From positions 1-41,385 of the forward strand of contig VGIA01000009.1 of NCBI GenBank assembly GCA_016868105.1: a stretch of DNA of 41,385 nucleotides, given 5' to 3'. This document shows positions 1-41,385 of the stretch, piece after piece. Numbering within the stretch: position 1 is the stretch's first letter; each line of letters opens with the position of its first letter. This DNA comes from Betaproteobacteria bacterium. Its GTDB lineage: Bacteria > Pseudomonadota > Gammaproteobacteria > Burkholderiales > SG8-39. The notes beneath the pieces were generated by a model. It searched no databases, was not told the origin of the DNA, and was given only the letters and a program-made list of their open reading frames with translations. Position numbers and translations under genes: made by a program.

Positions 1-277
1 GAAAACCCGCGGTGGTGAGCAGCGCCGTGCGCGCGCCCTTCCTCTCGATCAGGGCGTTGGTGGCGAGCGTGGTGCCATGGATGAGCACGCCGACGCCGGC
101 GGGCGAGAGCCCGGCCTCGGCGAGCACCCGCGCCATGCCCTCCAGCATTCCCTCCTCGGGCGCGCGCGGCGTGGTGAGTACCTTGGCCGAGTGGCGCCGG
201 CCGGCGTGCTCCAGCACGACATCGGTGAAGGTGCCGCCGATGTCGGCGGCGAGGCGGGCCTGGGCTGGGGCTGGCAT
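1..277 (-). CDS. Hydantoinase/oxoprolinase (HyuA-type) N-terminal domain, partial at window edge
   Basis: Reverse strand reads MPAPAQARLAADIGGTFTDVVLEHAGRRHSAKVLTTPRAPEEGMLEGMARVLAEAGLSPAGVGVLIHGTTLATNALIERKGARTALLTTAGF; DIGGTFTD and HGTTxATNAxIERKGA motifs are typical. Confidence 0.85.
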   Translation of the reverse strand, partial: MPAPAQARLAADIGGTFTDVVLEHAGRRHSAKVLTTPRAPEEGMLEGMARVLAEAGLSPAGVGVLIHGTTLATNALIERKGARTALLTTAGF

Positions 278-281
278 TGAC

Positions 282-302
282 TTGCATGCTATCAGCATGT
301 AA
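282..302. promoter_or_regulatory. Inverted repeat TTGCATGC-TATCA-GCATGTAA between divergent hyuA-like and marR genes; candidate MarR operator
   Basis: 7 of 8 arm positions complementary, 5-nt spacer, in the divergent intergenic region. Confidence 0.5.
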
Positions 303-327
303 TGTGAATTTAAAGGCTGTCCCCGAC

Positions 328-774
328 ATGGATGCGTCCATCGCGCTCGAGCGCTTCATTCCCTACCTGCTGTTCCGCGTCTCGCGGCAGCTGAATGCCT
401 ACTTGCGCGAGGAAATGCGCGGCGTGGGCGTGACCATCCATCGCTGGCGCATCCTCGCGGTGCTGGCGGCAGGGGACGGCCGCAGCCTGTCGGAACTGGC
501 CGCGGTCACCGTCATGGAGCAATCGGTCGCCTCTCGCGTCGTGGACCAGATGCGGCGCGATGGCCTGGTGCGCCGCGAGCCCGGCGCCAGCGACCGCCGC
601 ATCGGCAGCATCCACCTCACGCCGCGCGGCCGGCGCCTGTTCGGGCGCATCTTCCCGGTCGCGCTCGGGCACCAGAAGCGGGCGACGCGGACGCTGACCG
701 ACGCCGAGGAACGCACGCTCGCCCGTCTGCTGCGCAAGGTGCTCGACGCCATCGACGCGGAGCAACCGGCGTGA
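328..774 (+). CDS. MarR-family transcriptional regulator
   Basis: ORF with winged-helix pattern (LSELAAVTVMEQSVASRVVDQMRRDGLVRREPGASDRRIGSIHLTPRGRRL). Confidence 0.85.
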   Translation: MDASIALERFIPYLLFRVSRQLNAYLREEMRGVGVTIHRWRILAVLAAGDGRSLSELAAVTVMEQSVASRVVDQMRRDGLVRREPGASDRRIGSIHLTPRGRRLFGRIFPVALGHQKRATRTLTDAEERTLARLLRKVLDAIDAEQPA

Positions 775-1022
775 CGCGGGCGCCGCGTTTCGCGGCGGGC
801 ATGCCCGGCTTCCTCTATTTCGACGCCAATTCCATCGGCGCCATGCCGGCGCCGCCGCTGGGCGTGTCGCTGTTCGCGTCGGCGCGCATCGCCGAATGCG
901 ACCTTTCGCTGGTGATCCGGGCCTTGCTGCCGTTCATCGCGGTCGACATCGCCGCGCTGGCGATCGTGTCGGCCTTCCCGGCGCTGTACCTGTGGCTGCC
1001 GCGGCTGGCCGGGCTGCTGTGA
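771..1022 (+). pseudogene. C-terminal remnant of a TRAP transporter large permease (DctM-like)
   Basis: PPLGVSLFASARIAECDLSLVIRALLPFIAVDIAALAIVSAFPALYLWLPRL resembles the DctM C-terminus; rest of the ~430-aa protein absent. Confidence 0.6.
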
Positions 1023-1038
1023 GCGGGTAGCGGCCGGG

Positions 1039-1860
1039 CTAGGTTCCAATCCGCAGCGGGCTCGCCATCTTGCGCAGCGCCGCGATGATGCTGAGCGCGG
1101 TGATCTTCCCGGTCTTCGGGTTCTCGCTCGGGACGTTGGCGATGGAGAAGCTGAACTCCGCGCTGTCGGCCACCACGCTGATGGTGTGCAGGTTGCGGGT
1201 CACCGCGGGATCGGCCCAGATCTGGATCGTGGTCCGGTCCGGCCCGATGCCGGCGAGGCTCAGCGCCGCGGCCACGTTCACGTTGGCCGGGAAGCCCTTC
1301 ACCGCCTCGCGCGCGCTGCCTTCGAACACCTTGAGCGGCGCCTTCAGGTCCCGGACGCTGATGTTGTTCTGCACCAGGTGCGGCGCGCCTTCCAGCCCGT
1401 TGGGGGGCTTGCGCGTCACCATGGTGACCGAGTGGATCACGCCCTCGGCGGCGGCCTGCACTGCGTCCAGCCCGAGCAGCGCGCCGCTCGGCACCACGAT
1501 GCGCGCGCCATGCTTTGCGGCCAGTTCCTTCAGCTCCGGGTGGGCGAGCAGGGCGCCGACGCTGATCAGCACCAGCGTGCGGCCCTGCTTCAGCGCCGGT
1601 TGCGCGATCTGCAGGAACACTTCCGCGGGCGCGCATTCGACGACGATGTCGGCATGGCCGGCAAGGTCGCCCAGGGGAACGACCGGCACCGGGCGCCGGT
1701 AGGCGCCGACCGTGGCCCTCGCCTTCGCCGCGTCGCGCGCGGAGACCGCCACGAGGCAAAGGCCGGGGATGCCTTGGTCCAGCTTCGCCGCGACCTTGCG
1801 CCCGATGGCGCCCAGGCTGCCGATGGCGACCGTGAGTTCCGCTGCTGCAGGATGGTTCAT
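1039..1860 (-). CDS. Aspartate dehydrogenase-like (NadX-type) oxidoreductase
   Basis: Rossmann start VAIGSLGAIGRKVAAKL, VVECAPAEV, VPSGALLGLDAV, NVNVAAALSLAGIGPDRT. Confidence 0.75.
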   Translation of the reverse strand: MNHPAAAELTVAIGSLGAIGRKVAAKLDQGIPGLCLVAVSARDAAKARATVGAYRRPVPVVPLGDLAGHADIVVECAPAEVFLQIAQPALKQGRTLVLISVGALLAHPELKELAAKHGARIVVPSGALLGLDAVQAAAEGVIHSVTMVTRKPPNGLEGAPHLVQNNISVRDLKAPLKVFEGSAREAVKGFPANVNVAAALSLAGIGPDRTTIQIWADPAVTRNLHTISVVADSAEFSFSIANVPSENPKTGKITALSIIAALRKMASPLRIGT

Positions 1861-1942
1861 CGAAACGGGGAGGATACCAGCCGCAAGGAAAGCCGCCGCG
1901 CCGGGCAATGCTTCGCTCCTGCTGGGCTATGCTTCGCCCTCT

Positions 1943-3682
1943 ATGAGCCGACGCGCCTACCGCATCCTCGCCACCGAATCCACGACGTTCCATCCGCGCC
2001 TGATGGGACGCCGCGGCGCGGTCGCGTCCAACTCGCACCTGTCGGCCAACGCCGGCGCCGACGTGCTCAAGGCGGGCGGCAACGCCATCGACGCCGCGGC
2101 GGCGATGACCTTGGTCGAGGGCCTGGTCAACCCGCAGATGCACACCATCGGCGGCGAATGCCCGATCCTGCTGCGCCTCGCAGGCGAGAACCGGGTCATC
2201 GCGCTCAACGGCAACACGGCCGCGCCCATGAGGGCGACGCCCGCGGCCTACCGCGCGCGCGGCCTCCAGGATGTGCCGGATTCCGGCATCCTCGCCGCGG
2301 GCGTGCCTGCCGCCTTCGGCGCCTTGCTCACCGCGCTCACTCGCTGGGGCACGATGTCGTTGCGCGACGTGGTGGCGCCGGCGCTCGAACTGGCGAAGAA
2401 CGGCTTCCCGGTGTCCGAGGGCCTTCGCAACCAGCACAAGTACGGCATCGGGCCGATGCAGGCGCGCTTCCTCAAGGAATGGCCGGGCAGCGCAGCGCTG
2501 TACCTGCCGGGCGGGAAGGTGCCCGAGGTGGGGGCGCTGTTCCGCAACCCGGCGCTGGCGCGCAGCTACGAGTACCTCGCCGGCCAGAAGGACCCGCTGG
2601 CCGCGTTCTACAAGGGTGACCTCGCCGCCGAGATCGTGAAGTACTCGAAGGCGCACGACGGCCTGCTCGAAATGGAAGACTTCGCCGCCTTCGAGACCCG
2701 CATCGAGGCGCCGGCCTCGATGAAGCTGGGCGACACCGAGCTCTTCAAGACCGGGTTCTGGAGCCAGGGCCCGGCCGAGCTGCAGACGCTCGCCATCCTG
2801 TGGCAGTTCGACCTGGCGGGAATCGGCTTCGGCACCCCGGACTACTGCCACCTGCTCATCGAGGCCATGAAGCTCGCCTACGCCGACCGCGAGCAGTACT
2901 ACGGCGATCCGGCGCAGGTCAAGGTTCCCGCCGAGACGCTGCTTTCCCACGAGTACGCCAAGCAGCGCGCCGCGCTCATCGACCTGAAGCGCGCCAGCCG
3001 CGAACTGCGCCCGGGCGATGCCTGGCGCAAGGCTGCGCTGCTGCCCGAAGCGGAGAAGCTGACCCCGAAGGACTGGGGCGCGGGCACGGTGCACGTGGAC
3101 GCGGTGGACGCGAAGGGCAACATGGCCTCCTTCACGCCCAGCGGCGCGTGGATTTCATCCGCCGAGGTGATCCCGGCGCTCGGCTTCCCGCTGTCGGTGC
3201 GCATGATGACCTTCTACCTCGGGCCGGAGAGCCATCCCAACGTCATCGCCCCGGGCAAGCGCCCGCGCACCACGCTTACCCCCTCGATGGCGTTCAGGAA
3301 CGGCAAGCCCTGGATGGCCTTCGGCACCATGGGCGGGGACAACCAGGGCCAGTGGCTGCTGCAGTTCTACCTGTGCCGCGCCGCCTTCGGCATGTCCATT
3401 CCGCAGGCGATCGAGGCGCCGCGCCTGTCGAGCGAACACACCCCGGGCTTTTTCGCGCCGCACGCGAGCGAGCCCAACCGCACCCGCATCGAGCCCCGGT
3501 TTGGCGCGAAGGTGCTGGAAGAGTTGAGGGCGCGCGGCCACGACCTCGATATCGCGCCGGACTGGACCGAGGGCTTCGTTTCGGCGACGCAGTATGATGG
3601 CGACACCGGAATGCTGGAAGCCGGATGCGACCCGCGCGGCTCGAAGTCGGAGTGCTTCCCGGCCACCGCGCTGGCGTGGTAA
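1943..3682 (+). CDS. Gamma-glutamyltransferase family protein
   Basis: ASNSHLSANAGADVLKAGGNAIDAAAAMTLVEGLVNPQMHTIGGECPILL and GTVHVDAVDAKGNMASFTPSGAW match GGT-family motifs. Confidence 0.9.
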   Translation: MSRRAYRILATESTTFHPRLMGRRGAVASNSHLSANAGADVLKAGGNAIDAAAAMTLVEGLVNPQMHTIGGECPILLRLAGENRVIALNGNTAAPMRATPAAYRARGLQDVPDSGILAAGVPAAFGALLTALTRWGTMSLRDVVAPALELAKNGFPVSEGLRNQHKYGIGPMQARFLKEWPGSAALYLPGGKVPEVGALFRNPALARSYEYLAGQKDPLAAFYKGDLAAEIVKYSKAHDGLLEMEDFAAFETRIEAPASMKLGDTELFKTGFWSQGPAELQTLAILWQFDLAGIGFGTPDYCHLLIEAMKLAYADREQYYGDPAQVKVPAETLLSHEYAKQRAALIDLKRASRELRPGDAWRKAALLPEAEKLTPKDWGAGTVHVDAVDAKGNMASFTPSGAWISSAEVIPALGFPLSVRMMTFYLGPESHPNVIAPGKRPRTTLTPSMAFRNGKPWMAFGTMGGDNQGQWLLQFYLCRAAFGMSIPQAIEAPRLSSEHTPGFFAPHASEPNRTRIEPRFGAKVLEELRARGHDLDIAPDWTEGFVSATQYDGDTGMLEAGCDPRGSKSECFPATALAW

Positions 3683-3702
3683 CGGCGGACAAGGAGACCC
3701 TG

Positions 3703-4665
3703 ATGTCGACGGTCCTGGGCAGCGGCGAGCATCGCTATCGCGTGGTGGAGGACTGGGCCAGGCTGCCCGAGGGCTGGGAATTCAAGGACGCGGCGGCGGT
3801 CGCCTGCGACAGCAAGGATAACGTCTACGTCTTCAACCGCGGCGAGCACCCGATGATCGTGTTCGATCGCGACGGGAATTTCATCAAGTCCTGGGGCGAG
3901 GGCAGCTACCCGCGCGCGCACGGCCTGCACATCGACGCCAACGACATCCTCTACCTGACCGACGATCTCGGCCACGTGGTGCGCAAATGCACCACCGACG
4001 GCAAGGTGCTGCTCGAGCTGGGCGTGCCCGGAAAGCCCGCGCCCTACATGAGCGGCCAGCCCTTCCACCGCTGCACCCACACCGCGCTCTCGCCCAAGGG
4101 CGAGATCTACGTCAGCGACGGCTATGGCAACTCGCGGGTTCACAAGTATTCGCCCGATGGCAAGTTGCTGCTCTCCTGGGGTTCGCCTGGCACCGATCCG
4201 GGACAGTTCAACATCCCGCACAACATCGCCACCGACGCCGAGGGCTGGGTGTACGTCGCCGACCGCGAGAACCATCGCGTCCAGGTGTTCGACGGCAATG
4301 GCAGGTACGAAACGCAGTGGGTCAACATGTCCCGCCCCTGCGGCCTGTACTGTTGCCGGGGGGCGCAGATGACGTTCATCATCGGTGAGCTCGGACCCGG
4401 TATGCCGGTGAACCGCAACATGCCCAACATCGGGCCGCGCCTGACGATCACGGATGGCAGGGGAAAGACGCTCGCGCGCCTGGGCGGAGAGGCGGGCCCG
4501 GGACTGGAAACCGGCAAGTTCGTCGCACCGCACGGCCTGGCGGTCGATTCGCGCGGCGACATCTACGTCGGCGAGGTCAGCTACACCGAATACCCGCGCC
4601 TGTTTCCGGATAGCAAGATTCCATGGCGCATGCGCTCGCTGCAGAAGCTCGAGAAGATCAACTGA
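3703..4665 (+). CDS. NHL-repeat/peptidyl-alpha-hydroxyglycine lyase-like beta-propeller protein
   Basis: Repeated DAxxxVYVADRENHRVQVFDGNG and IYVSDGYGNSRVHKYSPDGKLL blocks. Confidence 0.8.
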   Translation: MSTVLGSGEHRYRVVEDWARLPEGWEFKDAAAVACDSKDNVYVFNRGEHPMIVFDRDGNFIKSWGEGSYPRAHGLHIDANDILYLTDDLGHVVRKCTTDGKVLLELGVPGKPAPYMSGQPFHRCTHTALSPKGEIYVSDGYGNSRVHKYSPDGKLLLSWGSPGTDPGQFNIPHNIATDAEGWVYVADRENHRVQVFDGNGRYETQWVNMSRPCGLYCCRGAQMTFIIGELGPGMPVNRNMPNIGPRLTITDGRGKTLARLGGEAGPGLETGKFVAPHGLAVDSRGDIYVGEVSYTEYPRLFPDSKIPWRMRSLQKLEKIN

Positions 4666-4678
4666 AGAGGAATCCAGC

Positions 4679-4987
4679 ATGGTCCACGTCATCGCCGTCA
4701 TCACCGCCAAGCCCGGCATGCGGGAGCGCATCCTGCAGCTGTTCCGCGCCAACGTCCCCGCCGTGCGCGCGGAGCAGGGCTGCATCGAATACGGTGCCGC
4801 CGTGGACGCCGATCCGGCGCTGCCGATGCAGACCAAGTGGGGCCCGGACACTTTCCTCGTGGTGGAGAAGTGGGAAAGCATGGACTCGCTCAAGGCCCAT
4901 GCCGCCGCGCCCCACATGGCCGCCTACGGCGCCAAGGCCAAGGAGTTCATCGCCGGCCGTGTGATACATATCCTGTCTCCGACCTGA
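4679..4987 (+). CDS. Antibiotic biosynthesis monooxygenase (ABM)-domain protein
   Basis: ~100 aa; VHVIAVITAKPGMRERILQLFRANVPAVRAEQGCIEY...VVEKWESMDSLKAHAAAPHMAAY. Confidence 0.8.
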   Translation: MVHVIAVITAKPGMRERILQLFRANVPAVRAEQGCIEYGAAVDADPALPMQTKWGPDTFLVVEKWESMDSLKAHAAAPHMAAYGAKAKEFIAGRVIHILSPT

Positions 4988-5001
4988 ACGGGGGAATCGC
5001 C

Positions 5002-5760
5002 ATGTCCGTCCACCCGCTGCGCGCCGCCGATCCCGTCCACCAGGCGAAGGTCCACCTCGCCGCCGCCCACCGCCTGGCGGTGCTGGAGGAGCTGGAAGAG
5101 GGCATCGACAACCACTTCACGGTCACCGTCCCCGGGCGGGAGGACCGCTTCCTGATCCTGCCTTTCGGGCTGCACTGGTCCGAGGCGAAGGCGAGCGAGA
5201 TGATCGTGTTCGACGAGGGCGGCCGGACGCTGGAGGGCAAGGGCGAGGTTGAACTCTCGGCGCAGTGCATCCACGCGCCGATCCACCGCATCACCGGCGC
5301 CAAGGTGGTGCTGCACACCCACCAGAACTGGGCGGTCGCGCTCAACATGCTGGAGAACAACCGCCTGCTGCCCGCCAGCCAGACCGCGGCCTTCTTCCAC
5401 GGCCGCGTCGCCTACGACGACACCTACAGCGGTACCGCGGATGTCCTCGCCGAGGGCGAGCGCCTGGCGCGCCTGATGGGCGACCAGCACGTCATGTTCA
5501 TGAAGAACCACGGCGTGCTGGCGGTGGGCGACACCGTGGCGCAGGCCTACCGCAGGCTCTACATGCTGGAGCGGGTATGCCGCGCCCAGGTGCTGGCCAT
5601 GGGCACTGGGCAGCCGCTGAAGGTGCTGTCGGAGGACATCGTCGCCCAGGTGCAGGCGCCGGCGGCCAACGACAAGCACTCGCGCACCGAGCGCGAGCGC
5701 CTGTACTTCGAGGCCATGATGCGGGTGCTGGACCGGGTCAACCCCGGCTACGCAGACTAG
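5002..5760 (+). CDS. Class II aldolase/adducin family protein
   Basis: GIDNHFTVTVPG, VVLHTHQNWAVALNML, MKNHGVLAVGDTVAQAYRRLYMLERVCRAQ. Confidence 0.85.
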   Translation: MSVHPLRAADPVHQAKVHLAAAHRLAVLEELEEGIDNHFTVTVPGREDRFLILPFGLHWSEAKASEMIVFDEGGRTLEGKGEVELSAQCIHAPIHRITGAKVVLHTHQNWAVALNMLENNRLLPASQTAAFFHGRVAYDDTYSGTADVLAEGERLARLMGDQHVMFMKNHGVLAVGDTVAQAYRRLYMLERVCRAQVLAMGTGQPLKVLSEDIVAQVQAPAANDKHSRTERERLYFEAMMRVLDRVNPGYAD

Positions 5761-6776
5761 CGGTACTTCTTCCTGGCGATCGCTGCGCCCGCGGCGAGCG
5801 CCTTCAGCTTCGCCAGCGCGATCTCGCGCCTCATCGGCGCCATGCCGCAGTTGGTGCAGGCAAAGAGGCGCTTCTTCGGCACGTACTTCAGCGCCTGGCC
5901 GATGGTGCGCGCCACTTCCTGCGGCGTCTCCACCCGGTCCGAGGCGACGTCGATCACGCCCAACAGCACGTCCTTGCCCTTCAGGAGCTTCATCAGCTGC
6001 GGCGGCACCTTTGAATGGATGCATTCCAGGGACACCTGGTCGATACTGCTCGCGGCGAGCGCCGGGAAGATCGCCTCGTACTGGCGCCATTCACCGCCCA
6101 GGGTCTCCTTCCAGTCCAGGTTGGCCTTGATGCCGTAGCCGTAGCAGATGTGGACCGCGGTGGTGCACTTGAGGCCCTTGGCGGCCCGCTCCAGGGCCCT
6201 GATGCCCCAACGCTTCACCTCCGACATGTAGACGTTGAACGCCGGCTCGTCGAACTGGATCACGTCGACGCCGTCCTTCACCAGCGCCTTCGCCTCCCGG
6301 TTGAGGAGCCCGGCGAAGGCCATGGCGAGCTTCACCTTGTCGCCGTAGTGCCGGTCGGCGATGGTGTCGACGATGGTCATCGGCCCGGGCAGGGTGATCT
6401 TCAGCTTCTTGTTGGTGTGGGCGCGCGCGATTCGGGCCTCGAACTGGTGCACGCGGCCCTTCAGCTTCAACGGGCCCACCACCACCGGCACCATGGCTTC
6501 GTAGCGGTTGTTGCGGATGCCCATCTTCACCTTGTGCTCGAAGTCGATGCCCTCCACCGCCTCGAGGAAGCCGTGCACGAAGTGCTGCCGCGCCTGCTCG
6601 CCGTCGGTGAGGATATCGAGTCCGGCGTCCTCCTGTTCCTTCAGCCACAGCAGCGTGGCGTCGCCCTTGGCCTGCTGCAGGTCCTCGCCCTGAGCGCGCC
6701 ATTGCGGCCAGAGCTTGCCGGTTTCGGCAAGCCAGCCGGGCTTGGGCAGGCTGCCGGCGATGGTGGTGCTGAACAT
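5757..6776 (-). CDS. MetE catalytic-domain-only protein (core cobalamin-independent methionine synthase family)
   Basis: 339 aa; zinc-site pattern VHICYGYG ... DQVSLECIHSK ... ACTNCGMAPMRRE retained; no MetE N-terminal domain. Confidence 0.8.
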   Translation of the reverse strand: MFSTTIAGSLPKPGWLAETGKLWPQWRAQGEDLQQAKGDATLLWLKEQEDAGLDILTDGEQARQHFVHGFLEAVEGIDFEHKVKMGIRNNRYEAMVPVVVGPLKLKGRVHQFEARIARAHTNKKLKITLPGPMTIVDTIADRHYGDKVKLAMAFAGLLNREAKALVKDGVDVIQFDEPAFNVYMSEVKRWGIRALERAAKGLKCTTAVHICYGYGIKANLDWKETLGGEWRQYEAIFPALAASSIDQVSLECIHSKVPPQLMKLLKGKDVLLGVIDVASDRVETPQEVARTIGQALKYVPKKRLFACTNCGMAPMRREIALAKLKALAAGAAIARKKYR

Positions 6777-6818
6777 GGCGACTCCTCCGGAAATGCGGCA
6801 GCTACAGATTCGGCAACT

Positions 6819-7073
6819 CTACTGCATGGGCGGGTGGGCCCGCAGCGCTTTCCCGTTGGGATCCATCCCCCATCCGGGGACTTCCGGCATCACCAGCTCC
6901 CCGTTCTCGATTCGCGGCGCGCCGCCGAACAGTTCGTCGTCCCACGCCAGGCGATCCATGTCCACTTCCATGACTGGCGTACGCCTTCGAGGTCCGTGAT
7001 CGCCGGCTGGTACCACTCGCCGTGGGCGATGCGGCAGGTGGCCGCGTGCGACCCGTAGAGGGGTAATCTTCAT
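6819..7073 (-). pseudogene. Relic of a mandelate-racemase/muconate-lactonizing-type enolase: start-like MKITPLRVA joined to C-terminal ~45 aa
   Basis: EVDMDRLAWDDELFGGAPRIENGELVMPEVPGWGMDPNGKALRAHPP resembles the C-terminus of MR-type enolases; barrel absent. Confidence 0.55.
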
Positions 7074-7111
7074 GCCGTGACTCTAGCGGAACCCCGCGGC
7101 AAGGAGGAAGG

Positions 7112-7741
7112 ATGACCCGGACCGGGGGCGCGCGCCGCGCGCCGCGCAAGCTGGTCTGCCTCGAGACCTACTGGTCGGACCGCTATCCGCACGCCTTCCG
7201 CGAGCGCTCGGTGCGCCCGTTCTTCGAGGGCCTCGCGGCGCAGCTTGACCCGCCGCTCGCCATCGCGCACCGCTTCCTGGACTCGCCGGCGCAGCTGGCG
7301 GCGTACACCCGGCGCCGCGAGGGACTGCTTTGGCGCGACCCGGAGGCGTTCGACACGCCCGTCTACTACCTGTCCTTCCACGGCTCGCCCGGGAAGATCC
7401 ATACCGCGCTGGCGAAGATCGGCCCGGCGGCGCTGTGCCGCGCCTTCGCCGGCTGGGGCAGGGGCTACGACAACCTGGTGTACTTCGGCGCCTGCAGCGT
7501 GCTTGCAGGAGCGAAGGGAGAGCGCTTCGCGAAGGCGTTCCTGAAGGTTTCGGGCAGCCGCGCGGTGCTGGGCTACACCACGGACGTGAACTGGATGGAC
7601 AGCCTGCTGGCGGACCTCCTGTTCCTGCGGCGCTTCTACGCCGACCCCGATCCGTGGCGAAACCTGCGCGCCATCCACCAGTCGGTGCTCGCCGACTTCG
7701 CCCCTGCGCGGGCGCTGGGGCATAGCCTTTGCCTGCGCTAG
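7112..7741 (+). CDS. Hypothetical protein with caspase/CHAT-like His-Gly and Ala-Cys strand motifs
   Basis: 209-aa ORF; VYYLSFHGSPGKIH (H90) and NLVYFGACSVL (C128), then RAVLGYTTDVNWMDSLLADLLFL. Confidence 0.6.
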   Translation: MTRTGGARRAPRKLVCLETYWSDRYPHAFRERSVRPFFEGLAAQLDPPLAIAHRFLDSPAQLAAYTRRREGLLWRDPEAFDTPVYYLSFHGSPGKIHTALAKIGPAALCRAFAGWGRGYDNLVYFGACSVLAGAKGERFAKAFLKVSGSRAVLGYTTDVNWMDSLLADLLFLRRFYADPDPWRNLRAIHQSVLADFAPARALGHSLCLR

Positions 7742-8973
7742 CGCCGCGGTTCCTTCATCGGCAGCAGCCACAGCAGCACCGCCAGCTGCATGGCGCCGAC
7801 GATGCCGAAGGCCACCGCGTAGCCCTCGGCCGGATAGCGCCCGTCCACGGCGGGCCACAGGCGCAGCAGCGCGCCCACGCCCCACTGCACGCCGAACGAG
7901 GCAAGGAACATGAAGATGTTCGCGGCCGTGATGACGCGCCCGGTGAGCTCGCGCGGGAAGTGCTGCGTCAGGATGGCGTAGGGCAGCGCCGCAGCACAGG
8001 CGCCGAAGCCATAGACCATCAGGACAACGGGCGCGGACTTGTGCATCCCGGCGGCAATGGCGAAGAAGGCGAGCACCGCGAGCGCCATGCCGACCTTGAA
8101 CGCGAGCAGCCGCCGCGCCATGCGGTCGGCCAGGGTACCAAAGATGACAGAGCCAACGCCGTAGGCGATGGAACTGGCGAGCAGCGTATTGGCCACCTGC
8201 TGGCGCGACAGCCCGCCGACGTCGATCAACCAGGGCGCGAGCCACAGGCCCTGCAGCGCCTGGTAGGCGCCGTGCACCACGATGAGCGAGAGCGCCACGC
8301 GCCAGAAGAACACGCTGCTCAGGATGCCACCGATCTCCGAGAACTGGCGCGACCAGGTCTCGCCCGCGCCCGGCAGCGCCCGTTCCGGAACGACGCAGAA
8401 GATGAGCGCGGCGATCGCCGCAGCGCACGCGGCCAGCATGTAGAACACCATGCGCCAGCCCGAGGCGCCGGCAATCGCCTCCACCGGCGCGGTGGCAGCC
8501 ATCGCGCCAAGGGCGCCGATGGCGAGGATCCAGCCGTTGAGCGTCGCCAGGCGCGACAGCGGGAACCAGAGCGTGAAGGCCTTGATCGATCCCATCAGGC
8601 AGCCCGAGACGCCCAGGCCCAGCAGGGCGCGGCCGAGCGCCAGTTCGGTGACGTCGCGCGCGAGGCCGAAGGCGAGGCCGCCGGCGGCGGCGAACAGCAG
8701 CAGCGTCGCCAGCACGCGCCGCGGCCCGAAGCGGTCCAGCAGCACCCCGAGCGGGATCTGGAACGCGGCGAACACCAGGAAATACACGCTGGTGAGGAGT
8801 CCCAGGTCCGAGGGCGAGAGCGAGAAGTCCGCCGCGATGTCGCGCGCGATCACCGCGTTGACGTAGCGCAGCAGGATGGACAGGAAGAAGCCGCTCGCGA
8901 ACGGGATGAAGACGACCGCGATCAGCTTCACCGGCAGCGCAGCGTCGTCCTGGTGGGGATATGCCGGGTTCAC
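7738..8973 (-). CDS. MFS transporter
   Basis: 411 aa, many hydrophobic helices; LGVLLDRFGPRRVLATLLLF; GTG start. Confidence 0.88.
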   Translation of the reverse strand: MNPAYPHQDDAALPVKLIAVVFIPFASGFFLSILLRYVNAVIARDIAADFSLSPSDLGLLTSVYFLVFAAFQIPLGVLLDRFGPRRVLATLLLFAAAGGLAFGLARDVTELALGRALLGLGVSGCLMGSIKAFTLWFPLSRLATLNGWILAIGALGAMAATAPVEAIAGASGWRMVFYMLAACAAAIAALIFCVVPERALPGAGETWSRQFSEIGGILSSVFFWRVALSLIVVHGAYQALQGLWLAPWLIDVGGLSRQQVANTLLASSIAYGVGSVIFGTLADRMARRLLAFKVGMALAVLAFFAIAAGMHKSAPVVLMVYGFGACAAALPYAILTQHFPRELTGRVITAANIFMFLASFGVQWGVGALLRLWPAVDGRYPAEGYAVAFGIVGAMQLAVLLWLLPMKEPRR

Positions 8974-9004
8974 GCCCGGATTCTAATCGGGTAGGCTTTC
9001 GCGC

Positions 9005-10069
9005 ATGATCCTGGATCATTTCTCCGAAACCTACGCAGACGCGCGCGCGAAGTTCCTCGACGCGGCGCGCGCGGCCGGCGCCGGCGTAACGAGCTATCCG
9101 CACCCGTTGGGCGGCGGGCTGCACCTCGACGTCGCCGTGCAGGGTCCGAAGGACGCGGCGAACCTCCTTGTCATCGGCAGCGGCACCCACGGCATCGAGG
9201 GCTTCTCCGGCTCCGCGGCGCAGACCGCGTGGCTCGCCTCGACGCCGAAACTGCCGGCAGGCACCGCGGTCGCGTTCTTCCATGCCCACAATCCCTGGGG
9301 CTTCCGGCATCGCACCCGCGTCACCGAGGACAACGTCGACCTCAATCGCAACTTCGTCGACTTCGCCGCGCCACCGGCCAATCCGGGCTACGCCGAGATC
9401 CACCCGAACATCACGCCGCAATCCTGGGACGAGGCCAGCATCGCCGCCGCGTTCCGCTGGCTGGACGGCTACCGCGAGCGCGTCGGCGAGAAGGCCTTCT
9501 CCACCGCCTACAACGGCGGCCAGTACAGCCACGCCGACGGCATCTTCTACGGCGGCGCGCGGCGGCAATGGTCGCAGGACGCGTTCCTCGCCGCGGTGCG
9601 CTCGCATGTGGCGCACGCCAAGCGCGCTGCGCTGGTGGACTTCCACACCGGCATCGGGCCCTACCTGGAGCACGTCTACGTCGGCTTCGCGGTTCCGGGC
9701 TCGCCGTTGTGGGAGCGCTGCCGCGCCTGGTGGGGCGAGCGCGCGGTGAACGGGCAGGGCATCACGCACAAGGCGCTGGCCGACTACAAGGGCATCCTGA
9801 CCGACGCGTTCATCGCACAACTGCCGGGCGTGGAGGTGACCACCACGGTGGTGGAGTTCGGCACCCGGCCGCGGGTCGAGATGCAGCGCGCCGGCATGGC
9901 GCAGCGCTGGATGCGGTTCCACGGCGCGAACCATCCGGAGCGCCTGCGGCAGGTGCAGGCGCAGTACGTCGAGGCGTTCTATCCGTCGGACCCGAAGTGG
10001 CGCGCGGCGGTGCTGGAGCAGTCGCGCGAGGTCATCGCGCGGGGGGTGGCCGGGATCAGCGCGACATGA
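9005..10069 (+). CDS. DUF2817-type M14-like metallopeptidase/deacylase
   Basis: GTHGIEGFSGSAAQ (HxxE), NRNFVDF, VDFHTGIGP, TVVEFGTRP. Confidence 0.8.
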   Translation: MILDHFSETYADARAKFLDAARAAGAGVTSYPHPLGGGLHLDVAVQGPKDAANLLVIGSGTHGIEGFSGSAAQTAWLASTPKLPAGTAVAFFHAHNPWGFRHRTRVTEDNVDLNRNFVDFAAPPANPGYAEIHPNITPQSWDEASIAAAFRWLDGYRERVGEKAFSTAYNGGQYSHADGIFYGGARRQWSQDAFLAAVRSHVAHAKRAALVDFHTGIGPYLEHVYVGFAVPGSPLWERCRAWWGERAVNGQGITHKALADYKGILTDAFIAQLPGVEVTTTVVEFGTRPRVEMQRAGMAQRWMRFHGANHPERLRQVQAQYVEAFYPSDPKWRAAVLEQSREVIARGVAGISAT

Positions 10070-11247
10070 GCGGGGCGCTGCAGGGCATTCGCGTGCTCGA
10101 CTTCAGCGCCATGATCTCGGGCCCATACTGCGGGCGGCTGCTCGCCGACCTTGGCGCCGAGGTGATCAAGCTGGAGCCGCCGGAGGGTGATTACATGCGC
10201 ACCCGGCCGCCGCTGCGGGACGGCGTCAGCCTCTATTTCGGCGTGCTGAACGCGGGCAAGCGCAGCGTTGCGCTCGACCTGAAGCATCCCGACGGGGTGG
10301 CGCTGGCAAAGGACCTGGCAGCAAAGGCCGACGTCGTGATCGAGAACTTCCGGCCCGGCGTGATGGCACGGCTGGGCCTGGACTACGCTGCGCTGGCCGC
10401 ATTCAATCCGCGCCTGGTGTTCTGCTCCATATCCGGGTACGGGCAGGGCGGCGCCTGCGCCTCGCTCCCCGCGTATGCGCCGATCGTCCAGGCCGCGAGC
10501 GGCTACGACCTCGCCAACCTGTCGCATCAGGACGAACGGCAGCGTCCGCTCAACACCGGGATGTTCCTGGCCGATTACCTGACGGGCGTGCATGCCTTCG
10601 GCGCGGTGTGCGCGGCGCTGGTCAGGCGCGACCGCACCGGCAGGGGCGAGGCGATCGATTGCGCGATGATGGACGCCATGCTGGGCATGCTCGCCTACGA
10701 GGTGGGCGAGGCCCAGGAGCGGCAGCCGAATCCGAGGCCGCTGTACAAGCCCACCCGCGCCAGGGACGGCTTCATCATGCTGGCGCCGGTATCCGAGGCG
10801 AACTTCGCAGCCATGGCGCGCGCCGCCGGCCATCCGGAGTGGGTCGGCGATCCGCGCTTCGCCGGCGCGGCCCGGCTGAAGAACTGGGAGGCCATGCTGG
10901 CCGAAATGGATCGCTGGGCCGCGGGCAAGACCGTGGCCGAATGCCAGGCTGCCATGGACGCGGGCGGCGTGCCTTGCTCACGCTTCGGCACGGTGGCGCA
11001 GTTGATGGCCTCGCCCTATGCCGCGGAGCGCGGGCTGTTTGCCGAGGTTACGGCCGGGGGCACGCGCTTTCTCGCCACCAATCCCCCGTTCCGCATGGAA
11101 GGCGCCGCGACCGGCGCGCGCCTGCCGGCGCTGGGCGAGGACGGCCGCCGGGTGGTCGCGGAGATCCTCGGCCGCCCCGCGCAGGAGGTCGAGCGCCTTA
11201 TCCGGGCGAGGATCCTGCGCGAAGGAACGCCCGCAGCGCCCCGGTGA
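10066..11247 (+). CDS. CaiB/BaiF family (class III) CoA transferase
   Basis: GIRVLDFSAMISGPYCGRLLADLGAEVIKLEPPEGDYMR and NAGKRSVALDLKHPDG; ATGA overlap with preceding gene. Confidence 0.92.
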   Translation: MSGALQGIRVLDFSAMISGPYCGRLLADLGAEVIKLEPPEGDYMRTRPPLRDGVSLYFGVLNAGKRSVALDLKHPDGVALAKDLAAKADVVIENFRPGVMARLGLDYAALAAFNPRLVFCSISGYGQGGACASLPAYAPIVQAASGYDLANLSHQDERQRPLNTGMFLADYLTGVHAFGAVCAALVRRDRTGRGEAIDCAMMDAMLGMLAYEVGEAQERQPNPRPLYKPTRARDGFIMLAPVSEANFAAMARAAGHPEWVGDPRFAGAARLKNWEAMLAEMDRWAAGKTVAECQAAMDAGGVPCSRFGTVAQLMASPYAAERGLFAEVTAGGTRFLATNPPFRMEGAATGARLPALGEDGRRVVAEILGRPAQEVERLIRARILREGTPAAPR

Positions 11248-11998
11248 AGCCCTCGGGCTGCTCCAGGTTCGCCAGGTGCGCCGCCTGCGGCAGCACCACC
11301 AGTTTCGAGCCCGGCGCGTTGGCGTGGATCTCCTCGGCCATGGCGACCGGCGTGCCGGGATCCTCCTCGCCCACGATCACCAGGATCGGGCAGCGGATCT
11401 CCTTCAGCCGCGCCGTGAGGTTGATCTTCGGCAGTGCGTGGCTGCAGCCGACGTAGCCGGCCACCGGCGTGGCCAGGATCAGCTTGCGGATGCCGTCGAC
11501 GACGCCCGGGTTCTTCTCGCGGTAGGGCGCGGTGAACCAGCGCTCCAGCGTGGGTTGGGCGAGCGGTCCCATGCCCTGGGTCTCCGCGGTCCGAATCCGC
11601 TCTTCCCAGACCCTGGCGGCCTCTGCCGGATAGCGGCAGGTGGTGTCCGCGAGCGCGAGCCTGGTGAACACGCCCGGATACTTCAGGGCGAAGGTCTGGC
11701 CGATCATGCCGCCCATGGACAGGCCGCAGTAGCTCGCCTTGGCGATGCCGAGGTGCTCGAGCAGCGCCTTCAGGTCGTCGGCCAGCATCTCCAGCGTGTA
11801 GGCCGCCTTGGGCGCTTCGGATGCGCCATGGCCGCGGGTGTCGTAGGCGAGGATGCGGTACTCGCCCTTCAGGGCCTCGATCTGCGGGTCCCACATCCGG
11901 GTGCTGCAGGCCAGGGAATGGCTGAGCACCAGCCAGGGCGCGCCTTCCTTGCCGTGGAGCTCGTAGTAGGTCTCGATGCCGTTGGTCCTTGCTTTCAT
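11198..11998 (-). CDS. Alpha/beta hydrolase (3-oxoadipate enol-lactonase-like)
   Basis: SHSLACSTRMWDPQIEAL, YDTRGHGASEAP, YCGLSMGGMIGQ nucleophile elbow. Confidence 0.88.
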   Translation of the reverse strand: MKARTNGIETYYELHGKEGAPWLVLSHSLACSTRMWDPQIEALKGEYRILAYDTRGHGASEAPKAAYTLEMLADDLKALLEHLGIAKASYCGLSMGGMIGQTFALKYPGVFTRLALADTTCRYPAEAARVWEERIRTAETQGMGPLAQPTLERWFTAPYREKNPGVVDGIRKLILATPVAGYVGCSHALPKINLTARLKEIRCPILVIVGEEDPGTPVAMAEEIHANAPGSKLVVLPQAAHLANLEQPEGFTGALRAFLRAGSSPG

Positions 11999-12006
11999 CA
12001 CGCCTC

Positions 12007-13158
12007 CTATGCCGTGGCAACGATGAGCGGAACAAGCATTTCCGCCCGCGTCGCGCCACCGTGGTTGCCGATGTGCAGGTGGCGGGGCTCGCCCGTCACC
12101 CAGTCCTTGAGCGTCCAGTCGTCCTTCATCAGGATGGCGACCTCGCCGATGCGCTCGGCGAAGCGTGGATGCGGGGTCCCGGCGCCGAACCAGCCCTCGT
12201 CCTGCAGCTCGCGGCTGGCGCGCACCTCGGCGCGCTCGCCCAGCCAGTCCCGGGCCCGCGCCATGAACTCCCGCGCCGAATGGGCGTGGGCGAAGACGAT
12301 GCGCCGTTCGCCGCACAGCGGATAGCGCAGCATGGCCGCCAGCTCCGAGGCAAGCGTCAGGGAGCGCTCCGCGGGGCTATCCATGAAGCCGTGGTCGGCG
12401 GTGACGACCACCAGCGTGTCGGTGCCCGCGAGCTGCTCCAGCAGCGAGGCGAAGGCGAGGTCCACTTCCGCGTAGTGCCGGCGCACCGGGTCGCTCGCCA
12501 CGCCGTGCTCGTGCGAGAGCTTGTCGAACTGCGGCCAGTACGAGTAGATGAACTTGCGCTCCGGGCCGGATTTCGCCGCGGCGGCGATCTGCGCCATCAG
12601 CTCCTCGAGCCGGTCGTAGGGGCGGCGCTGGGCGCGGCCGCAGTGGTGCAGGTTGTAGATGGAGTCGATGATCGTGCGCTCGGTGACCACCACCGGGCGC
12701 GAGGCGAGGCCGTCGAACAGCGGCGCCTCGCGGAACAGCCGCGCGCTGGGTGCCGGTATCGGCCGCGCTTCGCCGCGACGCCGGTAGGGCAGCGGCGCGC
12801 CGACGCAGCCCGCCTCGCCGAACCAGGTGAACCAGCCGGTCAGACCGTGCTCCACCGGCGAGGCGCCGGTACAGGAGGTGGTGATGGCGGTGGCCGTGGT
12901 CGAGGGGAATACCGCGCTGATGGGATCGCGCCGGCGGCTGTCGAGCGCGCCGCCAGGCCCGTAGGCGCGCACATACTGGTCGCCCAGGCCGTCCACGATC
13001 AGCAGCACGAGGTTGGTCGCGGCCCGCAGTTCGGCCTGGGCCAGGGCGCCAAGCGGCGCGTGGCGCGGCCGGCCGCCCGAGGCCTCGACCAGCGAAGCGA
13101 TCAGGTTGAGGAAGCCGTTGCCGGAATAATCGGGGACGAACCAGGGGCCGTGCATCAC
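12007..13158 (-). CDS. Alkaline phosphatase/type I phosphodiesterase-nucleotide pyrophosphatase family protein
   Basis: NLVLLIVDGLGDQYV, VFPSTTATAITTSCTGASPVEHGLTGWF, VTADHGFMD, LHIGNHGG. Confidence 0.82.
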   Translation of the reverse strand: MMHGPWFVPDYSGNGFLNLIASLVEASGGRPRHAPLGALAQAELRAATNLVLLIVDGLGDQYVRAYGPGGALDSRRRDPISAVFPSTTATAITTSCTGASPVEHGLTGWFTWFGEAGCVGAPLPYRRRGEARPIPAPSARLFREAPLFDGLASRPVVVTERTIIDSIYNLHHCGRAQRRPYDRLEELMAQIAAAAKSGPERKFIYSYWPQFDKLSHEHGVASDPVRRHYAEVDLAFASLLEQLAGTDTLVVVTADHGFMDSPAERSLTLASELAAMLRYPLCGERRIVFAHAHSAREFMARARDWLGERAEVRASRELQDEGWFGAGTPHPRFAERIGEVAILMKDDWTLKDWVTGEPRHLHIGNHGGATRAEMLVPLIVATA

Positions 13159-13179
13159 CCCCGATGCTAGCGGAATTCC

Positions 13180-13419
13180 CTAGTGCAGCGAGACCGGGTT
13201 CATCAGCAGGGCGTCGTAGTGCGCGAGGAACTCGTCCACCGACTCGGTGCTCGGTTCCGGTTCCTCGCTGGCGAGGTTGGCCATCCGGGCGCGGAACTTG
13301 ACCTCGACCGCGCCTTCCAGGAACCCGCCGCGGCCGGTGGTCTTGTCCACCAGCTCGATGCCCGCGCTGCCTGGAAACTCGACCACGTAGTAGTTCTCGC
13401 TGCTGTACATGAGGTTCAT
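13180..13419 (-). CDS. DUF3567-like small protein
   Basis: 79 aa: MNLMYSSENYYVVEFP...GIELVDKTTGRGGFLEG...FLAHYDALLMNPVSLH; resembles DUF3567 pattern in betaproteobacteria. Confidence 0.65.
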   Translation of the reverse strand: MNLMYSSENYYVVEFPGSAGIELVDKTTGRGGFLEGAVEVKFRARMANLASEEPEPSTESVDEFLAHYDALLMNPVSLH

Positions 13420-13447
13420 GGCGACCTCCGCGTTGTTTGCCATTCCA

Positions 13448-13487
13448 GGGGCCAGGTGCGCTGCGCCCGCAAGTTCATTCTGGCCCC
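13448..13487. repeat. Imperfect hairpin with GGGGCCAG / CTGGCCCC arms
   Basis: 8-bp perfect arms (13448-13455, 13480-13487) in the divergent intergenic region. Confidence 0.3.
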
Positions 13488-13606
13488 ATTGCCATGAACG
13501 CGCGCCACCGCAGGTCCGTTGACGGTGGCCGGCGGCCGGCTGGCGAAGGGTCCGGGCGGCACCCCGCGTGATAAAATGCGCGCCCATCTCCCCCGGACCA
13601 GCCGCC

Positions 13607-14161
13607 ATGCGCATGGAAGTGCACCTGCACGCCGACATCCCGATCCTCGAAGGGGTGTCCCGCAAGCGGATCGAGGAGGCGCTCGCGCCGCTGCTGGAGT
13701 ACCTGGACGCCGAGGGCCTCGCGGACCTCAAGAGCCTGGAGCAGGACGAGCCGGGCCTGCGCTTCGACGACAAGGAGTTGATGCTGATCCTGTGCTGGAC
13801 CGGCGAGATCGGCCGCAGCTTCCACCCCGCGCTGGACAGCGCGCTGGAGAACCTCGGGCCCTTGTGCTACGAGGCGGTCGAGGTCGAGCTGACCCTGTAC
13901 CTGCAGAACGGCGAGCAGGACTCGCGGCTGCTGTTCGTCGGCCCCACGGCGCAGGCGATCCACGAGGCGCAGCGCCGCTGCATGGTCGAGGACCTCACCG
14001 CCGTGCTCGCGCGCCAGTTCGACAAGGCGCGTGTCGGCGAGCTGGTCGCGCTGGTGAACCGGTTCTTCGACGAGGACTGGAAGAACCGCGCCACGCAACC
14101 GGCCAAACCCGAGCGCGCCTTCGAGACCGCGGCGCGGCCCTCCCGCAAGCACCTGCACTGA
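13607..14161 (+). CDS. DUF6806-like hypothetical protein
   Basis: 184 aa, EVHLHADIPILEGVSRKRIEEALAPL ... LRFDDKELMLILCWTGE ... LLFVGPTAQAIHEAQR ... KHLH; resembles a betaproteobacterial family. Confidence 0.6.
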   Translation: MRMEVHLHADIPILEGVSRKRIEEALAPLLEYLDAEGLADLKSLEQDEPGLRFDDKELMLILCWTGEIGRSFHPALDSALENLGPLCYEAVEVELTLYLQNGEQDSRLLFVGPTAQAIHEAQRRCMVEDLTAVLARQFDKARVGELVALVNRFFDEDWKNRATQPAKPERAFETAARPSRKHLH

Positions 14162-14202
14162 GTTTCGAGACCGTGGCCGGTCGGCATTGAACCGGACGTC
14201 CC

Positions 14203-15525
14203 ATGTCCAGCCCTAAATACCCGGGGTTCGACACGCTGGCCCTGCACGCCGGCCATTCGCCCGACCCCGCGACCGGCTCGCGCGCGGTCCCGATCTACCA
14301 GACCACCTCCTACGTCTTCCGCGACAGCGAGCATGCGGCGTCGCTGTTCAACATGGAGCGCGCCGGCCACGTCTATTCGCGCATCTCCAATCCCACGGTG
14401 GCGGTGCTGGAGGAGCGCATGGCCGCGCTGGAGGGCGGCGTGGGCTCGATTGCGACCGCGAGCGGCCAGGCCGCGCTGCACCTGGCGGTGGCGACGCTGA
14501 TGGACGCGGGCTCGCACATCGTCGCCTCGGCGTCGCTCTATGGCGGCTCGCACAACCTGCTGGGCTACACGCTCAAGCGCTTCGGCATCGACACCACGTT
14601 TGTGGTGCCGCGCGACCTGGATGCGTGGCGCCACGCGATTCGTCCCGAGACCCGGCTTCTCTTCGGCGAGACGCTGGGCAACCCGGGGCTGGACGTGCTG
14701 GACATCCCGGCGGTGTCCGCGATCGCGCACCAGGCGGGGCTGCCGCTGCTGGTGGACGCCACCTTCACCACGCCCTGGCTGATGAAGCCCTTCGAGCTGG
14801 GCGCGGACCTGCTGTATCACTCGGCCACCAAGTTCCTCGGCGGCCACGGCATCGCCATCGGCGGCGTGATCGTGGACTCTGGCCGCTTCGACTGGGAGAA
14901 GAGCGGCAAGTTTCCGCAGCTCACCGCGCCCTATTCCGGCTTCCACAACATGGATTTCGAGGAGGAGTCGGGCACGCGGGCTTTCCTCCTGCGTGCGCGG
15001 CGCGAGGGCCTGCGCGACTTCGGCGCCTGCATGGCGCCGATGACCGCGTTCCAGATCCTGCAGGGCATCGAGACCCTGCACCTGCGCATGCCGCGCCATG
15101 TCGAGAGCACGCGCAAGGTGGTCGACTTCCTGGCGGGCCACGCCGCGGTGGGCAAGGTTCTGTATCCCGAGCGGCCCGACCATCCGGACCACGCGCTGGC
15201 GAAGAAGCTGCTTGCGCGCGGCTGCGGCGCGGTGTTCTCCTTCGACATCAGGGGAGGGCCGGGTACAAATCCAAGGCAGGCGGGCCGGAAGTTCATCGAG
15301 TCCCTGCGCGTGTTCTCGCACCTGGCCAACGTCGGGGACGCCAAGTCCCTGGTCATCCACCCGGCGACGACGACCCACTACCGGATGTCCGACGAGGACC
15401 TGGTGCGCGCCGGCATCGGCCCGGGCACGGTGCGCCTGTCCATCGGCCTGGAGGACGCGCAGGACCTGGTGGAGGACCTGGACCGCGGTTTGAAGGTGGC
15501 AATGCGCGCGGCCTCGCCCGGCTGA
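14203..15525 (+). CDS. metY: O-acetylhomoserine sulfhydrylase / Cys-Met metabolism PLP enzyme
   Basis: FDTLALHAGHSPDPATGSRAVPIYQTTSYVF, YSRISNPTVAVLEERMAALEGG, LYHSATKFLGGHG (PLP lysine). Confidence 0.9.
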   Translation: MSSPKYPGFDTLALHAGHSPDPATGSRAVPIYQTTSYVFRDSEHAASLFNMERAGHVYSRISNPTVAVLEERMAALEGGVGSIATASGQAALHLAVATLMDAGSHIVASASLYGGSHNLLGYTLKRFGIDTTFVVPRDLDAWRHAIRPETRLLFGETLGNPGLDVLDIPAVSAIAHQAGLPLLVDATFTTPWLMKPFELGADLLYHSATKFLGGHGIAIGGVIVDSGRFDWEKSGKFPQLTAPYSGFHNMDFEEESGTRAFLLRARREGLRDFGACMAPMTAFQILQGIETLHLRMPRHVESTRKVVDFLAGHAAVGKVLYPERPDHPDHALAKKLLARGCGAVFSFDIRGGPGTNPRQAGRKFIESLRVFSHLANVGDAKSLVIHPATTTHYRMSDEDLVRAGIGPGTVRLSIGLEDAQDLVEDLDRGLKVAMRAASPG

Positions 15526-16325
15526 TGGAAGCGCTCGTCGCCGGAAAGAAGGCCTTCGCCTATACCGCGGCGCATGCCATCGATCCGGCGAGGCCGACGA
15601 TCGTCTTCCTCCACGGCGCGGGGCTGGATCACAGCTGGTGGGGCCTGCAGAGCCGCTACTTCGGCTACCACGGCCGCAACGTGCTCGCCGCGGACCTGCC
15701 CGGGCACGGCCGCTCCGAGGGGCCGCCGCTCGCGGGCATCGAAGCGATGGCCGACTGGGTGATGGCGCTGATGGACGCCGCTGGCGTGGCGAAAGCCGCG
15801 GTGGTCGGGCACTCGATGGGCGCGCTGATTGCGCTGGAGTGCGCGGCGCGCCACCCGGCAAGAGTCACCGGCATCGCCCTCATCGGCGTCGCCTACCCGA
15901 TGAAGGTGTCGGACGCGTTTCTTGAAGCGGCGCAGGCGAACGACCATGCCGCCTACGACATGGAGACCATCTGGGGCCACGCGGCGCAGGTGCCGCTGGC
16001 GGGCAACCCGAGTCCGGGCATGTGGATGTACGGCGACACGCTGGCGCGGCTCGCGCGCCTCGCCTCCGGCGTGCTGCACTGCGACCTCTCCGCCTGCAAC
16101 GCCTACGCCGGCGGGCTTGAGAGCGCGGCCAAGGTGAGGTGCCCGGCGCAGTTCGTGCTGGGCTCGCGCGACGTCATGACGCCCCCGAAGTCGGCGCAGG
16201 CCCTCGCTGCCGCCATCGCGGGGGCGCGCAGCACGCTCATTGCGCCCTCGGGCCATTCGCTCATGTCCGAAGCACCGGATGCGACGCTTGAGGCATTGAT
16301 CGCGTGGGCCAAGCCGCTTTCCTGA
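15525..16325 (+). CDS. Alpha/beta hydrolase
   Basis: IVFLHGAGLDHSWW, ADLPGHGRSEGPP, VVGHSMGALIALE; TGATG overlap with upstream gene. Confidence 0.87.
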   Translation: MEALVAGKKAFAYTAAHAIDPARPTIVFLHGAGLDHSWWGLQSRYFGYHGRNVLAADLPGHGRSEGPPLAGIEAMADWVMALMDAAGVAKAAVVGHSMGALIALECAARHPARVTGIALIGVAYPMKVSDAFLEAAQANDHAAYDMETIWGHAAQVPLAGNPSPGMWMYGDTLARLARLASGVLHCDLSACNAYAGGLESAAKVRCPAQFVLGSRDVMTPPKSAQALAAAIAGARSTLIAPSGHSLMSEAPDATLEALIAWAKPLS

Positions 16326-16372
16326 CCGGCGCCACCGGCTTCGTCGGCAGGGCGCTGGCGAACCGCCTTAAG
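16304..16372 (+). pseudogene. N-terminal remnant of an NAD(P)-dependent epimerase / extended SDR
   Basis: GTG-start frame MGQAAFLTGATGFVGRALANRLK with TGATGFVG Rossmann motif; stops resembling the family after ~23 aa. Confidence 0.5.
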
Positions 16373-16398
16373 TGTGGTGCCGGCGCCCAAGTGAGGTC

Positions 16399-17742
16399 TC
16401 AGCCGGCCCGCCCCCAATTGCTCGCGCGCACCGCCCAGATCGTGGCCGAGCCCCAGATCACGATGCCCAGCGCGATCACCCAGTAGAGCGCCGCGAGCGG
16501 CGCCGCAAGCGCCAGGGCAATCAATCCGCCGCCGATCACGATCACCAGCCGCGCGGTGCCGGCGAGCACCGGCCACACGACGCGCGCGGCGCCCTGCGAG
16601 GCGAAATAGAGCGCGATGCCCGCGCCCATGAAGGGATAGTACGGCCCGACGATGCGCAGGTAGGTGGCGCCGGAGTCGAGCACCGGGGGATCCGCGGAGA
16701 ACAGCCCGACCCACAGGCGAGGGAACAGCGCCACCGTGGCGCCGATGGCGAGGCAGATGCCGGCGGCGATCGCCGCGCCGGTGAAGGCGATGCGCTTGGC
16801 GCGCGCCGGATTCCCGGCGCCGATGTTGGTGCCCACCAGCACCACCAGCGCCTGGCCGATGGCGAGGGCGATCGGCACCTGCAGCAGCTCCAGGCGCACG
16901 CCCACGCCGTAGCCGGCGAGCGCCGCGGTGCCGAAGCGGCCGACCAGGCCGGTGAGCACCACCGCCGTGAACACGGTCTGCAGCGCGGACGCCGAGGAAA
17001 TCAGGCCGACGCGCAGGATCTCGCGGAACTGGCCGCCGACCAGCTTCCAGTCCTCGCGCCGCGGACACAGCGGCGAGCGCCAGATGTACGAACCGGTGGC
17101 AACGGAGGCCAAGCCGAAGCCGACGACATAGGCAAGGCCGGCGCCGGCGATGCCCAGTTGCGGGAACGGCCCCCAGCCCAGGATAAGCGCCGCGGACAGC
17201 GGGATGTGGACCAGGGACGCGGCCACCAGCGCGAGCGCCGGAACCAGCGTGTTGCCGCTGCCGCGCAGCACGCTGGCGAAGGTGTTCGCAATCCACACCA
17301 GCACCGCGCCGCCGAACAGCACGTTGGAGTAGGCGAGCGCGGCGGCAAGCGCGGCGCCTTCGCCGCCCAGCAGGCGGTAGATCGGCCGTCCGAGGACGAT
17401 GACGAACAGGGTGAACGCGAGGCCAGCGACCAGCGCGATCACGATCCCGTGGACCACGAGGGCGCGGGCGCGCGCCGCCTCTCCGGCGCCCAGGGCGCGC
17501 GCGATCGCCGACGCAATCCCGCCGCCCATGGCGCCGGCGGAAGTCATCTGCAGCAGCATCACCAGGGGAAACACCAGCGCCAGGCCGGCGAGGGGCTCGG
17601 TGCCCAGGCGCCCGACGAAGTGCGTGTCGGAGATGGAGATCGCGGACTGGAACAGGACCAGCAGCAGCCCGGGCGCCGCCAGCCGCAGCAGCGTCGGCAG
17701 GATGGGCGCCTCCAGCAGCGCTTGCGCCTTGGCGCCGGTCAT
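16399..17742 (-). CDS. MATE family efflux transporter
   Basis: 447 aa, two homologous hydrophobic halves, MLLQMTSAGAMGGGIASAIARALGAG. Confidence 0.88.
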   Translation of the reverse strand: MTGAKAQALLEAPILPTLLRLAAPGLLLVLFQSAISISDTHFVGRLGTEPLAGLALVFPLVMLLQMTSAGAMGGGIASAIARALGAGEAARARALVVHGIVIALVAGLAFTLFVIVLGRPIYRLLGGEGAALAAALAYSNVLFGGAVLVWIANTFASVLRGSGNTLVPALALVAASLVHIPLSAALILGWGPFPQLGIAGAGLAYVVGFGLASVATGSYIWRSPLCPRREDWKLVGGQFREILRVGLISSASALQTVFTAVVLTGLVGRFGTAALAGYGVGVRLELLQVPIALAIGQALVVLVGTNIGAGNPARAKRIAFTGAAIAAGICLAIGATVALFPRLWVGLFSADPPVLDSGATYLRIVGPYYPFMGAGIALYFASQGAARVVWPVLAGTARLVIVIGGGLIALALAAPLAALYWVIALGIVIWGSATIWAVRASNWGRAG

Positions 17743-17771
17743 GGCACTAGCCTAGCGCAAGACGGCGGGCC

Positions 17772-18854
17772 TCAGCCGAACAGGTTCATCTGCGCGCGGC
17801 TGCCCGGCGGCCGGAAGACGGTGCAATCCAGCCCGCCGCGCGAAGCCATGTGGTTGTCCTCGCTGTTGAGGCCGAACCTTCGGCAGGCGAGGTCGAAGCG
17901 CTTGTCGATCAAATCCGAGAAATTCCCCGACCCGCTCATGCGTGAGCCGAAGTTGGGGTCGTTCTCGCGCCCGCCGCGCACCTGCCTCACGATGCTGATG
18001 ACGTGGTCGGCGCGCTGCGGGGCGTGCGTCGCAAGCCACTCCTTGAACAGCGGCCGCACTTCGTTCGGCAACCGCAGCATGATCCAGCCGGCCATGATGG
18101 CACCGGCTCCGGCGGCGGCCTCGAGGATCGCTTCCAGCGACTTGTCGGTCAGCGCCGGGATCACCGGCGCCACCATGACGCCGGTCGGGATGCCCGCGGC
18201 TGCCAGCGCCCGGATGGCGTCGATGCGCCTGGAGGGGCTGGCTGCCCTGGGTTCCAGCTTGCGCGCCAGCTTGTGATCCAGCGTGGTCACGGACACGAAC
18301 GCCTTCACTAGGTGCTTGTTCGCCATGGGCGCCAGCAGGTCGATGTCGCGCTCGATGAGCGCGGACTTGGTGACCACGGTGAGCGGGTGGTCGCACTCGG
18401 CCAGCAGCTCCAGCAAGCCGCGCATGATCTTGTAGCGCCGCTCGACGGGTTGGTAGGCGTCGGTGTTGGTGCCGAAGGCGATTGGCTTGCAGATGTAGCT
18501 CTTCTTGGATAGTTCCTCGCGCAGCAGCTGCACCGCATTAGTCTTGGCAAACAGTTTGGTTTCAAAATCGAGCCCGGGCGAAAGTTCCAGGTAGGCATGG
18601 CTTGGACGAGCGTAGCAATAGGGGCATCCATGCTCGCATCCGCGATACGGATTGATCGACTGCTCGAACGGAATGTCCGGCGAATCGTTGCGGGCGATGA
18701 TGGAGCGGGCGCGTTCCTCGGCGACCTTCGTCGGCATCTCGGGAGCGGATGCCTCTTCTTGCCCCGATCCGTTCGTCCAGCCGTCCTCCACCGCCTCGCG
18801 TGCGAAGGCCTCGAAACGCCCCGCAATGAACGACCCGGTGCCGCGCAGCTTCAT
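17772..18854 (-). CDS. PA0069-type radical SAM protein
   Basis: SINPYRGCEHGCPYCYARPSHAYLELSPGLDFETKLFAK contains CxxxCxxC cluster motif. Confidence 0.9.
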   Translation of the reverse strand: MKLRGTGSFIAGRFEAFAREAVEDGWTNGSGQEEASAPEMPTKVAEERARSIIARNDSPDIPFEQSINPYRGCEHGCPYCYARPSHAYLELSPGLDFETKLFAKTNAVQLLREELSKKSYICKPIAFGTNTDAYQPVERRYKIMRGLLELLAECDHPLTVVTKSALIERDIDLLAPMANKHLVKAFVSVTTLDHKLARKLEPRAASPSRRIDAIRALAAAGIPTGVMVAPVIPALTDKSLEAILEAAAGAGAIMAGWIMLRLPNEVRPLFKEWLATHAPQRADHVISIVRQVRGGRENDPNFGSRMSGSGNFSDLIDKRFDLACRRFGLNSEDNHMASRGGLDCTVFRPPGSRAQMNLFG

Positions 18855-18887
18855 TTAGAATGGATTTTCCCTCCCGGTACTGTATAT

Positions 18888-20096
18888 ATGAACAGCCCAG
18901 CCGGCAACCCCCCTGGCGATGTGCGCCTGAACGTCGGCCTGCTCGCCGCCTGCCAGGCGATGCTGTTCACGATCAACTCGACGCTGATCGCGATCAACGG
19001 ACTGGCGGGACTGAAACTGGCGCCGGCCGCCTTCCTGGCGACGCTGCCGTTCACCTGCTGGGTCATCGGTGCGGCGGTCGTCACCATGCCGGCCTCGCTG
19101 CACATGAAGCGGGTGGGTCGCCGCGCCGGCCTGATGCAGGGCTCTGCGATCGGCATCGTGGGCGCCCTGATCTGCGCCGCCGCGCTGTGGACCCAGAGCT
19201 TCTGGCTGTTGTGTTTCGGCGCGCTCGTCTACGGTGCGAGCAACGCCTACGGCCAGTACTACCGCTTTGCGGCGGCGGATGCCGCGCCGCCGGACTTCAA
19301 GCCGATGGCAGTGTCCCTGGTGCTGGCCGGCGGCCTGGTGGGCGGCGTGATCGGGCCGACCGCCAGCCGCTACACCGTGGACCTGCTGCAGGTGCGCTTC
19401 GCCGGCGCCTACCTGGCGCTGATCGTGGCCGCCGTGGTGACGATTGCGCTGCTCAGCCGGATCCGCATCCCGAACCCGAGCGCCGCGGAGCAGGCCGCGA
19501 CCGGCCGGCCGCTGGGCGAGATCGCGCGCCAGCCCAAGTTCATCGTCGCGGTGATGTGCGGCGCCATCGGCTACGGGGTGATGAATTTCCTCATGGTGTC
19601 GACGCCGATCGCGATGGGGGTGTGCGGCCATCCCTACGGCGACGCCTCGCTCGTCATCTCCTCGCACGTGGTGGCGATGTTCGCGCCCTCGTTCTTCACC
19701 GGCGGCCTGATCAAGCGCCTGGGCGTGGTGCCGGTGCTGTTGGCGGGGGCGCTGCTGAACGTGGCGGCGGTCGCGATCGCGCTCGCCGGCATCGCGGTGG
19801 CCAATTTCTGGTGGTCCCTGGTGCTGCTGGGCGTAGGATGGAATTTCCTCTACATCGGCGGCACCACGCTGCTGCTGGAGACCTACCGGCCCGAGGAACG
19901 GGCGCGCGCGCAGGGGACCAACGAGCAGGCCATTTTCTGCATGATGGCGGTATCGTCCTTCACCTCCGGTTTGATCGTCACCAATGCCGGCTGGCAGAAC
20001 GTCAACCTGGCGGCGCTGCCGCTGATCGGTCTGGTGCTGGCCGCGATCATCTGGCTCCGGGCGACGCAGCGCGCCGCGCGCCCCTTGGGAGCCTGA
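18888..20096 (+). CDS. MFS transporter
   Basis: Hydrophobic ~400 aa; MKRVGRRAGLMQGSAIGIVGALIC. Confidence 0.87.
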   Translation: MNSPAGNPPGDVRLNVGLLAACQAMLFTINSTLIAINGLAGLKLAPAAFLATLPFTCWVIGAAVVTMPASLHMKRVGRRAGLMQGSAIGIVGALICAAALWTQSFWLLCFGALVYGASNAYGQYYRFAAADAAPPDFKPMAVSLVLAGGLVGGVIGPTASRYTVDLLQVRFAGAYLALIVAAVVTIALLSRIRIPNPSAAEQAATGRPLGEIARQPKFIVAVMCGAIGYGVMNFLMVSTPIAMGVCGHPYGDASLVISSHVVAMFAPSFFTGGLIKRLGVVPVLLAGALLNVAAVAIALAGIAVANFWWSLVLLGVGWNFLYIGGTTLLLETYRPEERARAQGTNEQAIFCMMAVSSFTSGLIVTNAGWQNVNLAALPLIGLVLAAIIWLRATQRAARPLGA

Positions 20097-20098
20097 AG

Positions 20099-20254
20099 AT
20101 GCAGCAACCGCCCGCGGTCGTTGGCATGCGCCTGGAGGACGTGGATACCCGGGCATGGCGATCCGACGGTGAACCTGTGGGGCTGGTATGTTGGCGTGCG
20201 CGGCGGCGTCGTCGAGGCCCTGTGGCCGATCACCGCCTGCGGCGCCTTGGCCTA
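20099..20254 (+). pseudogene. Internal-deletion relic of a DSD1-family (D-serine/D-threonine deaminase-like) PLP enzyme
   Basis: Start frame MQQPPAVVGMRLEDVDT resembles the DSD1 N-terminus; frame of 20154 reads IPGHGDPTVNLWGWYVGVRGGVVEALWPITACGALA*, resembling the C-terminus; frames differ. Confidence 0.6.
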
Positions 20255-20278
20255 GCGCGGACCGAAAAGGGGCAAGAC

Positions 20279-20728
20279 ATGCGCAAGCAGTACCTCAATC
20301 CCAAGGCACTGTTCGACCCGCGGTTCTTCACGCACAGCGTGACCGTCTCCGGGCCGGTGAAGCTGGTGTACGTCTCCGGCCAGGTGAGCTACGACCGCGA
20401 TGGCCATGTCATCGGCAGGGGCGACATGAAGGCCCAGGCCGAGCAGGTGTTCAGAAGCCTGAAGCACAATCTCGCCGCGGCGGGCGCCACCTGGGCGGAC
20501 GTGGTGAAGCTGAACGGCTACATGGTGAACATGAACCCGGACGACCTGAACCTGTACCGGGAGGTGCGCTCGCGCCACATCAACTTCCCGAACATGCCGG
20601 CCAGCACCCTGGTGGGCGTGAGCGCCCTGGTGCACGAGGACCTGCTGCTCGAGGTCGAGCTGATCGCGGCGATCCCGGAGAAGCCGGCGCAGCCAGCGGC
20701 CGGGAACAAGGCGAAGAAGAAGCGTTGA
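20279..20728 (+). CDS. RidA/YjgF/YER057c/UK114 family protein
   Basis: VYVSGQVSYDRDGHVIGRGDMKAQAEQVFRSLKHNLAAAGATWADVVKLNGYM. Confidence 0.88.
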   Translation: MRKQYLNPKALFDPRFFTHSVTVSGPVKLVYVSGQVSYDRDGHVIGRGDMKAQAEQVFRSLKHNLAAAGATWADVVKLNGYMVNMNPDDLNLYREVRSRHINFPNMPASTLVGVSALVHEDLLLEVELIAAIPEKPAQPAAGNKAKKKR

Positions 20729-21900
20729 GCCGGGCGAATTACGGCTGGGTGGTGGTCGCTGCGGCCTTCACCCTGATGTTCGTCGGCTTCGGCGCCGCGT
20801 ACTCCTTCGCCGCGTTCTTCAGGGCCTTCCAGGCCGAGTTCTCTGCCTCGCGGGCGCACGTCTCGCTGGTGTTCTCCCTTTGCGCTTTTCTGTATTTCCT
20901 GCTCGGCGCCCCCGGCGGCATGCTCGCCGACCGCTACGGCACGCGCAACGTGGCCCTGGTCGGCGTCGCCTTCCTCGCCGCCGGCCTCGCCGCGGCCAGC
21001 TTCGCGCCCTCGGTGATGGTGCTGTACCTCACGTACTCCATCGGCCTGGGCGTCGGCATCGGCCTGAGCTACGTGCCTTCGGTCGGCGCGGTGCAGCCCT
21101 GGTTCGTGAAGAACCGGGTGCTCGCCTCCGGGATCGCGGTGTCCGGCATCGGCGCCGGCAACCTGCTGGGCCCGCCGCTGGCGGCGTGGTGGATCGACCT
21201 CTTCGGCTGGCGCGGCGCCTACCTCGCGCTCGCTGCGGCGACGCTGGTGCTGGGCGGTGCGGCGGCGGCGGCGATCCGCAACCGGCCTGCTGGCCAGGCG
21301 CAGGCCAGCACCGGCGTGCCGTTGCGCGCCGCGCTCGGCACGCGCAACTTCTGGGTGCTCTACGTCACCCTGGCGCTGTCCGGATTCGGCTGCTTCGTGC
21401 CGCTGGTGCACCTGGGACCCTACGCCGTGGACGCCGGCCACCCGGAGTCCTTCGGCGTGCTGCTGGTGAGCCTGATCGGCCTGGGCAGCCTGGCCGGGCG
21501 CTTCGCGATCGGCGCCTTCGCCGACCGCGTAGGGCGCATGCGCTCGCTGGGGCTGATGTACCTCGGCATGGCGCTGATGCTGGTGTTGTGGTGGGCAAGC
21601 ACCGGCCAGGCGGCGCTGGCGCTCATGGCGGTGGGCTTCGGTATCTGCTACGGCGGCTTCGTCGCCACCTTCCCCTCGGTGACCATGGACCTGTTCGGCG
21701 CGCGGTCGGTGTCGGGGATCATCGGTTTCCTGTACACCGCGGCCGGGATCGGGACCTTGCTCGGACCGCCGCTCGCTGGCGCGGCCTTCGACGCCACCGG
21801 CAGCTACACCATGCCCATCCTCGGCGCGGCGCTGCTGGCGCTCGCTGCCGCCATCGGCATCGTGTCCCTGCAGCAGCCGCACGACGGGCGCGCGGCATGA
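20725..21900 (+). CDS. MFS transporter (oxalate/formate antiporter-like); TTG start overlapping upstream TGA
   Basis: NYGWVVVAAAFTLMFVGFGAAYSFAAFF, LADRYGTRNVALVG. Confidence 0.88.
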   Translation: MSRANYGWVVVAAAFTLMFVGFGAAYSFAAFFRAFQAEFSASRAHVSLVFSLCAFLYFLLGAPGGMLADRYGTRNVALVGVAFLAAGLAAASFAPSVMVLYLTYSIGLGVGIGLSYVPSVGAVQPWFVKNRVLASGIAVSGIGAGNLLGPPLAAWWIDLFGWRGAYLALAAATLVLGGAAAAAIRNRPAGQAQASTGVPLRAALGTRNFWVLYVTLALSGFGCFVPLVHLGPYAVDAGHPESFGVLLVSLIGLGSLAGRFAIGAFADRVGRMRSLGLMYLGMALMLVLWWASTGQAALALMAVGFGICYGGFVATFPSVTMDLFGARSVSGIIGFLYTAAGIGTLLGPPLAGAAFDATGSYTMPILGAALLALAAAIGIVSLQQPHDGRAA

Positions 21901-22664
21901 CGAAGGGCCGGCCGGCGCTGACGGTGAGCGAATCGCGCAGCGTGCGCGAACTGCACGTGGGCGGCGAGGCGATCCAGAGCGCGATGCGCATGGACGATCC
22001 CTTCGCCCTGGAGCTGGACTACACCCGCTGCATGATGGCCTTCCTGCTGTTCCATCCTGATCCGCGGCGCGCGCTGATGATCGGGCTGGGCGGGGGGTCG
22101 CTCGCCAAGTTCTTCCACCGCCGGCTGCCCCGCCTGCGCACGCGCGTGCTGGAACTGGACGAGCGCGTCATCGCCACGGCGCGCGCGTTGTTCCACCTGC
22201 CGCCGGACGACGCGCGGCTGAAAGTGGAGCACGGCGAGGGCATCGAAGCGCTCGCCCCGGAGTGCTGCGACCTGCTGGTGGTGGACGGCTTCGAGGACGA
22301 GAGCACGCCGGCGGCGCTGGTGTCGCAGGCCTTTTTCGACGCCGCGTGGTGCGCGCTGGAGGACTTCGGCGTGCTGGTGATGAACTTCATGGACGACGAC
22401 AAGGCCTTCGATCGCAACCTGCAGCGCATGGCGCGTGCCTTCGCCGGCAGTGTGCTGTGCCTGCCGGCCCCGCGCGACCCGAACATCATCGTGCTTGCCC
22501 TGAAGGGTGCGCCGCCCGTGGTGCCCTGGCGCGACCTGCGCCAGGATGCCCAGCGCCTGGAGGTCCGCTACGGCCTGCCCTTTCCGCGCTATGTCGAGCG
22601 CCTGCGCCGGATGAACGCCTGGAACGCCGCGCAACTGCGGCTGCAGACGGAGCTGAAGCCGTGA
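21897..22664 (+). CDS. Spermidine synthase-like SAM-dependent transferase
   Basis: ALMIGLGGGSLAKFFHRRLPRLRTRVLELDERVIATARALF, CDLLVVDGFEDE. Confidence 0.8.
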   Translation: MTKGRPALTVSESRSVRELHVGGEAIQSAMRMDDPFALELDYTRCMMAFLLFHPDPRRALMIGLGGGSLAKFFHRRLPRLRTRVLELDERVIATARALFHLPPDDARLKVEHGEGIEALAPECCDLLVVDGFEDESTPAALVSQAFFDAAWCALEDFGVLVMNFMDDDKAFDRNLQRMARAFAGSVLCLPAPRDPNIIVLALKGAPPVVPWRDLRQDAQRLEVRYGLPFPRYVERLRRMNAWNAAQLRLQTELKP

Positions 22665-23404
22665 TCGTGGATGCGATCGAGCTGGCGCTGCTCGCCGCGC
22701 TCGCCTTCGCCGGCTCGGTGGTGTTCGGCATCACCGGCTTCGGCGCTGCGCTGATCACCATTCCGCTCGCGCTGCACCTGGTGCCGCTGCCCTTCGCCCT
22801 GGCGCTGTTCGTGCTGATGGACCTCGCCAACGCCTGCCACATCGGCTTCGAGAACCCGAGGAACGCGGTGCGGGCCGAATGGACGCGGATGGTGCCCGCC
22901 ATCGTGCTCGGGACCGTGGTGGGCGTCACCCTGCTGGTGAATCTGCCGCGCCAGGCGGCGACGCTGGCGCTGGGCGCGTTCGTGTTCCTGTTCGCGCTCT
23001 ACAGCCTGTTCAGCGGCCGCCCATCGAGCCAACGCATCAGTTCGGCGTGGGCATACGTGGCCGGGTTCGGCGGCGGCGTCACCAGCACCGTGTTCGGCGC
23101 CGGCGGGCCGCCCTACGCCATGTACCTTTCGCATCGCGGGCTGTCGAAGGAACAGTTCCGCGCCACGCTCGGATGCGCCGCGTTGACGAGCATCTCGCTG
23201 CGCACCATCGCTTTCTTCGCCACCGGCATCCTGCTCGAGCTCAAGGTCTGGCTCTACGCGCTCGCGATCGTGCCGGCGGGGCTGGTCGGCCTGTGGGCGG
23301 CGGGGCACCTGTTCCGGCGCATCACGCGCGAGACGCTGATGCGCGCCGTGGCGCTGATGCTGCTGGCCACCGGCGTGTCGCTGGTACTCCGGGCCCTGGC
23401 CTAG
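22661..23404 (+). CDS. TSUP / TauE-SafE family permease
   Basis: GSVVFGITGFGAALITIPL and AGFGGGVTSTVFGAGGPPYAMYL; GTG start overlapping TGA. Confidence 0.87.
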   Translation: MIVDAIELALLAALAFAGSVVFGITGFGAALITIPLALHLVPLPFALALFVLMDLANACHIGFENPRNAVRAEWTRMVPAIVLGTVVGVTLLVNLPRQAATLALGAFVFLFALYSLFSGRPSSQRISSAWAYVAGFGGGVTSTVFGAGGPPYAMYLSHRGLSKEQFRATLGCAALTSISLRTIAFFATGILLELKVWLYALAIVPAGLVGLWAAGHLFRRITRETLMRAVALMLLATGVSLVLRALA

Positions 23405-24606
23405 CGGTACATGTAGTCCCGCGTCCACGGCAGCGGGTTGCGTGCCGGGTCCGCGGATTTCACCGCCAGCACCTGGTGGATGGTGACCCAGTTGCGCTCG
23501 AAGGCGTGGGCGCAGCCGGCGAGGTACAGGCGCCAGACCCGGGTGCGCTTCTCGCCGGCGTGGCGGCGCGCGGCATCCAGGTTCGCCTCGAGGCGGCGAG
23601 ACCATTGCGCCAGCGTCCGGGCGTAGTGCAGGCGCAGGGTCTCCACGTCCATCGCCTCCAGCCCCGCCGCGGACAGTTCGTGCAGGACCAGCGACAGGTG
23701 CGGCAGCTCGCCGTGCGGGAACACGTACTGCTCGACGAAATCGCCTGCGCCCAGCCCGACCTCGCGGCTGTCCGGGTCCACGGCAGTGATGCCATGGTTG
23801 AGCGCGATGCCGCCGTCGGCCAGCAGCCGGCGCATGGCGGCGAAGTAAAGCGGCAGGTTCTTCAATCCCACGTGCTCGAACATGCCCACCGACGCGATTC
23901 TGTCGAACAGGCCTTCGCCCGCGAGGTCGCGATAGTCCTGCAGCCGCACGCGGCAGCGGTCCTGCAATCCGGCGGCGCGGATGCGCTCGCCGGCGAGCGC
24001 GTGCTGGTTTTCCGACAGGGTGATGCCCGTCGCATCGGCGCCATAGCGCTCGGCCGCGTGCATCACGAGGGCGCCCCAGCCGCAGCCGATGTCGAGCAAG
24101 CGGTCGCCGGGCGCGAGCCGCAGCTTGCGGCAGATGTGGTCCAGCTTGGCCTCCTGCGCCTGCTCCAGGGTCTGCGCGCCGTCGCGGAAGTAGGCGCAGG
24201 AATAGACCATGCGCTCGTCCAGCCACAGGCGGTAGAAGTCGTTGGAGACGTCGTAGTGGAAGCGGATTGCCTGCGCATCGCGGGCGCGGTCGTGGCGCAG
24301 CAGACGCGGCAGGCGGCCCTTGTCCGGCTTGCCCCCGTAGCGCCGCGCCAGCACCTCGGCGGCGCGCAGCGCCTCGTCAATCGGTCCGACGAGCTCGAGG
24401 TCGCCCTCGACGTAAGCCCTACCCAGCGTGGCAAGGTCCAGGCACGTCAGCTTGTGCAGCGCGGAGCCGCGCAGAACGCGGAAGGTGACCGTGGGCCTGC
24501 CGCCCAGTTCGATGCGCCGGCCGTCCCAGAACTCCACCGCCAGGGGCACACCGCCCTGGGCGCCGAGTTCGGCTAGCTTGCGTTCCAGGCTGGCCTGGAA
24601 AAACAT
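23401..24606 (-). CDS. cfa: Cyclopropane-fatty-acyl-phospholipid synthase family methyltransferase
   Basis: HYDVSNDFYRLWLDERMVYSCAYF, LLDIGCGWGALVMHAAERYGADATGITLSENQ, SVGMFEHVG. Confidence 0.9.
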   Translation of the reverse strand: MFFQASLERKLAELGAQGGVPLAVEFWDGRRIELGGRPTVTFRVLRGSALHKLTCLDLATLGRAYVEGDLELVGPIDEALRAAEVLARRYGGKPDKGRLPRLLRHDRARDAQAIRFHYDVSNDFYRLWLDERMVYSCAYFRDGAQTLEQAQEAKLDHICRKLRLAPGDRLLDIGCGWGALVMHAAERYGADATGITLSENQHALAGERIRAAGLQDRCRVRLQDYRDLAGEGLFDRIASVGMFEHVGLKNLPLYFAAMRRLLADGGIALNHGITAVDPDSREVGLGAGDFVEQYVFPHGELPHLSLVLHELSAAGLEAMDVETLRLHYARTLAQWSRRLEANLDAARRHAGEKRTRVWRLYLAGCAHAFERNWVTIHQVLAVKSADPARNPLPWTRDYMYR

Positions 24607-24666
24607 GCTGACAATCCTTTACCTGCGCCCGCGCCGCAGGTTGCGCTAGCTCAAACCCGGCCCGGT

Positions 24667-26007
24667 TCAGCCGGATTTTTCGCGCATGGTAACGAATTCC
24701 TCGGCAGCTGTGGGATGGATGCCGATGGTGGCGTCGAACTGCGCCTTGGTGGCGCCCAGCTTCACCGCGATGGCGATGCCCTGGATGATCTCGCCCGCCT
24801 CGGGGCCCATCATGTGGGCGCCGAGCACGCGCTGCGTCGCAGCATCGACGACCAGCTTCATGAACACCTTTTCCTGGCTCGAGCCCATGGTGTGCTTGAG
24901 CGAGCGGAAGGCGGCCTTGTAGACCTCCACCGCACCGTGACGCTCGCGCGCCTGCGCTTCCGACAGCCCGACGGTGGCGATGTTCGGGTGCGAGAACACC
25001 GCGGTGGCGACGTTTTCGTGGTCCACCGGCGTGGGCTCGTTGCGGAACAGCGTCTTGGCCAGCCACATGGCCTCGGCGGTGGCCACCGGCGTCAGGTTGA
25101 TGCGGTTGGTGACGTCGCCGATGGCATGGATCGAATCCACCGAGCTCTTGGAGTAGCGGTCGACGACGATGGCGCCGTCGGCGGCCAGCTTCACGCCCGC
25201 GGCCTGCAGCCCGATGCCCGCGGTGTTGGGCTTCCTGCCGGTGGCGAACAGCACCAGGCCGAAGCTCTCGCTGCTGCCGTCCTCGAACGCGACCCTGATG
25301 CCGCGCTCCAGCCGCACCGGGTTGGTCTTGAGGCGCACGGCGACGCCTTTCCTCGCCATTTCCTCGGCCAGCCGCGTTCCGATGTCGGAGTCAAAGCCGC
25401 GCAGCAGCTGCGCGCCGCGGTAGGCGAGCGTGGTCTCCACGCCCAGGCCGTTGAAGATGGAGGCGAACTCCACCGCGATGTAGCCGCCGCCCACCACCAG
25501 CGCGCGCGAGGGCAGCTCCTCGAGGTGGAAGGCCTGGTTGGAGGTGATGCCCAGCTCGGCGCCGGGAATCGCGGGTTTCTCGGGCCAGGAGCCGGTGCAG
25601 ACGAGGATGTGTTTTGCCGTATGCCGCCTGCCGCCGACTTCCACTGTGTGCGGATCGACGAGGGTCGCGCGGCCGCGATGGATCTGGACCTTGTTGTCGA
25701 CCAGGATGCGCTCGTAGAGGCCGTTGAGGCGGCCGATCTCGCGATCCTTGTTCCTGAGCAGCGTCTGCCAGTCGAACTTGGGCTGCGGCGTGGACCAGCC
25801 GAAATCGGCCGCGTCCAGCACTTCCTCGCGGAAGCGGGCGGCGTAGGAGAACAGCTTCTTGGGGATGCAGCCCACGTTGACGCAGGTGCCGCCGAAGCTG
25901 CCGGACTCGGCGATGCCGACGCGTGCGCCGTAGGAGGCCGAAACGCGGCTGGCGCGCACCCCTCCCGAGCCGCCGCCGATGGTGAAAAGGTCGTAGTCCT
26001 GCTTCAG
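24667..26007 (-). CDS. gorA: Glutathione-disulfide reductase (start uncertain)
   Basis: QDYDLFTIGGGSGGVRASR, GGTCVNVGCIPKKLFSYAA, HPTAAEEFV. The GxGxxG region lies upstream of the ORF-track GTG start; CTG at 26007 is the only plausible upstream start seen. Confidence 0.85.
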   Translation of the reverse strand: MKQDYDLFTIGGGSGGVRASRVSASYGARVGIAESGSFGGTCVNVGCIPKKLFSYAARFREEVLDAADFGWSTPQPKFDWQTLLRNKDREIGRLNGLYERILVDNKVQIHRGRATLVDPHTVEVGGRRHTAKHILVCTGSWPEKPAIPGAELGITSNQAFHLEELPSRALVVGGGYIAVEFASIFNGLGVETTLAYRGAQLLRGFDSDIGTRLAEEMARKGVAVRLKTNPVRLERGIRVAFEDGSSESFGLVLFATGRKPNTAGIGLQAAGVKLAADGAIVVDRYSKSSVDSIHAIGDVTNRINLTPVATAEAMWLAKTLFRNEPTPVDHENVATAVFSHPNIATVGLSEAQARERHGAVEVYKAAFRSLKHTMGSSQEKVFMKLVVDAATQRVLGAHMMGPEAGEIIQGIAIAVKLGATKAQFDATIGIHPTAAEEFVTMREKSG

Positions 26008-26008
26008 A

Positions 26009-26253
26009 TTACTTCAGGTTCTTGAGGTTCATGCAGACCAGATCCAGCAGCGCGGCAATGTCTGCGTGCTCCGCCTTGCCGGCGAGCCACTTCTGAGCGT
26101 TGTGAACGCGCTGCTCGATCGCCACCCTGGCATGCCTCCGGCGCCGGAGAACAGCTGCGCCAGGTCCGCGAGGCCCTTGCCCTTGGCTGCGGCGTGCAAC
26201 TGGCCCAGCTGGCCCTCGATCGCCGGGCGATCGAGGTTGGTGACCAGCGTCAT
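26009..26253 (-). pseudogene. Frameshifted small helical hypothetical protein
   Basis: MTLVTNLDRPAIEGQLGQLHAAAKGKGLADLAQLFSGAGG in one frame, continued by HARVAIEQRVHNAQKWLAGKAEHADIAALLDLVCMNLKNLK* in another. Confidence 0.5.
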
Positions 26254-26307
26254 CGTCTTGTCGTCGCTGATGGCGTTCCCCCCGCAGTGCCCGGACTTCA
26301 AACCATG

Positions 26308-27969
26308 CTATCGGGCAAGGGCGGATTCTACCAGCGCATAGCGTCCCGCCGCGGCATGCACCCTGCCCTCGGCCGCGAGCTTCTCGAGGTGCGCGGTCAG
26401 CGAACGTGCCGCCACCGGATGGATGCGGGGGTGGACGTCGTCGTACACCGCGGGCACCAGTTCCTCCAGCGTCGCCGCGCCCAGGCGCGCCAGCGCCGCG
26501 GTCAGCTTCGCCTCTCGCGCCAGGCGGTGAGCGATCAGGCGCCGGATTTCCCTCTCCGGCGCGCCCATCAGGTAGCCGTGCCCCGGCGCGAGGATGGCAG
26601 CATCCTGCTTGATCAGGGCCTGCAGCGCCGCGAGGTAAGCGAGCATGTTGCCGTCGGGCGGGTTGATCACCACGGTGGAACCCTGCATCACCTGGTCGCC
26701 GGTGAAGAGCATCTTTGTCTCCTCCAGCATGTAGCACAGGTGGTTCGAGGCATGGCCTGGGGTGTGGATGGCGCGTAGCGTCGCACCGGGAATGGCCAGG
26801 CGCTCGCCGTGCTCCAGCACGCGGTCGGGCACAAAGCTCGCGTCCTGGTTGCCGTGCGCCGGGGGCGGCCGGCCGAGCAGCTGCGCGCCGCTGAGCTGCT
26901 TCAGCAGAGCGGCCGCCGGGGAGTGATCGACGTGCGTGTGCGTGACCAGGATCCAGCGAATGCGCCCGGCGCCCAGCTCCGCGATCCGCTTCACGTGCTC
27001 GTCGATCGGCGGGCCCGGGTCGATCACGGCGAGCGCCTCGCCCGCGCCGACCAGGTAGCAGTTGGTGCCCGGACCGGTCATGACCCCGGGGTTGGGCGCT
27101 GTGAGGCGTGTGACGAGCGCATCCAGGCGCTTGGGCACGCCGGGCTGGATGACGAAGCAGGTCTTGCCGGATTCCTCCGGGTCGCTCCAGTGGATCTCGT
27201 GGTAAGGCGGGTCGGCGCGTCGGAACAGGCGCGCCGAACCCTCGTGGTCCAGCGCCCAGACCGCTGCATCCACCTGGATCTCGCCCAGGCTCCGGGCGTG
27301 GTCCACCGCAACCGCCGAGGTGGTGAAGCGCGCCAGGTCCGCCAGCGACACGCGCGTCGGGAAGATGATGTCGATCTCGCCGCGCTCCTGGCGCGCCAGC
27401 GCCTCGCGCGGGCTGATCCAGAAGCTGTGCACGGTCTCGCTGTGGTCGTGGGCGCCAGCCTGGTCCAGCGGCGCGCGGGCGACGAAAAAGCGGGTGTTGA
27501 AGCGCCGCGGCCGCCCCGCGGCCGTGATCCAGTGACTGAAGTACACGATCTCCTGCGCCGGGACGTAGAGGTCCTCGGCCTCGAGCAGGTCCGCGAACTT
27601 CGCCCCGCCTGCGTTCATCGGCTCGCGCAGGTATTCCAGCGCCGCGACCCGCGCCGGGGCGACCGGCGCGCCGGCGGCGTCCACCGCGAGCAGGATGCCG
27701 GCCTCCTCGAAGCATTCGCGCGCCGCCGCGATCCAGTAGGCGAGACCGCCGGAATCCAGGCCCAGCTTGGCGCTCGCCTCGGCGTCGGTGAGGCCGCGCA
27801 CGCGGCGCGCGGCGCGCGCGTCGCGGTCGCTCGCCTCCAGCGCGCCGCCGGGGAACACGTAGGCCCCCGGCAGGAATGCCGAGCCCTTGTTGCGCTGGAG
27901 CATGAACACCTCCGGCCCGTGCTGGTCGTCACGCAGCAGCAGGATCGTCGCCGCCGGGCGCGGTTCCAT
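26308..27969 (-). CDS. Fused NUDIX hydrolase + metallo-beta-lactamase-fold hydrolase
   Basis: N-half GAYVFPGGALEASD...AARECFEEAGILL (NUDIX-like); C-half THTHVDHSPAAALL, HTPGHASNHLCY, TGDQVMQGS (MBL). Confidence 0.88.
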   Translation of the reverse strand: MEPRPAATILLLRDDQHGPEVFMLQRNKGSAFLPGAYVFPGGALEASDRDARAARRVRGLTDAEASAKLGLDSGGLAYWIAAARECFEEAGILLAVDAAGAPVAPARVAALEYLREPMNAGGAKFADLLEAEDLYVPAQEIVYFSHWITAAGRPRRFNTRFFVARAPLDQAGAHDHSETVHSFWISPREALARQERGEIDIIFPTRVSLADLARFTTSAVAVDHARSLGEIQVDAAVWALDHEGSARLFRRADPPYHEIHWSDPEESGKTCFVIQPGVPKRLDALVTRLTAPNPGVMTGPGTNCYLVGAGEALAVIDPGPPIDEHVKRIAELGAGRIRWILVTHTHVDHSPAAALLKQLSGAQLLGRPPPAHGNQDASFVPDRVLEHGERLAIPGATLRAIHTPGHASNHLCYMLEETKMLFTGDQVMQGSTVVINPPDGNMLAYLAALQALIKQDAAILAPGHGYLMGAPEREIRRLIAHRLAREAKLTAALARLGAATLEELVPAVYDDVHPRIHPVAARSLTAHLEKLAAEGRVHAAAGRYALVESALAR

Positions 27970-27989
27970 CTTCTTGGGCGCGGCGCTCC

Positions 27990-28865
27990 TCACGCGGTGC
28001 GCCCGGCGCGGTCCTTGTCGTTCTGGGCCTTGATCTTGGCGCGCATCCGGTCCCAGTCGGCGTCGCTGAGGTGGTCCAGCTCGGTGAACGAGGCGCCGTT
28101 GGCGAGGTAGCCGGCGCCGTCGATGGCGATGGTTTGCCCTGTCAGCCACTCGCAGCCATCCGCCATCAGGAAGGTGGCGAGGTTCTGCAACTCCGGCATC
28201 TGGCCGACGCGGCGCATCGGGTTCGACCCGTTGGCGTCCTCGAACCTGCCGTCGGGCCGCAGGCGCTTGGCGGCGCCCTCGGTGGGGAAGGGCCCGGGGG
28301 CGATGGCGTTCAGCCGGATGCCGTAGCGGCCCCACTCCACCGCGAGGGACTTGGTCATGACGTGCAAGCCGGCCTTGGACATCGCCGAGGGCACGACGTA
28401 GGGCGAGCCGGTGTGCACCCAGGTGACCAGGATCGAGATCACCGAGCCCTTGTGCCCGCCCGCGATCCAGCGCTTGCCCACGGCGTGGGTGACGTAGAAC
28501 GAGCCGTGGAACACGATGTTGGCGATGGCGTTGAAGCCGTTGGGCGTCAGATCCTTGGTCGGGCTGATGAAGTTGCCGGCGGCGTTGTTGACCAGGCCCG
28601 TCAGGGGGCCGGCCTCGTCCCAGAGCCGCTGCACCATGGCCTCCACCGCCTGCGCGTCGCGGATGTCCACGGCATGGGTGCGCACCGCGCCGCCGTGCGC
28701 GGCCATCAGTTCCCTGGCGGTGGCATCCAGCACCGCGCCGCGGCGGCCGGCGAGCCAGACTTCGGCGCCCAGCTTCAGGTACTGCGTCGCGATTTCCTTG
28801 CCCAGGCCGGTGCCACCACCGGTAATGAGGATGCGTTTGCCCTTGAGTAGGCCATCAGTGAACAT
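27990..28865 (-). CDS. SDR family oxidoreductase (2,4-dienoyl-CoA reductase-like)
   Basis: ILITGGGTGLGKEIA, NNAAGNFISPTKDLTPNGF, IRLNAIAPGPFPTEGA. Confidence 0.88.
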   Translation of the reverse strand: MFTDGLLKGKRILITGGGTGLGKEIATQYLKLGAEVWLAGRRGAVLDATARELMAAHGGAVRTHAVDIRDAQAVEAMVQRLWDEAGPLTGLVNNAAGNFISPTKDLTPNGFNAIANIVFHGSFYVTHAVGKRWIAGGHKGSVISILVTWVHTGSPYVVPSAMSKAGLHVMTKSLAVEWGRYGIRLNAIAPGPFPTEGAAKRLRPDGRFEDANGSNPMRRVGQMPELQNLATFLMADGCEWLTGQTIAIDGAGYLANGASFTELDHLSDADWDRMRAKIKAQNDKDRAGRTA

Positions 28866-29190
28866 GGGGAATCCGGACAGGGGAAGCAGGGCCCCTATTC
28901 TAAGAGGTACAACCTGCGCTCGGGCGGAGCCGTTGCAGGAGGAGGGCTGCCGCCAGGGCGGCACGACTCCACCCGATCGCAGTCTTCCGTCCAGTTCAGC
29001 GCCACCTCGCTGTCAGTGGATCCGGCGCAGGTGGTGTGGCCGGCGCTGTGGCGCAGCTTGAGCGACTGGCCGAGCACCAGCCACAGGGCCGCAGCGGCGA
29101 GTTCGAGGGTGGCCTCGTCATGGTCATCTGCTTGCAGTTCAGATGCGCGTGTTGCATCCTTGCTGCGCTGCACTCAAACTGTAAGGGCTG

Positions 29191-30798
29191 ATGATCCGTT
29201 CGACGATGCAGCGGGTGCCGCTGTCCATCCATCACCTGCTCGAGCGCGCGGGCCGGCTCTATCCGGATTCGCAGATCGTCAGTCGCCGTCCGGACAAGTC
29301 ACTGGTGCGGCACCGCTACGCCGAGTTCTACCGCCGCGCGCGGGGGCTGGCGGCGGCGCTCGTCGCCGCCGGGCTGAGGAAGGGCGAGCGCGTCGCGACC
29401 CTGTGCTGGAACCACCATGCACACCTGGAGTGCTACTTCGGCATCCCGGCCGCCGGCGGGGTGATGCACACGCTCAACCTGCGGCTCTCTGCGGAGGAGA
29501 TCGGCTGGATCGCGGCGCATGCCGAGGACCGGATGCTGGTCGTGGACGATGTCCTGCTGCCGTTGTACGAGCAGTTCCGCGACCGGCACCGTTTCGAGCG
29601 CGTGATCGTGGTGCCCTTTGGCGGGGCACCGGTGGAGGCGGCGTACACCGACTACGAGCAGTTCATCGCGGTGGAGGCGGGCGGCTTCGCCTACGTCCCG
29701 CACGCGGAAGACGACCCGGTGGCCATGTGCTACACCTCGGGCACGACCGGACGGCCAAAGGGCGTGGTGTACTCGCACCGCTCGACGATCCTGCACACGC
29801 TGATGGCGAACCAGCCCGATCACTGGGGCCTTGCGGCGAAGGACAGCGTGCTGCCGGCGACGCCGATGTTCCACGCCAACTGCTGGGGCGTGCCCTACGC
29901 CTGCGTGATGATGGGGATCAAGCTGATCTTCCCGGGACCGCACCTGCACCCGGAGGACCTGCTCGACCTGATGGACGCCGAGCGCCCGACTTATGCGCTC
30001 GGGGTGCCCACCATCTGGCTGTCCATGCTCCAGCTGCTCGAGGCGCGACCCGATCGCTGGCGGCTGCCGCCGGGGATACGCATGCTCGTGGGTGGCGCAC
30101 CGGTGCCGGAGGCGATGATCCGGGCCTACCGGCGCCACGGCGCGCAGATCTGCCACGGCTGGGGCATGACCGAGATGAGCCCGCTGGGGACGATCTCGTA
30201 CGTCAAGCCCGAGCTGCAGCACCTGCCGGAGGAGGAGCGTTATCCGTACTTCGCGATGGCGGGCGTGCCGGCGCCGATCATGGACCTGCGCATCGCCGGC
30301 GAGGACGGCCGCGAACGCGCATGGGACGGCAGGAGCGTGGGCGAGGTGCAGGTGCGCGGCCCCTTCATCGCCGGCAGCTACCACGAGGTGCCGCACGACC
30401 CGGAGAAATTCACCGTCGACGGGTGGCTGCGCACCGGCGACGTCGCCACCATGGACCCGCACGGGTACCTGCGCATCACCGACCGGATGAAGGACCTGAT
30501 CAAGTCGGGCGGGGAGTGGATCAGCTCGGTGGACATGGAGAACCTGCTCATGGCGCACCCGGCCGTGGCCGAGGCGGCGGTGATCGCGGTGCCCGATCCG
30601 AAATGGACCGAGCGGCCGCTCGCCTGCGTGGTGCTCAAGCCCGGTCAGCGCGCCACGCCCGAGGAGCTTCGCACGCATCTTGCCTCGCGTTTCGCCAAGT
30701 GGCAGCTTCCCGGCCGCGTCGAGTTCCTCGAGACGATCCCGCGCACCTCGACCGGCAAGTTCTGGAAGCTGAGGCTGCGGGAAATGTTCCGCGGCTGA
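29191..30798 (+). CDS. Long-chain fatty-acid-CoA ligase family AMP-dependent synthetase
   Basis: CYTSGTTGRPKGVVYSHRS, HGWGMTEMSPLG, DGWLRTGDVATMDPHGYLRITDRMKDLIKSGGEWIS, TSTGKFWKL. Confidence 0.92.
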   Translation: MIRSTMQRVPLSIHHLLERAGRLYPDSQIVSRRPDKSLVRHRYAEFYRRARGLAAALVAAGLRKGERVATLCWNHHAHLECYFGIPAAGGVMHTLNLRLSAEEIGWIAAHAEDRMLVVDDVLLPLYEQFRDRHRFERVIVVPFGGAPVEAAYTDYEQFIAVEAGGFAYVPHAEDDPVAMCYTSGTTGRPKGVVYSHRSTILHTLMANQPDHWGLAAKDSVLPATPMFHANCWGVPYACVMMGIKLIFPGPHLHPEDLLDLMDAERPTYALGVPTIWLSMLQLLEARPDRWRLPPGIRMLVGGAPVPEAMIRAYRRHGAQICHGWGMTEMSPLGTISYVKPELQHLPEEERYPYFAMAGVPAPIMDLRIAGEDGRERAWDGRSVGEVQVRGPFIAGSYHEVPHDPEKFTVDGWLRTGDVATMDPHGYLRITDRMKDLIKSGGEWISSVDMENLLMAHPAVAEAAVIAVPDPKWTERPLACVVLKPGQRATPEELRTHLASRFAKWQLPGRVEFLETIPRTSTGKFWKLRLREMFRG

Positions 30799-30832
30799 GC
30801 GCGCCGCATCAGCTCGCCCGCCGAGCCGCGTG

Positions 30833-31849
30833 CTACAGCGTGAGCACGATCTTGCCGATGTGCTGCGAGGTCTCCATCAGCCGGTGCGCCTCGTGCGCTT
30901 GCGCCAGCCGGAAGGTCTTGTAGATCACCGGCTTGATCCTGCCGGCCTCGATGAGCGGCCAGATCTTCTCGCGCAGGCTTTTCGCGATCGCGCCCTTGAA
31001 CGCGACCGTGCGCGGGCGCAGCGTTGAGCCGGTGAGCGTCAGGCGCTTGCCCATCACCGCGCTGATGTCCAATTCCGTCCTCCAGCCGCCCAGCACCGCG
31101 ATGAACGCCAGGCGCCCCTCGTCGGCGAGGCACTTCAACTCGCGCGGCACGTAGTCCCCACCCACCATGTCCAGGATCACGTCCACGCCCTTGCCGCCGG
31201 TGGCGGCCATCACCTCGGCGACGAAGTCCTGGGTGCGGTAGTTGATCGCCTTTTGCGCGCCCAGCCTCACGCAGGCGGCGCATTTTTCGTCCGATCCGGC
31301 GGTGGCGAACACGCGGTTGCCCATGGCCGCGGCGATCTGGATCGCGGCGGTGCCGATGCCGGAGGAGCCGCCCTGCACCAGCAGGGTCTCCCCGGGCGCC
31401 AGATGTGCGCGATCGTACACATTGGACCAGACCGTGAAGAAGGTCTCTGGCAGCGCCGCGGCCTCGACCCTGGTGAGGCCCCTCGGCACCGGCAGCGCCT
31501 GCACTTCCGGCGTGACGCAAAATTCCGCGTAGCCGCCGCCGTGCACCAGCGCGCAGACCTGGTCGCCGGGCTTCCACATCCTGACCTCCGCGCCGCAGGC
31601 CGCGACTTCGCCGGCGATCTCCAGGCCCGGCAGGTCGGAGGCGTCCGCCGGCACCTTGTACTTGCCCAGGCGCTGCAGCACGTCCGGGCGGTTGACGCCG
31701 GCGGCGGCGACCTTCACCAGGATCTCGTGGGGTTTGGGGACCGGGAGCGGCCGCTTGGCCGGGACCAGCACCTCGGGGCCCCCGGGCGAGGCAATCTCGA
31801 CGGCTTGCATATGGGTTGGCATCGTCATGGGGCGGGTTGGCATCGTCAT
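30833..31849 (-). CDS. NAD(P)H-quinone oxidoreductase (zinc-independent MDR family)
   Basis: AAGVNRPDVLQRLGKY, LLVQGGSSGIGTAAIQIA, GGKGVDVILDMVGGDY. Confidence 0.9.
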   Translation of the reverse strand: MTMPTRPMTMPTHMQAVEIASPGGPEVLVPAKRPLPVPKPHEILVKVAAAGVNRPDVLQRLGKYKVPADASDLPGLEIAGEVAACGAEVRMWKPGDQVCALVHGGGYAEFCVTPEVQALPVPRGLTRVEAAALPETFFTVWSNVYDRAHLAPGETLLVQGGSSGIGTAAIQIAAAMGNRVFATAGSDEKCAACVRLGAQKAINYRTQDFVAEVMAATGGKGVDVILDMVGGDYVPRELKCLADEGRLAFIAVLGGWRTELDISAVMGKRLTLTGSTLRPRTVAFKGAIAKSLREKIWPLIEAGRIKPVIYKTFRLAQAHEAHRLMETSQHIGKIVLTL

Positions 31850-31854
31850 GGGGC
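31813..31854. repeat. Perfect 2 x 21-bp tandem repeat (GGGTTGGCATCGTCATGGGGC) over the quinone oxidoreductase start region
   Basis: Units at 31813-31833 and 31834-31854 are identical. Confidence 0.95.
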
Positions 31855-31861
31855 GCGGATT

Positions 31862-32839
31862 CTAGCCTGAGCGCAGCTGGGTCGCGGCCCAGGCGAGGTC
31901 CACGTTGCCGCCGGAGATCACCACGCCGACGCGCTTGCCCGCGATGCGCGCCGGCTCCAGGCGCCTTTGCAGCAGCGCCGCGGCGCCGAGCGCGCCGGTG
32001 GGCTCGCAGATGAACTTCATCCGCTCCCACAGGAAGAACATCGTCTTCAGCAGGTCCGCGTCGGAGGCCGTCATCATCTCGTCCACGTACTGGAGCATCA
32101 GCGGGAAGGTGACATCCCCCATGGATTCGGTGCGCGCGCCGTCGGCGATGGTCTGCGGCGCCTTCACCGACTGCAGCGTCTTGGTCCAGAACGAGCGCGT
32201 GGCGTCGTCGCCGGCTTGCGGCTCGACGCCGATGACCTGGATGCCCGGTGCCAGGTGCTTGGCCGCCACCGCGCAGCCGGTGAGCAGGCCGCCGCCGCCG
32301 CAGGGCACCAGCAGCACATCGAGCGGTCCGGTCTCCTCCAGCAGCTCCTTCGCCGCGGTGCCCTGGCCGGCGACGATGTGCGGGTGGTTGAAGGGCGGAA
32401 TGACGCTCAGGCCGCGTTCGCCGGCGATACGTCGTGCAGTTTCTTCCCTGTTCTCACCCGGGCCGTAGGTCACCACCTGCGCGCCGTAGCCGCGCGTCGC
32501 CTCCAGTTTCACGCGCGGCGCGTCCTGCGGCATGACGATGACGCGCGGGATGCCGAGCATGCGCCCGGCAAGCGCCACCGCCTGCGCGTGGTTGCCCGAG
32601 GAGAAGGCCACCACGCCGCGTTCCTGCGCCTGCGGCGACAGGCGCGACAGCGCGTTGTAGGCGCCGCGGAACTTGAACGCGCCCATCCTCTGGAAGTTCT
32701 CGCACTTGAAGAACACCCGCGCGCCGGTGAGCGCGTTCACCGTCGCCGAATCGAGCACCGGCGTGCGCCGCGCGTGCGCCCGGATGCGCTCGTGCGCCTC
32801 CGCCACGTCGCCCCAGGAAACCTTCAGGCTCATGTCCAT
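31862..32839 (-). CDS. Threonine/serine dehydratase family PLP enzyme
   Basis: FFKCENFQRMGAFKFRGAYNAL, FSSGNHAQAVALAGRMLGI, VPCGGGGLLTG. Confidence 0.9.
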   Translation of the reverse strand: MDMSLKVSWGDVAEAHERIRAHARRTPVLDSATVNALTGARVFFKCENFQRMGAFKFRGAYNALSRLSPQAQERGVVAFSSGNHAQAVALAGRMLGIPRVIVMPQDAPRVKLEATRGYGAQVVTYGPGENREETARRIAGERGLSVIPPFNHPHIVAGQGTAAKELLEETGPLDVLLVPCGGGGLLTGCAVAAKHLAPGIQVIGVEPQAGDDATRSFWTKTLQSVKAPQTIADGARTESMGDVTFPLMLQYVDEMMTASDADLLKTMFFLWERMKFICEPTGALGAAALLQRRLEPARIAGKRVGVVISGGNVDLAWAATQLRSG

Positions 32840-33711
32840 CGCTGCAATGCCTCCCGTGCCACCTCCTCGCCCCATTCCTGCAGGAAATGCCCGCCCTCGG
32901 CGTGCAGCCAGGGCTCGGGGCAGTTACGGATGATCCGTTGCAGCGCGCTCATGACCGGCGGCCCGAGCACCGGATCCTTGGCGCCCACCGCCATGAACGC
33001 CTCGCCCTTCCAGCCGCTGCGCCACCAGTCGCGCGCCCGGCGCGAGACCGCCGCGCCCGGGGCATCGGGAAGATCGGGCACCAGGTTCGGGAAGCGGCGC
33101 ACGCCGGCTTTCGATGCGGCGTCGGGGAACGGCGCCTCGTAGGCGGCGGCTTGCGCCGGCGTCAGGTGCGGGCAGGCGCGCCCGAGCAGCTTGCCGCAGT
33201 CCATGTCCGGGTTCTTGTTCACGTACGCGCGCCAGGCGAGGAAACCCTCGGTGAGCGGCGCATCGCCGGTGCCGAGCGCAGTGTTCATGATGAGCAGCCG
33301 CGAATAGCGCTCGGGCGCTTCCATCGGCGCGGTCAGTCCCAGCAGCCCGCCCCAGTCCTGCACCGCGAGGGCGACGTTCTTCAGGTCGAGCTTCTCCACG
33401 AACTCGAGCAGGAACGCGCGGTGCATCTCGAAGGTGTAGAAGGCCTCCTCCACCGGCTTGTCCGAGCGCCCGAAGCCGATGAAGTCGGGGGCCACCACGC
33501 GCCAGCCCGCGGCCAGGAACGGCGGGATCATCCTGCGGTACAGGTAGCTCCAGGTCGGCTCGCCGTGCAGCGCCAGCAGCACCGGCGCGTCCTTCGCGCC
33601 CTGGTCCAGGTAGTGCGCGCGCAGGCCGCGCCAGTCCAGGTAGTTCGGCCGCCAGGGGAAACCAGGCAGGGAGGCGAAGCGCTCGTCGGGGGTGCGGATC
33701 GGAGGCGGCAT
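32830..33711 (-). CDS. Haloalkane dehalogenase, DhlA-like (HLD-I) alpha/beta hydrolase
   Basis: [84 protein letters not shown]. Confidence 0.85.
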
Positions 33712-33734
33712 GCCTGAATTGTAGAATGCTCTCC

Positions 33735-34544
33735 ATGGACTACTCCAAGTACAGTGAACTGAACATCCGGCGCCTGGAGCCGGGCATCCTGGAAATCGCC
33801 ATGGGCACCGATCCGGCGAGGCTGCCGACCGCGAACGCGCGCATGCACCGGGAGCTGGCCGAAGTCTGGCTGGACGTGGACCGCGACCCGGAGACGCGCG
33901 TGGCGATCCTCAAGGGTTCCGCGAAGGGCTTCTCCGGCGGCGGCGATTTCGCCATGATCGAGAGAATCGTGCAGGACTTCGAGGTGCGCGCGCGCACCTG
34001 GCGCGAGGCGCGCGACATCGTCTACAACGTCATCAACTGCTCGAAGATGATCGTCTCGGCAATGAACGGCCCGGCGGTGGGCGCGGGCCTGGTGGCCGGG
34101 CTGCTGGCGGATGTGTCCATCGCGGCCAAGAACGCGCGCATCATCGACGGCCACACGCGCCTGGGCGTGGCGGCGGGCGATCACGCGGCGATCGTCTGGC
34201 CGCTGCTGTGCGGCATGGCGAAGGCGAAGTACTACCTGCTTCTGTGCGAGCAGGTGTCCGGCGAAGAGGCCGAGCGGATTGGTCTAGTGTCGATGGCGGT
34301 GGAGGAGTCCGATTTGCAGGCGAGGGCGCTGGAGGTGGCGCGCAAGCTCGCCGGCGGGGCGCAGACCGCGCTGCGCTGGACCAAGTACAGTCTCAACAAC
34401 TGGCTGCGCATGGCGGGGCCGGCGCTGGACGCCTCGATGGCGCTGGAGATGCTGGGCTTCACCGGGCCCGAGGTGAAGGAAGGGCTCGCCTCGCATCGCG
34501 AGAAGCGGCCGCCCGCCTTCCCGCCGCCGCCGCAGGACTTCTGA
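33735..34544 (+). CDS. Enoyl-CoA hydratase/isomerase family protein
   Basis: [51 protein letters not shown]. Confidence 0.88.
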
Positions 34545-34655
34545 TCAGCCCGGCTTGCTGAAGTCGAGCGTGTCGCCTGCGCCCGGCCGCTGCGCGCGCC
34601 GGCCAGTTGGTTCCCCAAGCCTGCCTCAAAGTGCGCCGATGTTAGCATTCCCGCC

Positions 34656-35054
34656 GTGTTCTCCTGGAAGCGCCCCGGCAACCTCGGCGTGACGGCCGGC
34701 CGCCTCGCGCCCTGCCGGCGCACGCCCAATTGCGTATCCAGCCAGGCCGACCCCGCCGATTCCGTGCACTACGTCGCGCCGATCCCGTTCCGGGGCGACG
34801 CGGCGGCCGCCATCGCCGCGGCGCGCAGGGCCGTCCAGGGCATGCGGCGCGCCATGGTGGTGGGCGAGGCGCCCGGCTACCTCTATGCCGAGTTCCGCTC
34901 GCAGCTGCTGGGCTTCGTCGACGACGTGGAGTTCGCCTTCGACGGCCAGGCCGGCGTGCTGCATGTGCGCTCCTCCTCGCGCCTCGGCCGGCGCGACTTC
35001 GGTGTCAACCGCGCGCGCGTCGAGTCGCTGCGGCGGCGGATCGCCGGCGGCTAG
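34656..35054 (+). CDS. DUF1499-like protein
   Basis: LAPCRRTPNCVSSQADPADSVHYVAPIPF ... YLYAEFRSQLLGFVDDVEFAFD ... SRLGRRDFGVNRARVESLR; GTG start. Confidence 0.85.
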   Translation: MFSWKRPGNLGVTAGRLAPCRRTPNCVSSQADPADSVHYVAPIPFRGDAAAAIAAARRAVQGMRRAMVVGEAPGYLYAEFRSQLLGFVDDVEFAFDGQAGVLHVRSSSRLGRRDFGVNRARVESLRRRIAGG

Positions 35055-35194
35055 TCCCGGGTTCGCCGCCTCCCGCGCCTCCAGGTGCGCACGGCGCAGC
35101 GGCTCGAGTGTGCGACCTCGGCAATGGGCGCCGGTTCGACCCGGCCGTCCGTGCCGCGGCCGGACTGGATGTTCCAGCTGATCGGATTCATAAT
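35051..35194 (-). pseudogene. N-terminal remnant of an endonuclease/exonuclease/phosphatase (EEP) family gene
   Basis: MNPISWNIQSGRGTDGRVEPAPIAEVAH resembles the EEP N-terminal strand; truncated after ~28 aa. Confidence 0.5.
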
Positions 35195-35222
35195 CCACGC
35201 TTGGATTGCCCGGGGTCCCGCC

Positions 35223-36221
35223 ATGATCGCACGCCTGCTCGCCCCCTTCGCACTGCTCGTCGTCCTCGCGCTGCCGGCGCAGGCGCAGGACAAGGATGTC
35301 GGGGCGGGACTGGAGGCGGCCGAGATCCTGTCGGCGGTGGTCCGGGTGCGGGCGAAGATCCTGCCCAACGCGCGCAGTGCGCAGACGCTCGGCCTGCAGC
35401 GCGAAGGGTCCGGGGTGCTGGTGCGCGACGGCTACGTCGCCACCATCGGCTACCTCGTCATCGAGTCCGAGACCATCGAGGTCACCGGCGCCGATGGAAA
35501 ATCGGTGCCGGCGATCCTGGCTGGCTACGACCACGCCAGTGGCTTCGGCCTGGTCCGGTTGCTCGCGTCGCTCGCCGGCAAGCCGCTGCTGATCGGCGAC
35601 TCTGCCGCGCTCGACGAGCGCGACCTGGTGCTGGTCGCGGGCCATGGCGGTCGCGAGGCCGTGAGCGTCGTCCAAGTGATCTCGCGCCGCGCCTTTTCCG
35701 GCAGCTGGGAATACCTGCTCGAGTCGGCGATCTGGACCTACCCGGCGGTGCCGAACTGGTCCGGTGCCCCGCTGATCGGGCCGAAGGGTGATTTCCTTGG
35801 CATCGGCTCGCTCATCGTCGGCGATGCCGCCGGGGCCGGGGTCCCCTCGCCCGGCAACCTGTTCGTGCCGGCGGACCTGCTGCGGCCGATCCTGAAGGAT
35901 CTGATTGCGATGGGGCGTTCCAACGCCCCGGTCCGGCCCTGGCTGGGCATCAACGCCGAGGAGATCCGCGGCCACCTCATGGTCGCGAGGGTTTCGCCCG
36001 AAGGGCCGGCGGATGTCGCGGGCGTGAAGGCTGGGGACATCCTGATCGGCGTTGGCGAGGAGCCGGTCTCGACGCTGGCCGAGTTCTACCGCAAGGTCTG
36101 GGCGCGCGGCGCGGCCGGGGTCGAGATTCCGCTGCGCTTCCTGCAGGGCGCGCAGGTGAAGGACCTGAAGCTGCGCTCGATCGACCGCGCCACGCATTTC
36201 AGGCAGAAGCAGAGCTTCTGA
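35223..36221 (+). CDS. HtrA/S1C-like trypsin-fold protein with PDZ domain, apparently catalytically degenerate
   Basis: Signal peptide MIARLLAPFALLVVLALPAQAQ; SGVLVRDGYVATIGYLVIE; WSGAPLIGPKGDFLGIGSL; PDZ VRPWLGINAEEIRGHLMVARVSPEGPADVAGVKAGDILIGVGEEPV. Confidence 0.78.
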   Translation: MIARLLAPFALLVVLALPAQAQDKDVGAGLEAAEILSAVVRVRAKILPNARSAQTLGLQREGSGVLVRDGYVATIGYLVIESETIEVTGADGKSVPAILAGYDHASGFGLVRLLASLAGKPLLIGDSAALDERDLVLVAGHGGREAVSVVQVISRRAFSGSWEYLLESAIWTYPAVPNWSGAPLIGPKGDFLGIGSLIVGDAAGAGVPSPGNLFVPADLLRPILKDLIAMGRSNAPVRPWLGINAEEIRGHLMVARVSPEGPADVAGVKAGDILIGVGEEPVSTLAEFYRKVWARGAAGVEIPLRFLQGAQVKDLKLRSIDRATHFRQKQSF

Positions 36222-36445
36222 TCCTTACCGGATCACCCTGTCCCTTGGATAGGGCTCGACGCCCGCGTTGAGCGTCGAGAGCGGCGCCCGGCATACTCGC
36301 AGGGGCGCGACAGCTGCCGGTCCGGGGACCCTTTTCCACGGGTTCCGGAACGGATAGGATGCGCAAAGGTTCAGCGCGGGGCGGTGAGGTAGTTCACGCG
36401 CGCCGCCGCGCGGACGCGGTTCTATCCCATTCTGACAATCAGGGG

Positions 36446-36673
36446 ATGGCGTTGGCAATCCTCACGCTCACCGACGAGGAGCGAGCCCAGATCGAGGCGC
36501 GGATCCTGGCGCTGGAGATCGAGCACCAGGACCTGGACGACGTGATCCTGCGCCTCGCCGAGCATCCGACCCAGGACCAGCTCCAGCTGCGCCGGCTGAA
36601 GAAGAGAAAGCTGCTGCTGAAGGACACCCTCAATCGCCTGCGCGCGCGCCTGGTGCCCGATATCCCCGCCTGA
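36446..36673 (+). CDS. DUF465/YdcH-like small coiled-coil protein
   Basis: 75 aa; [50 protein letters not shown]. Confidence 0.75.
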
Positions 36674-36676
36674 GGC

Positions 36677-36853
36677 TCAACCCGGGAGCATCGGCGCGTC
36701 GCGCAAGATGCGCGCGTCCATGGCGCGGTACAGCTGCGCGATCACGCCCTGCGGCCAGTTGTAGGCCTGGACCTTGTTCGCCATCGCGAGCGCACCCAGC
36801 CGCGGCGCCGCGCCCCAGTGGCCGCCGAGGATGCGTTTCACCAGCCCCTGGTG
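36677..36853 (-). pseudogene. Relic of an acyl-CoA:acetate/3-ketoacid-type CoA transferase with internal deletion
   Basis: [44 protein letters not shown] joined to [14 protein letters not shown], which resembles the C-terminus of the same family. Confidence 0.6.
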
Positions 36854-36892
36854 GGGTTCAGCCGCGTGTTTTCGATTATCCTTCACCCAACC

Positions 36893-37962
36893 ATGTCCGA
36901 CCAGTTCACCGGCGTCAAACCGGTCGAGGAACGCCATCGTTTCGATATCGCCCGCCTGCAGGATTTCCTGCGCGGCAAGGTCGAGGGTTTCGAGGCGCCG
37001 CCCCTGGTCGAGCAGTTCAAGGGTGGCCAATCCAATCCCACCTACCGCATCACCGCCGGCGGCAAGCGCTACGCGCTGCGCCGCAAGCCCCCGGGGAAGC
37101 TGCTGCCCTCGGCGCACGCGGTGGACCGCGAGTTCAAGGTCATCTCGGCGCTGCACAAGCAGGGCTTCCCGGTGGCGAAGCCCTACGTTCTGTGCGAGGA
37201 CGATGCGGTCATCGGCACCGCGTTCTACGTCATGGACTGCATCGAGGGCCGGGTGCTGTGGGACCAGTCGCTGCCCGGCATGGACAAGGCGGGGCGCGCG
37301 GCGGTGTGGGACGAGTTGAACCGCGTCATCGCGCTGCTGCATTCCATCGACTACAAGGCCGCGGGCCTCGCCGATTTCGGCAAGGCGGGCAGCTACATCG
37401 AGCGCCAGGTCGGGCGCTGGACCAAGCAGTACCAGGCCTCCGAGACGGTGAAGATCGAGGCCATGGACAATCTCATCGCCTGGCTGCCGCAGAACATCCC
37501 GGCCGCGGCCGAGACCACCGTGGTGCACGGCGACTATCGCCTGGACAACACCGTGTTCCATCCCACGCAGCCCAGGATCCTCGCGGTGCTGGACTGGGAG
37601 CTGTCCACGCTGGGCGACCCGCTCGCGGACTTCTCCTACCACTGCATGAGCTGGCATATCCCGCCGGGCAAGTTCCGCGGCATCGCGGGCCTGGACCTCG
37701 CGGCGCTGGGCATACCGGCCGAGCGCGAGTACGTGGCGCGCTACTTCCAGCGCACCGGGCGAGGCCAGCCCGACCGCTCCACCTGGGACTACTACATGGC
37801 CTACAGCCTGTTCCGCATCGCCGCCATCCTTCAGGGCATCGCCAAGCGCGTCGTGGAGGGCACCGCCGCCTCGACGCACGCGGCCGAGGCGGGCGGCAGG
37901 GCACCGATGATGGCGGAACTCGGCTGGCAGCAAGTGGAGAATATTCTGAAAAGGAGTCGGTA

Positions 37963-37963
<1 letters not shown>
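36893..37963 (+). CDS. Phosphotransferase family protein (APH-like, ACAD10/11-kinase-like)
   Basis: [50 protein letters not shown]. Confidence 0.9.
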
Positions 37964-39209
<1,246 letters not shown>

Positions 39210-39210
<1 letters not shown>

Positions 39211-39311
39211 TGAGGCCCCTGGCGGCTTCGCTGCTCGCGCTGGTGGCGACCGCGACGAGCGCGCTAGGAGATCCTGGCGCCGCCGGCCAGGCTCGACCTA
39301 GATCTGCCTGA
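39210..39311 (+). pseudogene. 33-aa signal-peptide-only ORF, probable N-terminal relic of an exported protein
   Basis: MRPLAASLLALVATATSALGDPGAAGQARPRSA*; ATG overlaps upstream TGA. Confidence 0.45.
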
Positions 39312-39729
39312 GGTGCTTGCGCGTCGCGCCGCGAACCGCGCCGAGCGCCAGTGATTCGTCGAGGGTGACCAGGCAGCCGTCATTGTCCACCGCGAGCGCC
39401 AGCAGGTAGGCGTCGGTGATCTGGCGATGACCGTGTAGGCGCGAGAAGTCGAAGCGCCGCTGGTCGCGCAGGCTGAGGTCGTCCGGCCAGAACGCATGAT
39501 CCATCTGCGCGCAGGCCGTACGCAGGTGCCCGGTCACCTGCCCCGGCGTGAGCGAGGCCTCCTTGCTGTACGCGGGGGAACTGAGGATCCGGGCAACGCC
39601 ATTCTCGATGATCGGACAGGTTGCGATCGGCCGCGCCTGTGCCTGCAGCCAGGCATTGGCGCGGTCGGAGAAGACGTGGGCGTCGTCCAGGAGGGCAATC
39701 CAGACGTTCACGTCCAGCAAGGCCCGCAT
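39298..39729 (-). CDS. vapC: VapC-like PIN-domain toxin
   Basis: MRALLDVNVWIALLDDAH, IIENGVARIL, ITDAYLLALAVDN, LVTLDESL. Confidence 0.88.
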   Translation of the reverse strand: MRALLDVNVWIALLDDAHVFSDRANAWLQAQARPIATCPIIENGVARILSSPAYSKEASLTPGQVTGHLRTACAQMDHAFWPDDLSLRDQRRFDFSRLHGHRQITDAYLLALAVDNDGCLVTLDESLALGAVRGATRKHLRQI

Positions 39730-39968
39730 CAGAGCCCTTCTTCGTCGGCCACCTTGCGCACATGCGCGAGCGTGACGATTTCCCCGCGCCGGGGCAGCAG
39801 CGCGAGGCGGCCGCGCAGCTTTGCGGCCTTGCCGGCCGGCGCGGCGGGCGAGGACAGGCCGGCGCGCGCCAGCGCCGTCAGCGCCTGGCCTAGGGAGATC
39901 TTCTCCCGTGCGGCGCGTTCCTTCGCCGCGAGCAGGACGTCGTCTTCGATGTCGATGGTGGTGCGCAT
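39729..39968 (-). CDS. vapB: VapB-like ribbon-helix-helix antitoxin
   Basis: MRTTIDIEDDVLLAAKERAAREKISLGQALTALARAGL; ATGA overlap with vapC. Confidence 0.85.
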   Translation of the reverse strand: MRTTIDIEDDVLLAAKERAAREKISLGQALTALARAGLSSPAAPAGKAAKLRGRLALLPRRGEIVTLAHVRKVADEEGL

Positions 39969-39992
39969 GGCGGGGCCTTTCCCGGGGTGCTG

Positions 39993-40022
39993 GATGCTAT
40001 GATGCGATCGCATCATAGCATC
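39993..40022. promoter_or_regulatory. Perfect 30-bp palindrome GATGCTATGATGCGATCGCATCATAGCATC, candidate VapBC operator
   Basis: Exact self-complementarity; four GATGC/GCATC half-sites; 25 bp upstream of vapB ATG. Confidence 0.75.
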
Positions 40023-40050
40023 TGGATGCCCGTGGCCCGCTTTTCCCGCC

Positions 40051-40074
40051 CAATGTAACCGAGCGGTTACATTG
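40051..40074. promoter_or_regulatory. Perfect inverted repeat CAATGTAACCG-AG-CGGTTACATTG
   Basis: 11-bp arms, 2-nt spacer. Confidence 0.7.
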
Positions 40075-40076
40075 AG

Positions 40077-40239
40077 CGGGGTTTCAGGCCCCCCCGACAG
40101 GACCGTTCCCACCGCCCGCGCCGCCGCCTGCAGCTCCTCCTCCGGGTTCAGGATGTCCGGGCACAGGTGCAGGTATTCCCCGCGGGCGTCGGTCTTGACG
40201 CCGCGGCGCATCTGCTGCGCCGAAATACTCGCCGCTTCC
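40077..40239 (-). pseudogene. C-terminal remnant of a class-V aminotransferase-fold PLP enzyme
   Basis: EAASISAQQMRRGVKTDARGEYLHLCPDILNPEEELQAAARAVGTVLSG resembles the class-V aminotransferase C-terminus; in-frame with vapB. Confidence 0.5.
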
Positions 40240-40248
40240 GGAGGTAGA

Positions 40249-41088
40249 TCACGCCCCCAGCCCCGTGCGCACGTCGATAAGCTCCGGGAACAGGGTGCGC
40301 TCGAGCGTCTTCCTCAGGAACGCCACGCCCGAAGTGCCGCCGGTGCCGCGCTTGAAGCCGATGACGCGCTCCACGGTCTTCACGTGCCGGAAGCGCCAGA
40401 GCTGGAAGTTCTCCTCGACGTCCACCAGCTTCTCGCACATGTCGTAGGCATCCCAGTGCGCCTTCGGGTCCTGGTAGATGGCGCGGAACACCGCGACCAC
40501 GCCGGGGTGCGCAGCGTAGGGCTGCGTCCAGTCTCGCTCCACCACCTGCGCCGGCAGCGACATGCCGCGGCGCGCGAGGTGGCGCAGGAACTCGTCGTAG
40601 AGGCTGGGCGATTCCAGCAGCCCTGTCAGCCAGCTGTGGATCGCGGCGTCGTGGCGGTGGACTTCCAGCATGCTGGCGTTCTTGTTTCCGAGCATGAACT
40701 CGATGGCGCGGAACTGGTAGGACTGCAGGCCGGAGGCGGGCCCAAGGTCCGGGCGGAACTGCGCGTACTCGGAGGGCGTGAGCGTCTCCAGCACCGCCCA
40801 CTGCTCGAACAGCTGCCTTTGCACTTGCTTCACGCGCGCCAGGATTTTGAAGCAGGGCGCGAGCTCGCCTGCGCGGATGAGCGCGATGGCGGAGGCCAGC
40901 TCGTGAAGCATCAGCTTCATCCACAGCTCGGAGGTCTGGTGCTGGATGATGAACAGCATCTCGTCGTGGTGCGCCGAGCGCGGCTTTTGCGCGGACAACA
41001 GCTGCGGTAGCGCGAGGTAGCTGCCATAGGAGGTGTCGGCGGCGAGGTCGGTGATGAACTCGGGACGGTCGGTCGGCGTCGTGCTCAT
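40249..41088 (-). CDS. kynA: Tryptophan 2,3-dioxygenase
   Basis: [62 protein letters not shown]. Confidence 0.95.
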
Positions 41089-41097
41089 GCCCCCGAC

Positions 41098-41103
41098 TAT
41101 AAT
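41098..41103 (+). promoter_or_regulatory. TATAAT -10 element upstream of GST gene
   Basis: Exact TATAAT in the divergent kynA/GST gap. Confidence 0.4.
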
Positions 41104-41129
41104 GCTTCCAACCCCACGGAGGAGGCGTC

Positions 41130-41385
41130 ATGCTGCGGTTGCACGGATTCCGCGTCAGCAACTACCACAACAAGGTGCTCATCGCGCTGCTGGAGAAGGG
41201 CGTGCCCTACGAGGAGGACGCCACGGTGAAGCCCTCGCAGGAGGCGGCCTACCTGGACAAGAGCCCGATGGGCAAGGTGCCCTGGGCGGAGGTGGACGGC
41301 ACGCGCCTGTGCGAGTCCTCGGCGATCCTGGAGTACCTCGAGGACGCCTACCCGGAGAGGTCCCTGCTGCCGAAGGATCCGCTGG
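41130..41385 (+). CDS. Glutathione S-transferase family protein, partial at window edge
   Basis: MLRLHGFRVSNYHNKVLIALLEKGVPYEE ... MGKVPWAEVDGTRLCESSAILEYLEDAYP. Confidence 0.88.
   Translation, partial: MLRLHGFRVSNYHNKVLIALLEKGVPYEEDATVKPSQEAAYLDKSPMGKVPWAEVDGTRLCESSAILEYLEDAYPERSLLPKDPL

Follow-up and report, generated by a model that had tools for sequence, protein, structure and literature searches.

Csx29 and SAVED-CHAT, two well-studied bacterial caspase-like proteases of the CHAT type (PF12770), carry large regulatory domains and have a role in CRISPR immunity. In Csx29, which is under TPR regulation, residues H615 and C658, 43 positions apart, are required for cleavage of Csx30 (PMC10028731). 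The window, by which we mean the whole stretch of 41,385 nucleotides analyzed here (contig VGIA01000009.1 of the Betaproteobacteria bacterium assembly GCA_016868105.1), encodes a far more compact relative. A sequence-only reading had pointed to the segments VYYLSFHGSPG and NLVYFGACSVL, whose codons are found at the places given for them and whose H90 and C128 are separated by 38 residues as opposed to the 43 of Csx29. Regulatory domains such as TPR or SAVED are absent from the window protein, and its whole length is exceeded by the CHAT region alone, which spans about 325–370 aa in the full-length members of our CHAT alignment (A3). Its likeness to CHAT lies in the best structural match, in the register of the HG and C motifs, and in the segment that follows the Cys. 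With caspases, metacaspases, and orthocaspases (Peptidase_C14), it shares the caspase fold and an HG and C that align with caspase-3 and bacterial C14, but the bacterial C14 profile reads GHG...D-x-C whereas the window protein reads FHG...AC and lacks an Asp at the second position ahead of the Cys. Legumain and asparaginyl ligase (C13) and gingipain (C25) resemble it as members of clan CD, with sequence matches that are weak and below threshold. Taken as a whole and with its role included, the explanation that we find probable, if by no means assured, is that the protein is a soluble, cytoplasmic, stand-alone clan CD cysteine endopeptidase.

The protein is encoded on the forward strand by an open reading frame of 209 codons that starts with ATG (7112 to 7741). 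A Shine-Dalgarno-like AAGGAGG (7101 to 7107, forward strand) lies 4 nt 5′ of the start, and the homologue at locus L003 has one upstream too. The three codon positions have G+C contents of 0.68, 0.53, and 0.93. Relative to close homologues dN/dS is near 0.15, with a range of about 0.09–0.16 for the nearest ones (dN 0.048 and dS 0.327 versus L003; dN 0.056 and dS 0.355 versus L005), which resembles the values for the flanking MFS, DUF2817, and MetE-like genes. Because of this codon-position signature and the low dN/dS, the frame is a genuine gene under purifying selection and not a chance frame. Homologues, a structural model, and Foldseek matches likewise mark it as the gene for a stand-alone caspase-fold protein of 209 aa.

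An AlphaFold2 (AF2) model of the window protein, built from 13 sequences, has a pLDDT of 83.1 and a pTM of 0.83. In this model, strand 3 (residues 84–90) terminates at His90 and strand 4 (residues 122–126) terminates two residues short of Cys128, in agreement with the earlier placement of both residues at the ends of strands. When the model was compared with 350,542 PDB chains by Foldseek, the SAVED-CHAT filament ranked first (E 2.5e-6, probability 1.00), caspase-11, -4, and -6 came next, and TPR-CHAT and separase appeared farther down the list. A second AF2 model was made of the L014 homologue (55% identical; pLDDT 74, with an N-terminal extension at low confidence) and retrieved caspases first, followed by separase, TPR-CHAT, MALT1, and C11 peptidase; its alignment shares most sequences with that of the window model, which makes it more a replicate than a wholly independent test. 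Against solved structures, the window model reaches TM-scores of about 0.5 and the L014 model 0.35–0.45, modest values of the size expected for a remote, smaller relative. Both models are alpha/beta sandwiches that match solved clan CD structures, and in the window model the conserved HG ends one strand and the conserved Cys lies past the next. The models and the profiles described below make it very likely that the fold is caspase/CHAT-like, as the sequence-only reading had proposed.

Profile comparisons provide a cross-check that does not use coordinates, and here the clan CD signal shows with alignments only and not with a single sequence. Searched alone against PDB chains with phmmer, the window sequence returned only unrelated matches (E≥0.47). 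A profile of 21 relatives (A2) placed caspase-3 at the top of the PDB sequences (E 0.047), with ancestral caspase-6 and asparaginyl ligase within five matches and with H and C in register in the caspase alignments shown. A profile of 11 very divergent members (A7) matched caspase-3 across 165 positions (E 0.01), and five of its nine matches belonged to clan CD (caspases, legumain, asparaginyl ligase). Each such sequence–profile match is marginal when taken singly (E 0.01–0.05). Profiles were also compared by hhalign with CHAT and C14 alignments assembled from related genomes. A7 scored 30.4 against CHAT (mean 12.8 and maximum 20.6 in 100 column shuffles) and 28.7 against bacterial C14 (maximum 25.0 in 100 column shuffles), and in both cases HG paired with HG and C with C. 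One of the two A2 comparisons, that with CHAT, was marginal, as 3 of 100 shuffles scored higher; A7, with more divergent relatives than A2, lifted the CHAT score over all 100 shuffles. Individual distant members gave weak, sub-threshold Pfam matches to CHAT, Peptidase_C25, and Peptidase_C13, all of clan CD. By eye, strand 5 and the next helix of the AF2 model (RAVLGYTTDVNWMDSLLADLLFLRRFY; 7559 to 7639, forward strand), in which Gly154 and Trp161 are nearly invariant, are similar to the post-Cys segment GARSLLVSHWxVxSxA...F of the CHAT alignment. The register of HG and C with caspase, CHAT, and metacaspase in these profiles makes His90 and Cys128 a well-supported candidate catalytic dyad.

The nearest family in Pfam is DUF6642 (PF20347), to which the window protein scores 19.8 bits (E 6.5e-4), under the gathering cut-off of 27 bits. 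DUF6642 is recognized in 17 of the 21 A2 members (best E 8.2e-25), and a tblastn search with the window protein retrieves, at E 9e-7, a Brevibacterium relative annotated as DUF6642 (68.9 bits, over the cut-off). Through such intermediates, the window protein is homologous to accepted DUF6642 members. Among 399 genomes of the window's phylum, the DUF6642 model found the window alone. The family is without an assigned function in Pfam, and the collection of papers searched contains no mention of it. Neither CHAT nor Peptidase_C14 (PF00656) matched the window protein at E≤1, so that it falls short of both gathering cut-offs, and NCBIfam gave no match; one distant relative scored 14.1 bits against CHAT (cut-off 24). 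By these sequence relationships, we class the protein as a divergent DUF6642 relative within an unassigned minimal caspase-fold family. A minimal unassigned family was one of two origins that the earlier reading had entertained. The other, a piece broken from a larger module, was rejected because the homologues are full-length, stand-alone proteins with the same end points.

A scan of GTDB genome contigs provided 12 homologues, 11 from betaproteobacterial metagenome-assembled genomes (MAGs) and one (L014) from a MAG with the title Syntrophobacter. In the genus of the window, a homologue is present in 10 of 13 genomes, one of which has two copies. MAG G888 holds two copies (L003 and L007), one for each of the genomic-context subgroups described below, and these are either paralogues or the result of a mixed bin. 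The sampled genomes from other genera of the window's family and order contained no homologue, nor did a sample of its class beyond the window genome. The phylum of the L014 genome supplied more distant relatives, as did two further genomes from the window's own phylum, of which the stronger one alone, L073, entered the alignments. Others are carried on plasmids of Brevibacterium, Rhizobium, Paracoccus, Pseudomonas, Vibrio, and Salmonella. One of these distant relatives lies on a 4-kb Salmonella record (L076, 803–1387), adjoining an LprI-family gene. All aligned relatives are stand-alone proteins of about 190–340 aa, mostly about 190–260 aa. Homologues of the Desulfobacterota type (L014, 7821–8010; L023, 1324–1500; L022, 1–100) bear an N-terminal Cys-rich segment with about eight conserved Cys/His residues, which has no Pfam match and low model confidence and is perhaps a metal or redox switch. 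The shortness and low model confidence of this segment also count against the fragment idea.

On one side of the window gene lies a mandelate-racemase gene in decay, and on the other the gene for an MFS transporter. The decayed gene is a mandelate racemase/enolase-family remnant on the reverse strand (6819 to 7073) in which two internal stretches of several hundred bases have been deleted; an intact 390-aa version is present in the relatives L003 and L005. A MetE-like gene or its start is found upstream on the opposite strand in L002, L003, L004, L005, L006, L008, and L012, seven loci of the betaproteobacterial set of which L002 and L012 cover the same genome region, and this shared neighbor therefore indicates vertical inheritance with the chromosomal surroundings. 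In a second subgroup, the neighbors are DUF1272, cupin, a MarR regulator, enoyl-CoA hydratase, CoA ligase, RidA, and a fused FAD/FMN oxygenase-reductase. At L010 (2063–6407), L006–L009, and L012, the fused oxygenase-reductase and its neighbors resemble genes for 2-aminobenzoyl-CoA degradation. The stop codon of the L010 gene overlaps the start of the CoA ligase gene by 4 nt. Among the more distant relatives, acyl-CoA carboxylase genes adjoin L023 and an AMP-binding ligase gene adjoins L027. Because the searches of the order and the class gave nothing beyond the genus, any biological role read from these surroundings rests on few independent loci.

Several other explanations deserve consideration. 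The protein could be an anti-phage or abortive-infection protease effector in the manner of Craspase or SAVED-CHAT, one that cleaves a toxin or regulator upon infection in response to a sensor encoded elsewhere. SAVED-CHAT is the closest solved fold, and three distant plasmid relatives have neighbors that speak for this explanation: that of Vibrio (L077, 1510–4567) near a SIR2_2/AAA pair, that of Brevibacterium (L063, 11953–14779) near an Abi_C gene, and that of Rhizobium (L061, 94–3747) near NYN/AbiJ-like genes, including a weak AbiJ_NTD4 match. Because of these three neighborhoods, other members of the superfamily may have a role in conflict. In the window clade, by contrast, no defence gene, pore former, sensor, or nuclease partner is adjacent, and the neighbors are catabolic. 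The PADLOC profiles gave no match for the window protein and, for its relatives, a single chance-level match to KwaB (E 0.039), and no relatives were found by sequence among viral contigs and phage records. The predicted fold of an uncharacterized 320-aa Myoviridae protein in BFVD (A0A8S5MXG5) is similar (E 1.7e-6). A defence role in the window clade is unsupported because the gene is chromosomal, confined among the sampled genomes of its order to the one genus and present in most genomes there, as slow to evolve as its neighbors, and set amid genes for acyl-CoA and aromatic catabolism. We consider the effector explanation unlikely, and the part of the sequence-only reading that had suggested a piece of a defence or cell-death module did not hold up.

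Whether a caspase-fold protein is an enzyme at all can be approached through the residues that it keeps. The 13 close sequences share many invariant residues, H90, G91, C128, and S129 among them. The invariant set is E18, V34, Y86, H90, G91, C128, L144, G154, and W161 in the 21 sequences of A2 and E18, H90, G91, C128, and G154 in 12 divergent sequences (A6). In the 11 members of A7, most of which have 10–27% identity to the window protein, it comes down to E18, H90, G91, and C128 and nothing else. His90 (codon 7379 to 7381, forward strand, in YYLSFHG) and Cys128 (codon 7493 to 7495, forward strand, in VYFGACS), the candidate catalytic His and nucleophile, are thus retained in 13 of 13 close, 21 of 21 wider, and 11 of 11 very divergent homologues, a sample not fully blind to the two motifs in that some search patterns contained the HG or C segment. 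The pair singled out from one sequence is a property of the family, and neither a fold unlike that of caspases nor a loss of H90 or C128 in homologues, either of which would have told against the sequence-only reading, turned up. Judged from these alignments, conservation narrows to E18, H90, G91, and C128 in the way that an active site would. Glu18 (codon 7163 to 7165, forward strand), which lies close to where strand 1 (residues 13–20) ends and is invariant in A2, A6, and A7, is a candidate third catalytic or S1-pocket residue, and its invariance would be the most distinctive prediction for this protein. Caspases have an Arg of the S1 pocket near the equivalent place, and legumain has an Asn, not a Glu, near the end of strand 1. 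The conservation and the models suggest that the window protein is likely an active cysteine peptidase.

The same residues could instead belong to a non-catalytic scaffold or sensor, and H90 and C128 would then be structural or serve to bind a metal or ligand. Caspase-like domains that lack activity are common in bacteria and account for about 70% of those at the vWA effector position (PMC7159879). The extra Cys-rich N-terminus of the Desulfobacterota-type homologues would also be at home in such a protein. Against this explanation, the residues shared by every divergent member come down to E, H, G, and C. Inactive caspase homologues usually lose the dyad, and we regard a non-catalytic role as quite improbable. 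A different use of the Cys-His pair, for thioester hydrolysis, acyl transfer, or other acyl chemistry in acyl-CoA metabolism, would make the protein a caspase-fold enzyme that is not a peptidase. The recurrent acyl-CoA neighbors speak for this idea (the AMP-binding ligase and enoyl-CoA hydratase, the carboxylase and ligase at L023 and L027, and the overlap at L010), but acyl-CoA genes are probably plentiful in these genomes, so that the link may be chance. We know of no clan CD member that works mainly as an acyl-CoA thioesterase, and we hold acyl chemistry to be very improbable. That the HG and C pattern arose by chance within some other alpha/beta protein is scarcely credible, for although alternating alpha/beta folds match many families structurally, and WrbA and dehydroquinase were among the Foldseek matches of the window model, two models and several profile comparisons point alike to clan CD, with the His and the Cys of the motifs in register.

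If the protein is a cysteine endopeptidase, His90 would activate Cys128 to attack the peptide bond, and Glu18 would either orient His90 or line an acidic S1 pocket that prefers Lys or Arg at P1. With no sensor or pro-domain, control would come through expression, dimerization, a partner, or a ligand. The enzyme would cut one or a few substrates in a limited cleavage. The weakest step in this proposal concerns its purpose, which in the window's genus may be a constitutive regulatory or processing role tied to acyl-CoA and aromatic catabolism and not anti-phage cell death.

A broader and decidedly speculative view, to which we would give low odds, is that DUF6642 and its relatives make up a dispersed and hitherto unrecognized superfamily of minimal, sensor-free caspase-fold peptidases with an invariant Glu-His-Cys set and that, in some lineages, a conflict-type protease has become a chromosomally fixed, constitutive regulator of acyl-CoA or aromatic metabolism. 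If the peptidase explanation is true, a core-only family of 200 residues with one invariant Glu-His-Cys set would show to what size a clan CD peptidase can shrink, and a DUF family would gain a likely function. It would also serve as a simple test of whether the bacterial relatives of caspases take on everyday, non-death roles.
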